The notes below the pieces were generated by a model that saw only the letters and a list, made by a program, of their open reading frames with translations, ran no database searches and was not told the DNA's origin. A stretch of DNA of 64,000 nucleotides from Pseudomonas peradeniyensis (GTDB taxonomy: Bacteria > Pseudomonadota > Gammaproteobacteria > Pseudomonadales > Pseudomonadaceae), in assembly GCF_014268935.2 (NCBI RefSeq), contig NZ_JABWRJ020000002.1, positions 922,001-986,000 of the forward strand, read 5' to 3'. Of this stretch, positions 1-64,000 are shown in pieces. Positions within the stretch are counted from its first letter, which is position 1, and each line of letters starts with the position of its first letter. The position numbers and the translations under genes are program-made.

Positions 1-167
1 TGATAGACACCATCGACCTGGCTGGCATTGGCACCGGGAATCAGCAGGCTGTGGCGAACGCCGGGCATGGCGTCTAGGCGGCGGTGCTTGGCATCAAGGT
101 AGGTTCGCACGCCGCCGCTGGCCGGGGCATAGAACATGGTGATGTCGGCGATGTGCACGATCAGCAT
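1..167 (-). CDS. Glycosyltransferase, N-terminal fragment (cut by window edge)
   Basis: Only the first ~55 codons are inside the window, and the gene runs off the left edge. The translation opens MLIVHIADITMFYAPASGG and continues with VRTYLDAKH, a short beta-strand then a glycine-rich loop typical of the donor-side N-terminus of GT4-type (GT-B fold) glycosyltransferases. The ATG at 167 is preceded almost directly by GGAGGG, which is too close for good initiation. An in-frame GTG at 158 would give a 9-base spacing and is a real alternative start. The substrate cannot be told from the fragment. Confidence 0.6.
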   Translation of the reverse strand, partial: MLIVHIADITMFYAPASGGVRTYLDAKHRRLDAMPGVRHSLLIPGANASQVDGVY

Positions 168-273
168 CCCTCCGGGATCGTCCTCGGGTGAGTCATTCGG
201 CGGTTATGAACCGGCGATGACGCGCCTGAGGGTTGACCTACCTGAAGGATAGTTTGTTCGATCAGGGTTTGGC

Positions 274-320
274 GGGGCGCCCTGTCGCGGGGCAAGCCCG
301 CTCCCGCGAGGGGAGCGGGC
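274..320. repeat. REP element with hairpin just 3' of the chemoreceptor gene
   Basis: The sequence carries the core CGGGGCAAGCCCGCTCCC seen at many other sites in this window. Here it is followed by a second arm so that CCCGCTCCC (298-306) pairs with GGGAGCGGG (311-319). It sits directly after the stop of the minus-strand chemoreceptor gene and may limit read-through, although there is no T run. Confidence 0.75.
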
Positions 321-326
321 GGCGGG

Positions 327-2201
327 TCAGATGCGGAAGCTGCCGACCAGTTGCTTGAGGCGACCGGCCTGCTGCTCGAGGTCCGAGCAGGCGCGCAGGG
401 TGGCCTGCAGGTTCTCGACGCCTTCCTGGTTGAGCATGTTGATCTCGTTGATGTCCATGTTGATCGAGTCGACCACGGCGGTCTGCTCTTCGGTGGCGGT
501 GGCCACCGACTGGTTCATGCCGTCGATCTCGCCGATGCGTTGGGTGACGCTGCCCAGGCGTTCGCCGGCCTGGTTGGCGATGTCCATGCTGTCCTGGCTG
601 TGACGCTGGCTCTGGCCCATGGTGTCGACCGACTCGCGGGCGCCGACCTGCAGCTCCTCGATCATGGTCTGCACCTGTTGTGCCGACTCCTGGGTGCGGT
701 GCGCCAGGTTACGCACTTCGTCGGCGACCACGGCAAAACCACGTCCGGCCTCGCCGGCACGGGCAGCCTCGATGGCGGCGTTGAGGGCGAGCAGGTTGGT
801 CTGCTGGGAAATGCTGGTGATCACTTCGAGGATCTGGCCGATGTTGACGGTCTTGTTGTTCAGCGTCTCGATATGCTCGCTGGAGGTGACGATCAGGTCC
901 GACAGGCGGTTCATCGCATCGATGTTGCGCTGCACCACCTGCTGGCCTTCCTCGGCCAGCAGCCGCGCCGAGCTGGCATGCTGCGAGGCCTGGGCGGCGT
1001 TGCCGGCGATCTCCTGGGCGGCGGCGCCGAGCTGGTTGATGGCGGCGGCGACGCTGTTGGTGCGGTTGGACTGCTCGTCGGAGTTGCTCATCGACGAGTT
1101 CGAGGCGCTGATCACCCGCAGTGCCACTTCGTTGACCTGCTCGGTGGCCGAGGACACCTCGCGGATCGAACCGTGGATGCGCTCGACGAAGCGGTTGAAG
1201 GCGGTACCGAGGATGCCGAACTCGTCGTGGTTGTGGATTTCCAGGCGGCGGGTCAGGTCGCCTTCACCCTCGGCGATGTTCGACATGGCGCGGGTCATGG
1301 TGTGCAGCGGCTGCATCAGCACGCGGATCAGCAGGCCGAGCAGGGCGATGATGATCACCACCGCCACCAGCGTGGCGATCACTGCCGAAGTGCGGAAGGT
1401 GCTGAGCATCGAGAAGGCCTTGTCCTTGTCCACCGACAGGCCGATGTACCAGTTGGCCGAAGGCAGGCCCTTGACCGGAGTGAAGGTCAGCAGGCGGGTT
1501 TCGCCGTTGAGCGTCACTTCGGTCAGGTTGCTGGACAGCCTGGGCGTGTTCTGCGGGAACAGGTCCGACAGCGTCTTCATCACCAGGTTCTTGTCCGGGT
1601 GCACCAGGATCTTGCCCTGGTCGTTGACCAGGAAGGCGTAGCCCATGCCGCCGAAGTTCAGCGAGTTGATGATCTGCACCAGGCCGTCGAGGGCAAGGTC
1701 ACCGCCGACCACGCCGACCGAGCGCGAGGCGGTGCTGATGATCGAGATGACCAGCTCGTTGGTGGCCATGTCGATGTAGGGTTCGGTGAGGATCGGGCCG
1801 TTGGCGTTCAGGCCGTCCTTGTACCAGGGGCGCACGCGCGGGTCGTAGCCGTCGGGCATCTTGGTGTCCGGGCGCACGGTGAAGGTGCCGTCGGGCTGGC
1901 CCAGGTAGATGGTCTGGAAGCTCGAGGTGAGGGCGTTCTGGCCCAGCAGGGTGCCGGTGTTCTGTGGGTACTGGGCAATGTTCTGGGCGACGTTCTCGAC
2001 CAGTTTGATGCGCCCTTCGAACAGGTTGCGGATATTGGTGGAGGTGGACTCGCCCATCTCAGCCAGGTAGTTCTCCAGGTCTTCGCGAATGGCGTTACGC
2101 TGGAGGTAGTCGTTGTAAAGGGTGAAGAGGCTGAAGGCGAGTATCACGATCAGTGATGCCGCCAGAAGAATCTTGTGGCTGAAACGAAGGCTTTTATTCA
2201 T
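327..2201 (-). CDS. mcpG: Methyl-accepting chemoreceptor with dCache_1 ligand domain (McpG-like)
   Basis: A 624-residue inner-membrane chemoreceptor. Two hydrophobic segments (about 10-30 and 275-300) bracket a periplasmic double-Cache domain. A HAMP linker and a long cytoplasmic coiled coil follow, with the conserved hairpin tip [26 protein letters not shown] at about 468-500. The dCache domain shows the amino-acid-binding signature: YDPRVRPWY, a later Tyr-Ile-Asp in EPYIDM, and an Asp in GGDLALD. In pseudomonads this subfamily (PctA/B/C, McpG) senses amino acids or GABA, so binding of an amino-acid-like ligand is expected, and the McpG assignment is from recalled similarity and gene order. 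The ATG at 2201 is chosen over an upstream TTG at 2273 because it places the membrane helix at the N-terminus. There is no C-terminal CheR-tethering pentapeptide. Confidence 0.85.
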   Translation of the reverse strand: [624 protein letters not shown]

Positions 2202-2373
2202 AACGTGATCGTGTCCGCTAAGGTTTTTTATCGGGTCGTTCGCACAAAGCACGGCTGGAAAACAGTGCAACAATTCCCGTGGGTCCTTTTCGGGTTGTTA
2301 CTGTCTTTCTGGGTAGAATCATTTTGAAATATCGGCTGTCACGCGACGGAACTTGAGCAGGGGATGAAAGAAG

Positions 2374-3849
2374 ATGTCAGATTCCTTACGAATGGTAGTA
2401 GGAGCAGGTCCTGATGGTCAGCCGGTATCCCAGTCCATGCGCCTGGCCAACCGGCATGGCCTGGTGGCCGGCGCCACCGGCACCGGCAAGACGGTCACCC
2501 TGCAACACCTGGCCGAGTTGTTCAGCGATGCCGGGGTCGCGGTATTCGCCGCGGATGTGAAGGGCGACCTGTGCGGCCTGGGCGCGGCCGGGGCGCCCCA
2601 GGGCAAGGTGGCCGAGCGGATTGCCGGCATGCCCTGGCTGAACCACAAGCCCCAGGCTTATCCGGTAAGTCTTTGGGATATCGCCGGGCAATCGGGGCAT
2701 CCGTTGCGCACCACCCTGAGCGAAATGGGACCGTTGCTGCTGGGCAACCTGCTGGAGCTCACCGACAGCCAGCAGGCCGCCTTGTATGCGGCGTTCAAGG
2801 TGGCCGACCGCGAAGGCCTGCTGCTGCTCGACCTGAAGGACCTCAAGGCCCTGCTTGCGCACCTGAAGGACAACCCCCAGCTGCTGGGCGAAGACAGCGC
2901 CTTGATGACCAGCGCTTCCACGCAGGCCTTGCTGCGCCGACTGGCGACTCTGGAACAGCAGGGCGCCGAGGCGCTGTTCGGCGAGCCGGCGCTGCAGCTG
3001 GAGGATCTGCTGCGTCCGGAAGGCGACGGTCGCGGGCGTATCCACCTGCTCGACGCCAGCCGCCTTGTACATGACGCGCCCAAGGTCTATGCGACCTTCC
3101 TGCTGTGGCTGCTGGCTGAACTGTTCGAGCAGCTGCCGGAGCGCGGCGATGCCGACAAGCCGGTGCTGGCGCTGTTCTTCGACGAAGCGCACCTGCTGTT
3201 CAACGGTACGCCCAAGGCGTTGCAGGATCGTCTGGAGCAGGTGGTGCGGCTGATCCGCTCCAAGGGCGTTGGGGTGTATTTCGTCACCCAGTCGCCGGGC
3301 GACCTGCCGGATGCGGTACTGGCTCAGTTGGGGCTGCGCATCCAGCACGGCCTGCGGGCATTCACCGCCAAGGAGCAGAAGTCGCTGCGCGCGGTGGCCG
3401 ATGGTTTCCGACCCAACCCGACGTTCGACAGCCTGGCGGTGCTGACTGAGCTGGGCATTGGTGAGGCTCTGGTCGGGACGTTGGAAGAGAAAGGCACGCC
3501 GGCCATGGTCCAGCGGGTGCTGGTCGCGCCACCGCAGTCGCGGATCGGGCCGTTGAGCGCAGTCGAGCGGCAGGCACTGATTGCGGCATCGCCGCTGGCA
3601 GGGCGCTATGACAAGCCGGTGGACCGTGAGTCGGCCTATGAAATGCTAACCCAGCGCAAGGGCGAGCCGGTGGAGCCGGCGCCCCAGGCCAAGGCCGATG
3701 AGGACAGCTTCGCCGACAAGGCCGGTGAGTTCCTGCAGAGCGCGGCGGGGCAGGCCATCAAGTCGGCGGTGCGCCAGGCGGCCAATCAATTGGGGCGGCA
3801 GTTGGTGCGTGGGTTGATGGGGTCGTTGTTGGGAGGAAAGAAACGCTAG
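2374..3849 (+). CDS. HerA/YjgR-type ATPase (DUF853)
   Basis: A 491-residue soluble P-loop ATPase of the HerA-FtsK superfamily. Walker A is GATGTGKT at residues 33-40, Walker B is ALFFDEAHLLF near 265-275, and a sensor-like VYFVTQSPGDLP follows. Length and motif order match E. coli YjgR, which is conserved but has no settled function. The C-terminal tail (about 455-491) is Ala/Gln-rich and then basic, with GLMGSLLGGKKR at the end. It starts 172 bases from the divergent chemoreceptor gene. The ATG at 2374 follows an AAAGAAG ribosome site; an ATG ten bases earlier is out of frame. The gene is convergent with the phosphate transporter and shares a bidirectional terminator with it. Confidence 0.85.
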   Translation: MSDSLRMVVGAGPDGQPVSQSMRLANRHGLVAGATGTGKTVTLQHLAELFSDAGVAVFAADVKGDLCGLGAAGAPQGKVAERIAGMPWLNHKPQAYPVSLWDIAGQSGHPLRTTLSEMGPLLLGNLLELTDSQQAALYAAFKVADREGLLLLDLKDLKALLAHLKDNPQLLGEDSALMTSASTQALLRRLATLEQQGAEALFGEPALQLEDLLRPEGDGRGRIHLLDASRLVHDAPKVYATFLLWLLAELFEQLPERGDADKPVLALFFDEAHLLFNGTPKALQDRLEQVVRLIRSKGVGVYFVTQSPGDLPDAVLAQLGLRIQHGLRAFTAKEQKSLRAVADGFRPNPTFDSLAVLTELGIGEALVGTLEEKGTPAMVQRVLVAPPQSRIGPLSAVERQALIAASPLAGRYDKPVDRESAYEMLTQRKGEPVEPAPQAKADEDSFADKAGEFLQSAAGQAIKSAVRQAANQLGRQLVRGLMGSLLGGKKR

Positions 3850-3860
3850 GCCCGTTCTGG

Positions 3861-3890
3861 CCCCTGTCGCGGGGCAAGCCCGCTCCCACG
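3861..3890. repeat. Single REP element
   Basis: CCTGTCGCGGGGCAAGCCCG followed by CTCCCACG, the same core as the other REP elements here. It lies between the yjgR-like stop and the terminator. Confidence 0.8.
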
Positions 3891-3924
3891 TGTAAACCTT
3901 ATTCAGGACGGGACAACGGATACA

Positions 3925-3954
3925 AAAAAGGCGCCCTGTTAGGGGCGCCTTTTT
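3925..3954. terminator. Bidirectional intrinsic terminator between convergent genes
   Basis: A perfect 12-base inverted repeat, AAAAAGGCGCCC (3925-3936) and GGGCGCCTTTTT (3943-3954), with a 6-base loop. The A run and T run give a U tract in both directions, which suits the convergent ATPase (+) and Pit transporter (-) genes. Confidence 0.9.
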
Positions 3955-3971
3955 CAGTACTGCATCAGCAA

Positions 3972-5444
3972 TCAACCAATGGCCTTGGTGGCCAGCCAGA
4001 ACAGGCCGGCGGCCAGGCCCATCGTTGCCGGCAGGGTGAGCACCCAGGCCAGCAGGATGGTCTTCACGGTGCCGCCCTGCAGGCCGCTCTTGTTGGCGAC
4101 CATGGTACCGGCGACGCCCGACGACAGCACGTGGGTGGTGGACACCGGCAGGCTGAACACGTTGGCCATGCCGATGGCGCAGGCCGCGGTGATCTGGGCC
4201 GACATGCCCTGGGCATAGGTCATGCCCTGCTTGCCGATCTTCTCGCCGACGGTCAGCACCACGCGCTTCCAGCCGACCATGGTGCCCAGGCCCAGGGCCA
4301 GGGCGACGGCGACGATCACCCAGAACGGTGCGTACTCGGTGGTGGCGGTCAGGTCCTTGCGCAGCTTCTCCAGGTCGGCCTTTTCACGGGCCTGCAGACC
4401 CGGCAGCTTGCCGACCTTCTTCGCCGTGTCGTCCAGGCACAGCAGGTAGCGACGCACTTCGACGCGCTTCTCGGCGCTCAGGGCGCGGTAGTCGGTCACC
4501 CCGGCGAGCGACGATTGCAGTGCGGCGATGGTCGGCTCGGTCTGCTGCGGGTTGCAGCTGAACTGCTCCGGCAGGTCGCTTGCCTGCGCCTTGCCCAGCG
4601 CCAGGAACTCGCCCAGGGTGGCGGCGTTGCGCTGGTAGAACTGGCTCAGGTGCAGGGTGGCGTCGCGGGTGCGTTCGATCTGGTAGGTGGTGCTGTTCAG
4701 GTCGAGAACGAACTTGGCCGGGACGATGCCGATCAGCACCAGCATGATCAGGCCGATGCCTTTCTGGCCATCGTTGGAGCCGTGCACGAAGCTCACGCCC
4801 ATGGCCGAGATCACCAGCACCAGGCGGTTCCAGAACGGTGGGTGCTTCTTGTCGTCGAGCTTGCGGCGCTGGTCCGGGGTTTTGTGCATCTTCGACAGCG
4901 GACGCCACCATTTCAGGCCGATCAGCAGCAGGGCGGCGACAGCGAAGCCGGCCATGGGCGAGAGCACCAGGGACATGCCGATGTCGATCGCTTTCTGCCA
5001 GTTGACGCCGTCGCCCAGCGGAATGTCGCTGAGCAGGGCATTGGCCAGGCCGACGCCGAGGATCGAGCCGATCAGGGTGTGCGAGCTGGAGGCCGGGATA
5101 CCGAAGTACCAGGTGCCGAGGTTCCAGGTGATGGCCGCGGCCAGCAGGGAGAAGACCATGGCCAGGCCGTGACCGGTGTTCACATTGATCAGCAGTTCGA
5201 CCGGCAGCAGGTGGACGATGGCGTAGGCCACCCCGACACCACCGAGCAGAACCCCGAGGAAGTTGAACACACCGGAGAAGAACACGGCCAGGTGCGGTGG
5301 CATGGCCTTGGTATAGATGACAGTGGCTACCGCGTTGGCGGTGTCATGAAAGCCATTGATGAACTCGAATGCGAGCACGAAGGTCAGAGCGAGCGTCAGG
5401 CTCACGATAACCCAGGCATCCAGTCCGCTGAATAAATCGATCAT
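3972..5444 (-). CDS. Pit-family inorganic phosphate transporter
   Basis: A 490-residue inner-membrane PiT (PF01384) permease, which imports metal-phosphate complexes with protons. The duplicated family signatures are visible: an N-terminal FINGFHDTANAVAT near residues 28-41 and a second copy FVHGSNDGQKGIG after the central loop, with GTWYFGIPASSSHTLIG and the C-terminal PVSTTHVLSSGVAGT. A polar insert of about 110 residues (about 250-360) separates two half-bundles, as in PitA/PitB of gammaproteobacteria. No PhoU-like partner gene is adjacent. The start ATG at 5444 is the first in frame. PitA and PitB cannot be told apart here. Confidence 0.9.
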   Translation of the reverse strand: MIDLFSGLDAWVIVSLTLALTFVLAFEFINGFHDTANAVATVIYTKAMPPHLAVFFSGVFNFLGVLLGGVGVAYAIVHLLPVELLINVNTGHGLAMVFSLLAAAITWNLGTWYFGIPASSSHTLIGSILGVGLANALLSDIPLGDGVNWQKAIDIGMSLVLSPMAGFAVAALLLIGLKWWRPLSKMHKTPDQRRKLDDKKHPPFWNRLVLVISAMGVSFVHGSNDGQKGIGLIMLVLIGIVPAKFVLDLNSTTYQIERTRDATLHLSQFYQRNAATLGEFLALGKAQASDLPEQFSCNPQQTEPTIAALQSSLAGVTDYRALSAEKRVEVRRYLLCLDDTAKKVGKLPGLQAREKADLEKLRKDLTATTEYAPFWVIVAVALALGLGTMVGWKRVVLTVGEKIGKQGMTYAQGMSAQITAACAIGMANVFSLPVSTTHVLSSGVAGTMVANKSGLQGGTVKTILLAWVLTLPATMGLAAGLFWLATKAIG

Positions 5445-5756
5445 GAAGGTTGTCTGGCGGTCTTAGGGGGGGCGGATTATGCCAGAAAACCATGGCAATC
5501 GATGCACCCGCCACTGACCGATGGCAGGGGAATGGCGACCCTGCACATGCATGGCGCAGGTGAGCTTTCGCGCAAAAACGTCGTAAAAAATCGATAAATT
5601 TCAGAAAAATCAGCGATTTGAGACGATTTTCGTAGAGAGCCCGCAATTTAAACGCTTGTATGAAATTTGTGTGATTCCATTTCATATCGAGCATTTTCAC
5701 CCAGGATGCCTTGCCGCAACCGTTGCTCGATAGTGGCGCTATGGCATCGCTTGACT
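5445..5756. other. Intergenic region upstream of pit
   Basis: About 310 bases with no gene I can support. The part at 5575-5695 is AT-rich compared with its surroundings and probably holds the pit promoter on the minus strand, but I see no clear -35/-10 pair. No strong hairpin follows the small gene that ends at 5757. Confidence 0.5.
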
Positions 5757-5957
5757 TCACTCGCCGTCGCTGCGCAGTTCCTTTTCGATCTTCTCGATTT
5801 CCTGGGCGAAGGCCTGGTCGAGAATGCTGGCGCGTTTACGCCAAGGTTTGCGTTCCGGGTCGGGTTGTGCGGCATAGGTGGTGACTTCACCACCGTATAC
5901 ATCCTTGTAACGTTCGGCCTGGCGCTCGAGTTCCGCGCGCAGTTCTTCTTTCGTCAC
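5757..5957 (-). CDS. Small conserved charged protein of unknown function
   Basis: A 66-residue, strongly charged, probably helical cytosolic protein beginning VTKEELRAELERQAERYKDV and ending EIEKIEKELRSDGE. It starts with GTG at 5957, with AGGT eight bases upstream, and Glu/Lys/Arg make up a large share of residues. There is no signal peptide, membrane segment or recognised domain. The composition and ribosome site support a real gene; the function is unknown. A candidate extended -10 promoter lies about 230 bases upstream, implying a long 5' leader. Confidence 0.65.
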   Translation of the reverse strand: MTKEELRAELERQAERYKDVYGGEVTTYAAQPDPERKPWRKRASILDQAFAQEIEKIEKELRSDGE

Positions 5958-6186
5958 AGTAATACCTGAATAGGTTGAAGTTGGGCGTCAGCCGTTAAAT
6001 GCACACGCAGGATGTGGAAATTCGGCAACGCGAACACATCGTTGCACTGCAAGGACAGGGTGTGGGAGGGCGACCTGCGGCGCACCACACGGCAAGCCAC
6101 TGCTCAGGCAGCGGGCAGGCGTCAGGAAGGCAACGAAAGTTTGTCGATTGGATCCGTTATACCGCGCAGGCAATCAACATGAGCCG

Positions 6187-6195
6187 ATTATAGCA
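6187..6195 (-). promoter_or_regulatory. Extended -10 promoter element (TGcTATAAT) on the minus strand
   Basis: Read on the minus strand the bases are TTGCTATAAT, a full extended -10 (TGnTATAAT) with no good -35. It points toward the 66-residue gene that starts at 5957. Assigned by motif only. Confidence 0.4.
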
Positions 6196-6337
6196 ATCGG
6201 CAATTCGAAGGCTATCGTTCTTTACCCGCCATTGACAATAGACCTGAAGTTATTCTTTGCAGACAGAGGCTTTGTCCGAGCGGACTGCTGAAAGTTCAAG
6301 TTGTTGTGGTAGGCAAGTTTGCCGGTGGGTGTCGGAA

Positions 6338-6428
6338 ATGAAAACGGCCTCGCTGGGAGGCGAGGCCGTTGCCTGGGACTTCTACGGTGGGTACCTGACC
6401 AGTCTCTCCAAAGAAGCCACATGTGGCA
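6338..6428 (-). ncRNA. Candidate small RNA (~90 nt) divergent from pcaR
   Basis: On the minus strand a complete transcription unit can be read without a convincing gene. A sigma70-like promoter has -35 TTGACC (6457-6462) and a TATA-containing -10 (TATACC, 6436-6441; spacing 15, or 16-17 if the -10 is shifted). Then come about 55 bases with a CCACATGTGG palindrome and a TTTGGAGAG run. A strong intrinsic terminator has perfect 11-base arms, 6343-6353 and 6360-6370, followed by TTTTCATTT. A short reading frame (MWLLWRDW...) crosses the terminator stem, so a peptide is unlikely. I do not recognise a named sRNA family. Confidence 0.45.
6343..6370 (-). terminator. Intrinsic terminator of the candidate small RNA
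   Basis: AACGGCCTCGC pairs perfectly with GCGAGGCCGTT around a 6-base loop. On the minus strand it is followed by TTTTCATTT. There is no U tract in the plus direction, so it serves minus-strand transcription. Confidence 0.65.
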
Positions 6429-6464
6429 GGGGAAAGGTATAAGCAAAAGTGTCAGCGGTCAATT

Positions 6465-6496
6465 GCGATTATCGGCCGTTCGTTCGATAATCGAAC
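6465..6496. promoter_or_regulatory. PcaR operator at pcaR (two boxes)
   Basis: GTTCGATAATCGAAC (6482-6496) differs by one base from the PcaR box before pcaI. An inverted copy of its core, GCGATTATCG, lies at 6465-6474. The pair is 28 bases before the pcaR start, consistent with known PcaR autorepression in P. putida, and it also abuts the -35 of the divergent small-RNA promoter. Confidence 0.75.
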
Positions 6497-6524
6497 GAGG
6501 TAGCGATTTTTTTGAGGCATGTCC

Positions 6525-7394
6525 ATGAGCGAAGAAACCAGCGGCCCGCCAGCGAACGAGCCCGCGCGCAATACCAGCCCCACCCTGGCACCACCGATCG
6601 TGGCGTCCGCGGCCAAGCGTATCCAGGCCTTTACCGGCGACCCGGATTTCATGACCTCCCTGGCTCGGGGCCTGGCGGTGATCCAGGCGTTCCAGGAGCG
6701 CAAGCGGCACCTGACCATTGCCCAGATCAGCCACCGCACGGAAATACCCCGGGCGGCGGTGCGGCGTTGCCTGCATACCTTGATGAAACTGGGTTACGCC
6801 ACCACCGACGGGCGCACCTATTCGCTGTTGCCCAAGGTGCTGACCCTTGGCCATGCCTACCTGTCGTCCACACCGCTGGCGGTGTCGGCCCAGCCCTACC
6901 TCGACCGGATCAGCGACCAGCTCCACGAAGCGGCCAACATGGCCACGCTGGAAGGCGACGACATCCTTTATATAGCGCGCTCGGCCACGGTCGAACGGTT
7001 GATCTCGGTCGACCTGTCGGTCGGCGGGCGGTTACCGGCCTATTGCACGTCGATGGGGCGCATCCTGCTGGCGGCGCTGGACGACGCCAGCCTGCACGAA
7101 TATCTGGAACGGGCGGACCTCAAGGCGCGGACCAGCCGTACCCTGCACGACCCGGCATCGCTGTTCGCCTGTATCCAACAGGTGCGCGAGCAGGGCTGGT
7201 GCGTGGTCGACCAGGAGCTGGAACAGGGGTTGCGTTCGATTGCCGTGCCGATCTATGACGCCTCGGGGCAGGTGCTGGCGGCGTTGAACGTGAGTACCCA
7301 TGTCGGTCGGGTCAGCCGTGGGGAGCTGGAGCAGCGCTTCCTGCCGATCCTGCTGGCGGCCAGTCGGGACCTGTGTCATCAGTTGTTTGGCTGA
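6525..7394 (+). CDS. pcaR: PcaR, IclR-family regulator of beta-ketoadipate genes
   Basis: A 289-residue IclR-type regulator. A variable, Pro/Ala-rich leader (1-35) precedes a winged helix around 40-100 (SLARGLAVIQAF, then a recognition-helix stretch ISHRTEIPRAAVRRCLHTL). The effector domain follows, with STHVGRV and a final Cys-His (SRDLCHQLFG). In P. putida PcaR responds to beta-ketoadipate, activates pca genes and represses itself. ATG 6525 is preferred over ATG 6519 because TTGAGG lies at a normal distance from it. Two PcaR boxes sit just upstream, and further boxes precede pcaK, pcaI and the porin gene, so this gene controls the whole 6.5-20 kb region. Confidence 0.95.
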   Translation: MSEETSGPPANEPARNTSPTLAPPIVASAAKRIQAFTGDPDFMTSLARGLAVIQAFQERKRHLTIAQISHRTEIPRAAVRRCLHTLMKLGYATTDGRTYSLLPKVLTLGHAYLSSTPLAVSAQPYLDRISDQLHEAANMATLEGDDILYIARSATVERLISVDLSVGGRLPAYCTSMGRILLAALDDASLHEYLERADLKARTSRTLHDPASLFACIQQVREQGWCVVDQELEQGLRSIAVPIYDASGQVLAALNVSTHVGRVSRGELEQRFLPILLAASRDLCHQLFG

Positions 7395-7407
7395 AAAACA
7401 CCGGGGG

Positions 7408-7448
7408 CGCGCTGCGCCCCATCGCCGGCAAACCGGCTCCTGCGCCGG
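7408..7448. repeat. Degenerate REP-like element
   Basis: GCGCGCTGCGCCCC followed by ATCGCCGGCAAACCGGCTCC resembles the REP core, with the stem preserved and the loop changed. It sits just after pcaR. Confidence 0.45.
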
Positions 7449-7484
7449 GTGCGCTGAATAGTCGAACACGGGCTGCCGTTTCCT

Positions 7485-7499
7485 GTTCGATAAACGCAC
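7485..7499 (+). promoter_or_regulatory. PcaR box upstream of pcaK
   Basis: GTTCGATAAACGCAC matches the pcaI box in 14 of 15 positions. It lies 255 bases before the pcaK ATG, so a long leader is implied if it marks the promoter. Confidence 0.65.
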
Positions 7500-7604
7500 A
7501 GTGTCGTTCCCGACGAATTGCGCCGCCCATGCCTGCTGATTAATGTCTGTCGCACGAGTCGGCTTCGCCGACCGGACAATAACAACAGGCCCGAGGGCAT
7601 CCCC

Positions 7605-7667
7605 ATGAAGACCATCCCTTCGCTGTCGCGGCCGCACCCGCGCGCAGTGCTGCTTCACGCCGGCTGA
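7605..7667 (+). CDS. Possible 20-residue leader peptide upstream of pcaK
   Basis: ATG at 7605 with GAGG eight bases upstream opens a frame of 20 codons (MKTIPSLSRPHPRAVLLHAG) closed by TGA. It lies inside the inferred long leader between the PcaR box and pcaK. There is no direct evidence of translation, and short frames of this size arise by chance. Confidence 0.2.
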   Translation: MKTIPSLSRPHPRAVLLHAG

Positions 7668-7754
7668 TCCCAAGCCGTCGTATCCACCGTTTCCTGTTCC
7701 TGCGCATCAGCGATGCGCGGTAGCCTGCCTGTGCCCAACTCCCGGATAACAACA

Positions 7755-9101
7755 ATGAACAAGCCACAATCCGCTGTCGGCAACTGCCTCGATGTCCAGT
7801 CCCTCATCAATGACCAACCGCTGTCGCGCTATCAATGGCGGGTGGTGATCCTGTGCTTCCTGATCGTCTTCCTCGATGGCCTGGACACCGCCGCCATGGG
7901 CTTCATCGCCCCGGCGCTGTCCCAGGAATGGGGCATCGACCGTGCCAGCCTCGGTCCGGTGATGAGCGCCGCGTTGATTGGCATGGTGTTCGGCGCCCTT
8001 GGCTCCGGGCCGCTGGCCGACCGCTTCGGGCGCAAGGGCGTGCTGGTGGGGGCGGTGCTGGTGTTCGGCGGGTTCAGCCTGGCCTCGGCCTACGCCACCA
8101 ATGTCGACCAGTTGCTAGTGCTGCGCTTTCTGACCGGCCTGGGCCTGGGGGCGGGCATGCCCAATGCCACCACCTTGCTCTCCGAGTACACCCCGGAGCG
8201 GCTCAAGTCGCTGCTGGTGACCAGCATGTTCTGTGGCTTCAACCTGGGCATGGCCGGGGGCGGCTTCATCTCGGCCAAGCTGATTCCGGCCTACGGCTGG
8301 CACAGTCTGTTGGTGATCGGCGGGGTGCTGCCATTGCTGCTGGCGTTGGTGCTGCTGGTCTGGCTGCCGGAGTCGGCGCGGTTCCTGGTGGTGCGCAACC
8401 GCGGTACCGAGAAGGTACGCCGGACCCTGGCGCCGATCGCCCCGGCGCTGGTGGCCCAGGCTGCGGGCTTCAGTGTGCCGGAACAGAAGGCGGTGGCGGC
8501 GCGCAATGTGTTCGCGGTGATCTTCTCGGGCACCTATGGCCTGGGCACCGTACTGCTGTGGCTGACCTACTTCATGGGCCTGGTGATCGTCTATCTGCTG
8601 ACCAGCTGGCTGCCGACCCTGATGCGTGACAGCGGCGCGAGCATGGAGCAGGCCGCCTTCATCGGCGCGTTGTTCCAGTTCGGCGGCGTGCTCAGCGCGG
8701 TGGCCGTGGGTTGGGCGATGGACCGGTTCAACCCGCACAAGGTGATCGGCGTCTTCTACCTGCTGGCGGGGGTGTTCGCCTATGCCGTGGGGCAGAGCCT
8801 GGGCAACATCACCGTGTTGGCCACGCTGGTGCTGGTCGCCGGCATGTGCGTGAACGGCGCGCAATCGGCCATGCCGTCGTTGGCGGCACGGTTCTACCCA
8901 ACCCAGGGGCGCGCCACCGGGGTGTCGTGGATGCTCGGGATCGGTCGCTTCGGCGCAATCCTCGGTGCCTGGAGCGGGGCGACGCTGCTGGGTCTGGGGT
9001 GGACCTTCGAGCAGGTGTTGACCGCACTGCTGGTGCCGGCGGCGCTGGCCACCATCGGCGTGGTGGTGAAGGGGCTTGTGAGCCACGCCGACGCGACCTG
9101 A
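7755..9101 (+). CDS. pcaK: PcaK, 4-hydroxybenzoate/protocatechuate transporter
   Basis: A 448-residue aromatic acid:H+ symporter of the MFS. Twelve membrane helices can be read. The TM1 signature FLIVFLDGLDTAAMGFIAPAL with its Asp pair and the loop 2-3 motif GPLADRFGRKGVL are intact, and a second copy DRFNPHK occurs in the C-terminal half. In P. putida PcaK takes up and is a chemosensor for 4-hydroxybenzoate. The ATG at 7755 gives the family N-terminus (MNKPQSAVGNCLDVQSL); the ribosome site is weak. It lies downstream of a PcaR box and upstream of pcaI. Confidence 0.95.
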   Translation: MNKPQSAVGNCLDVQSLINDQPLSRYQWRVVILCFLIVFLDGLDTAAMGFIAPALSQEWGIDRASLGPVMSAALIGMVFGALGSGPLADRFGRKGVLVGAVLVFGGFSLASAYATNVDQLLVLRFLTGLGLGAGMPNATTLLSEYTPERLKSLLVTSMFCGFNLGMAGGGFISAKLIPAYGWHSLLVIGGVLPLLLALVLLVWLPESARFLVVRNRGTEKVRRTLAPIAPALVAQAAGFSVPEQKAVAARNVFAVIFSGTYGLGTVLLWLTYFMGLVIVYLLTSWLPTLMRDSGASMEQAAFIGALFQFGGVLSAVAVGWAMDRFNPHKVIGVFYLLAGVFAYAVGQSLGNITVLATLVLVAGMCVNGAQSAMPSLAARFYPTQGRATGVSWMLGIGRFGAILGAWSGATLLGLGWTFEQVLTALLVPAALATIGVVVKGLVSHADAT

Positions 9102-9138
9102 AGCGATAGGGACGCGTTAGATAGCAGAGCAACAAATA

Positions 9139-9172
9139 GTTCGATAATCGCACGAAAGTGCGATTATCGGAT
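9139..9172. promoter_or_regulatory. PcaR operator upstream of pcaI (inverted pair)
   Basis: GTTCGATAATCGCAC at 9139-9153 equals the PcaR box I recall for P. putida pcaIJ. An inverted partner GTGCGATTATCGG follows, so that CGATAATCGCAC and GTGCGATTATCG form a perfect 12-base inverted repeat with a 4-base spacer. It is about 100 bases before pcaI. Confidence 0.85.
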
Positions 9173-9268
9173 TGTTACCACCCCGACAGCCGCCGTAATC
9201 TGGGCCCATCGCAGCGACGCAATGGCCCGCTGCTTACTGACTCGACTCGACCTGACCAGGAGTCTCCA

Positions 9269-10129
9269 ATGGCAGCAATCCTCTCGCTTCACGAGGCCGT
9301 GAAGCAGTTCATCCAGGATGGCGACAGCGTCGCCCTTGAAGGTTTCACCCACCTGATCCCGACGGCGGCCGGCCACGAGATCATCCGCCAGGGCAAGCGC
9401 GACCTGACCCTGGTGCGCATGACCCCGGACCTGATCTACGACCAGCTGATCGGTGCCGGCTGCGCGCGCAAGCTGATCTTCTCCTGGGGCGGCAACCCCG
9501 GCGTCGGTTCACTGCACCGTCTGCGCGACGCGGTGGAGAAACAGTGGCCGCACGCCATCGAGATCGAGGAGCACAGCCACGCCGACCTGGCCAACGCCTA
9601 TGTCGCCGGCGCCTCCGGCCTGCCGTTCGCGGTGCTGCGTGCCTATGCCGGCTCCGACCTGCCGAAGGTCAATCCGCTGATCAAGAGCGTCACCTGCCCG
9701 TTCACCGGCGAGGTGCTCGCCGCCGTGCCGTCGGTGCGCCCGGATGTCACCGTGATCCACGCGCAGAAGGCCGACCGCAAGGGCAACGTGCTGCTGTGGG
9801 GCATCCTCGGTGTGCAGAAGGAAGCGGCCCTGGCGGCCAAGCGCTGCATCGTCACCGTCGAGGAGATCGTCGATGACCTGAATGCGCCGATGAATGCCTG
9901 CGTGTTGCCGACCTGGGCGCTCAGCGCGGTGTGCCTGGTGCCCGGCGGCGCCCACCCGTCCTACGCCCACGGCTACTACGAGCGCGACAATCGCTTCTAC
10001 CAGGCCTGGGACCCGATCGCCCGCAACCGCGAGTCGTTCACCGCCTGGATCGACACCTTCATCCGTGGCACCCGGGACTTCACCGAATTCCAGGCCAAGC
10101 TGGCCAGCACCGCGGAGGCCGCGCAATGA
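9269..10129 (+). CDS. pcaI: 3-oxoadipate CoA-transferase subunit A
   Basis: A 286-residue alpha subunit of the enzyme that moves CoA from succinyl-CoA to beta-ketoadipate, the penultimate step of protocatechuate and catechol degradation. It belongs to the large glutaconate-CoA-transferase-like family (CoA_trans, N-terminal GDSVALEGFTH, then FSWGGNPGVGSLHRLRDAVE). It is longer than the ~230-residue PcaI known from strain KT2440 and resembles the P. aeruginosa gene next to pcaF and CatI of chlorobenzoate degraders. ATG 9269 has AGGAG upstream; a further upstream frame lacks a ribosome site. It overlaps pcaJ by 4 bases (ATGA), so the two are translationally coupled. Confidence 0.9.
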   Translation: MAAILSLHEAVKQFIQDGDSVALEGFTHLIPTAAGHEIIRQGKRDLTLVRMTPDLIYDQLIGAGCARKLIFSWGGNPGVGSLHRLRDAVEKQWPHAIEIEEHSHADLANAYVAGASGLPFAVLRAYAGSDLPKVNPLIKSVTCPFTGEVLAAVPSVRPDVTVIHAQKADRKGNVLLWGILGVQKEAALAAKRCIVTVEEIVDDLNAPMNACVLPTWALSAVCLVPGGAHPSYAHGYYERDNRFYQAWDPIARNRESFTAWIDTFIRGTRDFTEFQAKLASTAEAAQ

Positions 10130-10904
10130 GCTATTCCACTTCCGAGATGATGACTGTCGCGGCGGCCCGCCGCCTGCGCAACGGTGCCGTGTGCTTCGTC
10201 GGCATCGGCCTGCCGTCGAAGGCCGCCAACCTGGCGCGCCTGACCTCCTCGCCCGATGTCGTGCTGATCTACGAGTCCGGCCCGATCGGCGCCAAGCCGA
10301 GCGTGCTGCCGCTGTCCATCGGTGACGGCGAGCTGGCCGAAACCGCCGACACCGTGGTGCCGACTGGCGAGATCTTCCGCTACTGGCTGCAGGGCGGGCG
10401 CATCGACGTCGGTTTCCTCGGCGCGGCCCAGGTCGACCGCTTCGGCAATATCAACACCACGGTGGTCGGCGACTACCACGCGCCTAAGACTCGTCTGCCG
10501 GGTGCCGGCGGCGCGCCGGAGATTGCCGGTTCCGCCAAGCAGGTGCTGATCATCCTCAAGCAGTCGCCGCGCGCCTTCGTCGACAAGCTCGATTTCATCA
10601 CCTCGGTCGGCCACGGCGAAGGCGGTGACTCGCGCAAGCGCCTGGGCCTGCCTGGCGACGGGCCGGTCGGCATTATCACCGACCTGTGCATCATGGCGCC
10701 GGAAGCGGACACCCATGAATTCGTGGTCACCTCGATCCACCCGGGCGTGACCCGCGAGCAGATCGTTGCCGCCACTGGCTGGGCGATTCGCTTCGCCGAC
10801 GACGTGCAGCAGACCGCGGCACCCAGCGACGTCGAGCTGTCCGCCCTGCGCGACCTCGAAGCGCGCACCGACGCCGCCCATGGCCAGACGGCAGGAGAAG
10901 CCTG

Positions 10905-10905
<1 letters not shown>
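10126..10905 (+). CDS. pcaJ: 3-oxoadipate CoA-transferase subunit B
   Basis: A 259-residue beta subunit paired with PcaI. The active-site glutamate of class I CoA-transferases is E50 in [13 protein letters not shown], and the GVGLP-type loop appears as [14 protein letters not shown] at about 24-37. Like PcaI it is of the large type; KT2440 PcaJ is about 213 residues. The start overlaps the pcaI stop and the stop overlaps the pcaF start (TGATG), so pcaI-pcaJ-pcaF form one tight unit that makes and then cleaves beta-ketoadipyl-CoA. Confidence 0.9.
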
Positions 10906-12107
<1,202 letters not shown>

Positions 12108-12115
12108 CCGGCATC

Positions 12116-12204
12116 GGCCCAATCGCGGGGCAAGCCCGCTCCCACGCTGTTTCCAGGCAATTGCGGGGGCAATCGTGGGAGCGGGCTTGCCCCGCGATTG
12201 GGCT
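12116..12204. repeat. Inverted REP pair between pcaF and pcaT
   Basis: Two REP copies face each other: AATCGCGGGGCAAGCCCGCT with its inverted copy ending CCCCGCGATTGGG, separated by about 25 bases. It can fold into a long hairpin that may shield the pcaIJF message 3' end. Confidence 0.85.
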
Positions 12205-12272
12205 GACAGCGGAATTAGATTGTTACTGGGTATGTCTAGACTTTGCAGTGACCTCCCAGGAGTGAAAACACC

Positions 12273-13562
12273 ATGACTTCCAGCTATTACACCGGCGAAG
12301 AACGCAGCAAGCGGATCTTCGCCATCGTCGGCGCTTCGTCGGGCAACCTGGTGGAATGGTTCGACTTCTATGTCTACGCCTTCTGCGCGATCTACTTTGC
12401 CCCGGCCTTCTTCCCCTCCGACGACCCCACCGTGCAGTTGCTCAACACCGCCGGCGTGTTCGCCGCGGGCTTCCTGATGCGCCCCATCGGTGGCTGGATC
12501 TTCGGCCGCCTGGCCGACCGCCACGGGCGCAAGAATTCGCTGATGATCTCTGTGCTGATGATGTGCGGCGGCTCGCTGATCATCGCCTGCCTGCCCACCT
12601 ACGCCAGCATCGGCGCCTGGGCGCCGGCGCTGCTGCTCCTGGCGCGGCTGATCCAGGGCCTGTCGGTGGGCGGCGAGTACGGCACCACCGCCACCTACAT
12701 GAGCGAAGTGGCCTTGCGCGGCCAGCGCGGCTTCTTCGCCTCGTTCCAGTACGTCACCCTGATCGGCGGCCAGTTGCTGGCGGTGCTGGTGGTGGTGATC
12801 CTGCAACAGCTGCTCAGCGAGGAGGAGCTGCGGGCATACGGCTGGCGTATCCCGTTCGTGGTCGGCGCCATCGCCGCGCTGATCTCGCTGATGCTGCGCC
12901 GCTCGCTGAAGGAGACCAGCAGCGCCGAGACCCGCCAGGACAAGGAGGCCGGTACCATCCGAGGGTTGTTCCGCAACCATGCCGCCGCCTTCATCACCGT
13001 GCTGGGCTACACCGCTGGTGGCTCGCTGATCTTCTACACCTTCACCACCTACATGCAGAAGTACCTGGTCAACACTGCCGGCATGAACGCCAAGAGCGCC
13101 AGTTTCGTCATGACCGGCGCGCTGTTCCTGTTCATGATCCTGCAGCCGGTGTTCGGCATGCTCTCCGACCGTATTGGCCGACGCAATTCGATGCTGCTGT
13201 TCGGCGCCCTCGGGACGCTCTTCACCGTGCCGTTGCTGATGGCGCTGAAGACCGTGAGCAGCCCGTTCATGGCCTTCGTGCTGGTGACCCTGGCGCTGTG
13301 CATCGTCAGTTTCTACACCTCCATCAGCGGCCTGGTAAAGGCCGAGATGTTCCCGCCGCAGGTCCGTGCGCTCGGGGTGGGGCTGGCCTACGCGGTGGCC
13401 AACGCGGTGTTCGGCGGCTCGGCCGAATACGTGGCGCTGGGCTTGAAAACGTTAGGGATGGAGAACACCTTCTACTGGTACGTGACCGCGATGATGGCGG
13501 TGGCCTTCCTGTTCAGCCTGCGCCTGCCCAAGCAGGCGGCGTACCTGCACCATGACCACTAA
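12273..13562 (+). CDS. pcaT: PcaT, beta-ketoadipate-type MHS transporter
   Basis: A 429-residue MFS permease of the metabolite:H+ symporter family (MHS; KgtP/ProP relatives), with 12 helices. Signatures: [18 protein letters not shown] in TM1, [12 protein letters not shown] in loop 2-3, [21 protein letters not shown] in TM5 and [10 protein letters not shown]. In P. putida PcaT is linked to uptake of dicarboxylates such as beta-ketoadipate. CAGGAG lies about 10 bases before ATG 12273. It is first in a run pcaT-pcaB-pcaD-pcaC with gaps of 9-12 bases. I see no PcaR box in the 69 bases after the REP pair, so the operon may rely on read-through or on another signal. Confidence 0.9.
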
Positions 13563-13571
13563 GGACGTTGC

Positions 13572-14924
13572 ATGAGCAACCAACTGTTCGATGCCTACTT
13601 CACCGCGCCGGCGATGCGCGAGATCTTCTCCGACCGTGGCCGGCTGCAGGGCATGCTCGATTTCGAGGCTGCCCTGGCCCGCGCCGAGGCAGGTGCCGGG
13701 CTGGTGCCGCACACGGCGGTGAGCGCCATTGAGACGGCCTGCAAGGCCGAGCGCTATGACGTGCGCGCCTTGGCCGATGCCATCGCCATCGCCGGCAACT
13801 CGGCGATTCCCTTGGTCAAGGCCCTGGGCAAGGTGGTCGCCAGCGGCGTGCCCGAGGCCGAGCGCTACGTGCACCTGGGCGCCACCAGCCAGGATGCGAT
13901 GGACAGCGGCCTGGTGCTGCAACTGCGTGACGCCCTGGCGCTGATCGACCGCGACCTCGGCAAGCTGGCCGACACCCTGGCCCGCCAGGCGCTGCAGCAT
14001 GCCGACACGCCGCTGGTGGGGCGTACCTGGCTGCAGCATGCGACGCCGGTGACGCTGGGGATGAAGCTGGCCGGTGTGCTCGGCGCCCTGACTCGTCATC
14101 GTCAGCGCCTCAAGGAGCTGCGCCCGCGCCTGCTGGTGCTGCAGTTCGGCGGCGCCTCCGGCAGCCTGGCGGCGCTGGGCAGCAAGGCCTTGCCGGTGGC
14201 CGAGGCCCTGGCCGCGCAGTTGAAACTGTCCTTGCCCGAACAACCGTGGCACACCCAGCGTGACCGCCTGGTGGAATTCGCCGCGGTACTGGGCCTGGTT
14301 GCCGGCAGCCTGGGCAAGTTCGGCCGGGATGTCAGCCTGCTGATGCAGACAGAGGCGGGCGAGCTGTTCGAGCCCGGCGCGCCGGGCAAGGGCGGGTCCT
14401 CGACCATGCCGCACAAGCGCAACCCGGTGGGTGCTGCGGTGCTGATCGGTGCCGCCACCCGCGTGCCGGGACTGGTCTCGACACTGTTCGCCGCGATGCC
14501 TCAGGAGCACGAGCGCAGCCTCGGCCTGTGGCACGCCGAATGGGAAACCCTGCCGGAAATCTGCTGCCTGGTCTCCGGCGCCCTGCGCCAGGCACAGCTG
14601 ATCGCCGAGGGCATGGAGGTGGACACTGCCCGTATGCGCCGCAACCTGGACCTGACCCAAGGCCTGGTGCTGGCCGAGGCGGTCAGTATCGTGCTCGCCC
14701 AGCGCCTGGGGCGCGAGCGTGCCCATGACCTGCTGGAGCAATGCTGCCAGCGCGCCGTGGCCGAGGGGCGCCACCTGCGTGCCGTGCTCGGCGACGAACC
14801 GCAGGTCAGCGCCGAACTGTCCGCTGACGAGCTCGACCGTCTGCTCGACCCTGCCCATTACCTCGGCCAGGCCCGTGTCTGGGTGGCACGGGCCGTGGCC
14901 GAACATCAACGATTCACTGCCTGA
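13572..14924 (+). CDS. pcaB: 3-carboxy-cis,cis-muconate cycloisomerase
   Basis: A 450-residue member of the fumarase/aspartase superfamily. It lactonises 3-carboxy-cis,cis-muconate to 4-carboxymuconolactone. The first conserved region is HLGATSQDAMDSG (about 98-110) and the superfamily signature GGSSTMPHKRNPVG sits near 275-288, with the catalytic-loop serines. Length is usual for PcaB. ATG 13572 follows AAGGA, nine bases after the pcaT stop. Confidence 0.95.
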   Translation: MSNQLFDAYFTAPAMREIFSDRGRLQGMLDFEAALARAEAGAGLVPHTAVSAIETACKAERYDVRALADAIAIAGNSAIPLVKALGKVVASGVPEAERYVHLGATSQDAMDSGLVLQLRDALALIDRDLGKLADTLARQALQHADTPLVGRTWLQHATPVTLGMKLAGVLGALTRHRQRLKELRPRLLVLQFGGASGSLAALGSKALPVAEALAAQLKLSLPEQPWHTQRDRLVEFAAVLGLVAGSLGKFGRDVSLLMQTEAGELFEPGAPGKGGSSTMPHKRNPVGAAVLIGAATRVPGLVSTLFAAMPQEHERSLGLWHAEWETLPEICCLVSGALRQAQLIAEGMEVDTARMRRNLDLTQGLVLAEAVSIVLAQRLGRERAHDLLEQCCQRAVAEGRHLRAVLGDEPQVSAELSADELDRLLDPAHYLGQARVWVARAVAEHQRFTA

Positions 14925-14936
14925 AAGGAGACCGCT

Positions 14937-15728
14937 GTGGCGCACCTGCAACTGGCCGATGGCGCATTGCATTACCAACTCGACGGTCCGGCCGATGCGC
15001 CGGTGCTGGTCCTGTCCAACTCGCTGGGCACCGACCTGCACATGTGGGATGCGCAGATCCCGGCATGGGCCGGGCATTTCCGTGTGCTGCGCTATGACAC
15101 CCGGGGGCATGGCGGTTCGCTGGTCACCGAGGGCCCCTACAGCATCGAGCAACTGGGTGGCGACGTGCTGGCCCTGCTCGATGCCCTGGATATCGAGAAG
15201 GCCCACTTCATCGGCCTGTCCATGGGTGGTCTGATCGGTCAGTGGCTGGGCATCAGCGCGGGAAACCGCCTGCTCAGCCTGACCCTGTGCAACACCGCGG
15301 CGAAGATCGCCAACGACGAGGTGTGGAATACCCGCATCGACACCGTGCTTGCGGGCGGCCGACAGGCCATGGCCGATCTGCGCGATGCGTCCATCGCTCG
15401 CTGGTTCACCCCGGCGTTCGCCGCCGCCGAGCCGGAACGCACCCTGCGTATCTGCCAGATGTTGGCGCAGACTTCGCCGGAAGGCTACGCGGCCAATTGC
15501 GCCGCGGTGCGCGATGCCGATTTCCGTGACCAGCTCAACCATATTCAGGTGCCGACCCTGATCGTGGCCGGCACCGCCGATGCGGTGACCACACCCGAGC
15601 ACGGTCGCTTCATGCAGGCCGGGATCCTCGGCGCCGAGTACGTTGAGTTTGCGGCGGCGCACCTGTCCAATGTCGAGATCGGCGCGCCGTTCAGCCGCCG
15701 TGTGCTCGACTTCCTGTCGAGTCGCTGA
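14937..15728 (+). CDS. pcaD: 3-oxoadipate enol-lactonase PcaD
   Basis: A 263-residue alpha/beta hydrolase that opens beta-ketoadipate enol-lactone to beta-ketoadipate. The nucleophile is S95 in FIGLSMGGLIGQW, the oxyanion region is LSNSLGTDLHMW and the catalytic His is H242 in AAAHLSNVE. It starts with GTG at 14937 after AAGGAG, so the GTG call is well supported. It is separate from pcaC (10 bases apart), unlike the PcaL fusion of some bacteria. Confidence 0.95.
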   Translation: MAHLQLADGALHYQLDGPADAPVLVLSNSLGTDLHMWDAQIPAWAGHFRVLRYDTRGHGGSLVTEGPYSIEQLGGDVLALLDALDIEKAHFIGLSMGGLIGQWLGISAGNRLLSLTLCNTAAKIANDEVWNTRIDTVLAGGRQAMADLRDASIARWFTPAFAAAEPERTLRICQMLAQTSPEGYAANCAAVRDADFRDQLNHIQVPTLIVAGTADAVTTPEHGRFMQAGILGAEYVEFAAAHLSNVEIGAPFSRRVLDFLSSR

Positions 15729-15738
15729 GGAGTACACC

Positions 15739-16140
15739 GTGGACGAGAAGCAACGCTACGAGGCGGGCATGCAGGTGCGCCGCGCGGTACTGGGCGACGC
15801 TCATGTCGACCGCAGCCTGGAGAAACTCAACGACTTCAACGGCGAGTTCCAGGAGATGATCACCCGGCACGCCTGGGGCGATATCTGGACGCGTCCGGGG
15901 TTGCCGCGGCATACCCGCAGCCTGATCACCATCGCCATGTTGATCGGCATGAACCGCAATGAAGAGCTCAAGCTGCACCTGCGCGCCGCCGCCAATAATG
16001 GCGTGACGCGGGAGGAGATCAAGGAGGTGATCATGCAGAGCGCGATCTACTGCGGGATCCCGGCGGCCAACGCCACGTTCCATCTGGCCGAGTCGGTGTG
16101 GGATGAGCTGGGGGTGGAGTCGCGCACTCAGGTGACTTGA
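15739..16140 (+). CDS. pcaC: 4-carboxymuconolactone decarboxylase PcaC
   Basis: A 133-residue protein of the AhpD-like CMD family that decarboxylates gamma-carboxymuconolactone to the enol-lactone used by PcaD. The family core is visible: GDIWTRPGLPRHTRSL, then EELKLHLRAAANNGVTREEIKEV and GIPAANATFHLAESV. It begins with GTG at 15739 (VDEKQRYEAGMQVRRAVLG), preceded by GAGGAG. It is last in the pca run and is followed by a REP-like hairpin. Confidence 0.95.
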   Translation: MDEKQRYEAGMQVRRAVLGDAHVDRSLEKLNDFNGEFQEMITRHAWGDIWTRPGLPRHTRSLITIAMLIGMNRNEELKLHLRAAANNGVTREEIKEVIMQSAIYCGIPAANATFHLAESVWDELGVESRTQVT

Positions 16141-16148
16141 GAGATTGC

Positions 16149-16194
16149 CGGGGCTGCTGCGCAGCCCATCGCGACACAAGGCCGCTCCTACAGG
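16149..16194. repeat. REP-like element (second sequence type)
   Basis: GGGGCTGCTGCGCAGCCC, then CGACACAAGGCCGCTCCTAC. This is the GGCCGCTCCTAC variant, also seen at 32438-32556, and it differs from the GCAAGCCCGCTCCCAC type. It follows pcaC. Confidence 0.7.
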
Positions 16195-16218
16195 GACTGC
16201 GCATGCCTCGAGGTGGGG

Positions 16219-16743
16219 TCAGATCGCCGCTTTCTTCTGGCGGATGGCCACCGGCCCGGCATTGGCCTCCACGGCTTTTTTCAGCTCAGGGCACAGCCCG
16301 GCCATGAACGCCAGCTCCGCCACCACGAACAGCGGCCCGATGATCAACCCGCTCAGGTCATCGACGAACGCCGGCTTGCGCCCCTCATACCAGTGGCCGA
16401 CAAACTGGATGATCCAGCCTACCACGAACGCCCCCAGCCCGGCGCTCAGCCACAACCCGGTGCTCTGCACGGCCAGTGCCTGGCCGGCCCACAGGCACAG
16501 CCCCAGCAGCAGGCCCATCACCAGCCCGAAGCGCAGGTCCAGGCGCAGGTAGAACCACACCGACCAGCCCGCCAGCAACAGCGCCGGCGACAGCCAGATG
16601 CCGGCCAGGTCCCAGCCGGGGCGCGACAGCAGGATGGTCACGGCCAGCACGATCAGCGGAATGCCGATGAAGTGGGTGGCGATGTTGCGCGGATCGCGGT
16701 GGTAGGCCGCGTATTGACTCAGGTGCTCGACGAGGTTTTTCAT
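16219..16743 (-). CDS. DUF962/Mpo1-like membrane protein
   Basis: A 174-residue integral membrane protein with about five hydrophobic segments. The Mpo1/YGL010w (DUF962) pattern is clear: an N-terminal YHRDPRNIATHFIGIPL and a C-terminal FVGHWYEGRKPAF, holding the histidines that in yeast Mpo1 bind iron for alpha-oxidation of 2-hydroxy fatty acids. The bacterial substrate is not established. ATG 16743 has GGAGGA seven bases upstream. It is transcribed away from the Crp-type gene, with 92 bases between starts. Confidence 0.8.
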   Translation of the reverse strand: MKNLVEHLSQYAAYHRDPRNIATHFIGIPLIVLAVTILLSRPGWDLAGIWLSPALLLAGWSVWFYLRLDLRFGLVMGLLLGLCLWAGQALAVQSTGLWLSAGLGAFVVGWIIQFVGHWYEGRKPAFVDDLSGLIIGPLFVVAELAFMAGLCPELKKAVEANAGPVAIRQKKAAI

Positions 16744-16835
16744 TGTTGTTCCTCCATCAGGGGTGGGCGCAGCTTGCCCCTGTTCAGTCACCGTCGTCTG
16801 TCGCCTGGCCGACAGAGTTCGTTTTGCGAGGCGCC

Positions 16836-17522
16836 ATGCACGATCCGCGTACCCAGCTGCTGCATGGCCAGTGGTTCCGGCAATTGCCCGCTACCGTTCA
16901 GGATAGCCTGCTGGCCCTGGGCCGTGCGCGCGAGCTGGCGCCGGGGCAATGCCTGTTCCAGCGTGGCGATGCGCCCTGTGGCCTGTATGCGGTGCTCGAG
17001 GGGGCGATGCGGGTCGGCTCGGTCAGCAGCGAGGGCAAGGAGGCGCTGCTGACGCTGGTCGAGTCGCCCCACTGGTTTGGTGAGATAAGCCTGTTCGACG
17101 GTCAGCCGCGTACCCACGACGCCTATGCCGAAGGGCCGACGCGCCTGCTGTGGATCCCCCAGGCGCCGCTGCTCGAGTGGCTGGCGCGCGAGCCTGTGCA
17201 TTGGCGTGAGCTGGCCTTGCTGATGAGCCACAAGTTGCGCTGGGTGTTCGTTGCCCTGGAGCAGCAGAGCCTGCTGGCCGCCGCGCCGCGGGTGGCCCAG
17301 CGTCTGCTGCAGATGGCCGAAGGCTACGGCGAGCGCGATGTCGCCCAGTGGCGGCTGCAGGTGTCCCAGGAACAGCTGGCGCTGATGTTGTCGCTGTCGC
17401 GCCAGACCATCAACCAGATCCTCAAGAGCTTCGAGCAGTCCGGCGTGGTGCGCCTGGGCTATGGCGAGGTGGAGATTGTCGATGCCCGGCGTCTGCGGGC
17501 GATGGGGCAGCATCCAGGCTGA
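16836..17522 (+). CDS. Crp/Fnr-family transcription regulator
   Basis: A 228-residue regulator with a cyclic-nucleotide-type beta barrel (about 15-130; FQRGDAPCGLYAVLEGAMRVG, FGEISLFDGQPRTHDA) and a C-terminal helix-turn-helix with LQVSQEQLALMLSLSRQTINQ, where the recognition helix is LSRQTINQILKSFE. There is no Fnr-type Cys cluster, so the signal is unlikely to be an Fe-S centre. The start at 16836 follows GCGAGG. The last 101 bases overlap the 3' end of the convergent LysR gene. Confidence 0.85.
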   Translation: MHDPRTQLLHGQWFRQLPATVQDSLLALGRARELAPGQCLFQRGDAPCGLYAVLEGAMRVGSVSSEGKEALLTLVESPHWFGEISLFDGQPRTHDAYAEGPTRLLWIPQAPLLEWLAREPVHWRELALLMSHKLRWVFVALEQQSLLAAAPRVAQRLLQMAEGYGERDVAQWRLQVSQEQLALMLSLSRQTINQILKSFEQSGVVRLGYGEVEIVDARRLRAMGQHPG

Positions 17523-18405
17523 CCAGGGTGTCGATCATCGCCCGCGCCGCCGGTGACAGGCGATAGCCGCTGCGGCTGATCACCCCGCAGCGTACGCTGA
17601 GCACTTCCAGGCCCGGGGGCAGGTTGCGCCAGTGCAAGCGCACCAGATCGCCGGCGGCCAGGTCCTCGGCCACCGCCTCTTCGCTGGCCGTGCCGATGGC
17701 ATCGCTGGCCAGCACCACGCTGCGCAGCACCGCCAGGTGCTCGGTCTGCAGGTGCGGGGTGAAGTCGCTGCGTCCGCTGAGGTTGGCCAGGCGCTTGCGC
17801 ACGCCCGGCGCCAACAGCGCGCTGGCCAGGGGATAGGCGAACAGGTCGTTGGTTGACAGGCTGTCCTTGGCCAGCAGCGGGTGCCCGGGGCGGCAGAAGA
17901 ACAGGCCGGGGCGCGGGGTCAGCGCTTCGGTGTGGAAGTTCGGGTCGGCCTCGAACGGGCGCACGTCATCGACGAAGAACTCGATCTGCTCGCGCCGCAG
18001 GGCCTGGCCCAGGCGTTCGGCGTTGTCCACCAGCAGCGCGGTGCGGATGCCCGGATGGCGCTCGATGAAGTGTTGCAGGGCCTGGGGCACCAGGCGCACG
18101 GCCAGGGCCGGGCCGCTGCCGAAATGCAGTTCGCCGGCATCGAGCTTGGTCATCTGCAGCACTTCGTTGTTCAACTGCGCCGCGCCTTGCACCAGGCGAC
18201 GGGCGTGTTGCAGTACAACTTGTCCCTCGGGCGTGGGGGGCAGCGACTTGTTGGCGCGATCGACCAGGGCGCAGCCGAAGGCCTGTTCGAGGTTCTGGAT
18301 GGCGCGGCTGAAGGCGGGTTGGGTGATGCCCATGGCTTCGGCGGCGCGGACGAAACTGCGGTATTCGGTGAGGGCGATGAAATAGCGCAGTTGGCGGAGG
18401 TCCAT
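17422..18405 (-). CDS. LysR-family regulator (unusually long C-terminus)
   Basis: A 327-residue LysR regulator. The N-terminal winged helix (MDLRQLRYFIALTEYRSFVRAAEAM, split here as residues 1-25) continues with GITQPAFSRAIQNLEQAFGC, and a PBP2 effector domain follows. The domain normally ends near MIDTLVSL at about 298. The remaining ~28 residues (Pro/Arg-rich, SPPRHSPGAPRRTARSS) come from reading antisense through the end of the Crp-type gene and do not look like protein under selection. A homologue lies next to pcaC in P. aeruginosa, so a link to aromatic acids is possible but unproven. Confidence 0.85.
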   Translation of the reverse strand: MDLRQLRYFIALTEYRSFVRAAEAMGITQPAFSRAIQNLEQAFGCALVDRANKSLPPTPEGQVVLQHARRLVQGAAQLNNEVLQMTKLDAGELHFGSGPALAVRLVPQALQHFIERHPGIRTALLVDNAERLGQALRREQIEFFVDDVRPFEADPNFHTEALTPRPGLFFCRPGHPLLAKDSLSTNDLFAYPLASALLAPGVRKRLANLSGRSDFTPHLQTEHLAVLRSVVLASDAIGTASEEAVAEDLAAGDLVRLHWRNLPPGLEVLSVRCGVISRSGYRLSPAARAMIDTLVSLDAAPSPADAGHRQSPPRHSPGAPRRTARSS

Positions 18406-18517
18406 GCTCGGGCTCTGGTGCGGGGGGCGGAGCTTGGTTTTAGCGACTTGTTACATATAGCGTCAAAGAATGTTAATTAATTTGAATATGTCTTTTGGTT
18501 ATTTGTCTGGTGACAGG

Positions 18518-18607
18518 CCTAATCGCGGGGCAAGCCCGCTCCCACGCTGCTCCCACGCCATTGCTGGTTTGTGCGGGCGGCGTGGGAGCGGGCTTGCCCC
18601 GCGATGG
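18518..18607. repeat. Inverted REP pair
   Basis: AATCGCGGGGCAAGCCCGCT and its inverted copy GAGCGGGCTTGCCCCGCGAT, about 30 bases apart, end against the stop of the porin gene at 18610. Confidence 0.85.
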
Positions 18608-18609
18608 CA

Positions 18610-19863
18610 TCAAAGAAGATTGAGCGGGTAACTGACGATCAACCGGTTCTCGTCGAACGCATTGCTGCTGAAATCCCTGCGCATGGTCGAGTTGCGCCAT
18701 TTCACCGACAGGTCCTTGAAGGTCCCTGCCTGCACCACATAGGCCAGCTCGGTCTCCCGGGCCCACTCCTTGCCATCGTCCACCCCGCCCGCATGCACGT
18801 TGTCACCCTTGATGTAGCGGTTCATCAGGGTCAGTCCGGGAATACCGACAGTGACGAAGTTGAAGTCATGGCGCACCTGCCAGGAGCGCTCCTTGGCATT
18901 ATCGAAGCTGGCGTTGTAGCTGTCGTTGGCCAGGGTGCCGCCGCTGGTGCCGTTGACCCGCATCCAGGCGTCGTCGCCACTGACCTTCTGCAAGCCGACG
19001 TAGAAGGTGTGGCCCTGGTAGCGCGCCGAGAGCATGGCCGAGGCGGTGCGGTTGTCGAGGTCGCCGGCGCGGGCGCTGCCGTCTTCCTTGCCGAGGAAGT
19101 AGCCCAGGTTGGCGCCCAGGGTCCAGTCGCCCAGGGGCTGGCTGTGCACCAGGTTCAGGTACTGCTGGCGGTAGATGTCCTTGAGGCGGGCGTCCCACAG
19201 GCCGACCGTCGTGCGCTTGTCGTTGAAGCTGTATTCGCCACCGGCGAAGTTGAAGCGGTCGGAGGTGATGCCGGCGCGCCCCTGCATGAACATGTCTTCC
19301 ATGCTCGCGTCGTTGCGCGGGCTGTTGCCGCGGAACTGGCCGGCATAGAGGGTCAGGCCGTCGATTTCCTTCGAGGTGAGCTGGCCGCCGCGGAACGTCT
19401 GCGGCAGCGAGCGTCCATCGTCCGAACGCAGGATCGGCAGCACCGGCATCCACTCGCCGACCTTGAGTTCGGTTTGCGACAGGCGCGCCTTGAACGCCAC
19501 GCCCAGGCGGCCGAAATCATCGGCCGGGCGGCCATCGTCATGCACCGGCAGCAGGTGGGTGCCGGCCGTGCCTCTGCCACCGTCGAGCTTGACCGAGTAC
19601 AGCCCCAGCACGTCGATACCGAAGCCGACGGTGCCCTGGGTGAAGCCGGAACGGGCGTCGAGGATGAAGCTCTGGGTCCATTCCTCGGCCTTGCCCTGGG
19701 GGTTGGCCGGGTCGACGAAGTTGCGGTTGATGTAGAAGTTGCGCAGGTTGAGGCTGGCCTTGGCGTCCTCCAGAAAGCCGCTTTCGGCGGCGACGGCGGG
19801 CAAGGCGCAGGATAGGGCCAACAGGCCCGGCAGCAGCTGGCGTGCGGGTTGCAAAGTGCTCAT
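18610..19863 (-). CDS. OprD-family porin for aromatic acids (BenF/OpdK-like)
   Basis: A 417-residue outer-membrane porin. A signal peptide ends near PAVAA (about residue 26), then comes the family start SGFLEDAKASLNLRNFYINR. The repeated amphipathic strands, GQFRGNSPRNDASMEDM and the terminal strand ENRLIVSYPLNLL are typical of OccK/OccD (OprD) channels for small carboxylates. ATG 19863 directly precedes a hydrophobic signal sequence; an earlier in-frame start would add a 30-residue basic leader without a ribosome site. A PcaR box 150 bases upstream ties it to the pca regulon, so it likely admits protocatechuate, 4-hydroxybenzoate or benzoate. Confidence 0.88.
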   Translation of the reverse strand: MSTLQPARQLLPGLLALSCALPAVAAESGFLEDAKASLNLRNFYINRNFVDPANPQGKAEEWTQSFILDARSGFTQGTVGFGIDVLGLYSVKLDGGRGTAGTHLLPVHDDGRPADDFGRLGVAFKARLSQTELKVGEWMPVLPILRSDDGRSLPQTFRGGQLTSKEIDGLTLYAGQFRGNSPRNDASMEDMFMQGRAGITSDRFNFAGGEYSFNDKRTTVGLWDARLKDIYRQQYLNLVHSQPLGDWTLGANLGYFLGKEDGSARAGDLDNRTASAMLSARYQGHTFYVGLQKVSGDDAWMRVNGTSGGTLANDSYNASFDNAKERSWQVRHDFNFVTVGIPGLTLMNRYIKGDNVHAGGVDDGKEWARETELAYVVQAGTFKDLSVKWRNSTMRRDFSSNAFDENRLIVSYPLNLL

Positions 19864-20014
19864 CTGTCGTGGATCTCTTGTTTTTATTGGGCGAGCCGGT
19901 GCGCTGCGGGTGCGGGCCGCAGGGTTGGGCGTCTTTAGAGAGAGCTTGTGCAACGTTGCGTGGGCGATGGTGCGGGGGAGGGTGGGGGCGAGGCAATTCG
20001 TGGAACGCGGAATG

Positions 20015-20029
20015 GGGCGATTATCGAAC
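20015..20029 (-). promoter_or_regulatory. PcaR box upstream of the porin gene
   Basis: On the minus strand the bases read GTTCGATAATCGCCC, matching the pcaI box in 14 of 15 positions. It lies 152 bases before the porin ATG. Confidence 0.75.
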
Positions 20030-20048
20030 GTAATGTTGACCGACCGGT

Positions 20049-20125
20049 ATCGCGGGGCAAGCCCGCTCCCACGTTGCGATACCTCAGGTTGAAGAGCAGC
20101 GTGGGAGCGGGCTTGCCCCGCGATG
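20049..20125. repeat. Inverted REP pair
   Basis: TATCGCGGGGCAAGCCCGCT and its inverted copy ending GGCTTGCCCCGCGAT, about 22 bases apart, next to the ttgC terminator. Confidence 0.85.
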
Positions 20126-20140
20126 TGGCCTGTGCGGGCA

Positions 20141-20168
20141 ACAAAAAGCCCACCGTAAGGGTGGGCTT
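20141..20168 (-). terminator. Intrinsic terminator of ttgABC
   Basis: AAGCCCACC (20146-20154) pairs with GGTGGGCTT (20160-20168). Read on the minus strand the stem is followed by TTTTTG. It sits about 20 bases after the ttgC stop. Confidence 0.85.
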
Positions 20169-20186
20169 GATGCGTTAGCGGTCCAA

Positions 20187-21632
20187 TCAGCCTTTCGGCG
20201 TCTGGATCGAGGCCTGCTGCTGGGTCTGCTCGTACCAGCCGCCACCGAGGGCCTTGTACAGGTTGACCTCGCTGACCAGCTGCGACAGGCGATCGCCGAT
20301 CAGCGACTGCTGGGCGCTGAACAGGTTGCGCTGGGCGTCGAGGAAGGTCAGGTTGCTGTCGATACCGATGCGGTAGCGGCGCTCGGCCAGGCGGTAGTAG
20401 TCCTGGTTCGCCGCCACCAGGTCGCGTTGCGCCTGCAGCTGCTCTTCGAACGTCTTGCGTGCGGCCAGGCCATCGGCGACTTCCTGGAAGGCGGTCTGGA
20501 TGGTCTTTTCGTACTTGGCGACGTTGATGTCCTTCTGGATCTTCGAGTAGTCCAGGCTGGCCTTGAGGCTACCGGCATTGAAGATCGGCAGGTTGATCTG
20601 CGGCTGGAACAGCCAGGTGCCCGAACCACCCTTGAACAGCCCGCCCATGTCCGGGCTCAGGGTACCGGCGTTGGCGGTCAGGCTGATGCTCGGGAAGAAC
20701 GCGGCGCGGGCGGCGCCGATGTTGGCGTTGGCGGCCTTGAGCAGGTGCTCGGCTTCCTGGATGTCCGGACGGCGCTGCAGGATGTCGGACGGCAGGCCCG
20801 CCGGTACTTCGGCCAACTGGTCGGCATTGAGCTCCAGCGGCTTGGGCAGGGTGGCCGGTACGCCGGTACCCACCAGCACGGTGAGGCTGTTCAGGTCCTG
20901 GGCGACCAGGCGCTGGTACTGCGACAGCTTGACCCGCGCGCCTTCGACGGCGGTACGCGCCTGGCTCAGGTCCAGCGCCGAAGCCACGCCCACCTCATTG
21001 CTACGGCGGGTCAGGTTGTAGCTCTCTTCGTACGTCTTGAGCGTTTCTTCGGTCAGCTTCAGCAGCGCCTGGTCGGCCTGCCAGGTGTAGTAGGCGTTGG
21101 CCACGCTGGCCACCAGGCTGATCTGCGTGGAGCGACGTGCCTGCTCGCTGGACAGGTAGGTTTCCAGGGCCTGCTCGGTCAGGCTGCGTACGCGACCGAA
21201 CAGGTCCAGCTCATAGGAGCTGACACCCAGGGTGGCCGAGTACTGGCTGCTGATGGTGGATTCGCCGGTCTGCGACATGTTCGCCGGCATCCGCTGGCGG
21301 CTGCCGCTGCCATTGGCCGACACGGCCGGGAACAGGTCGGCGCGCTGGATGCGGTACTGGGCGCGGTAGGCGTCGATGTTCAACGCCGCGACGCGCAGGT
21401 CGCGGTTGTTTTCCAGCGACGTCTGGATCAGCTGCTGCAGCGCCGGGTCGTGGAAGAACTGGCGCCAGCCCTGTTCGGCCGCGGCGACGTTGGCCGACTC
21501 GGTCGGCGAGTACGCAGGGCCTTGCGGCCACTGCGCGGCCACCGGCGCCTCAGGCGTCTGGTAGTCGGGGATCAGCGAGCAGCCGCCGAGGATGAAGGCG
21601 GTTACCGCCAGGGACAACAAAGACTTGGTCAT
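20187..21632 (-). CDS. ttgC: TtgC, outer-membrane channel of the TtgABC pump
   Basis: A 481-residue OprM/TolC-type outer-membrane lipoprotein. The lipobox is [11 protein letters not shown], with the acylated Cys at residue 18. Two outer-membrane-efflux repeats follow, each with long helices; the family stretch [29 protein letters not shown] is split here into [15 protein letters not shown] and [12 protein letters not shown]. It forms the exit duct for TtgAB. Its start overlaps the ttgB stop by 4 bases, so it is the last gene of the operon. Confidence 0.95.
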
Positions 21633-24600
21633 TGCCCAGCCTCATAACGTGGAGTTTCAGGGGTGGCGTGTTCTTTCGGCTCTTTGCTGCCGAACAGCGA
21701 CGACACTGCGACGAAGAATAGCGGTACCCAGAAGATGGCCAGCACGGTCGCACTGATCATGCCGCCGATCACGCCGGTACCGATGGCGTGCTGGCTGCCG
21801 GCGCCGGCGCCGCTGGCGATGGTCAACGGTACCACGCCGAGGATGAACGCCAGCGAGGTCATGATGATCGGGCGCAGACGCATGCGGCACGCCTCGATCG
21901 CTGCGTCGTACAAGCTGCGGCCTTGCTCGTGCAGTTCCTTGGCGAACTCGACGATCAGGATGGCGTTCTTCGCCGCCAGGCCGATCGTGGTCAGCAAGCC
22001 GACCAGGAAGTACACGTCGTTGGACAACCCGCGCAGGCTGGTGGCGAGCAGGGCACCGATGATACCCAGCGGTACCACGAGCACGACCGCGATCGGGATC
22101 GACCAGCTTTCGTACAGCGCCGCCAGGCACAGGAACACGAACAGTACCGAGAGGGCGAACAGCGCCGGCATCTGCGAACCGGAGAGTTTTTCCTCGTAGG
22201 ACATGCCGGTCCAGGAGTAGCCGATACCGGTTGGCAGTTCGCCGGCGATGCGCTCGACTTCGGCCATGGCCTCACCGGTACTGTAGCCCGGGGCCGGGGT
22301 ACCGAGGATCTCGACCGCTTCCACGCCGTTGTAGCGCGACAGCTTCGGCGAGCCGTAGCTCCACTCGCCCTTGGCGAAGGAGGAGAACGGCACCATCTCG
22401 CCCTTGCCGTTGCGCACGTACCACTTCTGCAGGTCTTCCGGGCTCATCCGCGAGTTCGGCTCGCCCTGGATGTAGACCTTCTTGACCCGACCGCGGTCGA
22501 TGAAGTCGTTGACGTAGCTACCGCCCAGGGCGATCGACAGGGTGTTGTTGATGTCGGCGATGGTCACGCCCAGGGCACTGGCGCGTTCGTCGTCGATGGT
22601 CAGCTGGTACTGCGGCTCGTCGTTCAGGCCGTTCGGACGCACGGCGCTGAGGATCTTGCTCTGCGCGGCCTTGGCCAGGAACTGGTTGCGCGCTTCCATC
22701 AGTTTCGCGTGGCCGACGCCGGCGCGGTCCTGGAGGAACACGTCGAAGCCGGTGGCGTTACCCAGTTCGAGTACCGCCGGCGGGGCGAAGGCGAACACCA
22801 TCGCGTCGCGGAAGCTGAAGAAGTGCATCTGCGCGCGCTGGGCGAGGGCGAACACGCTGTTCTCCTTCGAGCGCTCGTCCCACGGCTTGAGCATGATGAA
22901 CGCCATGCCCGAGCTCTGGCCACGACCGGCGAAGTTGAAGCCGTTGACGGTGAACACCGATGCCACGGTGTCGGCTTCCTTGTCGAGCAGGTACTCACGC
23001 ATCTGGTCGACCACCACTTGGGTGCGCTCGGCACTGGAGCCGGCCGGGGTCTGCACCTGGGCGAACAGCACGCCCTGGTCTTCTTCCGGCAGGAACGCGG
23101 TGGGGATACGGGCGAACAGCCAGATCATGCCGACCACGATCAGGGCGTATGCCAGCAGGAACGGGATCTTGTTACGCAGGATGGTGCCGACGCTGCGCTC
23201 GTAGCCGACAACGCTGCGGTCGAAGTTGCGGTTGAACCAGCCGAAGAAGCCGCGCTTGGCCACATGGTGCTCGCCCTTCTTCAGCGGCTTGAGCATGGTG
23301 GCGCACAGGGCCGGAGTGAAGATCAGCGCTACCAGCACCGACAGGCCCATGGCCGAGACGATGGTGATGGAGAACTGGCGATAGATCACACCGGTGGAAC
23401 CGCCGAAGAAGGCCATCGGCAGCAGTACCGCCGACAGTACCAGCGCGATACCCACCAGGGCGCCCTGGATTTGCTCCATGGAGCGCTTGGTTGCCTCCTT
23501 GGGCGGCAACCCTTCCTCGGACATCACCCGCTCGACGTTCTCCACCACGACGATGGCATCGTCCACCAGCAGGCCGATGGCCAGGACCATGGCGAACATG
23601 GTCAGGGTGTTGATGCTGAACCCGGCGGCGGCAAGGATGCCGAAAGTACCCAGCAACACCACCGGCACGGTCATGGTGGTGATGATGGTGGCGCGGAAGT
23701 TCTGCAGGAACAGGTACATCACCAGGAACACCAGGACCACGGCCTCGATCAGGGTGTGGATCACCCCGCTGATCGATTCGGTGACCACCGGCGTGGTGTC
23801 ATACGGGAACACGGCCTTCACGCCCGGCGGGAAGAACGGCTCCAGGTCGCTGATGGTGGTGCGCAGCGCCTTGGCAGTATCCAGCGCGTTGGCGCCGGTG
23901 GCCAGCTTGACCGCCAGGCCCGAGGCCGGCTTGCCGTTGTACTGGGCGCTGATAGCGTAGTTCTCGCCGCCCAGGCCGACCGTGGCGACATCGCCCAGGC
24001 GTACTTGGGAACCGTCGTTGTTGACCTTGAGCAGGATCTTCTCGAACTGCTCGGCGGTCTGCAGGCGGGTCTTGCCGATGATGGTGGCGTTGAGCTGGGT
24101 ACCCGGCAGTGCCGGCAGGCCGCCGAGCTGGCCGGACGAGACCTGGACGTTCTGCGCGGCCACGGCGGTGCGCACATCGACCGGAGTCAGCTGGAACTTG
24201 TTCAGCTTGGCCGGATCCAGCCAGATACGCATGGCGTACTGCGCACCGAACACCTGGAAGTCACCGACGCCCGCGGTCCGCGAGATCGGGTCCTGCATGT
24301 TGGAGACGATGTAGTTGGCCAGGTCGTCCTTGCTCATGCTGCCGTCTTCGGACACCAGGCCGATCACCAGCAGGAAGTTCTTCACTGCCTTGGTGACGCG
24401 GATACCTTGCTGCTGCACTTCCTGCGGCAGCAGCGGGGTGGCCAGGTTCAGCTTGTTCTGTACCTGGACCTGCGCGGTGTCGGAGTTGGTGCCCTGCTCG
24501 AAGGTGGCGGTGATGGTCATGCTGCCGTCAGAGTTACTTTCCGACGACACATAACGCAGGTTGTCGATACCGTTGAGCTGCTGCTCGATCACCTGCACCA

Positions 24601-24781
24601 CGGTGTCCTGCACGGTCTGCGCCGAGGCGCCCGGGTAGGTCACGGAGATGGCGATGGCCGGCGGGGCGATGCTCGGGTACTGGTTGATCGGCAGCTTCAG
24701 GATCGACAGGGCGCCGACCAGCATGATCACCAGGGCGATCACCCAGGCGAAGATCGGGCGATCGATAAAGAACTTCGACAT
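21629..24781 (-). CDS. ttgB: TtgB, RND multidrug/solvent efflux transporter
   Basis: A 1050-residue inner-membrane proton/drug antiporter of the HAE1 RND family (MexB, AcrB). It starts [20 protein letters not shown]. The proton-relay aspartates sit in [17 protein letters not shown] in TM4, and the lysine of TM10 is in [20 protein letters not shown]. The two large periplasmic loops with porter and docking domains are full length. Its gene product pumps solvents and antibiotics in P. putida. It begins 3 bases after the ttgA stop. Confidence 0.97.
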
Positions 24782-24784
24782 GGT

Positions 24785-25939
24785 TTACTCCGCTTTGGCG
24801 TCGGCTTTGGCCGTGTTGGCCTGAGCAGGGCCGGCCGGCTTCTTGACGTTGGTGGCTTCGCTGACCTTGACCTCGACACCCGGTCGCACGAACTGCAGCC
24901 CTTCGGTGATCAGACGGTCGCCCGGGTTCAGGCCTTCCTCGATCAGCCAGTCGCTGCCCAGGGTGCGGCTGGCCTTGAGCTGGCGCAGTTCGACCTTGTT
25001 CTCCTGGTTGACCACCAATGCGGTCGGCGCGCCCTTGAGGTCACGGGTCACGCCCTGTTGCGGGGCCAGGATGGCGTTGGCGTTGACCCCGGCCTTGAGC
25101 CGCGCATGGACGAACATGCCGGGCAGCAGGGTGTGGTCGGGGTTGGGGAAGATCGCGCGCAGGGTGACGGAGCCTGTGGTCTCGTCGACCGCGACTTCGG
25201 AGAACTCCAGGCGACCCTGTTGCTTGAACAGGCTGCCGTCTTCCAGCACCAGCTGCACCTGGGCGGCGTTGTCGCCGGCCTTTTGCAGTTGGCCGCCTTC
25301 CAGGTCACGGCGCAGCTTGAGCAGCTCGGCGGTGGACTGGGTGACGTCGACGTAGATCGGATCGAGCTGCTGGATGGTGGCCATGGCGTTGGTCTGGCCG
25401 TTGTTCACCAGGGCGCCTTCAGTGACCGAGGAGCGACCGATACGGCCACTGATCGGCGCCAGCACCTTGGTGTAGCGCAGGTCGATCTGGGCGCTCTTGA
25501 GCGAGGCCTCGGCCTGCAATCGTTTGGCATTGGCGTCGTCGTACTCTTGCTTGGAGACGGCCTGCTCGTCGATCAGTTGCTTGTAGCGCTCGGCCAGCGA
25601 GCGGGTAGCCTGCAGGTTGGCCTGGGCGTTGGCCAGGGTCGCCTCGTAGACGGCCGGGTCGATCTGGTAGAGCTGCTGCCCTTCCTTGACGTCGGTGCCT
25701 TCCTTGAACAGGCGCTTGAGAATGATGCCGTTCACCTGCGGGCGAACCTCGGCCACACGGTAGGCGCTGGTGCGCCCCGGCAGTTCCGAGGTCAGGGTGA
25801 AGGCTTGCGGTTGCACGGTCACGACGCCGACCTGAGGAGCCTGCGGCGCAGGCGCTGCTTCCTCTTTCTTACAGCCACTGAGCAGGGTTGCCAGGGCCAC
25901 GGCGGAAACCAGGGCGGTTACGGCTGGCTTGAATTGCAT
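24785..25939 (-). CDS. ttgA: TtgA, periplasmic adaptor of the TtgABC pump
   Basis: A 384-residue membrane-fusion lipoprotein (MexA/AcrA family). The lipobox is TLLSGCKKEEA, with Cys at residue 23. The order is a beta-barrel strand, a lipoyl half-motif (VRPQVNGIILKRLFKEGTDV), a coiled-coil hairpin around 100-170, the second lipoyl half (LAPISGRIGRSSVTEGALV) and a membrane-proximal domain. It is the first gene of ttgABC and is transcribed from the TtgR-controlled promoter at about 26050. Confidence 0.96.
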   Translation of the reverse strand: MQFKPAVTALVSAVALATLLSGCKKEEAAPAPQAPQVGVVTVQPQAFTLTSELPGRTSAYRVAEVRPQVNGIILKRLFKEGTDVKEGQQLYQIDPAVYEATLANAQANLQATRSLAERYKQLIDEQAVSKQEYDDANAKRLQAEASLKSAQIDLRYTKVLAPISGRIGRSSVTEGALVNNGQTNAMATIQQLDPIYVDVTQSTAELLKLRRDLEGGQLQKAGDNAAQVQLVLEDGSLFKQQGRLEFSEVAVDETTGSVTLRAIFPNPDHTLLPGMFVHARLKAGVNANAILAPQQGVTRDLKGAPTALVVNQENKVELRQLKASRTLGSDWLIEEGLNPGDRLITEGLQFVRPGVEVKVSEATNVKKPAGPAQANTAKADAKAE

Positions 25940-26035
25940 GAGGATCCTCGGGTCGCAGGAGCAAGGGAGCTCAAGAATATAGTGGAAGAGTCTTAAGAGA
26001 AAAACGCTATCCGGTGGATAAATAGCTTGCTAAGG

Positions 26036-26067
26036 AATATACTTACATTCATGGTTGTTTGTAAATA
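26036..26067. promoter_or_regulatory. TtgR operator overlapping the ttgABC promoter
   Basis: The minus-strand -10 TATATT (26036-26041) and -35 TTACAA (26059-26064) are 17 bases apart. They lie within the pseudopalindrome ACTTACATTCATGGTTGTTT followed by GTAAATA, which equals the TtgR operator I recall from P. putida. TtgR bound here would block ttgA and probably its own divergent gene. Confidence 0.88.
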
Positions 26068-26186
26068 CCGTCGGTGAGTCGCCGCGGATCGTCCACATGC
26101 ACCCGGGAGTGGCCCATGAAGCGCTCGCCCCGGCCCGATTCCCGTCCGCCAGCTGAGCGGGCGGGGCCTGATGAGGTTGTACTGCC

Positions 26187-26819
26187 ATGGTCCGTCGAAC
26201 CAAAGAAGAAGCCCAGGAAACCCGTGCCCAGATCATCGAGGCGGCGGAAAAGGCCTTCTACAAGCGCGGGGTCGCGCGTACCACCCTGGCCGACATTGCC
26301 GAGCTCGCGGGGGTGACCCGCGGGGCGATCTACTGGCATTTCAGCAACAAGGCGGAACTGGTGCAGGCGCTGCTCGACAGCCTGCACGAAACCCACGACC
26401 ACCTGGCCCGGGCCAGTGAAAGCGAGGACGAACTCGACCCGCTCGGCTGCATGCGCAAGCTGTTGCTGCAAGTGTTCAACGAGCTGGTGCTCGATGCCCG
26501 TACCCGGCGTATCAATGAAATCCTGCATCACAAGTGCGAGTTCACCGACGACATGTGTGAGATTCGCCAACAACGCCAGGGCGCGGTGCTGGACTGCCAT
26601 CAGAGCGTTGCCCTGGCCTTGGGCAATGCGGTACGTCGTGGCCAGTTGCCCGCCGAGCTCGATATCGAGCGGGCGGCGGTGGCCATGTTTGCCTATGTGG
26701 ACGGCCTGATCGGCCGCTGGCTGCTGCTGCCGGACAGCTTCGACCTGTTGGGCGATGTCGAAAAATGGGTCGACACCGGGCTGGATATGCTGCGCTTGAG
26801 CCCGGGCTTGCGCAAATGA
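26187..26819 (+). CDS. ttgR: TtgR, TetR-family repressor of ttgABC
   Basis: A 210-residue TetR/AcrR repressor. The N-terminal helix-turn-helix is at about 29-52 ([21 protein letters not shown]), given here as [15 protein letters not shown] and AIYWHF. The C-terminal ligand pocket is full length. TtgR binds flavonoids, chloramphenicol and similar drugs and then releases the operator. ATG 26187 gives the known N-terminus [20 protein letters not shown]. It is divergent from ttgA with 247 bases between them. Confidence 0.97.
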
Positions 26820-26879
26820 CACTTTGTTAAGGATTGTGAGGAAGTGTTACTCCCATCCGATTAACGCAGAATTAATAAC

Positions 26880-26906
26880 GTGGGAGCGACGCACCGCCGC
26901 TCCCAC
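26880..26906. repeat. Inverted repeat between convergent ttgR and MFS genes
   Basis: GTGGGAGC (26880-26887) pairs with GCTCCCAC (26899-26906). There is no U tract on either side, so it may be a REP fragment with a weak bidirectional end-of-message role. Confidence 0.5.
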
Positions 26907-26911
26907 AATCC

Positions 26912-28363
26912 TCAGCGCCCGCGCAACTGCCTGTCTGGCAACGCCAGCGCCGCCAGAAGTCCGATCAGCGACGCCCCGGCACTGACCAGCAGCAGGTCGC
27001 GGAAGGTTTCCAGCAAGCGCGCCTGGGTCTGCGGATCCGCCTCTCCCGCTTTGAGGCTGCCCAATAGCGGATTGCCCAACATCTCGAAACCACCCTGGTG
27101 CAATAGCGCTAGCAGCAGGCTGGACATGCACGCCACCCCCATTGCCCCGCCGAGCGAGCGGAACAGGTTGGTGGTGCTGGTTGCCACGCCGATGTCCCGG
27201 CTGTCCACCGCGCTTTGCGTGCCCACCAGCGAGGTGGGGAACTGCAGGCCGCAGGCGATGCCGGTCAGCAGCATGAACAGCGCGCCGAGCAACCCCGATT
27301 GCGGCGGCGTCAGCGCCATGGCGGCGATGGCCAGCGGCATCAGCAGTGCTCCGGTGAGGATCTGCGGCTTGAAGCGGCCGGTGCGGCTGGTCATGCGCCC
27401 GCCGGTGAAGGCGCCGATGGGCAGCCCCATGGCCAGCGGCAGCAGGTGCAGCGCCGCGCTGTCGGCGCCGGCACCGGTGATGCCCTGGAAGCGCAGGGGC
27501 ATGAGCATGGTCAGCGAGATCGACTGGAAGCTGGCGAAGAAGATCACGCACCAGCACAGCACCGCGACCCGGTTGCCAAACAGGCCCAGCGGCAGCAGCG
27601 GTTCGCGGCAACGGCGCTCGTGGGCGATGAACGCCAGCAGCCCGAGCAGCGCGCAGCCCAGCAGCGCCAGCACCTGCGACGACAGCCAGGGATGCCCCTG
27701 GCCAACCAGGGTAATGCCCAGCAGCAGGCTGCCCAGGCCAAGGATCATCAACACCGCGCCGAGGTAGTCCACCCGGGCCTCGCGGCGCTTGACCGACAAG
27801 CCGTCCAGCGCCCGGTGGATCACCCACAGGGCGACCAGCCCCAGCGGCAGGTTGATCCAGAACACCCAGCGCCAGGACAGGTACTCGGTGAGCCAACCGC
27901 CAAGCACCGGCCCGGCGACACTGGCCAAGGCATACATGCTGCTGAAATAGCCCTGGTAGCGCCCGCGCTCGCGGGGCGGCACGAAGTCGCCGATGATCGC
28001 CTGGCTCACCGACACCATGCCGCCGGCACCGATGCCTTGGAGCACCCGCGCCAGCACCAGCTGCGGCATGTCCTGGGCCAGGCCGCAGGCCACCGAGGCC
28101 AGGGTGAACAGGGCAGTGCCGGTGAGGATCATGCGCCGCCGGCCATACAGGTCACCGAGCTTGCCGTAGATCGGCACGGCGATGGTCATGGCCACCATGT
28201 AGCCGGAGATGACCCAGGCCAGCAGCCCGACATCATTGAACTGCGCGGAAATCGCCGGCATCGACACGGCGACGATGGTCTGGTCGAGGGCGCCGAGGAA
28301 GATCGCCAGCATCAGGGCGGTCAGGACGCTGCGCAGGACGGTGGGGGGCAGGGCGGCGGTCAC
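26912..28363 (-). CDS. EmrB/QacA-type drug exporter (MFS, DHA2 family)
   Basis: A 483-residue inner-membrane exporter with 14 predicted helices. Signatures: LGALDQTIVAVSMPAI in TM1 (motif D1), GKLGDLYGRRRMIL (motif A) and ARVLQGIGAGGMVSVSQAI (motif B), then GPVLGGWLTEYLSWRWVFWINLP (motif C; abbreviated as GPVLGGW and WRWVFWINLP). The likely role is extrusion of lipophilic toxins. GTG 28363 is chosen because AAGG lies eight bases before it. Longer frames to 28405 or 28438 would translate a REP element. A palindrome about 100 bases upstream may be its operator. Confidence 0.85.
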   Translation of the reverse strand: MTAALPPTVLRSVLTALMLAIFLGALDQTIVAVSMPAISAQFNDVGLLAWVISGYMVAMTIAVPIYGKLGDLYGRRRMILTGTALFTLASVACGLAQDMPQLVLARVLQGIGAGGMVSVSQAIIGDFVPPRERGRYQGYFSSMYALASVAGPVLGGWLTEYLSWRWVFWINLPLGLVALWVIHRALDGLSVKRREARVDYLGAVLMILGLGSLLLGITLVGQGHPWLSSQVLALLGCALLGLLAFIAHERRCREPLLPLGLFGNRVAVLCWCVIFFASFQSISLTMLMPLRFQGITGAGADSAALHLLPLAMGLPIGAFTGGRMTSRTGRFKPQILTGALLMPLAIAAMALTPPQSGLLGALFMLLTGIACGLQFPTSLVGTQSAVDSRDIGVATSTTNLFRSLGGAMGVACMSSLLLALLHQGGFEMLGNPLLGSLKAGEADPQTQARLLETFRDLLLVSAGASLIGLLAALALPDRQLRGR

Positions 28364-28404
28364 GGTGGATACCTTGTGGTCAGCGCTGGCGCGATCGCGA
28401 GGCA

Positions 28405-28434
28405 TCGTGGGAGCGGCCTTGCCCCGCGATGGGC
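28405..28434. repeat. Single REP element
   Basis: CGTGGGAGCGGCCTTGCCCC then GCGATGGG, in inverted orientation relative to the copy after the yjgR-like gene. Confidence 0.75.
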
Positions 28435-28463
28435 TCATTAATGGTGGAGCATTGTACCCTGAG

Positions 28464-28482
28464 TTACATAGCTACCTATGTA
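28464..28482. promoter_or_regulatory. Candidate operator upstream of the MFS exporter
   Basis: TACATAG and CTATGTA form a perfect inverted repeat around CTAC. It overlaps the region expected for the -35 of a minus-strand promoter whose -10 could be TACAAT (in GGGTACAATG). This is typical of a TetR- or MarR-type site, but no such regulator gene is adjacent other than TtgR. Confidence 0.45.
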
Positions 28483-28767
28483 CTCCATGCATCCCCTATG
28501 CAAGATCGGCATTGGCGCATTCATCCAGCGCTGCATGACCGCGTGATATCGTGGCAGGGCCGCAGAGGCTGAAATCCGGGGCCTGCACCAGCATGGTGCA
28601 GCCATTTGCCGCAGGATTTCGCGTCGCTGTATGTCCACACCTTCTATTCCTCTGCCTGCATGTCGAGCATGACCGCCCTGATGGCGACGGTTGGAACAGT
28701 CAGGTAGACCCGATACAGGGGTCGGTAGTCAGCCGTTCACCATTTTTCATTTTCAAGCGGAGTGATC

Positions 28768-29637
28768 ATGCCCAAGGCTTCCCACCACGATCTGCGTTTT
28801 GCCTTCCGCGAACTGCTTGCTTCAGGTTCGTGCTATCACACCGCTTCGGTCTTCGACCCGATGTCCGCCCGTATCGCCGCGGACCTGGGCTTCGAAGTCG
28901 GCATCCTCGGCGGCTCGGTCGCCTCGTTGCAGGTCCTGGCCGCGCCGGACTTCGCCCTGATCACCCTCAGCGAGTTCGTCGAGCAGGCCACCCGCATCGG
29001 GCGCGTCGCCCAGTTGCCGGTGCTCGCCGATGCCGACCATGGCTACGGCAATGCGCTCAACGTGATGCGCACGGTCATCGAGCTGGAGCGCGCCGGCGTG
29101 GCCGCGCTGACCATCGAGGACACCTTGCTGCCGGCCCAGTTCGGCCGCAAGTCCACCGACCTGATCTCGGTGGAGGAGGGCGTGGGCAAGATTCGCGCGG
29201 CGCTGGAGGCGCGTGTCGACTCGGCGCTGGCGATCATTGCCAGGACCAATGCCGGCGTGCTCACCACAGAGGAAATCATCGTCCGTACCCAGAGCTACCA
29301 GAAGGCCGGCGCCGATGGTATCTGCATGGTGGGGGTGAAGGACTTCGAGCAGTTGGAGCAGATCGCCGAGCACCTGAGCGTGCCGCTGATGCTGGTCACC
29401 TACGCCAACCCGAACCTGCGTGACGACGAGCGCCTGGCGCGCCTGGGCGTGCGCATCGTGGTCGATGGCCATGCCGCCTACTTCGCCGCGATCAAGGCCA
29501 CCTACGACTGCCTGCGCCAGCAGCGTGGCCTGCAGCACAAGTCAGACAGCCTCGGCGCCACCGAGCTTTCGCACACCTACACCCAGCCCGAGGACTACAT
29601 CCGCTGGGCCAAGGAGTACATGAGCGTCGAAGAGTGA
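28768..29637 (+). CDS. Oxaloacetate decarboxylase of the PEP mutase/isocitrate lyase superfamily
   Basis: A 289-residue TIM-barrel enzyme. It closely resembles P. aeruginosa PA4872 as I recall it, which was shown to decarboxylate oxaloacetate. Metal-binding aspartates are D88 and D90 in [15 protein letters not shown], and the fold start [20 protein letters not shown] is conserved. The isocitrate-lyase KKCGH cysteine is absent. Expected reaction: oxaloacetate to pyruvate and CO2 with Mg2+. ATG 28768 follows AGCGGAG; a GTG six bases earlier is less likely. Annotation as a phosphonomutase would be misleading. Confidence 0.85.
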
Positions 29638-29643
29638 TCCACT

Positions 29644-29817
29644 CTACCTGACGGCGCTCAGCGTGGCGCTGTGGGGAACGCAGTGCTCATGGACGCAGCT
29701 GGCGGCCGCGTTGGGCTGGCTGCGCAGCAGCTCGACCCGCCAGCAGGCCGAGCCGTAGAGCCCGGCCACCGCGACCAGGGCGAAGACGAGGGCGCAACGC
29801 CTGGATTTGATGCTCAT
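29644..29817 (-). CDS. Small membrane-anchored or secreted protein, function unknown
   Basis: A 57-residue protein that begins MSIKSRRCALVFALVAVAGL: a basic N-terminus, then a hydrophobic helix (about 9-24), then a polar tail with three cysteines and two histidines (SCVHEHCVPH). ATG 29817 is preceded by AGGAGG at an ideal distance, which is the best support for the gene. The Cys/His cluster CVHEHC could bind a metal, but that is only suggestive. It lies between the decarboxylase and a LysR gene, convergent with the former. Confidence 0.6.
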   Translation of the reverse strand: MSIKSRRCALVFALVAVAGLYGSACWRVELLRSQPNAAASCVHEHCVPHSATLSAVR

Positions 29818-29893
29818 GGTGCGGACCTCCTGTTGGTGCAACAGGTGATACCTTCAAGCATAGGCCTTGTGCGCGGATCTGCATGGCCTGGAC

Positions 29894-30802
29894 TCAGCTC
29901 AATCCCTTGTCCCACTCCGGCTCGTCGCCGAACCGCTGCGCCAGGAAGTCCAGCATGCTGCGCAGCGTCGCCGGCATGTGCTTGCGCGAGGTGTACACCG
30001 CATTCAGGGTCAGCTCCCGTGGCCTGGCGTGCGGCAACAGCCGCACCAGCTCGCCGCTGCGCAACGCGGCCGCCGCCTGATAGGTGGGCAACATGGCGAT
30101 GCCGGCGTGGGCCAGGGCGGCTTTCTGCAGGGTCATGGCCTCGTTGGCGCTGATATTGCCCTGCACCGGCACGGCGACGTTCTGCCCATCCACCTCGAAA
30201 TGCCACAGGTTGTGACCAAAGTAGGCGTGGGTCAGGCAGTTATGCCGGCTCAGTTCCTCGACCTGGCGCGGTGTGCCGTGCTCGCGCAGGTAGGCAGGGC
30301 TGGCGCAGACCACCGAGCGGCACACGCTCAGGCGCCGGGCGATGAGGTTGGGGTCGACATCGTTGCTGGTGCGGATGGCCAGGTCGATGCGCTCGTCCAC
30401 CAGGTTGACGGTGCGGTCGAGCATCTGCAGTTCCACCTTCACCCCGGGGTAGCGTTTGACATAGGCGGCCAGCGCATCCACCAGCTGGGCCTGGCCGAAC
30501 GAGGTGCTGACACTGATGCGCAGTTCACCACGGGGCGCGTCGTCCGGCTGGCGCACGGCGTTCTGCAGGTCGCCGGCCAGCTCCAGCAACTGGCGGCAGC
30601 GGGGCAGGGTTTCGAGACCCGCCGCCGTCAGACTGAGCTTGCGCGTGGTGCGTTGCATCAGGCGCGCGCCGACCCAGTCCTCCAGCTCCGCCAGGTAGCG
30701 TGAGACCACGGGCCTGGAAAGCTCCAGATGATCCGCCGCGGCGGACTGGCTGCCCAGGTCGACGACGGTGACGAATACGCGCATGGCGTTGAGGCGGTCC
30801 AT
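29894..30802 (-). CDS. LysR-family regulator, divergent from the MBL-fold gene
   Basis: A 302-residue LysR regulator of the CrgA/AaeR-like branch. The winged helix is at 1-60 (MRVFVTVVDLGSQSAAADHL, then LSRPVVSRYLAELEDWVGARL) and the effector domain starts with GELRISVSTSFGQAQLVDAL. The 103-base divergent gap to the MBL-fold gene suggests that it controls that gene and the following SDR gene. Confidence 0.85.
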   Translation of the reverse strand: MDRLNAMRVFVTVVDLGSQSAAADHLELSRPVVSRYLAELEDWVGARLMQRTTRKLSLTAAGLETLPRCRQLLELAGDLQNAVRQPDDAPRGELRISVSTSFGQAQLVDALAAYVKRYPGVKVELQMLDRTVNLVDERIDLAIRTSNDVDPNLIARRLSVCRSVVCASPAYLREHGTPRQVEELSRHNCLTHAYFGHNLWHFEVDGQNVAVPVQGNISANEAMTLQKAALAHAGIAMLPTYQAAAALRSGELVRLLPHARPRELTLNAVYTSRKHMPATLRSMLDFLAQRFGDEPEWDKGLS

Positions 30803-30905
30803 GATCTGTCCGATTTCAGAAACAAACTATGTCGAAGCATCGCATTTTTTGTATTGGTTCGGGCAACTAAGCTTGCCTGCATCGTCCCACTCACAGGATC
30901 TTGCG

Positions 30906-31781
30906 ATGTCTCTTCTCACCCCCCTGCGCGGCCTGCTGCTGGCCTGTCTTACCCTCGGCGGCCAGGCCATGGCCAGCGAACCGCTTAAGCTCGAAGCCTA
31001 CAACCCTGGTCACGCGGCGATCTTTCCGGTCAGCTCGGTGATCGTCAGCGGCGCCCATGATGCCATCCTGGTCGACGCGCAGTTCGGCAAAGGTCAGGCC
31101 GAGCAGGTGGTCGAACGCCTGCGTGCCAGCGGCAAGCAGCTGACCACCATCTATGTCAGCCATGGCGACCCGGATTACTACTTTGGCCTGGACACCATTA
31201 CCCAGGCGTTTCCCAAGGCGCGGGTGGTCGCCTCGGCCGCCACTGTCGAGCACATCCGCAAGACCATGGACGCCAAGCTGGCCTACTGGGGCCCGCAGAT
31301 GGGCGCGGACAAGCCGGCACGCCTGGTGGTGCCGCAGGTCCTCAAGGGCAATCGCCTGGAGCTGGAAGGCCAGGCACTGGAGGTTGTCGGTCTGGACGGT
31401 CCACAGCCGGACCGCAGCTTCGTCTGGATTCCCTCGATCAAGGCAGTGGTCGGTGGCGTGGTGGTTTCCGAGCACATCCACGTGTGGATGGCCGACACCC
31501 AGACCGCGCAATCCCACGCCGACTGGTTGAGCACCCTGGCGAAGATCGAGCAGCTCGCCCCGCGCACGGTGATCCCAGGGCATTACCTGGGCGACAGCAG
31601 CCGCTCGCTGGACGCGGTGCGCTTTACCGCCGGCTACATTCGTGACTTCGATACCGAAGCCGCCAAGGCCGCCGATTCCGCCGCGCTGATCGCGGCGATG
31701 AAGCAACGCTACCCGAACCTTGGCGACGAGAGCTCCCTGGAACTGGGGGCCAAGGTCGCCAAGGGCGAGATGAAGTGGTAA
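30906..31781 (+). CDS. Periplasmic MBL-fold protein with atypical metal motif
   Basis: A 291-residue metallo-beta-lactamase-fold protein with a signal peptide (MSLLTPLRGLLLACLTLGGQ, cleavage near AMAS). The fold is recognisable: DAILVDAQFGKGQAEQVVERL, then a motif-II position IYVSHGDPDYYFGLDT and a late VIPGHYLGDS. The canonical HxHxDH is replaced by HGDPDY, so two of the usual zinc-ligand histidines are Asp and Tyr. Activity is therefore uncertain. ATG 30906 follows AGGATC. The SDR gene begins 28 bases after the stop, probably as one operon controlled by the divergent LysR. Confidence 0.75.
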   Translation: MSLLTPLRGLLLACLTLGGQAMASEPLKLEAYNPGHAAIFPVSSVIVSGAHDAILVDAQFGKGQAEQVVERLRASGKQLTTIYVSHGDPDYYFGLDTITQAFPKARVVASAATVEHIRKTMDAKLAYWGPQMGADKPARLVVPQVLKGNRLELEGQALEVVGLDGPQPDRSFVWIPSIKAVVGGVVVSEHIHVWMADTQTAQSHADWLSTLAKIEQLAPRTVIPGHYLGDSSRSLDAVRFTAGYIRDFDTEAAKAADSAALIAAMKQRYPNLGDESSLELGAKVAKGEMKW

Positions 31782-31809
31782 TCCCTTTCAACCTGTTGGA
31801 GTGTTTCCC

Positions 31810-32424
31810 ATGAGCAAGATCGCAATCATCGGTGCCACCGGGCGCGCCGGCAGCCAGTTGCTGGAAGAGACCTTGCGCCGTGGCCACAGTGTGGTGGCCA
31901 TCGCCCGGGATCCGGGCAGCCTGCAAGGGCGTGACGGCGTGACGGTCAAGGCGCTGGATGCCAAGGACAGCGTCGCCCTGCAGGCGGCCGTGGCGGGCTG
32001 CGACGCGGTGCTGAGCGCGGCGCATTTTTCCACTATCGAACCGGGCGCGATCATCGAACCGGTCAAGCGGGCCGGGGTCAAGCGCCTGCTGGTGGTGGGC
32101 GGGGCCGGCAGCCTGCTGCTGCCGTCCGGGCACCGGGTGATCGACAGCCCGGACTTCCCCGAGGCCTACAAGGCCGAGGCCAGTGCCGGGGTGCGCTTCC
32201 TCGAAACGCTGCGCCGCGAGCCGACCCTGGACTGGACCTTCCTGTCGCCGTCGGCGGAGTTCGTCGAAGGTGAGCGCAGCGGGCACTACACCCTGGGCAA
32301 GGACCACCTGCTGATCGGTGCAGACGGCAAGAGCTGGATCACCTTTGCCGATTACGCCATCGCCATGCTCGACGAGCTGGAGAAACCGGCGCATTCGCGG
32401 GCGCGGTTCACAGTGGGCTACTGA
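31810..32424 (+). CDS. NAD(P)-binding SDR-like protein (NmrA/YwnB type)
   Basis: A 204-residue atypical short-chain dehydrogenase. The Rossmann glycine motif is IAIIGATGRAGSQLLEETL at about 4-22. An Asp/Lys region KALDAKD and LLVVGGAGSLLLP follow. No complete YxxxK catalytic pair is obvious, as is common in the NmrA-like group, which either reduce small carbonyls or sense NADP. ATG 31810 follows TTGGAG. It is 28 bases behind the MBL-fold gene. Confidence 0.8.
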   Translation: MSKIAIIGATGRAGSQLLEETLRRGHSVVAIARDPGSLQGRDGVTVKALDAKDSVALQAAVAGCDAVLSAAHFSTIEPGAIIEPVKRAGVKRLLVVGGAGSLLLPSGHRVIDSPDFPEAYKAEASAGVRFLETLRREPTLDWTFLSPSAEFVEGERSGHYTLGKDHLLIGADGKSWITFADYAIAMLDELEKPAHSRARFTVGY

Positions 32425-32437
32425 GTCCACCGCGGTA

Positions 32438-32556
32438 CCTGTAGGAGCGGCCTCGTGTCGCGAAAGGGCCGCAAAGCGGCCCCAGCGATTTATGCCATGG
32501 CCAAGATCCTGGGGCTGCTGCGCAGCCCTTTCGCGGCACAAGGCCGCTCCTACAGG
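32438..32556. repeat. Inverted REP-like pair (GGCCGCTCCTAC type)
   Basis: CTGTAGGAGCGGCCTCGTGT and an inverted copy ending AAGGCCGCTCCTACAG, each with an inner GGGGC...GCCC hairpin. It extends into the last codons of the LysR gene that ends at 32550. Confidence 0.8.
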
Positions 32557-33431
32557 GGATGTGCAAGGCTTGAGGCACGCGCCTGCAGCCACTCCATCAA
32601 CTCGACCAGCCCCGCGGGCATGGTCTTCGACGGGCTCACCAGGTAATAGCCCTTCCCGGTCGTCACCTTCAGCTCGAATGGCATGCACAACCGGCCCGTG
32701 CGCAGGTCGTCGCCGATCAGCGAGAAATCGCCGATGGCGATTCCCGTCCCTTGAGAGGCCATGGCCATCGCCATGTCCAACGTCTCGAAATGCTGCTTCG
32801 GCCCCTGGGGCTCGAACCCGGCATCGGCCGCCTGCAACCACAGTCGCCAGTCATGTTCGTCCCTCGAAGGGTGCAGCAGCATCTGCCGCGCCAGGTCCCG
32901 CAACTGCAAGGGGCCGCTCGATAACGATGGCGCGCAGACCGGCGTCAGCTGTTCGTCGAACAGCTTGCGTACCTGCAGCCCATGGTTCGGCGCCGCGCCA
33001 TAGACCACGGCCGCATCGAAGCCCTCGCGGCGAAAATCCACGCCATGCTGCACCGTGGTGGTCAATTCCACCGGCACATCCGGGCGCAGTGCCTGCCATT
33101 CCAGCAAGCGTGGCAGCAGCCAGCGCATCACGCAGGTCGGCGCCTTGAGCTGGAGTGTTGTGCTACGCCCGCCGACCTCACGCACGCCTTGCTCGATCAG
33201 GGCAAAGACCTGCTGCACCCGGGGCAGCCAGTCCTGCCCTTCGCGGGTCAGCGCCAGGCCTCGGGCCTGGCGCTGGAACAGCGCGTAGCCCAGGTGCTCC
33301 TCGAGCCCGGCGATCTGCCGGCTGACCGCGCCCTGGGTGATATGCAGCTGTTGCGCGGCGCGGGTGAAGTTGCAGTGCTGGGCGGTCACCAGGAAGGTGT
33401 GCAGGGCGGGGAGGGGCGGCAGGCGTTTCAT
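32550..33431 (-). CDS. LysR-family regulator (GcvA-like) divergent from the AruI-like gene
   Basis: A 293-residue LysR regulator. The helix-turn-helix is clear at about 18-40 (NFTRAAQQLHITQGAVSRQI), and the domain is followed by a GcvA-type effector domain with LQLKAPTCVMRWLLPRL. ATG 33431 is chosen; an upstream extension lacks a ribosome site. Its last residues (SSLAHPL) lie within a REP element, which may have replaced the original C-terminus. The 109-base divergent gap points to control of the TPP decarboxylase. Confidence 0.85.
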   Translation of the reverse strand: MKRLPPLPALHTFLVTAQHCNFTRAAQQLHITQGAVSRQIAGLEEHLGYALFQRQARGLALTREGQDWLPRVQQVFALIEQGVREVGGRSTTLQLKAPTCVMRWLLPRLLEWQALRPDVPVELTTTVQHGVDFRREGFDAAVVYGAAPNHGLQVRKLFDEQLTPVCAPSLSSGPLQLRDLARQMLLHPSRDEHDWRLWLQAADAGFEPQGPKQHFETLDMAMAMASQGTGIAIGDFSLIGDDLRTGRLCMPFELKVTTGKGYYLVSPSKTMPAGLVELMEWLQARASSLAHPL

Positions 33432-33540
33432 CGTGACAAGCCATGATATGGGATCATGGCTAGTATGTGTTTTTTTGCATTGTGGCGGTAGTCGGCGCTT
33501 GGTTCCATGAGCACAGGTCTCAACAAGAATCGGGTACTCG

Positions 33541-35181
33541 ATGATGGCAACCTGTGGTGAAGTGCTGGTCAAACTCCTCGAAGGCTATGGCGTCGATCAT
33601 GTCTTCGGCATTCCCGGTGTGCATACCGTAGAACTCTACCGCGGCCTGGCCGCCTCCTCGATCCGTCACATCACCCCGCGCCACGAGCAGGGGGCCGGGT
33701 TCATGGCCGACGGCTACTCGCGTACCCGGGGCAAGCCTGGGGTGTGCTTCATCATCACCGGCCCGGGCATGACCAACATCACCACTGCCATGGGCCAGGC
33801 CTACGCCGACTCGATCCCGATGTTGGTGATTTCCAGCGTGCAATCGCGCAGCCAGCTGGGCGGCGGACGCGGCAAACTGCACGAGCTGCCCAACCAGGCC
33901 GGCTTGGTCGCGGGGGTGGCGGCGTTCTCGCACACGCTGATGAGCGCCGATGACCTGCCCGAGGTGCTGGCCCGCGCTTTCGCCGTGTTCGATGGCGCCC
34001 GACCTCGCCCTGTGCATATCGAGATTCCGCTGGATGTGCTGGTGGAGCCCGCCGATCAGCTGTTGCCGGGCCGGGTGGTGCGCACCACCCGTGCCGGCGC
34101 CGCGCCACAGACCGTTCAGCGCATGGCCGTGCGCCTGGCCAAGGCGCGGCGTCCGCTGATCCTCGCTGGTGGCGGTGCGCTGGAGGCGGGCGCCGGGCTG
34201 GCGCGGCTGGCCGAGCACCTACAGGCGCCGGTGGCGCTGACCATCAACGCCAAGGGGTTGTTGCCCGCCAACCATCCGCTGCAGATCGGCTCGACCCAGA
34301 CCCTGCCGGCCACCCGTGCGCTGGTGGCCGAGGCCGACGTGGTGCTGGCCATCGGCACCGAATTGGCCGAAACCGACTACGACGTGACCTTCAAGGGCGG
34401 TTTCGAGATTCCCGGCAGCCTGCTGCGGATCGATATCGACCCGGACCAGACGGTGCGCAACTACCTGCCCGAACTGGCCCTGGTGGCCGATGCCGTCCAG
34501 GCTACCGAAGCACTGCTGGTGGCCCTGAACCTGCAGGCGCAACCGCCGCGCGAAAGCGATTGGGGAACGGCGCGGGCCGCCCGCCTGCGCCAGGACAATG
34601 CGGCCAGCTGGGACCAGCCGACCCTGAGCCAGACCCGTCTGCTGACCAGCATCCTGCAAACCCTGCCGGACGCCATCCTGGTGGGCGATTCGACCCAGCC
34701 GGTCTACACCGGCAACCTGACCCTGGACATGGCCAGGCCGCGTCGCTGGTTCAATGCCTCGACCGGTTACGGCACGCTGGGCTACGCGTTGCCAGCCGCC
34801 ATGGGCGCCTGGCTGGGCAGCGCCGAGTCGCCCGCCGCACGCGCGCCTGCGGTGTGCCTGATCGGTGATGGCGGTCTGCAGTTCACTCTCCCAGAACTGG
34901 CCAGCGCGGTCGAGGCGCAGGTGCCGCTGATCGTGCTGCTGTGGAACAACCAGGGGTACGAGGAAATCAAGAAGTACATGGTCAACCGGGCGATCGAGCC
35001 GGTCGGCGTGGACATCCATACCCCGGACTTCATTGGCGTGGCGCGGGCGCTGGGGGCCGAAGCCGAGAACGTGGGCGATGTGGCGCAGCTGCAGGCAGCG
35101 TTGGGTCGGGCGGTGGAACGCCAGGGTCCAACCTTGATCCAGGTGGATCAAGGTCAGTGGCAGCAGGTGGTACTGGGCTGA
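33541..35181 (+). CDS. TPP-dependent decarboxylase, probable 5-guanidino-2-oxopentanoate decarboxylase
   Basis: A 546-residue thiamine-diphosphate enzyme of the acetolactate-synthase-like group. The N-terminal PYR domain has the cofactor glutamate in ITPRHEQGAGFMADGYSRT. The C-terminal PP domain carries the TPP-binding run CLIGDGGLQFTLPELASAVE, continuing to LWNNQGYEEIK. The sequence resembles P. aeruginosa AruI, the 2-ketoarginine decarboxylase of the arginine transaminase route, and I judge that more likely than acetolactate synthase because no small subunit gene is adjacent. No arginine transaminase gene is in the window. Two ATGs (33541, 33544) are possible starts; the ribosome site is weak. 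Confidence 0.75.
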   Translation: MMATCGEVLVKLLEGYGVDHVFGIPGVHTVELYRGLAASSIRHITPRHEQGAGFMADGYSRTRGKPGVCFIITGPGMTNITTAMGQAYADSIPMLVISSVQSRSQLGGGRGKLHELPNQAGLVAGVAAFSHTLMSADDLPEVLARAFAVFDGARPRPVHIEIPLDVLVEPADQLLPGRVVRTTRAGAAPQTVQRMAVRLAKARRPLILAGGGALEAGAGLARLAEHLQAPVALTINAKGLLPANHPLQIGSTQTLPATRALVAEADVVLAIGTELAETDYDVTFKGGFEIPGSLLRIDIDPDQTVRNYLPELALVADAVQATEALLVALNLQAQPPRESDWGTARAARLRQDNAASWDQPTLSQTRLLTSILQTLPDAILVGDSTQPVYTGNLTLDMARPRRWFNASTGYGTLGYALPAAMGAWLGSAESPAARAPAVCLIGDGGLQFTLPELASAVEAQVPLIVLLWNNQGYEEIKKYMVNRAIEPVGVDIHTPDFIGVARALGAEAENVGDVAQLQAALGRAVERQGPTLIQVDQGQWQQVVLG

Positions 35182-35190
35182 GCGTAGTAG

Positions 35191-35233
35191 CGAGGGCTGC
35201 GCCCTCGATCGCGGGGCAAGCCCGCTCCTACAG
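35191..35233. repeat. Single REP element
   Basis: CGAGGGCTGCGCCCTCG hairpin followed by ATCGCGGGGCAAGCCCGCTC, between convergent genes. Confidence 0.75.
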
Positions 35234-35254
35234 TCGTCCGATGCTCGTCGTTCT

Positions 35255-36175
35255 TCAGCTGGCGCTGGCGCGCAGGCGCGCCACGTCACGAATCGGCGGC
35301 GCGCCGTACAAGCGGCTGTACTCGCGGCTGAACTGCGACGGGCTTTCATAACCTACCCGGTAGCCGGCCACCGCAGCCTCCAGCCCGTCGTTGAGCATCA
35401 GTCGCCGCGCCTCCTGCAGGCGCAGCTGCTTCTGGTACTGCAACGGGCTCATCGAGGTCACCGCCTTGAAGCGGTGGTGCAGGGTCGAGGTGCTGAGGTT
35501 GACCTCGCGTGCCAGGTCCTCGATGCGCAAGGGCTCCTGGTAATGCCGGTTGAGCCAGGCGATGGCCTGGCATACCCGGTGGGTCTGGCTGCTGGACAGG
35601 GCGATCTCGCACAGGCGCCAGCCCTGGGGGCCGCGCAGCACACGGTACATCAGTTCGCGGCGCACCAGTGGGGCGAGCACGGCGATGTCCCGTGGGCTGT
35701 CGAGCAGGCGCACCAGGCGCAGCAGCGTGTCGAGCAGTTGCGGATCGCTTTTCTCCACGAACAGTCCACGGCCGGAAGTCTGGCCAGGGACCAGTATCGG
35801 CCCGCTTTCGGCGATCAGCTGGCTGATCTGTGCCGGGTCGATATCCAGGCGCAGGCCCAGACAGGGATTCTCTGGGCTGGCTTCGAGGAGGGCGCCGGTG
35901 ATGGGCAGCGTCACCGAGACCACCATGTAATGCAGTGGGTCGTAGGTATAGCGTTCGTCGCCCAGAAACAGGGTCTTGCTGCCCTGGGCCAGAATGCACA
36001 AGGCTGGTTGCGCCAGGGCCGGCATGCCGCGCACATCCTCTTCGTAGCGCGTCAGGTACAGGTCCTCGATGGCCGACACCGAGCCATGGGGGCCTTGGGC
36101 GTGACGCTGGATCAGCCCGGCCAGCTCCTGGCGTTGCTGCTCCAGAAGCGGATCAAGGGGCGTGGATGAAGTCAT
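35255..36175 (-). CDS. AraC-family transcription regulator
   Basis: A 306-residue regulator with an N-terminal AraC_N cupin (LCILAQGSKTLFLGDERYTY at about 59-78) and a C-terminal pair of helix-turn-helix motifs (IEDLAREVNLSTSTLHHRFK and VGYESPSQFSREYSRLYG). ATG 36175 has GAGGA eight bases upstream. The divergent small monooxygenase gene starts 202 bases away, and a long perfect inverted repeat lies between them. Confidence 0.85.
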   Translation of the reverse strand: MTSSTPLDPLLEQQRQELAGLIQRHAQGPHGSVSAIEDLYLTRYEEDVRGMPALAQPALCILAQGSKTLFLGDERYTYDPLHYMVVSVTLPITGALLEASPENPCLGLRLDIDPAQISQLIAESGPILVPGQTSGRGLFVEKSDPQLLDTLLRLVRLLDSPRDIAVLAPLVRRELMYRVLRGPQGWRLCEIALSSSQTHRVCQAIAWLNRHYQEPLRIEDLAREVNLSTSTLHHRFKAVTSMSPLQYQKQLRLQEARRLMLNDGLEAAVAGYRVGYESPSQFSREYSRLYGAPPIRDVARLRASAS

Positions 36176-36246
36176 GGCGGGATTCCTCTGCTGACCGACG
36201 CAGCATAGGTTTGGGCAATGGCAGATGCTAGTCGAAAGCTGCAGAT

Positions 36247-36286
36247 CGATTGCCTGATCCTGCCGCGCTGCAGGATCAGGCAATCG
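36247..36286. repeat. Perfect 17-base inverted repeat between araC-type gene and ABM gene
   Basis: CGATTGCCTGATCCTGC (36247-36263) and GCAGGATCAGGCAATCG (36270-36286) around a 6-base loop. There is no U tract. It is unrelated in sequence to the REP elements and is 91 bases before the ABM gene start. Confidence 0.8.
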
Positions 36287-36377
36287 GCCGGCAGTAATGG
36301 CCTAACGGCCCGCGCGGGCGAACCCCTAACCTTGGCAGCCTGGTTTTCCCGTCCGTAGCGCTTCAAGGAGATCGTTC

Positions 36378-36671
36378 ATGACCCAGCAGCAACCGGTCAC
36401 ACACCTGGCTTTCATCCGCGCCAGCAACGGTCGTTCCGCGGAACTCGGCGTGCGCCTGCGCGACCTGCTCGAGCCGTCGCGACGTGCGCCGGGCTGCCTG
36501 AGCTTCAGCGTGCAGCGCTCGCAGGTCGATGCCGACCTGTGGCTGCTCAGCGGCAGCTGGTGCGACCAGCAGGCGATGAGTGGCTATTTCGCCTCGCCCA
36601 CCCTCGACGTGTTCGGGGAGCTGGTGCAGGAGCAGGTGGTCAGCAGCCTCGACCTGCATACGTTCGCCTAG
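36378..36671 (+). CDS. ABM-family small monooxygenase (putative quinol monooxygenase)
   Basis: A 97-residue dimeric ferredoxin-like-fold protein of the antibiotic-biosynthesis-monooxygenase family. The YgiN-type pattern is visible: AFIRASNGRSAELGVRLRDLL, then SRRAPGCLSFSVQRS and a terminal HTF. ABM proteins oxidise quinols or similar aromatics without cofactors or act as their carriers; the substrate is unknown here. ATG 36378 follows AAGGAG. It is probably regulated by the divergent AraC protein. Confidence 0.75.
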   Translation: MTQQQPVTHLAFIRASNGRSAELGVRLRDLLEPSRRAPGCLSFSVQRSQVDADLWLLSGSWCDQQAMSGYFASPTLDVFGELVQEQVVSSLDLHTFA

Positions 36672-36712
36672 CGTGTAGAATGCCGCCCTCGATCACACAG
36701 GCGCAGAGCGAC

Positions 36713-36946
36713 ATGGCACGTAGAGAATTCCCCCACTTCGAAGCGGTTTCGGCAATGGTTCCGGTGCAAGGCGGCGGCTACCACGCGGCGATCGCCGTGA
36801 AGGCCTTGGGCATGGGTGGCGCGCCGCGCTTTCACAAAGTGCTGGACGGGCAGGTGTTCCAGTCGGCGATCGCGGCCGACGAGGCCGCTTGTGCCGAACT
36901 CGAACGCCTGCAGGGCGTGGGCGAGGAAGGTGAACTGATCTTCTGA
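36713..36946 (+). CDS. Small conserved protein, function unknown
   Basis: A 77-residue protein (MARREFPHFEAVSAMVPVQG...EEGELIF). No signal peptide or membrane segment, and mixed alpha/beta character. A TAGAAT element at about 36676-36681 could be its -10. ATG 36713 is preferred over ATG 36680, which sits inside that element. It ends exactly where the convergent flavin reductase gene ends. I do not recognise a family with certainty. Confidence 0.6.
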   Translation: MARREFPHFEAVSAMVPVQGGGYHAAIAVKALGMGGAPRFHKVLDGQVFQSAIAADEAACAELERLQGVGEEGELIF

Positions 36947-37552
36947 TCAGACCTGTGGCCGAGCCATCTTGAACAGCTCGCCCAGCGCAAAGTAGTCGGC
37001 CGGGCCGCCGCCGCGCAGGATGGGCTCGGCGGCGGCGGTATCGTAGATGCCGTCCTTCAGCAGGTGCTCGGCAATGTGCACCGCCACCACCTCGCCGAGG
37101 ATCAGCCAGCTGGGCACCAGCTCCTGGTCCGCACGCTTGAGCTGGACGATCTGGCTGACCTTGCATTCGAAACTCACCGGGCTTTCGCCGACACGCGGCA
37201 CCTTGACCACCTTCGAGGCGGTCGGGGTGAGGCCGCTGAGCACGAACTCGTCGACATCCGCCGCCACGGCGGCGCAGCTCTGGTTCATTCGTTCCGCCAG
37301 CGGACGGGTGGCCAGGTTCCAGACGAACTCACCGGTCTGCTCGATGTTGTTGAGGCTGTCTTTGCGCCCGACGCTGCAGAAACCGATGATCGGAGGGATG
37401 TAGTTGAAGGCGTTGAAGAAGCTGTAGGGCGCCAGGTTCAGACGGCCTTCGCGGTCGTGGCTGGAGATCCAGCCGATGGGGCGTGGGCCGACGATGGCGT
37501 TGAACGGGTCGTGGGGTAGGCCGTGGCCTTTGGCGGGTTCGTAGTAGTACAT
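36947..37552 (-). CDS. Flavin reductase-like FMN-binding protein
   Basis: A 201-residue split-barrel flavoprotein. The family pattern is clear: DPFNAIVGPRPIGWISSHD, then NLAPYSFFNAFNYIPPIIGF and FVWNLATRPLAERMN. Members bind FMN and reduce it or act on flavin-linked substrates. ATG 37552 (MYYYEPAKGHGL) is the conserved start; a longer frame adds 27 residues without support. Confidence 0.85.
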   Translation of the reverse strand: MYYYEPAKGHGLPHDPFNAIVGPRPIGWISSHDREGRLNLAPYSFFNAFNYIPPIIGFCSVGRKDSLNNIEQTGEFVWNLATRPLAERMNQSCAAVAADVDEFVLSGLTPTASKVVKVPRVGESPVSFECKVSQIVQLKRADQELVPSWLILGEVVAVHIAEHLLKDGIYDTAAAEPILRGGGPADYFALGELFKMARPQV

Positions 37553-37670
37553 CTGCGCAAGGCCGCGAGGCCCTTCCTGGTGGGGGACAAGGCGCCTAGT
37601 GTGCCAAGGCTTGGCTCGGCTGCAAATGATCAAGCCCGGCCGAAGCCGGGCTGGTTGCGCACATCAGCGA

Positions 37671-37997
37671 TCAGCTGATGCGGTGGCCGTTGGTGCGGTC
37701 GAAGCCATCTTCGGCGAAGCGTTGGCCGCCGGTGCGATCAAAGCCGTCTTCGGCGAAGCGTTGGCCGCCGGTGCGATCGAAGCCGTCCTCTGCGAAGCGT
37801 TGGCCGCCGGTGCGGTCGAAGCCGTCTTCTGCGAAGCGCTGGCCGCCGGTACGATCAAAGCCATCTTCTGCGTAGGTGGCCGACTGGCTCTGCACGGCAG
37901 CGAAGGTGTGGGCGCCGGTACGATCGAAGCCGTCTTCGGCAAAGGCACCAGTGGTCAGAACAGAGAGGGCGAGGGTGAGGATCAGTTTGTTTTTCAT
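37671..37997 (-). CDS. Secreted protein made of EDGFDRT tandem repeats
   Basis: A 108-residue exported protein. A clean signal peptide (MKNKLILTLALSVLTTGAFA, cleavage after residue 20) is followed by six EDGFDRT units: a first longer one (23 residues, to QSQSATYA), four identical 13-mers EDGFDRTGGQRFA, and a last EDGFDRTNGHRIS. The mature part thus has almost no sequence outside the repeats and is rich in Asp, Gly, Arg and Phe. ATG 37997 has GGAG nine bases upstream. I recall similar pseudomonad proteins carrying loose labels such as phage infection protein, but no function is established. Confidence 0.8.
   Translation of the reverse strand: MKNKLILTLALSVLTTGAFAEDGFDRTGAHTFAAVQSQSATYAEDGFDRTGGQRFAEDGFDRTGGQRFAEDGFDRTGGQRFAEDGFDRTGGQRFAEDGFDRTNGHRIS
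37675..37880. repeat. 39-bp coding tandem repeats
   Basis: Five near-identical 39-bp units that encode the 13-residue repeats, with the plus-strand core GCCGCCGGTGCGATC(A/G)AAGCC. Third-base differences between copies show they are not all freshly duplicated, while the protein repeat is kept exact. Confidence 0.85.
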
Positions 37998-38341
37998 GGT
38001 CGTTGCTCCGGTGAGTTGCCAGGGGTTGTTGTTTCTATGGGTTCAATGCTACGCCTATAAAATCGATAAAAAAGCGCAAAAAATAGCGCATAAGAATCTG
38101 TTTATTCGATTGTTAAGGGTGCGGCTACCCCTGGCTTGCAGTGGGCATCGCGTGTGGCGTGCAGCACGACCGCCAATGATTTTTCCAGTTCGACAAAGAT
38201 GAAAGGCGGAAATTAATGGGGAGTTAAGGGCACGCGAGCCTGGGGATTAAGCAATCAACGGATTTTTCATACGGCTCAAACCGATTTTTCAGGCTTCGCT
38301 CGCCACCATCGCCGCACTTGAACCCCTGGAGCGGCACACCC
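37998..38341. other. Intergenic region between the repeat protein and the DUF347 gene
   Basis: About 340 bases between divergent genes. 38050-38115 is very AT-rich (ATAAAATCGATAAAAAAGCG) and likely holds the repeat-protein promoter on the minus strand. A minus-strand TTATAG is a possible -10. I see no gene and no strong hairpin. Confidence 0.5.
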
Positions 38342-39094
38342 ATGAACAAACTCCCGCAAATCACCTTGGCCTTCTGGGTCATGAAGATCTGCGCCACCAC
38401 CCTCGGCGAGACGGCCGGCGACCTGCTGTCGATGACCCTGGACATCGGCTACGCCATGAGTTCGCTGTTGCTTATCAGCGTGTTCCTGGTGACCCTGGTC
38501 AGCCAGCTCTACTCGCGCCGTTACCACCCGATGCTGTACTGGCTGGTGATCCTCTCCACCAGTACCGCCGGTACCACCATGTCCGACTTCATGGACCGGA
38601 CCCTGGGCCTGGGCTACGCCATGGGCTCGGCACTGCTGATAGGCATTCTCATGCTGACCTTTGCCCTGTGGCGCCTGAGCGGCAACCCGCTGGACGTCAG
38701 CCGCATCCGCAATCGTGGTGGCGAGCTGTTCTATTGGGTAGCGATCCTGTTCTCCAACACCCTGGGCACCGCCCTGGGCGATTACCTGGCCGATGATTCC
38801 GGCCTGGGCTTCGCTGGTGGCGCGCTGCTGATCGGCTCGGCGATCGCGCTGGTGGCCGCAGCCCGCTACTGGACGAAGATCTCGGGCGTCGTGCTGTTCT
38901 GGATCGCCTTCGTCCTCACCCGTCCGTTCGGTGCCACGCTGGGCGACGTGCTGACCAAGTCACACGAGAAAGGCGGACTGGACTTCGGCACAGTGGGCTC
39001 ATCGCTGGTGCTTGGCGGCGTGCTGCTGGTACTGGTGCTGATGGCCACCTATTACCAGCGTCGCGAGCCGCAGCGGGTGGCCGAGCTGTCGTAA
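38342..39094 (+). CDS. Four-repeat integral membrane protein (DUF347/COG4705)
   Basis: A 250-residue inner-membrane protein with about eight helices built from four internal repeats. Each repeat carries a T/S-x-G-x-x-x-[GS]-D motif: TTLGETAGDLL, TAGTTMSDFMDRT, NTLGTALGDYLADD and PFGATLGDVLTK. The conserved Asp in each repeat, placed in or near the membrane, suggests ion or metal transport, but the family is uncharacterised as far as I know. ATG 38342 is preceded by CTGGAG. Confidence 0.8.
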   Translation: MNKLPQITLAFWVMKICATTLGETAGDLLSMTLDIGYAMSSLLLISVFLVTLVSQLYSRRYHPMLYWLVILSTSTAGTTMSDFMDRTLGLGYAMGSALLIGILMLTFALWRLSGNPLDVSRIRNRGGELFYWVAILFSNTLGTALGDYLADDSGLGFAGGALLIGSAIALVAAARYWTKISGVVLFWIAFVLTRPFGATLGDVLTKSHEKGGLDFGTVGSSLVLGGVLLVLVLMATYYQRREPQRVAELS

Positions 39095-39104
39095 CCGGCC
39101 TTGC

Positions 39105-40256
39105 TCAGGCCTCTCGGGTATCGATCCTGTAGCGGGTGCTGCGCCCACCACCGGGCAGGCGAACCAGGCAGTGCTTATCCAGCAGGTCGGCAAGGTGTCG
39201 GGTGGCCGTGGCCTTGGAGACCTTGGCCACAGCCTGGTACTGGCTGGCGCTGATACCGGCCTCGAAACCGCGAGGCCCGCCATCGAGCAGGCGGTTGAGC
39301 ACCTTGACCTGTTCGGGCAACAAGCCGTCGCCACGATGGATCAGCCAGAAGCGTGCCTTGGCCAGCACCCGGTCGATGCGCACCAGCGCTTGCTGGAGGC
39401 TGCGCAGCAAGGTGGCAAGGAACCAGGCCAGCCATTGTGTGACGTCCAGGTCGCCGCGCTGGCTGCTTTCAAGGACTGCATAGTAGCCGGCCCGGTCTTC
39501 CAGGATGCTGCTGGACATGGCGTAGAAACGGACCGCCCGCTGCTCACCTTGGGCCAATGCCAGGTCTGTGATGGCGCGGGCCAGGCGGCCATTGCCATCG
39601 GCGAAGGGGTGCAAGGTGACGAACCAGAAATGGGCGAGCCCCGCACGTAGCAGGGGGTCGAGTTGCCGATCGCTGCGGCTGTTCTCGAACCAGTCGAGGA
39701 ACTGCTGCACCTGCTGCTCCAGGCCGGCACGCGGCGGTGCTTCGAAATGCACCCTGGGTTTGTCGATACGCCCCGATACCACTTGCATTGGAGCATCGTC
39801 GCGCCATTCACCGACTGGCAGGGGCGGTGCGAGTGAATCGTCATGTTCGGGAAACAGCCAGCAGTGCCACAGGAACAGGCGCTGTTGATCCAGTGGCCGA
39901 ACATAGCCCATGGCCGCGTCCACCATCAGTTCGGCCAGGCCCTCGCTGCGTGTCGTGGTCGTCCCCGGCTCAGCGATGCCGAGCCGGCGGGCCAGGGAAG
40001 AGCGGACGGACTCCACATTGAGCTGCTCGCCCTCGATGGCCGAGGACGTGACAATGTTCTGCAGCAGGGTATCGAGCGTATCGAGGTTGGCATTGGCCTC
40101 GGTCACCGCCCCCGCTCTGCCCAGCAGGCAGCCCTGCGCCTGGACGCAGTCCCTGAGCAAGGTTGCCAGTTGTGCCGCCTCCCAACGAAAGTCGGGCCAG
40201 TCGGCCTGCTGCCAGACCCAGACGGTGTCTGCAGCCGTGTGCGCTTTTGGGTTCAT
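39105..40256 (-). CDS. Fic-domain AMPylase with C-terminal winged helix
   Basis: A 383-residue Fic protein. The complete catalytic motif HPFADGNGRLAR lies at 216-227, and an inhibitory helix SSAIEGE at about 69-75 (class II, N-terminal) can block the ATP gamma-phosphate site. The C-terminal ~70 residues form a winged-helix region (ISASQYQAVAKVSKATATRH) like that of SoFic. Expected activity: transfer of AMP to a Tyr, Ser or Thr of a target protein, target unknown. ATG 40256 is reached immediately after an array of four TGAGCCRAATRA boxes. No Shine-Dalgarno is visible, so initiation may be leaderless or from GTG 40319. Confidence 0.88.
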   Translation of the reverse strand: MNPKAHTAADTVWVWQQADWPDFRWEAAQLATLLRDCVQAQGCLLGRAGAVTEANANLDTLDTLLQNIVTSSAIEGEQLNVESVRSSLARRLGIAEPGTTTTRSEGLAELMVDAAMGYVRPLDQQRLFLWHCWLFPEHDDSLAPPLPVGEWRDDAPMQVVSGRIDKPRVHFEAPPRAGLEQQVQQFLDWFENSRSDRQLDPLLRAGLAHFWFVTLHPFADGNGRLARAITDLALAQGEQRAVRFYAMSSSILEDRAGYYAVLESSQRGDLDVTQWLAWFLATLLRSLQQALVRIDRVLAKARFWLIHRGDGLLPEQVKVLNRLLDGGPRGFEAGISASQYQAVAKVSKATATRHLADLLDKHCLVRLPGGGRSTRYRIDTREA

Positions 40257-40319
40257 GAGCCAAATAATAGCGTCATTCGGCTCATGATGTGAGCCGAATG
40301 ACGCTGTTATTCGGCTCAC
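40257..40319. promoter_or_regulatory. Four-box palindromic array in front of the Fic gene
   Basis: Four copies of a 12-mer TGAGCCRAATRA alternate in direction: 40257-40268 (+), 40273-40284 (-), 40290-40301 (+), 40308-40319 (-). Together they make a nearly perfect inverted repeat (arms about 28 bases, two mismatches) with a 5-base centre at 40285-40289. The position against the Fic start and the winged helix in Fic suggest an autoregulatory operator. Confidence 0.7.
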
Positions 40320-40332
40320 AGTCCATTAAAAA

Positions 40333-40361
40333 AGGGGCGCCCGGTTATCCGGAGCGCCCCT
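40333..40361 (-). terminator. Intrinsic terminator of the alpha-ketoglutarate permease gene
   Basis: AGGGGCGC (40333-40340) pairs with GCGCCCCT (40354-40361), with an inner CCGG pairing. On the minus strand it is followed by TTTTTTAAT. It ends the permease gene before the Fic promoter array. Confidence 0.85.
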
Positions 40362-40381
40362 TTCAGTTCTGCGAGGAGGGA

Positions 40382-41701
40382 TCAGTCGGTGGTGATCCGC
40401 GAATGCTGCTTGGTGTCCTTCATGGTCGCGTACACCAGCAACGAACAGGCGATGCAGGCGGTGACGTACCAGTAGAAGCCGGTCTCCATGCCGATGCTCT
40501 TGAACCACAGGGCCACGTACTCGGCGGTGCCACCGAAGATCGAAACAGTCAGCGCGTACGGCAGGCCGACGCCCAGGGCGCGGATTTCGGTGGGGAACAG
40601 CTCGGCCTTCACCACGGCGTTGATCGAGGTGTAGCCGCTGACGATGATCAGCGCGGCCATGATCAGGAAGAACGCGCCCCACCAGGTCTGGATGGTGTGC
40701 AGGGTGCTGAGGATCGGCACGGTGAAGAGGGTGCCGAGCACGCCGAAGGCGATCAGGATCGGGCGTCGGCCGATCTTGTCGGACAGCCCGCCGATCACCG
40801 GCTGCAGGCACATGAACAGGAACAGCGTGGCCGCCGAGATGGTGGTCGAGTCGCTGATGCTCATGCCCACGGTGTTGACCAGGTACTTCTGCATGTAGGT
40901 GGTGTAGGTGTAGAAGGCCAGGGTGCCGCCCATGGTCAGGCCGACCACCGTCATCAGCTCCTTGGGATGGCGCAGCAGGGTGCGCATCAGGTTTTCCTTG
41001 GACTTCTCCTTCTTGGTGAAGGACGCGGTCTCTTCCATGCCTCGGCGCAGGTACAGGGCGACCACCGCGCACAGCGCGCCGATCACGAACGGTACGCGCC
41101 AGCCCCAGGCATACAGCTCCTCGGTGGTCAGGGTGTTCTGCAGGACGATCAGCACTGCCAGGGCGATGAGCTGACCCGAGATCAGGGTGACGTACTGGAA
41201 GCTGGAGAAGAAGCCACGGCGTTCCTTGCTGGCCATCTCGCTGAGATAAGTGGCCGAGGTACCGTACTCACCACCTACCGACAGGCCCTGCATCAGGCGG
41301 GCGACGACCAGCAGGATCGGCGCGGCGACGCCGATGGTCTCGTAGCCCGGCGTCAGGGCGATGACCAGGGAGCCTGCGCACATCAGCAGCACCGAGGCCA
41401 TCAGTGCCGCCTTGCGGCCCTTGCGGTCGGCGTACAGGCCCATCAGCCAGCCACCGATCGGGCGCATGAGGAAGCCCACGGCGAAGATCGCGGCGGTGTT
41501 GAGCAGTTGGGCGGTGGTGTCGCCGGCGGGGAAGAAGGCCTTGGCGAAGTACAGCGAGAATGCGGCGTAGACGTACCAGTCGTACCATTCGACCATGTTG
41601 CCGATGGAACCACTGAAGATCGATTTGAGGCGGCTGGCGGTGGACTTTTCCGCGGCGGGCGCAACGGCCGCCCCGGTGGGCAGAGTGCTGGCGTTATCCA
41701 T
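40382..41701 (-). CDS. kgtP: Alpha-ketoglutarate/dicarboxylate permease (MHS family)
   Basis: A 439-residue MFS permease of the KgtP group with 12 helices. Signatures: GNMVEWYDWYVYAAFSLYFA in TM1, LYADRKGRKAALMAS in loop 2-3, [21 protein letters not shown] in TM5 (21 residues, shown here as [13 protein letters not shown] and TSATYLSE) and SDKIGRRPILI. It is the neighbour of a DctB/MifS-DctD/MifR pair, and a sigma54 promoter lies 61 bases upstream. Both facts fit induction by its own C4/C5-dicarboxylate substrate, as known for MifSR and the alpha-ketoglutarate permease in P. aeruginosa. ATG 41701 follows AAGG. Confidence 0.85.
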   Translation of the reverse strand: MDNASTLPTGAAVAPAAEKSTASRLKSIFSGSIGNMVEWYDWYVYAAFSLYFAKAFFPAGDTTAQLLNTAAIFAVGFLMRPIGGWLMGLYADRKGRKAALMASVLLMCAGSLVIALTPGYETIGVAAPILLVVARLMQGLSVGGEYGTSATYLSEMASKERRGFFSSFQYVTLISGQLIALAVLIVLQNTLTTEELYAWGWRVPFVIGALCAVVALYLRRGMEETASFTKKEKSKENLMRTLLRHPKELMTVVGLTMGGTLAFYTYTTYMQKYLVNTVGMSISDSTTISAATLFLFMCLQPVIGGLSDKIGRRPILIAFGVLGTLFTVPILSTLHTIQTWWGAFFLIMAALIIVSGYTSINAVVKAELFPTEIRALGVGLPYALTVSIFGGTAEYVALWFKSIGMETGFYWYVTACIACSLLVYATMKDTKQHSRITTD

Positions 41702-41761
41702 CAGGGATACCTTCTCGTTGTTTTTGTGGAGCGCGCTCGAGGCGCAGCTTGAGAAGGGTTT

Positions 41762-41777
41762 AGCAGGAGGTGTGCCA
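41762..41777 (-). promoter_or_regulatory. Sigma54 (-24/-12) promoter of the permease gene
   Basis: On the minus strand TGGCACACCTCCTGCT has GG and GC exactly 12 bases apart, as required for RpoN. It lies about 60 bases before ATG 41701. Confidence 0.8.
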
Positions 41778-41805
41778 GATGAGTGCGTGGTGATCCATTC
41801 GAGGG

Positions 41806-41890
41806 CATCGCGGGGCAGGCCCCCTCCCACGCAAAGCCTGTGCCGCCTGCGTTTCAGAGACCTTCGTGGGAGCGGGCTTGCCCCGCGATG
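41806..41890. repeat. Inverted REP pair between sigma54 promoter and activator site
   Basis: CATCGCGGGGCAGGCCCCCT and its inverted copy GAGCGGGCTTGCCCCGCGAT. It sits between the -24 element and the candidate upstream activating site and would change their spacing. Confidence 0.8.
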
Positions 41891-41916
41891 AGGTGTGAAA
41901 CAACGGCACCGGATAG

Positions 41917-41928
41917 GCGGTTTTCCGC
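41917..41928. promoter_or_regulatory. Candidate DctD/MifR upstream activating site
   Basis: GCGGTTTTCCGC, an inverted repeat GCGG-N4-CCGC like the DctD site of rhizobia (GCGG-N-CCGC type). It lies 140 bases upstream of the sigma54 promoter. Assigned by motif only. Confidence 0.45.
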
Positions 41929-41960
41929 TTGTTGGCCTGAGTTACTGAGCAATAATCCGC

Positions 41961-43295
41961 TCATTCGCGCTCAAGAAAATCCTCTCTCACCAACCCATGC
42001 CGCTGCATCTTTTCATTGAGTGTACGCCGCGGCAGTTGCAATGCCTCCATCACACCCTTGATCTCGCCCTTGTGCTGGCGCAGTGCTGCGCGCAGGCACT
42101 GGGCTTCGAACGCTTCCATCTGCTCGACCAGGGATTGCCCGCCGGACTCGATCTCCAGGGCTGGCGAGCCCAGTCCCAAGGCATGCCGTTCGGCGGCATT
42201 GGCCAGCTCGCGCACATTGCCCGGCCAATCGTGGGCCAGCAGGCGCGCCAGCTGCACGCCGCTCAGCGGCGGGGTGCTGCGCCCGAGGCGTTCGGCGGCG
42301 GCGCGGGCGAAATGCTCGAACAGCAGCGGGATGTCCTCACGCCGTTCGCGCAGCGGCGCCAGGCGCAACTCGGCGACGTTCAGGCGGTAGGCCAGGTCTT
42401 CGCGAAAGCGCCCGGCGCGGGCTTCCTCAAGCAAGTCTGGCTTGGTCGCGGCAATGATGCGCAGGTCGACGCTGATGCTCTGGTTGGCGCCCAGCCGCTC
42501 GAGCTTGTGCTCCTGGATCACCCGCAGCAGTTTGGCCTGCTGGGCCAGGGGCATGCTCTCGATTTCGTCGAGGAACACGGTGCCGCCATTGGCGTACTCC
42601 AGTTTACCGATACGCTTGCCCTGGGCACCGGTGAACGCGCCGCTCTCATGGCCGAACAGCTCGGCCTCGAACAGCGTCTCGGGAATGGCAGCGCAGTTGA
42701 GGGCGACGAAGGGCTTGTCGGCGCGCGGGCCGAAGTCGTGCAGGCAGCGCGCCACGCGCTCCTTGCCGCTGCCGGTTTCACCGCGGATCAGCACGTTGAC
42801 CGGCAGGCCGGCCAGCTCCAACACCTGGCGGCGCAGTTGCTGCAAGCCCTGGGACATGCCCAGCAGGGTGTTCTCCAGTTGCGCCTTGAGGTCGGCCTGC
42901 TCATGCAGGCGGCGGTTCTCCAGGACCAGCTGGCGCTTTTCCAGGGCGCGGCGCAGGCTGCCCATCAGGTGTTGCGGGGTGAAGGGTTTTTCCAGGAAGT
43001 CATAGGCGCCATTGCGCATCGCTTCCACGGCCATGGGCACGTCGCCATGGCCGGTGAGCAGGATCACCGGCAGGTCGGGGTCGCTCGCCTGCAACCGTTC
43101 GAGCAGCTGCAGGCCGGACATGCCGGGCATGCGCACGTCGCTGAGGATCACCCCGGGGAAGTGCGGCTCGAGCCTGTCCAGGCAGTCCTCGGCGCGGGCG
43201 AACAGCTGCACGCTGAAGCCCGACAGGCTCAGCCATTGTTCCACCGCGGTGCGGATGCTCGCTTCGTCGTCGACGACGATCACCGAATTCAACAT
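41961..43295 (-). CDS. Sigma54-dependent response regulator (DctD/MifR-like)
   Basis: A 444-residue NtrC-family activator. A receiver domain (1-120) has the phospho-acceptor Asp in VILSDVRMPG near 53. The AAA+ domain has Walker A GETGSGKE and the sigma54-contact loop GAFTGA near 217-222, and Walker B is GGTVFLDEIE. A Fis-type helix-turn-helix sits at the C-terminus (KGEIKGVMEALQLPRRTLNE). The start overlaps the kinase gene by 7 bases. It is expected to activate the permease gene 259 bases downstream. Confidence 0.92.
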   Translation of the reverse strand: MLNSVIVVDDEASIRTAVEQWLSLSGFSVQLFARAEDCLDRLEPHFPGVILSDVRMPGMSGLQLLERLQASDPDLPVILLTGHGDVPMAVEAMRNGAYDFLEKPFTPQHLMGSLRRALEKRQLVLENRRLHEQADLKAQLENTLLGMSQGLQQLRRQVLELAGLPVNVLIRGETGSGKERVARCLHDFGPRADKPFVALNCAAIPETLFEAELFGHESGAFTGAQGKRIGKLEYANGGTVFLDEIESMPLAQQAKLLRVIQEHKLERLGANQSISVDLRIIAATKPDLLEEARAGRFREDLAYRLNVAELRLAPLRERREDIPLLFEHFARAAAERLGRSTPPLSGVQLARLLAHDWPGNVRELANAAERHALGLGSPALEIESGGQSLVEQMEAFEAQCLRAALRQHKGEIKGVMEALQLPRRTLNEKMQRHGLVREDFLERE

Positions 43296-45046
43296 ACAGG
43301 CTCCAGGTCGCGGGGCAGGGTGAGGCTGAAGCGGGCACCGCCCGGCAGGTTCTCGACCTGCAGGCGGCCACCGGCGTCGATGACGATGCCATAGGAGATG
43401 GCCAGGCCCAGGCCCAGCCCTTCGCCGACCGGCTTGGTGGTGAAGAACGGATCGAAGACCCGGTCCAGGTCGCAGTCGAGGATGCCGCCACCGGAATCGA
43501 GCACGCTCAGGCGCCACTGCGCATCGTCGGCCTCGATGCGGATCTCCAGGCGTTTGTAACGCTTGTCGGCCATGGCGTCGATGGCGTTGCGCAGCAGGTT
43601 GATCAGCACCTGCTCCAGTCGGATCGCGTCGCCACGAACCCAGGCCGGGCGCGCCAGGTACAGTGCCACTTCGACGCCTTCGGCGCGGATGCGGGTGTCC
43701 AGCAGGTGCAGCGCCTGGTCGACCACGGTGGCCAGGTCCAGGCGTTCGCGCAGGCCGCCGGGGCTGTTGCGGGCGAAGGTCTTCAGGTGGCCGGTGAGCG
43801 CGGCCATGCGGGTCAGCATCTGTTCCAGCGGTTCCAGGGCCTGGCGCGCCTCGTCATGGCGGCCATGGTCGAGCAGCAGGCGCAGGGTTTCCAGCTGCAT
43901 GCGCTGGGTGGTCAGCGGCTGGTTGATTTCGTGGGCCAGGGCTGCCGACATCTGCCCCAGTGCCGCCAGCTTGGCCGATTGCACCAGGCCTTCCTGGGCG
44001 GTATGCAGTTCGCGGGTGCGCTCCTCGACCAGGCGCTTGAGCTCTTCGCGGCTGCGTTGGCGCAGGCGGGCCAGGCGCAGGCGCTGGCTGACAAACAGCA
44101 CGGCGAACACCAGGCTTAGCCAGATTGCCGCGGCGGCGAGGGCGGCGTTGCGCCCGTCCTCGGCGACCTGTGGCTTGCGCAGCAGGTGCAGGGTCCAGCC
44201 TTCGGCCTCCAGGGGCAGGCGCTCCCACAGGTACTCGGCGGTGCCATCCGGGCCTTGCACGCGGGTCAGGTGGCTGGTGTCGGTGAAGCGGGTCAGGGCC
44301 TGGTGCTGCAGGGGCACCAGCGGTTGCTTGTCGTACTGGCGGGTTTCGGCCAGTTCGGCGCGGTCGGCGCCGGACAGCGGTTGTAGCTCGCGGTAGCGCC
44401 AGCCGTCCTGGTTGGCGATGAAGGTGATGCCGCGGGCATCGCTGACCAGCAGGATATCGCTGCCCTGACGCCATTCGCGCTCGAGCTCGGGAAACTCCAG
44501 CTTGACCACCATGGCGCCGAGGAAGCGGCCGTGTTCGTCGTTCACCGCGCTGGACAGAAAGTAACCCGGCACGCCGCTGGTCACGCCGACGGCGTAGAAG
44601 CGGCCGCTGCCCTGGCTGCGGGTCTGCTTGAAGTAGGGGCGAAAGCCGTAGTTGGAGCCGACGTAGGTGGTCGGCAGGCGCCAGTTGCTGGCGGCGATGG
44701 CCAGGCCCGTGCGGTCGAGCAGCTCCAGGGTGGAGGAATTGGCGGCACCGTTGATGCGTTCGAGCTTGCGGTTCAGGGCGTCCTGCACCGGCTCGGTGAC
44801 CGGCCCGCGCAGGGCGGCGATCAGCTCCGGATCCAGCGCCAGCACCGCAGGCAGGGCGCGGTAGCGCTCGATCAGGGTGTGCAGGGCGTTGGCATACAGG
44901 CCCAGTTGCTCGCTGGCCCGGCGGGCGTCGGTTTCCATGGCCTGGCGCTTGGCCTGGTGCATGGCCCAGCCGGCGCTGAGGGTGGTGCCGACCAGGATCA
45001 GCAGGATGATCAAACCCAGGCGCAGGGCGCGGAAGGATGAGGGCAT
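43289..45046 (-). CDS. Sensor histidine kinase (DctB/MifS-like)
   Basis: A 585-residue membrane kinase. TM1 (about 8-28) and TM2 (about 298-318) flank a periplasmic double-PAS (dCache-like) domain ([29 protein letters not shown]). A cytoplasmic coiled coil leads into the HisKA domain, with the phospho-His in [12 protein letters not shown], and HATPase boxes [10 protein letters not shown] (N), DSGGGI (G1) and [10 protein letters not shown] (G2). The DctB fold senses C4-dicarboxylates such as succinate; MifS senses alpha-ketoglutarate. Which of the two applies is not clear from sequence. Confidence 0.9.
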
Positions 45047-45085
45047 GGGGCGGATCCGGGATCTCGGTTGTCTGTGCCGGCCTCA

Positions 45086-45153
45086 TCATGGGCAAGCCCG
45101 CTCCCACACAGGACATGCATAACCCTGTGGGAGCGGGCTTGCCCGCGAAGGGG
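45086..45153. repeat. Inverted REP pair
   Basis: CATGGGCAAGCCCGCTCCCA and its inverted copy GTGGGAGCGGGCTTGCCCGC, between the kinase start and the bglX stop. Confidence 0.85.
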
Positions 45154-45163
45154 CCGAACCTGC

Positions 45164-47455
45164 TTAACGCAGCTCGAAGCTCTGCTGCTGCACCGCCTGC
45201 GAGTCGAGGCCGATCTGCACATTGAACTGGCCAGCTTCGGCGACGTGCTGCAGTTGGCCATTGTAGAACTTCAGGTCCTGCTCACTGATGTCGAAGGTCA
45301 AGGTTCGCGCTTCGCCGGCCTTGAGCATGACTTTCTGGAAGTTCTTCAGTTCCTTGACCGGGCGGCTCATCGACGCGCTCTGGTCCTGGATATACAGCTG
45401 CACCACGGTCTCGCCGTCACGCTTGCCGGTGTTCTTCACCGTCACCTTGGCCTGCAGGGTGCCGCCACGCTTGAGTTCCTTCTGCGACAGCGCCAGCCCC
45501 GACAGCTCGAAGCTGGTGTAGCTCAGGCCGTAGCCGAACGGGTACAGCGGGCCGTTGGGCTCCTCGAAGTACTGCGAGGTGTAGTTGCCCGGCTTGCCCG
45601 GGGTGAACGGGCGGCCGATGCGCATGTGGTTGTAGTACATCGGGATCTGCCCGACCGAGCGCGGGAAGGTGATGGCCAGGCGACCGGACGGGTTGTAGTC
45701 GCCGAACAGCACGTCAGCGATGGCGTTGCCGCCTTCGGTGCCGCTGAACCAGGTCTCGAGGATGGCGTCGGCCTGCTCGCGCTCCCAGGCGATCGACAGC
45801 GGACGGCCGTTCATCAGCACCAGCACCAGGGGCTTGCCGGTGGCCTTCAGCGCCTTGATCAGATCGCGTTGCACCGCCGGGATTTCCAGGGTGGTACGGC
45901 TCGACGATTCGTGGGACATGCCACGGGACTCGCCGACCACGGCCACCACCACATCCGACTGCCTGGCGGCCTTGACCGCTTCGTCGATCAGCACGGCGGC
46001 CGGGCGTGGGTCATCGACGATTTCCGGCGCGTCGAAGTTGAGGAAGTTCAGGTAGTCGAACATGGCCTTGTCGCCGGTCACGTTCGAGCCCTTGGCATAG
46101 ACCAGCTTGGCCTTGCCTTCGACGGCGCGGCGCAGGCCCTCGCGCACGGTGACCGAGTGCTGCGGTTTACCGTCGGCGGCCCAGCTGCCCATCATGTCGA
46201 TCGGTGCATCGGCCAGCGGGCCGACCAGGGCGATGGTGCCGGACTTTTTCAGCGGCAGGGTCTGCTCGCGGTTCTCCAGCAGCACCAGGCCACGGCGTGC
46301 CACGTCGCGGGCGGTGTCACGGTGCAAGCGGTCGTCGGCGTAGTAGTCCTTCAGGTCGGTTTCCGGCTTGGGAATACGCACATAGGGGTCCTTGAACAGC
46401 CCCATGTCGTACTTGGCGCCCAGCACTTCACGCACCGCCTGGTCCAGCTCGGCCTGGCTGACTTCGCCGGACTTCAGCAGCCCTGGCAGCTCTTCGCCGT
46501 AGAGGGTGTCGTTCATGCTCATGTCGATGCCGGCCTTGATCGCCAGCTTGGCCGCTTCCCGGCCGTCGCGGGCCACGCCATGGCGGATCAGCTCCTGAAT
46601 GGCGCCGTGGTCGCTGATGGTCACGCCCTTGAAGCCCCACTCCTTGCGCAGCAGGTCGTTCATCAGCCAGGTGTTGGAGGTGGCCGGTACGCCGTTGATC
46701 GAGTTCAGCGCCACCATCACCCCGCCGGCACCAGCATCGAGTGCGGCGCGGTAGGGCGGCAGGTAGTCGTTGTACATCTTCGGCAGGCTCATATCGACCG
46801 TGTTGTAGTCGCGCCCGCCCTCCACCGCGCCGTACAGGGCGAAGTGCTTGACGATGGCCATGATGCTGTCGGCGTTGGCCGGGCTCGAGCCCTGGAACGA
46901 CTTGACCATCACCTGGCCGATCTTCGAGGTCAGGTAGGTGTCCTCGCCGAAGCCTTCGCTGGTGCGGCCCCAGCGCGGGTCGCGGGCGATGTCGACCATC
47001 GGCGCGAAGGTCATGTCCAGGGAATCGGCGGCGGCCTCGATGGCCGAGGTGCGGCCGACCTTGGCGATGGCGTCCATGTCCCAGGACGAAGCCAGGCCCA
47101 GGCCGATCGGGAAGATGGTGCGCTCGCCGTGGATGGTGTCGTAGGCGAAGAACATCGGGATCTTCAGGCGGCTGCGCATGGCCGCGTCCTGCATCGGCCG
47201 GTTCTCGGGAGCGGTACGCGAGTTGAAGGTGCCACCGATGCGTCCGGCGGCGATTTCCTCACGGATCTTGTCGCGGGGCATCTCGGGGCCGATGCTGATC
47301 AGGCGCAACTGGCCGATCTTCTCGGCCTCGGTCATCTGGCCGACCAGATGGTCGATGAACGCCTGCTTGTCTTGCAAGGGCGCGGCGGTAGGGGCGGCAA
47401 GGGCCGCCTGACTGGCAAGGCCCATGGCCAGGCCCAGCAAAGACAGTTTCATCAT
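45164..47455 (-). CDS. bglX: Periplasmic beta-glucosidase BglX (GH3)
   Basis: A 763-residue periplasmic glycoside hydrolase. A signal peptide (MMKLSLLGLAMGLASQAALA, cleavage after about 20) is followed by the GH3 N-terminal barrel, with catalytic nucleophile D282 in VTISDHGAIQEL (E. coli BglX uses D287). Then come the GH3 C-terminal domain, with the acid/base region SRGMSHESSSRTTL, and a C-terminal fibronectin-III-like domain (VTVKNTGKRDGETVVQLYI). It cleaves beta-linked glucosides or osmoregulated periplasmic glucans. The ATG at 47455 gives the signal peptide; a 30-residue longer frame has none. Confidence 0.95.
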   Translation of the reverse strand: MMKLSLLGLAMGLASQAALAAPTAAPLQDKQAFIDHLVGQMTEAEKIGQLRLISIGPEMPRDKIREEIAAGRIGGTFNSRTAPENRPMQDAAMRSRLKIPMFFAYDTIHGERTIFPIGLGLASSWDMDAIAKVGRTSAIEAAADSLDMTFAPMVDIARDPRWGRTSEGFGEDTYLTSKIGQVMVKSFQGSSPANADSIMAIVKHFALYGAVEGGRDYNTVDMSLPKMYNDYLPPYRAALDAGAGGVMVALNSINGVPATSNTWLMNDLLRKEWGFKGVTISDHGAIQELIRHGVARDGREAAKLAIKAGIDMSMNDTLYGEELPGLLKSGEVSQAELDQAVREVLGAKYDMGLFKDPYVRIPKPETDLKDYYADDRLHRDTARDVARRGLVLLENREQTLPLKKSGTIALVGPLADAPIDMMGSWAADGKPQHSVTVREGLRRAVEGKAKLVYAKGSNVTGDKAMFDYLNFLNFDAPEIVDDPRPAAVLIDEAVKAARQSDVVVAVVGESRGMSHESSSRTTLEIPAVQRDLIKALKATGKPLVLVLMNGRPLSIAWEREQADAILETWFSGTEGGNAIADVLFGDYNPSGRLAITFPRSVGQIPMYYNHMRIGRPFTPGKPGNYTSQYFEEPNGPLYPFGYGLSYTSFELSGLALSQKELKRGGTLQAKVTVKNTGKRDGETVVQLYIQDQSASMSRPVKELKNFQKVMLKAGEARTLTFDISEQDLKFYNGQLQHVAEAGQFNVQIGLDSQAVQQQSFELR

Positions 47456-47658
47456 CAATTCCGTTGTCGAGTGATAAGCGGCTGGCCGAGACGTTTCGTA
47501 CGCCTGTCGTTGTCGCGTCCGCTGGCAGTTCTGTGGATCATTCATCCATGATCCGGCGCAGTCGCGGATTATGCCTTATATGAGGCGTTTGTTGAGATAC
47601 ACTCTCGCCCACCCGATTGCCGGGATAACAACGATAAGAACGCTCGAGAGACGATGGC

Positions 47659-48267
47659 ATGACCGAATACGAACAGCGCCAGATCGCCGAGGCGATCGCC
47701 CGCGCCGAGCGGCGTACCGATGCGGAACTGGTGACCGTGCTGGCCCGCCGCGCCGACGACTTCCCCTATTTGCCGTTGCTCTGGGCCGCCCTGTTGGCCT
47801 TGCTGATCCCCGGCGCGTTGCATTTGTGGCTGGGCGGTATTGGCGTCAACGGTCTGCTGCTGGCGCAGATGCTGACCTTCATCAGCCTCTGTCTGCTGCT
47901 GCGCCACCCGCCCCTGGCGGCCTGGGTGGTGCCGTCGGTGCTGCGGCGCCGGCGCGCGTCGGGCCTGGCCCGCCAGCAGTTTCTCGAACTCAACCTGCAG
48001 CGTACCGCCGGTGCCACGGGGGTGCTGATCTTTGTTAGCGAAGCCGAGCGTCATGTCGAGATACTGGTTGACGAAGGCATTGCCCGGCACCTGCCCGAGC
48101 AGGCGCGTGAGGCGATCGTCGCCCGCTTCACTGATCAGGTGCGCCAGGGCCATACCCTGCAGGGGTTCGTCGAGTGCATCGAGGCCTGCGGTGAGCTGCT
48201 CAGCGAACACGTGCCGCCCACCCATGCGCGCAACGAGCTGCCCAACCGCCTGGTGATTCTCGACTGA
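47659..48267 (+). CDS. TPM-domain membrane protein
   Basis: A 202-residue protein of the TPM (TLP18.3/Psb32/MOLO-1) family. It starts with the helical EYEQRQIAEAIARAERRTDA, has two membrane helices (about 37-60 and 62-83) and a second domain half GVLIFVSEAERHVEILVDEGIARHL. In bacteria these usually pair with LemA. Function is uncertain, with roles in photosystem repair or phosphatase activity suggested for plant members. ATG 47659 is the only sensible start. It is divergent from bglX. Confidence 0.8.
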   Translation: MTEYEQRQIAEAIARAERRTDAELVTVLARRADDFPYLPLLWAALLALLIPGALHLWLGGIGVNGLLLAQMLTFISLCLLLRHPPLAAWVVPSVLRRRRASGLARQQFLELNLQRTAGATGVLIFVSEAERHVEILVDEGIARHLPEQAREAIVARFTDQVRQGHTLQGFVECIEACGELLSEHVPPTHARNELPNRLVILD

Positions 48268-48297
48268 TTGCTGTGGTCTGAATCAATGCTTGTTGTC

Positions 48298-48394
48298 GTG
48301 GGGGCGGGCTTGTCCCGCGAACACCGGCGAAGCCGGTGTCATGCATCGAGTTATCGGTTTCGCGGGCAAGCCCGCTCCCACAGGGGTTCGCGAT
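48298..48394. repeat. Inverted REP pair
   Basis: GTGGGGGCGGGCTTGTCCCG and CGCGGGCAAGCCCGCTCCCA face each other about 48 bases apart, with an ACACCGGCGAAGCCGGTGT hairpin between them. Confidence 0.8.
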
Positions 48395-48463
48395 GGCCTG
48401 ACATCGACGTAGAATGCCTGGCATTGCGCATAGCGCCCCCCGCATTCCGAGGCACCCGTTCCC

Positions 48464-49690
48464 ATGTCGTCCCCTTCTTCCGCCCCCACCGCGCCGGACG
48501 CGCGTGCCCAGTTCCTGAGCCTGCTCGCCGATGCCCTGGCCGATGGCAGCCTGAGCAAGCTGGTGCTGGCCCGTCATGTCGGCGCCGACCAGACCCTGCA
48601 GAGGATCATCGCCAAAGCGGTGCAGATCAAGGGCCAGGCCTGTCTGTCGCTGGTCTACCGTCACCTGACCCGCGACATTACCCGCAACCTGGAGCTGGCC
48701 CCGGCGCTGGCGCTGGTGGCCGAACTGCTGCCGGAGAGCTTTCGCAATGCGCACCTGTTCACCGCCGCCGGCGAGGTGCAACTGGAGTTCAGCAAGAAGG
48801 GCAAGCCGATGCTGCGCCGCCACCTGGCCCAGGCCCAGCCGGCGCCACGCGAGGCGGGGGCTGGCGGGCACGACCGCGAGAAGAAGCGCTACCTGGAACT
48901 GTCGCGACCGTTCCTGCGCGACCTGGGAGTGACCGACGCGCAAGGTGCGCTGATCCCGTCGATGTCGCGCAAGTGGAAGCAGATCAACAAGTTCATCGAA
49001 GTCTTCGACCATGCCTTGAGCGGAGCGCCGGTGGACGAACAGCAGTACCTGAAGGTTGCCGACTTCGGCTCGGGCAAGGGATATCTGACCTTCGCCATGC
49101 ACGACTACCTGCGTAATACCCTCGGGCGTGAGGCGCAGGTCACCGGTGTCGAGTTGCGTGCGGACATGGTCGAGCTGTGCAACGCCGCCGCCGCGCGCCT
49201 GGAGCATCCGGGCCTGGTGTTCGAGTGCGGAGATGTGCGCAGCGTGGTGCCTGAGGCCATCGACGTGATGATTGCCCTGCATGCCTGCGACATTGCCACC
49301 GACTACGCCATCCACACCGGCATTCGCTGCAACGCCGCGATCATCATGTGCTCGCCGTGCTGCCACAAGCAGGTTCGTCCGCAACTGCGCAGCCCCGGCC
49401 TGTTGCAACCGATGCTGCAATACGGGTTGCACCTGGGGCAGCAGGCCGAAATGCTCACCGACAGCCTGCGGGCGCTCTATCTTGAGGCCTGTGGCTACGA
49501 GACCAAGGTGTTCGAGTTCATCTCGCTCGAGCACACCAACAAGAACAAGATGATTCTTGCGGTCAAGCGCCGACAGCCCCAGGACAATGCGGCACTGTTG
49601 GAGAAGATCGCCGAGCTCAAGGCGTTCTATGGGGTACGCGAGCATTGCCTGGAAACCCTGCTGCAGGCGGATGGCCTGATTGCTGGGTGA
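48464..49690 (+). CDS. SAM-dependent methyltransferase (Methyltransf_32 type)
   Basis: A 408-residue class I methyltransferase. Motif I is KVADFGSGKGYLTFAM at about 197-212, and the acidic residue of motif II is in VTGVELRADMVELC. Motif IV is HACDIATDYAI, followed by a cysteine-rich IMCSPCCHKQVRP. The fold matches the GSTCD/METTL25-like family, which modifies RNA or protein; the substrate is unknown. The N-terminal 150 residues are helical and family-specific. ATG 48464 is the only candidate near the start. Confidence 0.8.
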   Translation: MSSPSSAPTAPDARAQFLSLLADALADGSLSKLVLARHVGADQTLQRIIAKAVQIKGQACLSLVYRHLTRDITRNLELAPALALVAELLPESFRNAHLFTAAGEVQLEFSKKGKPMLRRHLAQAQPAPREAGAGGHDREKKRYLELSRPFLRDLGVTDAQGALIPSMSRKWKQINKFIEVFDHALSGAPVDEQQYLKVADFGSGKGYLTFAMHDYLRNTLGREAQVTGVELRADMVELCNAAAARLEHPGLVFECGDVRSVVPEAIDVMIALHACDIATDYAIHTGIRCNAAIIMCSPCCHKQVRPQLRSPGLLQPMLQYGLHLGQQAEMLTDSLRALYLEACGYETKVFEFISLEHTNKNKMILAVKRRQPQDNAALLEKIAELKAFYGVREHCLETLLQADGLIAG

Positions 49691-49808
49691 TTGAACCTAC
49701 AGCACCTTCCCAGTTTCGGTTAGGCCGTTTCTGAAAGAGCCTTTCTGAGCCTGTTGCAGCCTCCCTGGCACCTAGTCTGGCTTGTGGTGACGCCCGTCGG
49801 CGCTGCCT

Positions 49809-49849
49809 GGTTGTCACTTGACAACCTTTTTCGCATGCCCATACTGGAG
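49809..49849 (+). promoter_or_regulatory. Promoter and palindromic operator of the HicA-like/HTH pair
   Basis: A perfect -35 TTGACA (49818-49823) and a -10 CATACT (49840-49845, spacing 16) precede the genes. The palindrome GGTTGTCA-CT-TGACAACC (49809-49826) is perfect and overlaps the -35. GGAG at 49846-49849 is the ribosome site for ATG 49858. Overlap of the palindrome and the -35 is what an autorepressing antitoxin would use. Confidence 0.75.
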
Positions 49850-49857
49850 CTCAATCG

Positions 49858-50130
49858 ATGGCCCGTCCTCTCCATCCAAACAAGGAAGTCGAGCAGTCCC
49901 TGGCACACGCTGAGGCGCAGGGCTGGAAAGTTACAGCGCGGGGCGGCCATTGCTGGGGGCGGATCTATTGCCCCAACAACGACCGCGAATGCCGCTGTGG
50001 CGAGTTCTGCATCACCAGCGTGTGGAGCACACCCAGAAACCCGGGCACCTTCGCTCGCCAGTTGCGCCGGATCGTGGACAACTGCACGTCGATGCGCGGG
50101 AGCGTCAATCAGCCAGTGGAGCGAAAGTGA
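49858..50130 (+). CDS. HicA-like small protein with Cys cluster (possible toxin)
   Basis: A 90-residue protein of dsRBD-like HicA type. The helix KEVEQSLAHAEAQGWKV leads to RGGHCWGRIYCP: H31 sits where HicA mRNA interferases keep their catalytic histidine (G-S/G-H). An added Cys pattern C38-x6-C45-x-C47-x3-C51 (CPNNDRECRCGEFC) could bind a metal, which ordinary HicA lacks. The C-terminal half (STPRNPGTFARQLRRIVDNC) is conserved-looking and helical. It is predicted to act on RNA, and toxicity is an inference. The stop overlaps the start of the HTH gene by one base. Confidence 0.7.
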   Translation: MARPLHPNKEVEQSLAHAEAQGWKVTARGGHCWGRIYCPNNDRECRCGEFCITSVWSTPRNPGTFARQLRRIVDNCTSMRGSVNQPVERK

Positions 50131-50624
50131 TGGAGTACGAATTCACCCTCAAGTACCAATTGCACGACGGCGTGGACGTCGATGCACTGATCGAGCTTCT
50201 GGGAGAGGCCGGTTGCGATGACGCGGTGGTCGGTAGCGGTCAGCCCGGTCGCCTGGCCCTGGCCTTCGCCCGCGAGGGCAAGACTGCGCGGGAAGCGATG
50301 CACAGCGCCCTGGAGGATGTCCGGCAGGTCTTGCCGGAGGCCCGCCTGATCGAGGCCAGTCCCGACCTGGTCGGCCTGACCGATGTGGCGGCGCTGGTGG
50401 GGGTGTCCCGACAGAACATGCGCAAGCTCATGCTCACGCATCACCGCACTTTCCCGGCCCCGGTGCATGACGGTAGCCTTTCGCTCTGGCACCTGGCCGA
50501 CATCCTGGCTTGGATGCAGGAACGGGGTACCCACGCCGTTGTCCAGGCGCTCCATGAACTGGCCGTCGTGGCGATGCAGGTGAATGTCGCCAGGGCCCAG
50601 GAACGGGTGGCGAGCGGCAGGTGA
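50130..50624 (+). CDS. HicB-like/HTH protein paired with the HicA-like gene (possible antitoxin)
   Basis: A 164-residue protein. Residues 1-75 resemble a degenerate HicB partial RNase-H fold (EFTLKYQLHDG, then LALAFAREGKTAREAMHSAL, which fits the HicB helix after its sheet). Residues 80-130 are an AlpA/MerR-like winged helix (GLTDVAALVGVSRQNMRKLM, later LSLWHLADILAWM). The C-terminal tail is helical. Coupling to the upstream gene (TGATG) and the palindrome over the promoter suggest an antitoxin that binds its own promoter. ATG 50130 is fixed by the overlap. Confidence 0.65.
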   Translation: MEYEFTLKYQLHDGVDVDALIELLGEAGCDDAVVGSGQPGRLALAFAREGKTAREAMHSALEDVRQVLPEARLIEASPDLVGLTDVAALVGVSRQNMRKLMLTHHRTFPAPVHDGSLSLWHLADILAWMQERGTHAVVQALHELAVVAMQVNVARAQERVASGR

Positions 50625-50657
50625 TGCAGTCCATTGCATCATCGCCGTTGCGCAGGA

Positions 50658-53210
50658 TCAGAAGAACCGGGTCACGCTGATCTTGGCATTGCGCCCCTGG
50701 GTGTAGGCGTTCTCGCCCGACAACTCCGGCCGGATGGCCTTGTTGAACAGGTTGTCCACGGTCAGGTTGACCTCGGTGCCCTTGAGGTACGGCTGCTGGG
50801 GTTTCCAGTTGGCGAACAGGCCGTGAATCTCGTACTTCTCGTTGCCGAAGTTGTCGTAGTAGCGATCGCCCAGGGCACTGGCCGGGCCCTCGAAGTACTT
50901 GTCACTGGGCAGGTGGTGGGTGGCGCCGACGAACTGTGCGGTCCAGCCGACACGGGCGTCCCAGGACGGAATCTTGACCCCCAGGGTGGTGATCCATTTT
51001 GGCGCCGGCACATCCTTGGCCCACACGTCGGGGCCCCAAGGGTTGGTGTAGGCGCCCTCGTGGCGGCCTTCCATCCACGAGTAAGAAACCGCCCCGAACC
51101 AATAGGTGGCGTCGTAGAAGGTCTCTATCTCGAAGCCCTTGTAGGTCACGTCACCGATATTGCGGTAGTTGCCCATCAGTCCGTCGCCGCAGGTGTTGGC
51201 GATGGTGCCGCCGTTTACCAGCTGTTCCTGGCAGCCGATGCCGGTGGCCTTGAAGATCTCGTCAGTGACCTTGTTGTGGAATGCCATGGTGCGAATCTGC
51301 GCGCTGTCACCCTGGCTGAACACGTTGGTGAAGGTGCTGATGCTCCCCACCCGTACACCGGTAATGCGCTCGGGGTCGAGGTTGCGGCTGGTGGCGGTGC
51401 GGCTGCCGACACCCTGCACTTCATACTGTTCATCAAGCACCGGGGCGCGCCAGGTCTTGCTGTAGTCGGCGAACAGCGCGGTCTGCTCGTTCATTTTCCA
51501 GAACAGCGACAGACGTGGCGACCAACCGCTGTAGGTCTTGTCGCTGTAGTCGTGGCCGGCCGCCGGGTTGTTGTAGTACGGCGCCTGGTTGGGCTTGCCC
51601 TCGTTAGTCACGTGGTCGTAGCGCAACGACGGGGTGATGGTCAGGTCGCCGAAGGTGATGGCGTCCTGCAGGTAATAACCTTGGCTGTCGACCTGGCCGC
51701 TGGGCATGAAGTACGGCTGGTAGTGGCCATAGTTGTACTTGGGTACTTCGTAGGTCTTGCCGGGCATCCACATCTGCGTGTCCCGGTCATGGCGGCGCAC
51801 CTGCACGCCGGCGGTGAAAGCATGTTCCAGGGGGCCGGTAAGGAAGGTGCTGGTGTTCTTCACATCGAGCATGCGGTCCTTGTACTCGGTATCCATCTTG
51901 CGCCCACCGGTGGCGGGCTGGAAGAACGCCGTAGCGTCGCGCTCATCGGTCTGCTTGGTGTCCGATTCGGAGTACTTCACCTGCAGGTCCACCCACGGGT
52001 TCTCGATCGGTTGGTACTTGTAGGTGGCCGACCAGGTGGTGTCGATGGTGCGGCGGTTGGCTAGGAAACGCTTGAGGGCAGCTTCGTATCCGTATTTCTT
52101 GATATCCGCCGCGGTGGGCGGTGTGCTGAAAGCGGTCGATGAGAACGTGGTCCAGCGCTGGCTTTCCGATTGTGCCCAGGACAGTCCCAGGCTGTGCTCG
52201 TCGGTGAAATGGATGTTGGTCTTGAGCAGGGCGCCGTCCAGGTCCAGGGCACTGTAGGGGATGCGCTGAGGGTTGATCGGCCATTTGCCGGTGGGGTCGG
52301 GCAGGCTATCGGCCATCTTCAGGTTGCCGCCGTCGCGCTTGGTGTAATACACCAGGCCGTCGATGCGACCGTCGTCGGTACGGCCGAACAATGCCGAGCT
52401 GTAGATCTGCTGGTGGTCGTTGCTGCCATAACCGTATTTGAGCATCGCACCGCTGTTGCGACCCTCCTGCAGCAGGTCGCCGGCGTCCTTGGTCTCCATG
52501 TTGACGCTGCCGCCAAAACCGCCATTGCCGGTCTTGACCGAGTGCGGTCCTTTTTCGACCTCGATGTGTTTGATCAGCTCGGGCTCGATGAATATGGTGC
52601 CTTGTTGATAGCGCTCGAAGCCGCTTTTGGGCGCACCGTCGAGGGTCATTGGCACGTCCTCGGCGTCGCCGAAGCCCCAGATGTTGATGGTCTGACCGCC
52701 GGGCTTGGACGAGCCGCCCATGTTCACCCCCGGCAGGGTAGCCAGCACGCTTGGAATGTTGCTGGGCTGGTAGCGGTCGATCTGTTCCTGGTCGAGGGTC
52801 GAGCGCCCGACGTTGCCTGCGTCGACTTGCTGGCCGTCACCGACGATGCTCACGGCCCCAAGTTGCAGGCTGTTGTCGGCAGTCGGGTCGTCCTCGCGCA
52901 GGCGCACCACGTAGGTGTTGCCCATGCGCACGACACTGAAGCGGCTGCCCAGCAGCAGGCGCCCGATGGCCGCCTCGGCCTCGAAGTCGCCCTTGAGCGC
53001 CGGTGCCTGGGCGCTGCCGAGCAGGGCCTCGTCGAACAGCAGCTGGACCTTGGCCTGCTGGGCCAGTTGGCTCAGCGAGCGGGCCAGCGGTTGCGCGGGC
53101 AGGTCGAAGGGCACCGGCGCGGCTTCGGCGGCCAGGCTCATGGCCAGGCACAGGGCCAGCAGGGTGGGTCGGGCAGGCAGGCAGTGCAATGGACGCAACG
53201 CGGACAACAT
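50658..53210 (-). CDS. TonB-dependent receptor with STN domain, heme/hemophore type
   Basis: An 850-residue outer-membrane receptor. A signal peptide (cleavage near AAEAA, about 30) precedes an STN signalling domain (VPFDLPAQPLARSLSQLAQQ). A plug follows (STLDQEQIDRYQPSNIPSVL, GPHSVKTGNGGFGG), then a 22-strand barrel ending RNAKISVTRFF. The end (LTVDNLFNKAIRPELSGENA) and FRAP/NPDL-like stretches (TWRAPVLDEQYE, RNLDPERITG) fit heme/hemoglobin/HasR receptors. The histidine normally found between those two motifs is missing. The gene lies behind an ECF sigma/FecR pair, which fits surface signalling through STN. ATG 53210 has GGGGGA upstream. Confidence 0.85.
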   Translation of the reverse strand: MLSALRPLHCLPARPTLLALCLAMSLAAEAAPVPFDLPAQPLARSLSQLAQQAKVQLLFDEALLGSAQAPALKGDFEAEAAIGRLLLGSRFSVVRMGNTYVVRLREDDPTADNSLQLGAVSIVGDGQQVDAGNVGRSTLDQEQIDRYQPSNIPSVLATLPGVNMGGSSKPGGQTINIWGFGDAEDVPMTLDGAPKSGFERYQQGTIFIEPELIKHIEVEKGPHSVKTGNGGFGGSVNMETKDAGDLLQEGRNSGAMLKYGYGSNDHQQIYSSALFGRTDDGRIDGLVYYTKRDGGNLKMADSLPDPTGKWPINPQRIPYSALDLDGALLKTNIHFTDEHSLGLSWAQSESQRWTTFSSTAFSTPPTAADIKKYGYEAALKRFLANRRTIDTTWSATYKYQPIENPWVDLQVKYSESDTKQTDERDATAFFQPATGGRKMDTEYKDRMLDVKNTSTFLTGPLEHAFTAGVQVRRHDRDTQMWMPGKTYEVPKYNYGHYQPYFMPSGQVDSQGYYLQDAITFGDLTITPSLRYDHVTNEGKPNQAPYYNNPAAGHDYSDKTYSGWSPRLSLFWKMNEQTALFADYSKTWRAPVLDEQYEVQGVGSRTATSRNLDPERITGVRVGSISTFTNVFSQGDSAQIRTMAFHNKVTDEIFKATGIGCQEQLVNGGTIANTCGDGLMGNYRNIGDVTYKGFEIETFYDATYWFGAVSYSWMEGRHEGAYTNPWGPDVWAKDVPAPKWITTLGVKIPSWDARVGWTAQFVGATHHLPSDKYFEGPASALGDRYYDNFGNEKYEIHGLFANWKPQQPYLKGTEVNLTVDNLFNKAIRPELSGENAYTQGRNAKISVTRFF

Positions 53211-53303
53211 GGATTCCCCCAAACGGCAAAAGGCCGGAAAAAGCCCGCCATCACGCGGCAGGCGGGGAGGAAGACGCGGCGTTGCGACAAAACCTCACCT
53301 GCG

Positions 53304-53326
53304 AATGATAAAAATTCTCAAATTAT
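53304..53326 (-). promoter_or_regulatory. Fur-like box upstream of the heme-type receptor
   Basis: On the minus strand AATTTGAGAATTTTTATCAT resembles a Fur site (GATAATGAGAATCATT), about 12 of 19 positions. It lies about 100 bases before ATG 53210, partly within the fecR stop region. Confidence 0.4.
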
Positions 53327-53329
53327 TTT

Positions 53330-54277
53330 TTAGCGTCGTTCGATGCGCAGGCGCCCGTCGGCGAGCAAGGTGGTTTTGACCGGCAACAGCGCGGGCAGGG
53401 CATTGAGCAGGGCATCCGGATCGTGCACGTCGAGGTTGCCGGACACCTTGTAGCGGCCGAGCGCCGGATCGGCCAGCACCACCGGGTGCTGGCGATACAG
53501 GCCGAGCTCGTCGACCAGGCTGGCCAGTTCGCGGTTGCGAAAGCTCACATGGCCCTCGCGCCAGTCGGCGACCTGCTGCTCGCCGAGTTCGTGGCGGGTC
53601 AGGCTGCCGCGCGCCAGGTCGTAGGTGGCGCCCTGACGGGCAGCAAGCAGCACGGGCGGATGTCGTTCCCCCGGCGTATCGAACGCTACCTGGCCGTGGG
53701 CGACCGCCACCACCAGTTCGCGCTCGCCACGACGCAGGTCGAAACCGGTGCCGACCACGCGCACCCGGCCACTGCCGGCATCGACGAACAGGGGGCGTTC
53801 CTTGTCCGGCGCTACCTCGATGTACAGCTGGCCGTGGTCGAGATGGATCAGCCGGCGCTCGGCGCTGAAGTCCAGGCGTAGGCGGGTCTGGGCGTTGACG
53901 AAGAGCTGGCTGCCGTCGGGCAGTTGCAGGGTCTGCAAGGCCTGGCCGGCGGCGATGCGCTGGCTGAAGGCGCTGCTGCCCGCCCCCAGGTTGCCCGCCA
54001 GCACCGCGCAGAGCAGCGCCGCCGCGGTTGCCAGGGCCGGGCGCCAGCGTGGCGCGCGGCGCACCGGCAAGGGCACGGGGCGGTTGGCCTGCTTGAGCGC
54101 GGCCAGGTCATCCCATAACTGTTCGAACTGGCGGTAGGCGCGGGTGTGCTCGGGCGTCTGCATCCACAGGGCGAACGCCTTGCGCTCCTGGCGCGACGGC
54201 TGGTTGCGGTTGCGGCTGAACCAGCTCGCCGCCTGGGCGTCGATCGGGCGCGGGTCGAGCTCGTCGGTGGGGGTCAT
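53330..54277 (-). CDS. FecR-family anti-sigma/sensor protein
   Basis: A 315-residue inner-membrane protein. The N-terminal anti-sigma part has the FecR pattern AASWFSRNRNQPSRQERKAF and ALWMQTPEHTRAYRQFEQLW. One membrane helix (about 80-100, LATAAALLCAVLAGNLGAG) leads to a periplasmic FecR domain (LPDGSQLFVNAQTRLRLDFS, RVRVVGTGFDLRRGE) and a C-terminal STN-contact part (VSFRNRELASLVDELGLYRQ). It overlaps the sigma gene by 4 bases. Confidence 0.92.
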   Translation of the reverse strand: MTPTDELDPRPIDAQAASWFSRNRNQPSRQERKAFALWMQTPEHTRAYRQFEQLWDDLAALKQANRPVPLPVRRAPRWRPALATAAALLCAVLAGNLGAGSSAFSQRIAAGQALQTLQLPDGSQLFVNAQTRLRLDFSAERRLIHLDHGQLYIEVAPDKERPLFVDAGSGRVRVVGTGFDLRRGERELVVAVAHGQVAFDTPGERHPPVLLAARQGATYDLARGSLTRHELGEQQVADWREGHVSFRNRELASLVDELGLYRQHPVVLADPALGRYKVSGNLDVHDPDALLNALPALLPVKTTLLADGRLRIERR

Positions 54278-54795
54278 GGGAACTGCTCCGTGCCGTTGTC
54301 ACTGTCCAGGCGTTGCTTGCATTGCAGCAGGGCGGCGGCGATGTGCTTCTCGACCATGCTGACGGAAATGTTCATGCGTTCGGCGATCTGGGCCTGGGTC
54401 AGGCCTTCGAAACGGTGCAGCATAAGGGCTTCGCGGCGTCGCGGCGAGAGTTCGCTGAGCACCTGGCGTAATTGATTCAGCCGTTGTTGCTGTTGGGCAT
54501 GGTCCAGCGGGTCATTGGCCGGTGGTTCATGTGCTTCGGGCAGGTTGTCGTCGGCCAGCACTGAGTGGCGGACTTTCTGCCGTCGCCAATGGTCGCTCAG
54601 CAGGTTGCGCGCCACCTGGAACAGGAACGCGCGCGGCTGCTCCACCTTGGCCCGGTCCCGATAGCCCAGCCACTGGGCGAACACATCCTGGGTCATGTCC
54701 GCGGCATCGCTGGCATTGTCCATGCGCTTGCGCAGGAAATGCAGGATGTCGGCATAGAAACCGTGGGCGACAGGGTCGGGCTTGGGGCGCTGCAT
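54274..54795 (-). CDS. ECF sigma factor (FecI/HasI-like)
   Basis: A 173-residue ECF sigma factor. Region 2 is FLRKRMDNASDAADMTQDVF (DAADMTQDVF is the -10 recognition core) and region 4 is LSPRRREALMLHRFEGLTQA followed by QIAERMNISVSMVEKHI. It is released by FecR when the cognate receptor is occupied and then transcribes the receptor gene. A Fur-like box lies 46-64 bases upstream of ATG 54795. Confidence 0.92.
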   Translation of the reverse strand: MQRPKPDPVAHGFYADILHFLRKRMDNASDAADMTQDVFAQWLGYRDRAKVEQPRAFLFQVARNLLSDHWRRQKVRHSVLADDNLPEAHEPPANDPLDHAQQQQRLNQLRQVLSELSPRRREALMLHRFEGLTQAQIAERMNISVSMVEKHIAAALLQCKQRLDSDNGTEQFP

Positions 54796-54840
54796 GCACG
54801 CTTTCCGGGCTGGCGTGGAGGAAAGGGTGCGGATCTTATC

Positions 54841-54859
54841 GAGAATTATTTACATTTGC
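54841..54859 (-). promoter_or_regulatory. Fur box upstream of the ECF sigma gene
   Basis: On the minus strand GCAAATGTAAATAATTCTC matches 13 of 19 positions of GATAATGATAATCATTATC. It fits iron repression of the sigma-fecR unit. Confidence 0.6.
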
Positions 54860-54871
54860 AAAGCTGCTGAT

Positions 54872-55888
54872 TCAATGCCGACGAGCGTGGCTGGCAGGTA
54901 CGACAATCGCCAGTTCGGCCAACCCCAGGGGATGACTGGTTGAATCGAAGAAGTGCAGGGGAACCTGGTCAAGGTCGGCGAAACGGTCGATAAAATGCTG
55001 CTTCTGGTTGATGATCGACGCCTCGCTCAATGGCCGGATGGCGATGGCCAGGTGCCGGGGCCGTGCCTGGCGGATGGCCTCGAGCAGGTGCTGGTCGTTG
55101 GCGTCCAGGTGCTGGCCGAACAGGCACAGGCCACCCTGTTCGCGGGCCAGCTGGCCCAGGCTCCAGGACAGGTAGTCCGAGTGGCGGATGGCGCGCAGTT
55201 TGTCCTCGCTGTGGCTCTCGTTGACGAACAGCGGCACTTCGCCGGGGATGTTGACGGCGAAGCCTTCGAGCAATTCGGCCTGTTCCGCGCCACGCTGGCG
55301 GGTGCTGCCGTCGGGTAACTTGAGCAGGTGCATGCCGCCATGCAGGTGCAGCACACGAATGCCTTCGACCTGGCTGCGGCGCACATCGAAGAAGCCCTGC
55401 TCGTCGAACAGGCTGGCGAAACCTTGCGCATCCTGGGCCATGGCCCAGGGCAGGATCAGGTCGTAGTTGCTGGTGTAGACGGTGCGGTACTGGCGCAGCG
55501 CCTGGTTGATGGCCGTGCGCGTCGCGTCGGGGAACAGCGGCCAGGGCAGGTGCACGGCGCGCACCGCGTGGATCAGCGCTTCCTTGATCGAGTAGTAGCG
55601 GTTCAGCGGCGCGGTGGAGTTGATCGCCAGCGCGGCGTTTGCCCGTACCGTGGTGTTCAGGGTGCTGAGCACCGGCTCGAACAGCTCGCTGCCCAGGGCC
55701 TTGAACAGCGCCTGGTCGCTCACCCCCAGCGCCTTGTGTCGCACCTGCTGGGCTTGCTCGAACAACGAGAAGTAGCCGAACGGTTTCCACAGCGCGCGGC
55801 TGGCGCCGTTGCCCAGCAGCAGGGCCGTGCTGGGGTGGCGCTGGTTGAGGTCGGCCCAGGAGGGCAGGTGGGCGTCGAGAGCGGGCAT
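54872..55888 (-). CDS. SIR2-like protein (DUF4917)
   Basis: A 338-residue protein with a SIR2-type nucleotide-binding core: LLLGNGASRALW near 24-35, TVYTSNYDLILPW in the middle, LHLHGGMHLLKL, and CLFGQHLDANDQHLL toward the end. This order (GxG, TxNYD, LHG, GxSxxDxD-like) is that of SIR2-like/DUF4917 proteins. NAD binding is likely. Whether it deacylates, cleaves NAD or only binds it is unknown. ATG 55888 is chosen; upstream ATG 55933 is possible. It is a stand-alone gene between two iron islands. Confidence 0.75.
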   Translation of the reverse strand: MPALDAHLPSWADLNQRHPSTALLLGNGASRALWKPFGYFSLFEQAQQVRHKALGVSDQALFKALGSELFEPVLSTLNTTVRANAALAINSTAPLNRYYSIKEALIHAVRAVHLPWPLFPDATRTAINQALRQYRTVYTSNYDLILPWAMAQDAQGFASLFDEQGFFDVRRSQVEGIRVLHLHGGMHLLKLPDGSTRQRGAEQAELLEGFAVNIPGEVPLFVNESHSEDKLRAIRHSDYLSWSLGQLAREQGGLCLFGQHLDANDQHLLEAIRQARPRHLAIAIRPLSEASIINQKQHFIDRFADLDQVPLHFFDSTSHPLGLAELAIVVPASHARRH

Positions 55889-56030
55889 GGGCGGTCCGTT
55901 GGGTGTGGCGGAAAACGCCGGGGACTTTAGCATGTCATGCAGAGTGTGCGAGGCTTGCGCCTTCAAGGACTGCACTGTTGACCTCGCCGGCGTCTTCCAG
56001 AGGCCGGCCCCGATCTGCAAAGGACTCCCC

Positions 56031-57089
56031 ATGTACAAGACCCTTCTCCTGGCCACCCTGCTGGCGAGCGCTGCCGCCCATGCCACTGACGGCAAGGCCC
56101 TCGCCAGCGCCCAGGACATTCCTCATCCGGCCGTGATCGCCCACCGCGGCGCCTCGTTCGACGCGCCCGAGTCCACCACCCCCGCCTACCTGCTGGCCCG
56201 TGAACTGGGCGCCGACTACCTGGAAATGGACCTGCAGCGCACCCGCGATGGCGTGCTGGTGGTGGTCCACGACGATGTGCTGGCGCGCACCAGTGACGTC
56301 GCCGAACGTTACCCGGAGCGCAAGGCCAGCCCGGTCAGCGCCTTCACCCTGGCCGAGCTCAAGGCGCTGGACGCTGGCAGCTGGTTCAACAAGGCCTATC
56401 CCGAGCGGGCCCGGGATGCGTTCAAGGGCCAGCGCATCCTGACCCTGGACGAGGTGATCGACATCGCCGAAGGCAACCCCGAGCGTCTCCCAGGCCTGTA
56501 CATCGAGACCAAGGAACCGGCCCAGTTCCCCGGCATCGAGCAGGACCTGAAGAAGCGCCTCGAGGCCCGCGGCTGGCTCGACAAGCCGGGCCGGGTGGTG
56601 TTGCAGACCTTCGACCGCAACAGCCTCAAGCTGCTGCACGAAGCCATGCCGCAGGTGCCGAAGATCCTCTTGCTGTGGGTGGCCAAGGGCAGCATCGAAC
56701 CGGCCTCCGGGCAGGACTTCGCCGAGTCCGGCGAGCAGGACAAGTCGGCCTTCTACGCCCGCCAGCAACCCAAGGACCGCGCCGAGTTCGAGCGCTGGCT
56801 CGACTACGCCAAGGCCGGCGGCGCCATCGGTACCGGCCCTTCGGCGATCCGCACCCACCTGGGCGAGCAGAGCTATTCCGACCTGATCCAGCCCTGGATG
56901 AACCAGGCCAGCCATGCCAAGGGCCTGCTGGTGCATGTGTACACCCTCGACGAGGCGGTGGACTTCGACAAGGCGATGAAAGCCGGCGTCGATGGCATCT
57001 TCACCAACCGCGCCGCTGAGCTGATGCGCTTCTATGGCAGGCCGTTGCCGCAGAACGAGGGCCAGTTGCTGCGCAAGTTGGGTTACTGA
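56031..57089 (+). CDS. Periplasmic glycerophosphodiester phosphodiesterase (GlpQ-like)
   Basis: A 352-residue exported enzyme. A signal peptide (MYKTLLLATLLASAAAHATD, cleavage after about 18) precedes the GDPD barrel: PAVIAHRGASFDAPESTTPA, with the catalytic His-Arg, DYLEMDLQRTRDGVLVVVHD with metal-binding Glu and Asp and the second catalytic His, and IETKEP. It releases glycerol-3-phosphate from glycerophosphodiesters. ATG 56031 follows AAAGGA. A long upstream extension of the frame overlaps the DUF4917 gene antisense and is not used. Confidence 0.92.
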   Translation: MYKTLLLATLLASAAAHATDGKALASAQDIPHPAVIAHRGASFDAPESTTPAYLLARELGADYLEMDLQRTRDGVLVVVHDDVLARTSDVAERYPERKASPVSAFTLAELKALDAGSWFNKAYPERARDAFKGQRILTLDEVIDIAEGNPERLPGLYIETKEPAQFPGIEQDLKKRLEARGWLDKPGRVVLQTFDRNSLKLLHEAMPQVPKILLLWVAKGSIEPASGQDFAESGEQDKSAFYARQQPKDRAEFERWLDYAKAGGAIGTGPSAIRTHLGEQSYSDLIQPWMNQASHAKGLLVHVYTLDEAVDFDKAMKAGVDGIFTNRAAELMRFYGRPLPQNEGQLLRKLGY

Positions 57090-57125
57090 TCGACACGATG
57101 CTGGCGATGGCCGAATGACATGTGT

Positions 57126-57146
57126 GAGAATGATAGGAATTCCTAT
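57126..57146. promoter_or_regulatory. Fur-like box and palindrome upstream of the second ECF sigma gene
   Basis: GAGAATGATAGGAATTCCT keeps the first half of the Fur site (12 of 19 overall). ATAGGAATTCCTAT (57133-57146) is a perfect 14-base palindrome that overlaps it. The sigma ATG is 24 bases on. Confidence 0.55.
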
Positions 57147-57169
57147 TAACGGCCCTCGCCACATCCGCA

Positions 57170-57706
57170 ATGACCTCCCTTTCCAGCGTTTGGCACGCCC
57201 AGCCGGCCCTCAAGGCGGCCGTCGAAGATCTGCTTGCCCATTACAGTGATCTGCGCCGCTACCTCTGCGGACGGCTGCGCAATCCTGACGATGCCGCCGA
57301 CATCGCCCAGTCCAGTTTCGCCCAGGCCTATGCCCATGCGCTCAACGCACCGGTGATCAATGCCCGCGCCTTGCTGTTCCAGGCGGCGCGCAACCTGTGC
57401 ATCGACCAGTACCGCCGGCGCAGCACCGAACTGGCGGCGTTGGAAGACTGGCTGGCGCGGGCCGATTGGCTCAGCCCCAGCGTGGAAGAGATCATGATCG
57501 CGCGCGAACAGTTGCAGCACCTGATCGCCCGCATCGAACGCATGCCCAGGCTGCGTCGCGAGGTGTTCGTCCGCGTGCGCCTGCACGGCCACAGTCATCG
57601 AGAGGTGTGCGAGGCCCTGGCGCTGTCGGCCAAGTCGGTCGAGCTGCATATCGCCCGGGCGGTCTTCGACCTGTCCGAGCTGCGCCTGGCGAGCCGTCAT
57701 GACTGA
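57170..57706 (+). CDS. ECF sigma factor of the siderophore-receptor island
   Basis: A 178-residue ECF sigma factor (iron-uptake FecI type). Region 2 is DLRRYLCGRLRNPDDAADIA with QSSFAQAYAHA, and region 4 is MPRLRREVFVRVRLHGHSHR followed by EVCEALALSAKSVELHIARA. It overlaps the fecR gene by 8 bases and should be controlled by it. Iron control is likely through the Fur-like box just upstream. Confidence 0.9.
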   Translation: MTSLSSVWHAQPALKAAVEDLLAHYSDLRRYLCGRLRNPDDAADIAQSSFAQAYAHALNAPVINARALLFQAARNLCIDQYRRRSTELAALEDWLARADWLSPSVEEIMIAREQLQHLIARIERMPRLRREVFVRVRLHGHSHREVCEALALSAKSVELHIARAVFDLSELRLASRHD

Positions 57707-58661
57707 GGCGGCCGCGTCGCGCAAGGTGCAGCAGGCGCTGGTCTACCTGGCGGCGCTGCAAGGGGACGATCCGGAACGCGTGCGCAAGACACACGGCCTG
57801 GCGCAGCGCTGGCGCGGGCGCAGCGCCGAGCATGAGCGCGCCTGGCTGGAGGCCGAGCAGCGCTGGCAGCTGGTTCACCGCCTCGCGCCGCAACTGCGTG
57901 GCGCGTTGCAGCCGCAGGCCTGCGATGTCGGTCGTCGGCGGGTGCTGCGCCAGGGCGGCGCGCTGGCCGTGCTGCTGGCCGCAGGGGGCTGGCTGGGCTG
58001 GATGTACAAGCGCACCGCGCCGTTCCACCACGACCTGCAGACGGCCCACGCGCAGGCGCCGCAGGCCCTGGCACTGCCCGATGGCAGCCAGTTGCTGGTG
58101 GCCGCCGAAAGCAACCTGCGCGTGCGTTTCGATCATGGCCAGCGCCAGGTCCTGCTGCTGCACGGCAACGTGTTCTTCGATGTCGCCCATGAGCTGTGGC
58201 GACCGTTCCTGATCAGCACGCGCCTGGGCGTGGTGCAGGTGCTGGGCACCGCCTTCACCGTCAGCGACCGTGGCGACCGGGTCCAGGTGGCGGTGGCCAG
58301 GGGGCGGGTCCAGGTGCGCGACCTGCAGGGAGGCGAGCAGGTGCTGCAGGCCGGCGAACGCATCTGCCTGGATGGCCAGGGGCGGCTGGGCAGCTTGCGT
58401 GCCGGTGGCCGGTTCGGTCCGGACCTGGCGCACTGGCAGCGGGGTTGGTGGTCGTTCACCGACCAGCCGCTGCTTGAGGTGATCGGCGAGCTCAATGCCT
58501 ATGTCGGGCGGACTGTCCGGGTCGATCCGGGGGTGGCCAACCTGCGCTTGACGGGCAGTTTCCCGAGCGACCGCCCCGAGGTGTTGCTCGAAGCGTTGCC
58601 GGGGATCCTGCCGGTCAGGCTGCTGGAGCAGGGCGCGCAGCGCCTGGTCGCACCGCGCTGA
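57699..58661 (+). CDS. FecR-family anti-sigma/sensor protein
   Basis: A 320-residue FecR protein. The N-terminal anti-sigma part (about 1-80) contains GLAQRWRGRSAEHERAWLEA, one membrane helix lies at about 87-103 (GGALAVLLAAGGWLGWM), and the periplasmic FecR domain has LALPDGSQLLVAAESNLRVR and VVQVLGTAFTVSD. The C-terminal STN-contact part ends GILPVRLLEQGAQRLVAPR. It is translationally coupled to the sigma gene and followed after 80 bases by the receptor gene. Confidence 0.92.
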   Translation: MTEAAASRKVQQALVYLAALQGDDPERVRKTHGLAQRWRGRSAEHERAWLEAEQRWQLVHRLAPQLRGALQPQACDVGRRRVLRQGGALAVLLAAGGWLGWMYKRTAPFHHDLQTAHAQAPQALALPDGSQLLVAAESNLRVRFDHGQRQVLLLHGNVFFDVAHELWRPFLISTRLGVVQVLGTAFTVSDRGDRVQVAVARGRVQVRDLQGGEQVLQAGERICLDGQGRLGSLRAGGRFGPDLAHWQRGWWSFTDQPLLEVIGELNAYVGRTVRVDPGVANLRLTGSFPSDRPEVLLEALPGILPVRLLEQGAQRLVAPR

Positions 58662-58741
58662 AATACCGCGAAATTGTTTTGAGGGGTAAACCGCCGCTGC
58701 CGCGTCATCAGCAGTGAACCCACCTCCTGCAAGGACCGATC

Positions 58742-61105
58742 ATGTCGCTTTTCACCTCCCGCTTCCCCGGCACCCTGCGGCGCCTGGCCCTGGCCTGCGC
58801 CCTTGGTGGCAGCGGCCTGGCCCTGGCCGACAGCCAGCCGCTGAACCTCGACCTGCCGGGTCAGTCGCTGGAGGCCACGGTGCATGCCCTGGCCCATGCA
58901 TCCGGGGTGGCGATAGCCGCCGACAGCCGTGTACTGGTCGGGCGCAGCGCACCAGCCTTGCAGGGCCGCTACACGGTGCTGCAGGCCCTGCGCCAGCTGC
59001 TGGCCGGCAGCGACCTGGTGGCGGTGGAAGAAAACGGTGTGATCATCCTGCGCGGCCCGACCGACCAGGGGGTCCTGACCCTGGGGGCGACCACGGTCAA
59101 TGCCTCGGGCTTCAACAGCGACCTGCCGGAAAGCTACAGCGGTGGCCAGGTGGCCCGTGGCGCGCGCATCGGCATGCTGGGCAACCGCGACTTGATGGAC
59201 ACCCCCTTCAGCGTCACCGCCTACACCGCCAAGACCATCGAGAACCAACAGAGCGGCACGGTCGGCGCGGTATTGCGCAATGACCCGTCGATCCGCTTCA
59301 GTACCGGTGAAGGGCATGCCTACGAGAACTTCATGATCCGTGGTTATGCGCTGGACTCCACCGAGCTGGCGCTGGGGGGGCTCTACGGCCTGGCGCCCGA
59401 TGGCCACGTGCCGACCGAATTCCTCGAACGCGTCGAGGTGCTCAAGGGGCCGGGCGCGCTGCTCAATGGCATGGCGCCCAACGGTGGCGTGGGCGGGGTG
59501 GTCAACCTGGTGCCCAAGCGTGCCGGCGACGCACCGTTGACCCGCCTGACCACCAGCTACGTGTCCGATGGCTATGTCGCCGAGCATATCGATGTCGGCC
59601 GGCGTTTCGCCGATGGCCGCTTCGGCATTCGTTTCAATGGCGTCTATGGTAGCGGCGACACGGGCGTCGACGAACAGTCCAAGGACCGTACCCTGGCGGC
59701 ACTGGCCCTGGATTATCGGGGCGACGACTTCAAGCTCGAACTGGATGCCTACGAAAACCACGAGAAACTGGAGAATGGCAGCCCGATGATGGCCGGCTTC
59801 AGCGACCTCAAGCATGTGACCCGCGCACCCAAGCCGGACACCAACATCCTCGAAGGTATTCACGCCCGTCAGATCAGCAAGGCCGTGGTGGTGCGTGGCG
59901 AATACCAGCTCGATGACAGCTGGACCGCCTACGCCAGCGTCGGTGGCGCGCGCACCCGCTACGACGGGTTTCTCAACGGCACCCGGGTGGTGGTGAACAA
60001 GGCCGACGGTACGGCCACGGGGGAAACCTACAACCAGGCCGGATACACCCACAGCCTGTCCACCGAGGCCGGTCTGCGCGGCAACTTCATGACCGGCCCG
60101 GTCAGCCACCAGATGGTGCTCAGCACCACCTTGCTGCACCAGGACATCGGCCGTGCGCCGACGGTCACCGGCGCCAAGTACCCCACCAACATCTACCACC
60201 CGGGCAAGGCGATCATCGCCGGCGACCACGGCAGCAGCACCAAGACCGGCGACAACACCCTGTCGAGCTTTGCCGTGGCCGATACCCTGGGCTTCATGGA
60301 CGAGCGTGTGCTGCTCACCCTCGGAGTCCGCTCCCAGCGTGTGCGGCAGAAGATGAGCAACCCTTCGTACGACGAGCAAAAGCTGACCCCGGCCGTGGGT
60401 ATCGTGCTCAAGCCCTGGGAAGCGCCGGTATCTCTGTATGCCAACTACATCGAGGGCCTGACCCAGGGCGGCATGGTCACCGACCAGAAGGCCGCCAACT
60501 ACGGCGAGCAGTTCGCGCCCTACGTCGCCAAGCAGATGGAGGCCGGGGTGAAATGGGACCTGGGCGACTTCACCCACACGCTGGCGGTGTTCCAGATCGA
60601 CAAGCCCAGCATGATCTACGACAAGCCCAGCAATCGCTACAACGATGACGGCGAGCAGCGCAACCGTGGCGTGGAGTGGACGATGTTCGGCGAAGTCGTC
60701 CCCAGCGTGCGCCTGCTCGGTGGCGTGACCTACACCCGCGCCGTGCTGAGCAAGACCGCCAATGGCGCCATGGACGGCAACACCGCCCGCGGCGTGCCGG
60801 CCTGGTCGGCCAACCTTGGCGCCGAGTGGGACCTGCCTGGGGTCGAGGGCCTGACCTTGACCGCCCTGGGTATCCACAGCAGCTCCCAGTACCTCGATTC
60901 CGCCAACCAGCTGAAGATCCCGCAGTGGACCCGCTACGACCTCGGCGCGCGTTATGCGACCAAGGTGCTGAGCAAGGAGGTGACCCTGCGCGCCAGCCTG
61001 GAGAACGTCGAGAACCGCGCCTACTGGGCCGGTGTATTCAACGATGGCTACGCCACCGTCAGTGAACCGCGCACGCTCAAACTTTCCGCCAGCGTCGACT
61101 TCTGA
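58742..61105 (+). CDS. TonB-dependent siderophore receptor with STN domain
   Basis: A 787-residue ferrisiderophore receptor (FiuA/FoxA/FpvA-like). A signal peptide ends near LALAD (about 30). The STN domain (LDLPGQSLEATVHALAHASG) contacts the FecR next door. The plug has a TonB-box-side region, RDLMDTPFSVTAYTAKTIEN and ERVEVLKGPGALLNGMAPNG. The barrel ends RTLKLSASVDF. Substrate class (catecholate or hydroxamate) is not decided by sequence, but a periplasmic esterase gene directly follows, which favours an ester-linked siderophore such as enterobactin. Confidence 0.92.
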   Translation: MSLFTSRFPGTLRRLALACALGGSGLALADSQPLNLDLPGQSLEATVHALAHASGVAIAADSRVLVGRSAPALQGRYTVLQALRQLLAGSDLVAVEENGVIILRGPTDQGVLTLGATTVNASGFNSDLPESYSGGQVARGARIGMLGNRDLMDTPFSVTAYTAKTIENQQSGTVGAVLRNDPSIRFSTGEGHAYENFMIRGYALDSTELALGGLYGLAPDGHVPTEFLERVEVLKGPGALLNGMAPNGGVGGVVNLVPKRAGDAPLTRLTTSYVSDGYVAEHIDVGRRFADGRFGIRFNGVYGSGDTGVDEQSKDRTLAALALDYRGDDFKLELDAYENHEKLENGSPMMAGFSDLKHVTRAPKPDTNILEGIHARQISKAVVVRGEYQLDDSWTAYASVGGARTRYDGFLNGTRVVVNKADGTATGETYNQAGYTHSLSTEAGLRGNFMTGPVSHQMVLSTTLLHQDIGRAPTVTGAKYPTNIYHPGKAIIAGDHGSSTKTGDNTLSSFAVADTLGFMDERVLLTLGVRSQRVRQKMSNPSYDEQKLTPAVGIVLKPWEAPVSLYANYIEGLTQGGMVTDQKAANYGEQFAPYVAKQMEAGVKWDLGDFTHTLAVFQIDKPSMIYDKPSNRYNDDGEQRNRGVEWTMFGEVVPSVRLLGGVTYTRAVLSKTANGAMDGNTARGVPAWSANLGAEWDLPGVEGLTLTALGIHSSSQYLDSANQLKIPQWTRYDLGARYATKVLSKEVTLRASLENVENRAYWAGVFNDGYATVSEPRTLKLSASVDF

Positions 61106-61112
61106 GGTGGGT

Positions 61113-62708
61113 ATGCAGCGATTCAAGCGCTTGAGTGGTGCATGGCTGCTGGCCGCGATCTGTTCGAATGCGGCCTTGGCGGCCGCGCCCGCCGATCTCG
61201 AGGTAGGAAAGCCGGTCGCCGGTCAGGTTGATGCTGCGCATCCGCCAGTCTGGCAGTTGGCCCTCAAAGCCGGGGATCTGGTGCGGGGCCGGATCGACGG
61301 TGATGTCAGCCTGCGCCTGCTGGACGCCAAAGGGGGGGCGTTGCGCCTGCTGATCGACGGCCTGGACCAGCCTCGCGAGTTCCTCTTCGTCGCGCCGCAG
61401 GACGGTCGCTACGCGGTGCGCGCCGAACCCCTGGCGATCCGCCCGGCGGCGCGCTTCAGCCTGAGCCTGGAGCAGGTCCTGCCGGTCGGCGAGCAACGCC
61501 GCACGCCCGCGCCCCTTGCCAGCCCGACCCTGCGCGCCCTGCAGCAGCACCTGGCAACTGGAGGCGCTACCGATGTGTTCTGGCAGGCCCGTGCCAGTGA
61601 GGGAACGCCCTTGGTCGAGGCCGTCCCCGGGCAACCCGGCAAGCGCCTGGTCACCTTCCTCTGGCGTGGGGCGCGGGACAACGTGCGGATGTTCGGTGCC
61701 CCCACAGGCAATCACGAACCTCTGTCCCGGCTGGGCGCGAGCGATGTCTGGTTCCACAGCTTCGAGGTGCCCGCGGCCACCCGCCTGAGTTATCAGATGG
61801 CGCCGGATGTGCCGGTGTCCGACGACCGCCGGGTGATCCTCGCCAGCACCCGGCGCGACCCGCTCAACCCGAACAGCTTCGCCGACGCCAGCGGCGATGC
61901 CTGGTTGTCGCGCTCACGGCTGGAGCTTGCGGATGCGGCGCCCCAGCCATGGGTGTCCGAGCGTGCCGGGGTGGCCCGTGGCAGCCTGGAGCGCAAGCGC
62001 CTGGCCAGCGAGGTGCTGGGCAACGAGCGCGATATCTACCTCTACCGCCCGGCGGGCTGGCGCCCGGGCAAGGCCGACCAGGCCTTGCTGGTGCTGTTCG
62101 ATGCCCATGCCTACACCCGCCAGGTGCCGACCCCGACGATACTCGACAACCTGATTGCCGACGGCCTGATCCCGCCCACCGCGGCGCTGATCATCGCCAA
62201 CCCCAGCAGCGAAAGCCGCGAGCGGGAGTTGCCGCCCAACCCATTGTTCGCCCGGTTCATGGCCGAAGAGTTGATGCCCTGGGCCAGTCGCCAGGGATTG
62301 GCGGCGTCGGCTGCGCGCACCGTGGTCGCGGGGTCCAGTTACGGCGGCCTGGCGTCGGCCTACATGGGCCTCAGGCACCCGGAATTGTTCGGTAATGTGC
62401 TGAGCATGTCCGGTTCCTTCTGGTGGCCGATGGCCGGCGACGAGCCTGGCTGGTTGACCCGCGAGTACGTCAAGGCGCCGCGACAGCCGTTGCGGTTCTA
62501 CCTGCAGGCTGGGCTGTTCGAGGGGCCGAGGATCCTCGATACCAACCGCCATCTGCGCGATGTGCTGCTGGCCAAGGGGTACCGGGTGGATCAGGTGGAG
62601 TTTCCTGCCGGCCATGACTACCTGCAGTGGCGGGGGAGCCTGCCCTGTGGGTTGATCAGCTTGCTTGGGCAGGGGACACAGGCTGTTGCGCGGGCTTGTG
62701 TGCCGTAA
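61113..62708 (+). CDS. Periplasmic enterochelin esterase-type enzyme
   Basis: A 531-residue exported esterase. A signal peptide (cleavage near AALAA, about 24) precedes a jelly-roll part (APADLEVGKPVAGQVDAAHP, a PPC-like domain), an enterochelin-esterase N-terminal-like module (about 150-285) and an alpha/beta hydrolase of the esterase D/Fes family. The nucleophile is S409 in AGSSYGGLAS and the catalytic His is in PAGHDYLQWR. With a signal peptide it resembles the periplasmic PfeE/IroE type rather than cytosolic Fes. It starts 7 bases after the receptor stop and so shares its operon. ATG 61113 follows GAGG. Confidence 0.85.
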   Translation: MQRFKRLSGAWLLAAICSNAALAAAPADLEVGKPVAGQVDAAHPPVWQLALKAGDLVRGRIDGDVSLRLLDAKGGALRLLIDGLDQPREFLFVAPQDGRYAVRAEPLAIRPAARFSLSLEQVLPVGEQRRTPAPLASPTLRALQQHLATGGATDVFWQARASEGTPLVEAVPGQPGKRLVTFLWRGARDNVRMFGAPTGNHEPLSRLGASDVWFHSFEVPAATRLSYQMAPDVPVSDDRRVILASTRRDPLNPNSFADASGDAWLSRSRLELADAAPQPWVSERAGVARGSLERKRLASEVLGNERDIYLYRPAGWRPGKADQALLVLFDAHAYTRQVPTPTILDNLIADGLIPPTAALIIANPSSESRERELPPNPLFARFMAEELMPWASRQGLAASAARTVVAGSSYGGLASAYMGLRHPELFGNVLSMSGSFWWPMAGDEPGWLTREYVKAPRQPLRFYLQAGLFEGPRILDTNRHLRDVLLAKGYRVDQVEFPAGHDYLQWRGSLPCGLISLLGQGTQAVARACVP

Positions 62709-62736
62709 GCGTTCGGTGATGGATCCTCTGCGTCTT

Positions 62737-62772
62737 TGAGATCGAGCGCCACCCGCGCGGCGCTCGATCTCA
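62737..62772. terminator. Strong hairpin after the esterase gene
   Basis: TGAGATCGAGCGCC (62737-62750) pairs perfectly with GGCGCTCGATCTCA (62759-62772). The U tract is weak. I take it as a terminator or mobile hairpin repeat between convergent genes. Confidence 0.6.
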
Positions 62773-62823
62773 TAGGCGCTGCAAGGCTATCGCCAGGCAC
62801 CTACTCGCCCAAATGGGTTTCCC

Positions 62824-64000
62824 TCAATCCGCCTCTCCCTCCCGCCGAGTCCTGTTACGCCACACCCGATACGCCCGAATCCCCGCCCGTACCGAGCCGA
62901 ACAGCAGCTTGTCCTCCATCTCCCGCGCCATCCCGGAACGCACGAGCATGCGCAGGAAGGTGCCACGGGCGCGGGCGATGGCGAAGTGGATGCCCTGGGC
63001 GGCGAGGGTGTCGCGCACTTCGCGCAGGGCCGCCACGCCACTGACGTCGATGCTGGTCACGGCTTCGGCGTCGAACAGCACCACCTGTGGTTTCTCCACG
63101 CCCTGCACGGCTTCGAGCAGGCGCATCTTGAAGTAGTCGGCATTGAAGAACAGGATCGCGTCGTCGAAGCGGTACACCACCAGGCCTGGCACGGTGCGGG
63201 CGTCCTTGTGCTGGCGCACGTCCACCTGGCCCTCGATGCCCGGCACCCAGCCCAGCACGGCGTCGGTGGGCTGGTAGATGCTGTAGAGCAGGCGCAGGAT
63301 GGCCAGGGTCACGGCGAACACGATGCCCGGCAACACGCCCAGGCCGAGCACGCCGACCGTGGTCAGCAGGCACAGCCAGAACTCGAAGCGGCTGAGCTTG
63401 CGGATGGTCTTGAGCGACTTCACGTCGATCAGCCCCCAGCCGGCCATCAGCAGCACCGCGCCCAGCGCGGCCTGGGGAATCCAGGCCATGGGCGCGGTGA
63501 AGAACAGCAGGATCAGGGCGATCACCAGGGCGGCGATGATGCCCACCAGCTGGCTCTTGCCGCCGACCATGTCGTTGACTGCGGTGCGCGAGTCGGCGCC
63601 GCTGATGGCAAAGCCTTGCGATATGCCGGCGGCCAGATTGCTCACGCCCAGGGCGAGGAACTCGTGGTTGGCGTTGATCGCGTAGCCGTGGCGGGCGGCA
63701 AAGCTGCGGGCAGTGAGCATGGCGCTGCAGAAACTGATGGTGGCGATACCCAGGGCGTCGCGCAGCAGGCTCTTGGTTTCCGCCAGGCTGCTCTGCGGCC
63801 AGGCCAGCTCCGGGATGCCCGCCGGCACCGGGCCGAGGATCGCTACCCCGTAACGGTCAAGACCGAACAGCCCGGCCAGCGCGGTGAACACCACCACGGT
63901 CACCAGTGCCGCCGGCAGCCGTGGGTAGCGTCGCGGCAGCCAGATCAGCAGGCCCAACCCGGCCAGGCCGATGGCCAGGGTCAGCCAGTGGATCTCGCCC
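62824..64000 (-). CDS. SulP-family anion transporter, C-terminal part (cut by window edge)
   Basis: The 3' part of a SulP/SLC26 permease; the frame stays open through position 64000, so the start is outside. Membrane helices include TISFCSAMLTARSFAARHGY, split from NANHEFLALGVSNLAAGISQ and GFAISGADSRTAVNDMVGGK. The C-terminal STAS domain has VVLFDAEAVTSIDVSGVAAL, with the conserved Asp-x-Ser/Thr-Gly loop. It probably carries sulfate, bicarbonate or a dicarboxylate; the family does not tell which. Confidence 0.85.
   Translation of the reverse strand, partial: GEIHWLTLAIGLAGLGLLIWLPRRYPRLPAALVTVVVFTALAGLFGLDRYGVAILGPVPAGIPELAWPQSSLAETKSLLRDALGIATISFCSAMLTARSFAARHGYAINANHEFLALGVSNLAAGISQGFAISGADSRTAVNDMVGGKSQLVGIIAALVIALILLFFTAPMAWIPQAALGAVLLMAGWGLIDVKSLKTIRKLSRFEFWLCLLTTVGVLGLGVLPGIVFAVTLAILRLLYSIYQPTDAVLGWVPGIEGQVDVRQHKDARTVPGLVVYRFDDAILFFNADYFKMRLLEAVQGVEKPQVVLFDAEAVTSIDVSGVAALREVRDTLAAQGIHFAIARARGTFLRMLVRSGMAREMEDKLLFGSVRAGIRAYRVWRNRTRREGEAD

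Follow-up and report, generated by a model that had tools for sequence, protein, structure and literature searches.

A predicted exported EDGFDRT-repeat protein of Pseudomonas peradeniyensis and its multigene family with a shared LysR-type promoter design

A redox-sensing LysR circuit of Pseudomonas aeruginosa controls drug efflux and quorum sensing. In the accessible text of PMC3557286 (citing Tian 2009 and Fargier 2012), PA4881 is presented as a tandem repeat protein controlled by MexT, a redox-responsive LysR regulator. According to the same text, the LysR protein PA2206 binds the PA4881 promoter, and disc assays on PA4881 gave no increased H2O2 sensitivity. In the available part of PMC12607905, PA4881 heads the table of genes with lowered expression in a mexT mutant (log2 -6.5), and an excerpt of PMC10848761 names it among the genes raised with MexEF-OprN induction. 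The nod-box consensus is printed as ATYA(N7)YGAT (PMC11432991, partial text). A further described relative, PtrA (PA2808), is called a periplasmic copper storage protein in a review (PMC8872213, partial text), whereas its role is still unclear according to PMC7763554 (partial text).

The window analyzed here is a stretch of 64,000 nucleotides of Pseudomonas peradeniyensis (contig NZ_JABWRJ020000002.1, positions 922,001 to 986,000). The repeat gene is located on its minus strand (37671-37997, ATG at 37997, stop at 37671-37673), as are the protein segments, the promoter elements and the hairpin given below. Translation yields a protein of 108 residues composed, in order, of a predicted Sec signal peptide (residues 1-20, 37938-37997), a first EDGFDRT unit with a non-repeat linker, EDGFDRTGAHTFAAVQSQSATYA (residues 21-43, 37869-37937), four identical 13-residue units EDGFDRTGGQRFA (residues 44-95, 37713-37868), and a last, variant unit EDGFDRTNGHRIS (residues 96-108, 37674-37712). 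The signal peptide was assigned by eye; it has an AFA end followed by EDGFDRT, and is alike in orthologs and paralogs. An earlier sequence-only reading had proposed six EDGFDRT units after a signal peptide, four of them identical 13-mers, and the translation bears this out. The same reading took the mature protein to be built of repeats, which holds for the six units and not for the ~16 non-repeat residues after unit 1, nor exactly for the last unit, a variant ending in HRIS. The mature protein (88 residues, ~9.7 kDa, pI 4.6) has no Cys, Met, Lys, Leu, Trp or Pro, and contains two His residues.

Among the 22 tandem-repeat rows of the window, the 39-bp array ranks first, with a TRF score of 288 vs 61 for the runner-up. 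Comparison of the four identical units in six pairs gives 23 synonymous and no non-synonymous differences, confirming that the protein repeat is exact while the DNA copies vary. Two long open frames run antisense to the repeat on the plus strand (37678-37875 and 37599-38060); they are by-products of the 39-base period of the array.

Orthologs were collected by a scan of one genome per species, which gave 79 loci. Seventy-six of them (L006-L081) share the same start, and the set of 75 genes used below consists of the window gene and the 74 genes of L006-L081 whose stop lies inside the available DNA (L066 and L070 being truncated). Outside the ortholog set stand L082, which is a more distant relative, and L083 and L084, two loci at contig ends. 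The number of units, by motif count, ranges from 3 to 10 among the 75 orthologs, and no frameshift is found in any of the genes. The protein lengths are equal modulo 13 in 72 of the 75 cases, the exceptions being two proteins shorter by a single residue and a third that contains an N run. Units compared inside genes show pN of 0.018 vs pS of 0.335, and the unit identity is 0.966 within species vs 0.829 between species. On a quick 75-row tree of two neighbor genes, calculated without a shuffled control, at least 46 changes of unit number and at least 29 changes of the commonest unit type are counted. The array is thus remade often, always by whole units, and is kept uniform. Selection on the peptide, as proposed from the single sequence, is supported by the substitution values, the common length class and the intact frames, and the comparison among species reveals no free drift with frameshifts. 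A neutral or selfish DNA repeat, in frame by chance, would agree with the frequent changes of copy number and with the homogenized units, but it is contradicted by the substitution pattern as compared here (pN far below pS). The unbroken frames, the conservation of the promoter, ribosome-binding site and hairpin (described below), and the existence of family members with different unit sequences and the same plan also speak against it, making such an origin extremely improbable.

In respect to the fold, hmmsearch of PDB sequences with the repeat protein gives no match (best E 1.3). Two predicted models, with mean pLDDT of 49.4 and 41.8, contain the signal-peptide helix only, and Foldseek with the first of them (pLDDT 49.4) returns 0 matches, which, given the low confidence of the model, is weak evidence. 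The lack of a confident fold fits a flexible array, which it does not prove. An extracellular or cell-surface structural protein of adjustable length (matrix, adhesin or amyloid-like) would be in keeping with the repeat architecture, the export signal and the length changes by whole units. The protein, however, has no anchor or secretion domain apart from the signal peptide, no Pfam family scores above its cut-off, and both models are free of strands over the array, albeit with very low confidence; a structural role is thus considered unlikely.

The family is defined here by a signal peptide followed by units of ~13 residues with the motif A-E/A-D/G-G-x-D-R/K/H/N-T/L. The window protein shows both features, and its gene has the promoter design of the family (ATC-N9-GAT, 44 bases, TA(G/A)CAT; see below); we class it as one member of a Pseudomonas multigene family. 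At E<=0.001, the repeat protein has matches in 283 of the 298 Pseudomonas genomes scanned (the weakest included without individual check). A sample drawn from the whole order gave only 6 matching genomes out of 293 at E<=1e-5, and all six belong to the same genus or family. The P. peradeniyensis genome (5.9 Mb) encodes two array proteins, the window protein and that of L002 1297-1842 (with units such as VAEGGSDRLIQRNDR), along with single-unit PtrA-like proteins. Unit sequences in other members include EDGYDRTGGATVA, EDGYDNTRSATFA, EDGFDRTGANRVA, ADGADKVGANKLA, and EGGSDRLIERRVA. Pseudomonas comprises major pathogens, plant symbionts and industrial strains, and single genomes have up to 26 listed matches to the query (26 in G155, several of them per gene). 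On plasmids, one family copy is present (L373 3001-3336, on a 109-kb Pseudomonas asturiensis plasmid, annotated as hypothetical), in addition to one weak Fusobacterium match (E 0.09), and a phage collection searched with the repeat protein gave no match. Cys is absent from the mature part of all 106 paralogs and of 76 of the 77 orthologs. The C-termini of many members consist of a hydrophobic residue and Ser (VS in 29 and LS in 18 among 106 proteins).

In searches of open-access papers, no description of the exported repeat family as such came up, nor any paper with the repeat unit strings. From the gene order, the locus tags of the KT2440 ortholog may be PP_1395 to PP_1399, and the open-access papers searched yielded no mention of the repeat gene. 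The label "phage infection protein", considered for the family, could not be tied to it from the accessible part of PMC5557065, and a supposed link of the family to a P. aeruginosa VNTR marker led nowhere.

Eighteen bases after the stop, the hairpin AGCCCGGC-TTCG-GCCGGGCT, followed by TGATCATTT, forms a probable terminator (37633-37652) before the flavin reductase gene. A hairpin of at least six pairs is present after the stop in 73 of the 75 genes (one stem in the 25 rows printed), so the repeat gene is probably transcribed alone. An operon with the flavin reductase gene was considered, because the two genes stay neighbors (the repeat gene is found in 78 and the flavin reductase in 76 of the 79 loci), but this arrangement is made less probable by the conserved hairpin and by the repeat gene's own promoter. 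The other neighbors, under their Pfam names, are a transporter (75 of 79), an ABM monooxygenase (75), an AraC regulator (76), and a DUF347 protein (40), with the absences due in part to contig ends. In the window, the last of these is a divergent membrane protein of four DUF347 repeats (38342-39094), and the AraC gene may, from the gene order, correspond to Afr/PP_1395.

The boundary between units was analyzed with respect to processing. In the internal units of the orthologs, position 11 is R or K in 285 of 286 cases, position 12 is F in 283, and position 13 is A in 277. The sequence-only reading saw in the RFA boundary a possible processing site, and cuts at each RFA-E junction would indeed turn the exactly repeated unit, with its nearly fixed R/K-F-A boundary in the EDGFDRT orthologs, into copies of a short secreted peptide (a signal, an inhibitor or a nutrient-binding peptide). 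At the family level the proposal is unsupported, since the boundary residues of the paralogs differ (T-V-A, T-F-A, K-L-A, R-V-A, T-L-A), the basic residue not being kept, and the unit spacing varies. In 106 nod-box family proteins, the spacing is 13 (231 times), 14 (91 times), 15 (85 times), and a few other values, so the 13-residue spacing is not absolute. The single gene also has a promoter and a hairpin to itself, and among the scanned neighbors neither a protease nor an exporter gene was recognized. A peptide precursor is therefore regarded as rather improbable.

Alignment of 77 upstream sequences reveals an island of conservation before the gene. It contains a GGAG ribosome-binding site (38006-38009, each base in at least 76 of the 77 sequences), the hexamer TAGCAT (38046-38051), and the conserved TTTTTTGCGCTTTTTTATC (38065-38083), which covers the expected -35 region and extends upstream of it. 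TAGCAT is a probable -10 element, by its conservation and its fixed spacing to an ATC-N9-GAT dyad (T-N11-A; 38096-38110). This dyad, identified by the alignment and by pattern scans, is a LysR-type operator-like box placed 44 bases before TAGCAT. A consensus scan of the window listed neither a promoter nor a terminator at the repeat gene. The ATC-N9-GAT box is present in 75 of 77 EDGFDRT-type promoters and missing from two. Of the 75 EDGFDRT-type promoters with the box, 74 have a spacing of 44 from GAT to TA(G/A)CAT, as have 111 of 115 nod-box-type promoters. The composite pattern ATC-N9-GAT-N43-GTA(G/A)CAT is found twice in the P. peradeniyensis genome, before the window gene and before L002 (0 for the reversed-pattern control), and has 95 matches in 59 Pseudomonas genomes, with 0 for the control in each. 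Among the loci examined across the genus, 127 of 133 distinct composite-promoter places precede an exported family member; of the other six, one runs into a contig end and five are apparently unrelated. The composite pattern was built from these same promoters, and the nod-box pattern used below was picked after the promoter of one paralog had been seen. The matches at L002 and in the window are thus expected, and the scans are informative in that other places are nearly absent and separate branches agree.

Farther upstream, ~230-250 bases from the repeat gene, a TTAA-N7-TTAA direct repeat with an 11-base period is located at 38213-38227. It is present in 63 of 76 loci, whether or not these have the divergent DUF347 gene, and may be response-regulator-like.

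The nod-box search pattern was a slightly relaxed MexT consensus. In the P. peradeniyensis genome it has one exact match, before the paralog L002, whose promoter shows the same 44 spacing as that of the window gene and agrees with the printed consensus. The window box, ATCG-N7-AGAT, does not: ATC and GAT are kept, the fourth base is G, and Y is changed to A. Because of this departure, another LysR protein may read the window box. The relaxed pattern has 142 exact matches in 119 Pseudomonas genomes (0 for the reversed control in each). By script, 115 of them were located 79-87 bases upstream of an exported protein carrying one or more units, and two further boxes precede degenerate family members, as judged by eye. 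The remaining 25 are not found before family members: 12 precede a conserved small ORF containing VSFPVFG, two a luciferase-like oxidoreductase, and 11 other or unclear genes. The VSFPVFG ORF (L189, L195, L197, L199, L207, L219, L226, L239, L250, L256, L263 and L276) encodes 86-94 residues and has no name in NCBIfam. In a sister genus, 16 of 25 genomes have one nod box each, and only two of the 16 boxes precede an exported repeat protein, so the tie between the nod box and the repeat family is not universal. At two sister-genus loci (L297 and L301), the nod box stands 86-87 bases upstream of exported proteins whose repeat, VAENGSSQTVDRLHSQLG (unit AENGSSQ...), is longer and different; these proteins may be counterparts of PA4881.

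The N-terminal domain of the co-regulatory protein PtrA (NF041599 of NCBIfam, cut-off 31 bits) matches the paralog L002 with 72.4 bits and the EGGSDRLIERR member with 68.2 bits, both well above the cut-off, as the unit is present repeatedly. The window protein reaches 16.1-16.6 bits, below the cut-off, and two EDGY members give no match. A PtrA-like periplasmic buffer for copper or other metals, in which the acidic residues of the units would bind the ions, could explain the two paralog matches and the low pI of the mature protein, and would suit the copper storage role given to PtrA in the review. It has to be set against the sub-threshold score of the window protein, the lack of Cys and Met with only two His in the mature part, the unit charge, which the paralogs do not keep, and the unclear role of PtrA itself. 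Metal buffering is accordingly given a low probability.

The reading that we favor, with a probability of about 0.5, is that of an exported flexible motif array, produced under LysR control in redox, electrophile or envelope stress, and acting by multivalent binding in the envelope. Directly supported are the export signal (by sequence), the conservation of the units, the in-frame turnover of copy number, the breadth of the family, and the shared promoter design. The gene would be transcribed alone from a promoter with a LysR-type operator centered ~64 bases before the expected start and followed, after 44 bases, by TA(G/A)CAT. We propose that MexT or a similar LysR regulator controls the gene, with redox, electrophile or related envelope stress as the inducer. 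The product would be a Sec-exported, Cys-free and probably flexible protein displaying many copies of the motif A-E/A-D/G-G-x-D-R/K-T/L. It may act in the periplasm or at the surface, where the motif would bind an envelope partner multivalently, the copy number of the units setting the avidity. Membership in an envelope stress response is probable because the family sits behind one promoter design of the redox-sensing-LysR type, and multivalent display is favored because the spacing is variable, Cys is absent, a short motif is kept, and the copy number is adjustable. Points that weigh against this reading are the off-consensus box of the window gene, the 25 nod boxes that stand before other genes, the two of 16 boxes tied to repeat proteins in the sister genus, and the disc assays on PA4881 with their unchanged H2O2 sensitivity.

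A wider proposal, possible and clearly tentative, is a dedicated LysR-controlled stress regulon of Pseudomonas with valency-tunable exported disordered arrays as its main output, in which the unit number, changing fast by recombination, would tune the avidity for one envelope target, and PtrA would be the single-unit form of the module. If true, a LysR regulon with tunable motif arrays would represent a new class of envelope-stress effector. The exported repeat family has no assigned function, and the shared promoter links its members to a redox-sensing LysR circuit; PA4881, the top MexT-dependent gene, and PtrA, a copper-tolerance protein, may on this view be parts of a single module.

In comparison with the known systems, PtrA resembles the family in having a signal peptide followed by AE(G/D)G-x-(D/E)R, whereas the PtrA-like proteins of the P. 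peradeniyensis genome (L085 and L086) have one unit and no array, and no shared promoter of the ATC-N9-GAT type was noticed upstream of them. The MexT nod-box regulon has in common with the window gene an ATC-N9-GAT operator ~64 bases before the expected start, and its exact box is present before L002, while the box of the window gene is off the consensus at two positions. PA4881, compared by its published description, is like the family in being a tandem repeat protein under LysR control, and the EDGFDRT branch differs from it, as described, by a variant operator and a strict 13-residue unit. Since PA4881 has already been called a MexT-controlled tandem repeat protein, the EDGFDRT protein would be a branch of a sparsely described kind, and what is new here is the regulatory result, namely one promoter design common to the family.
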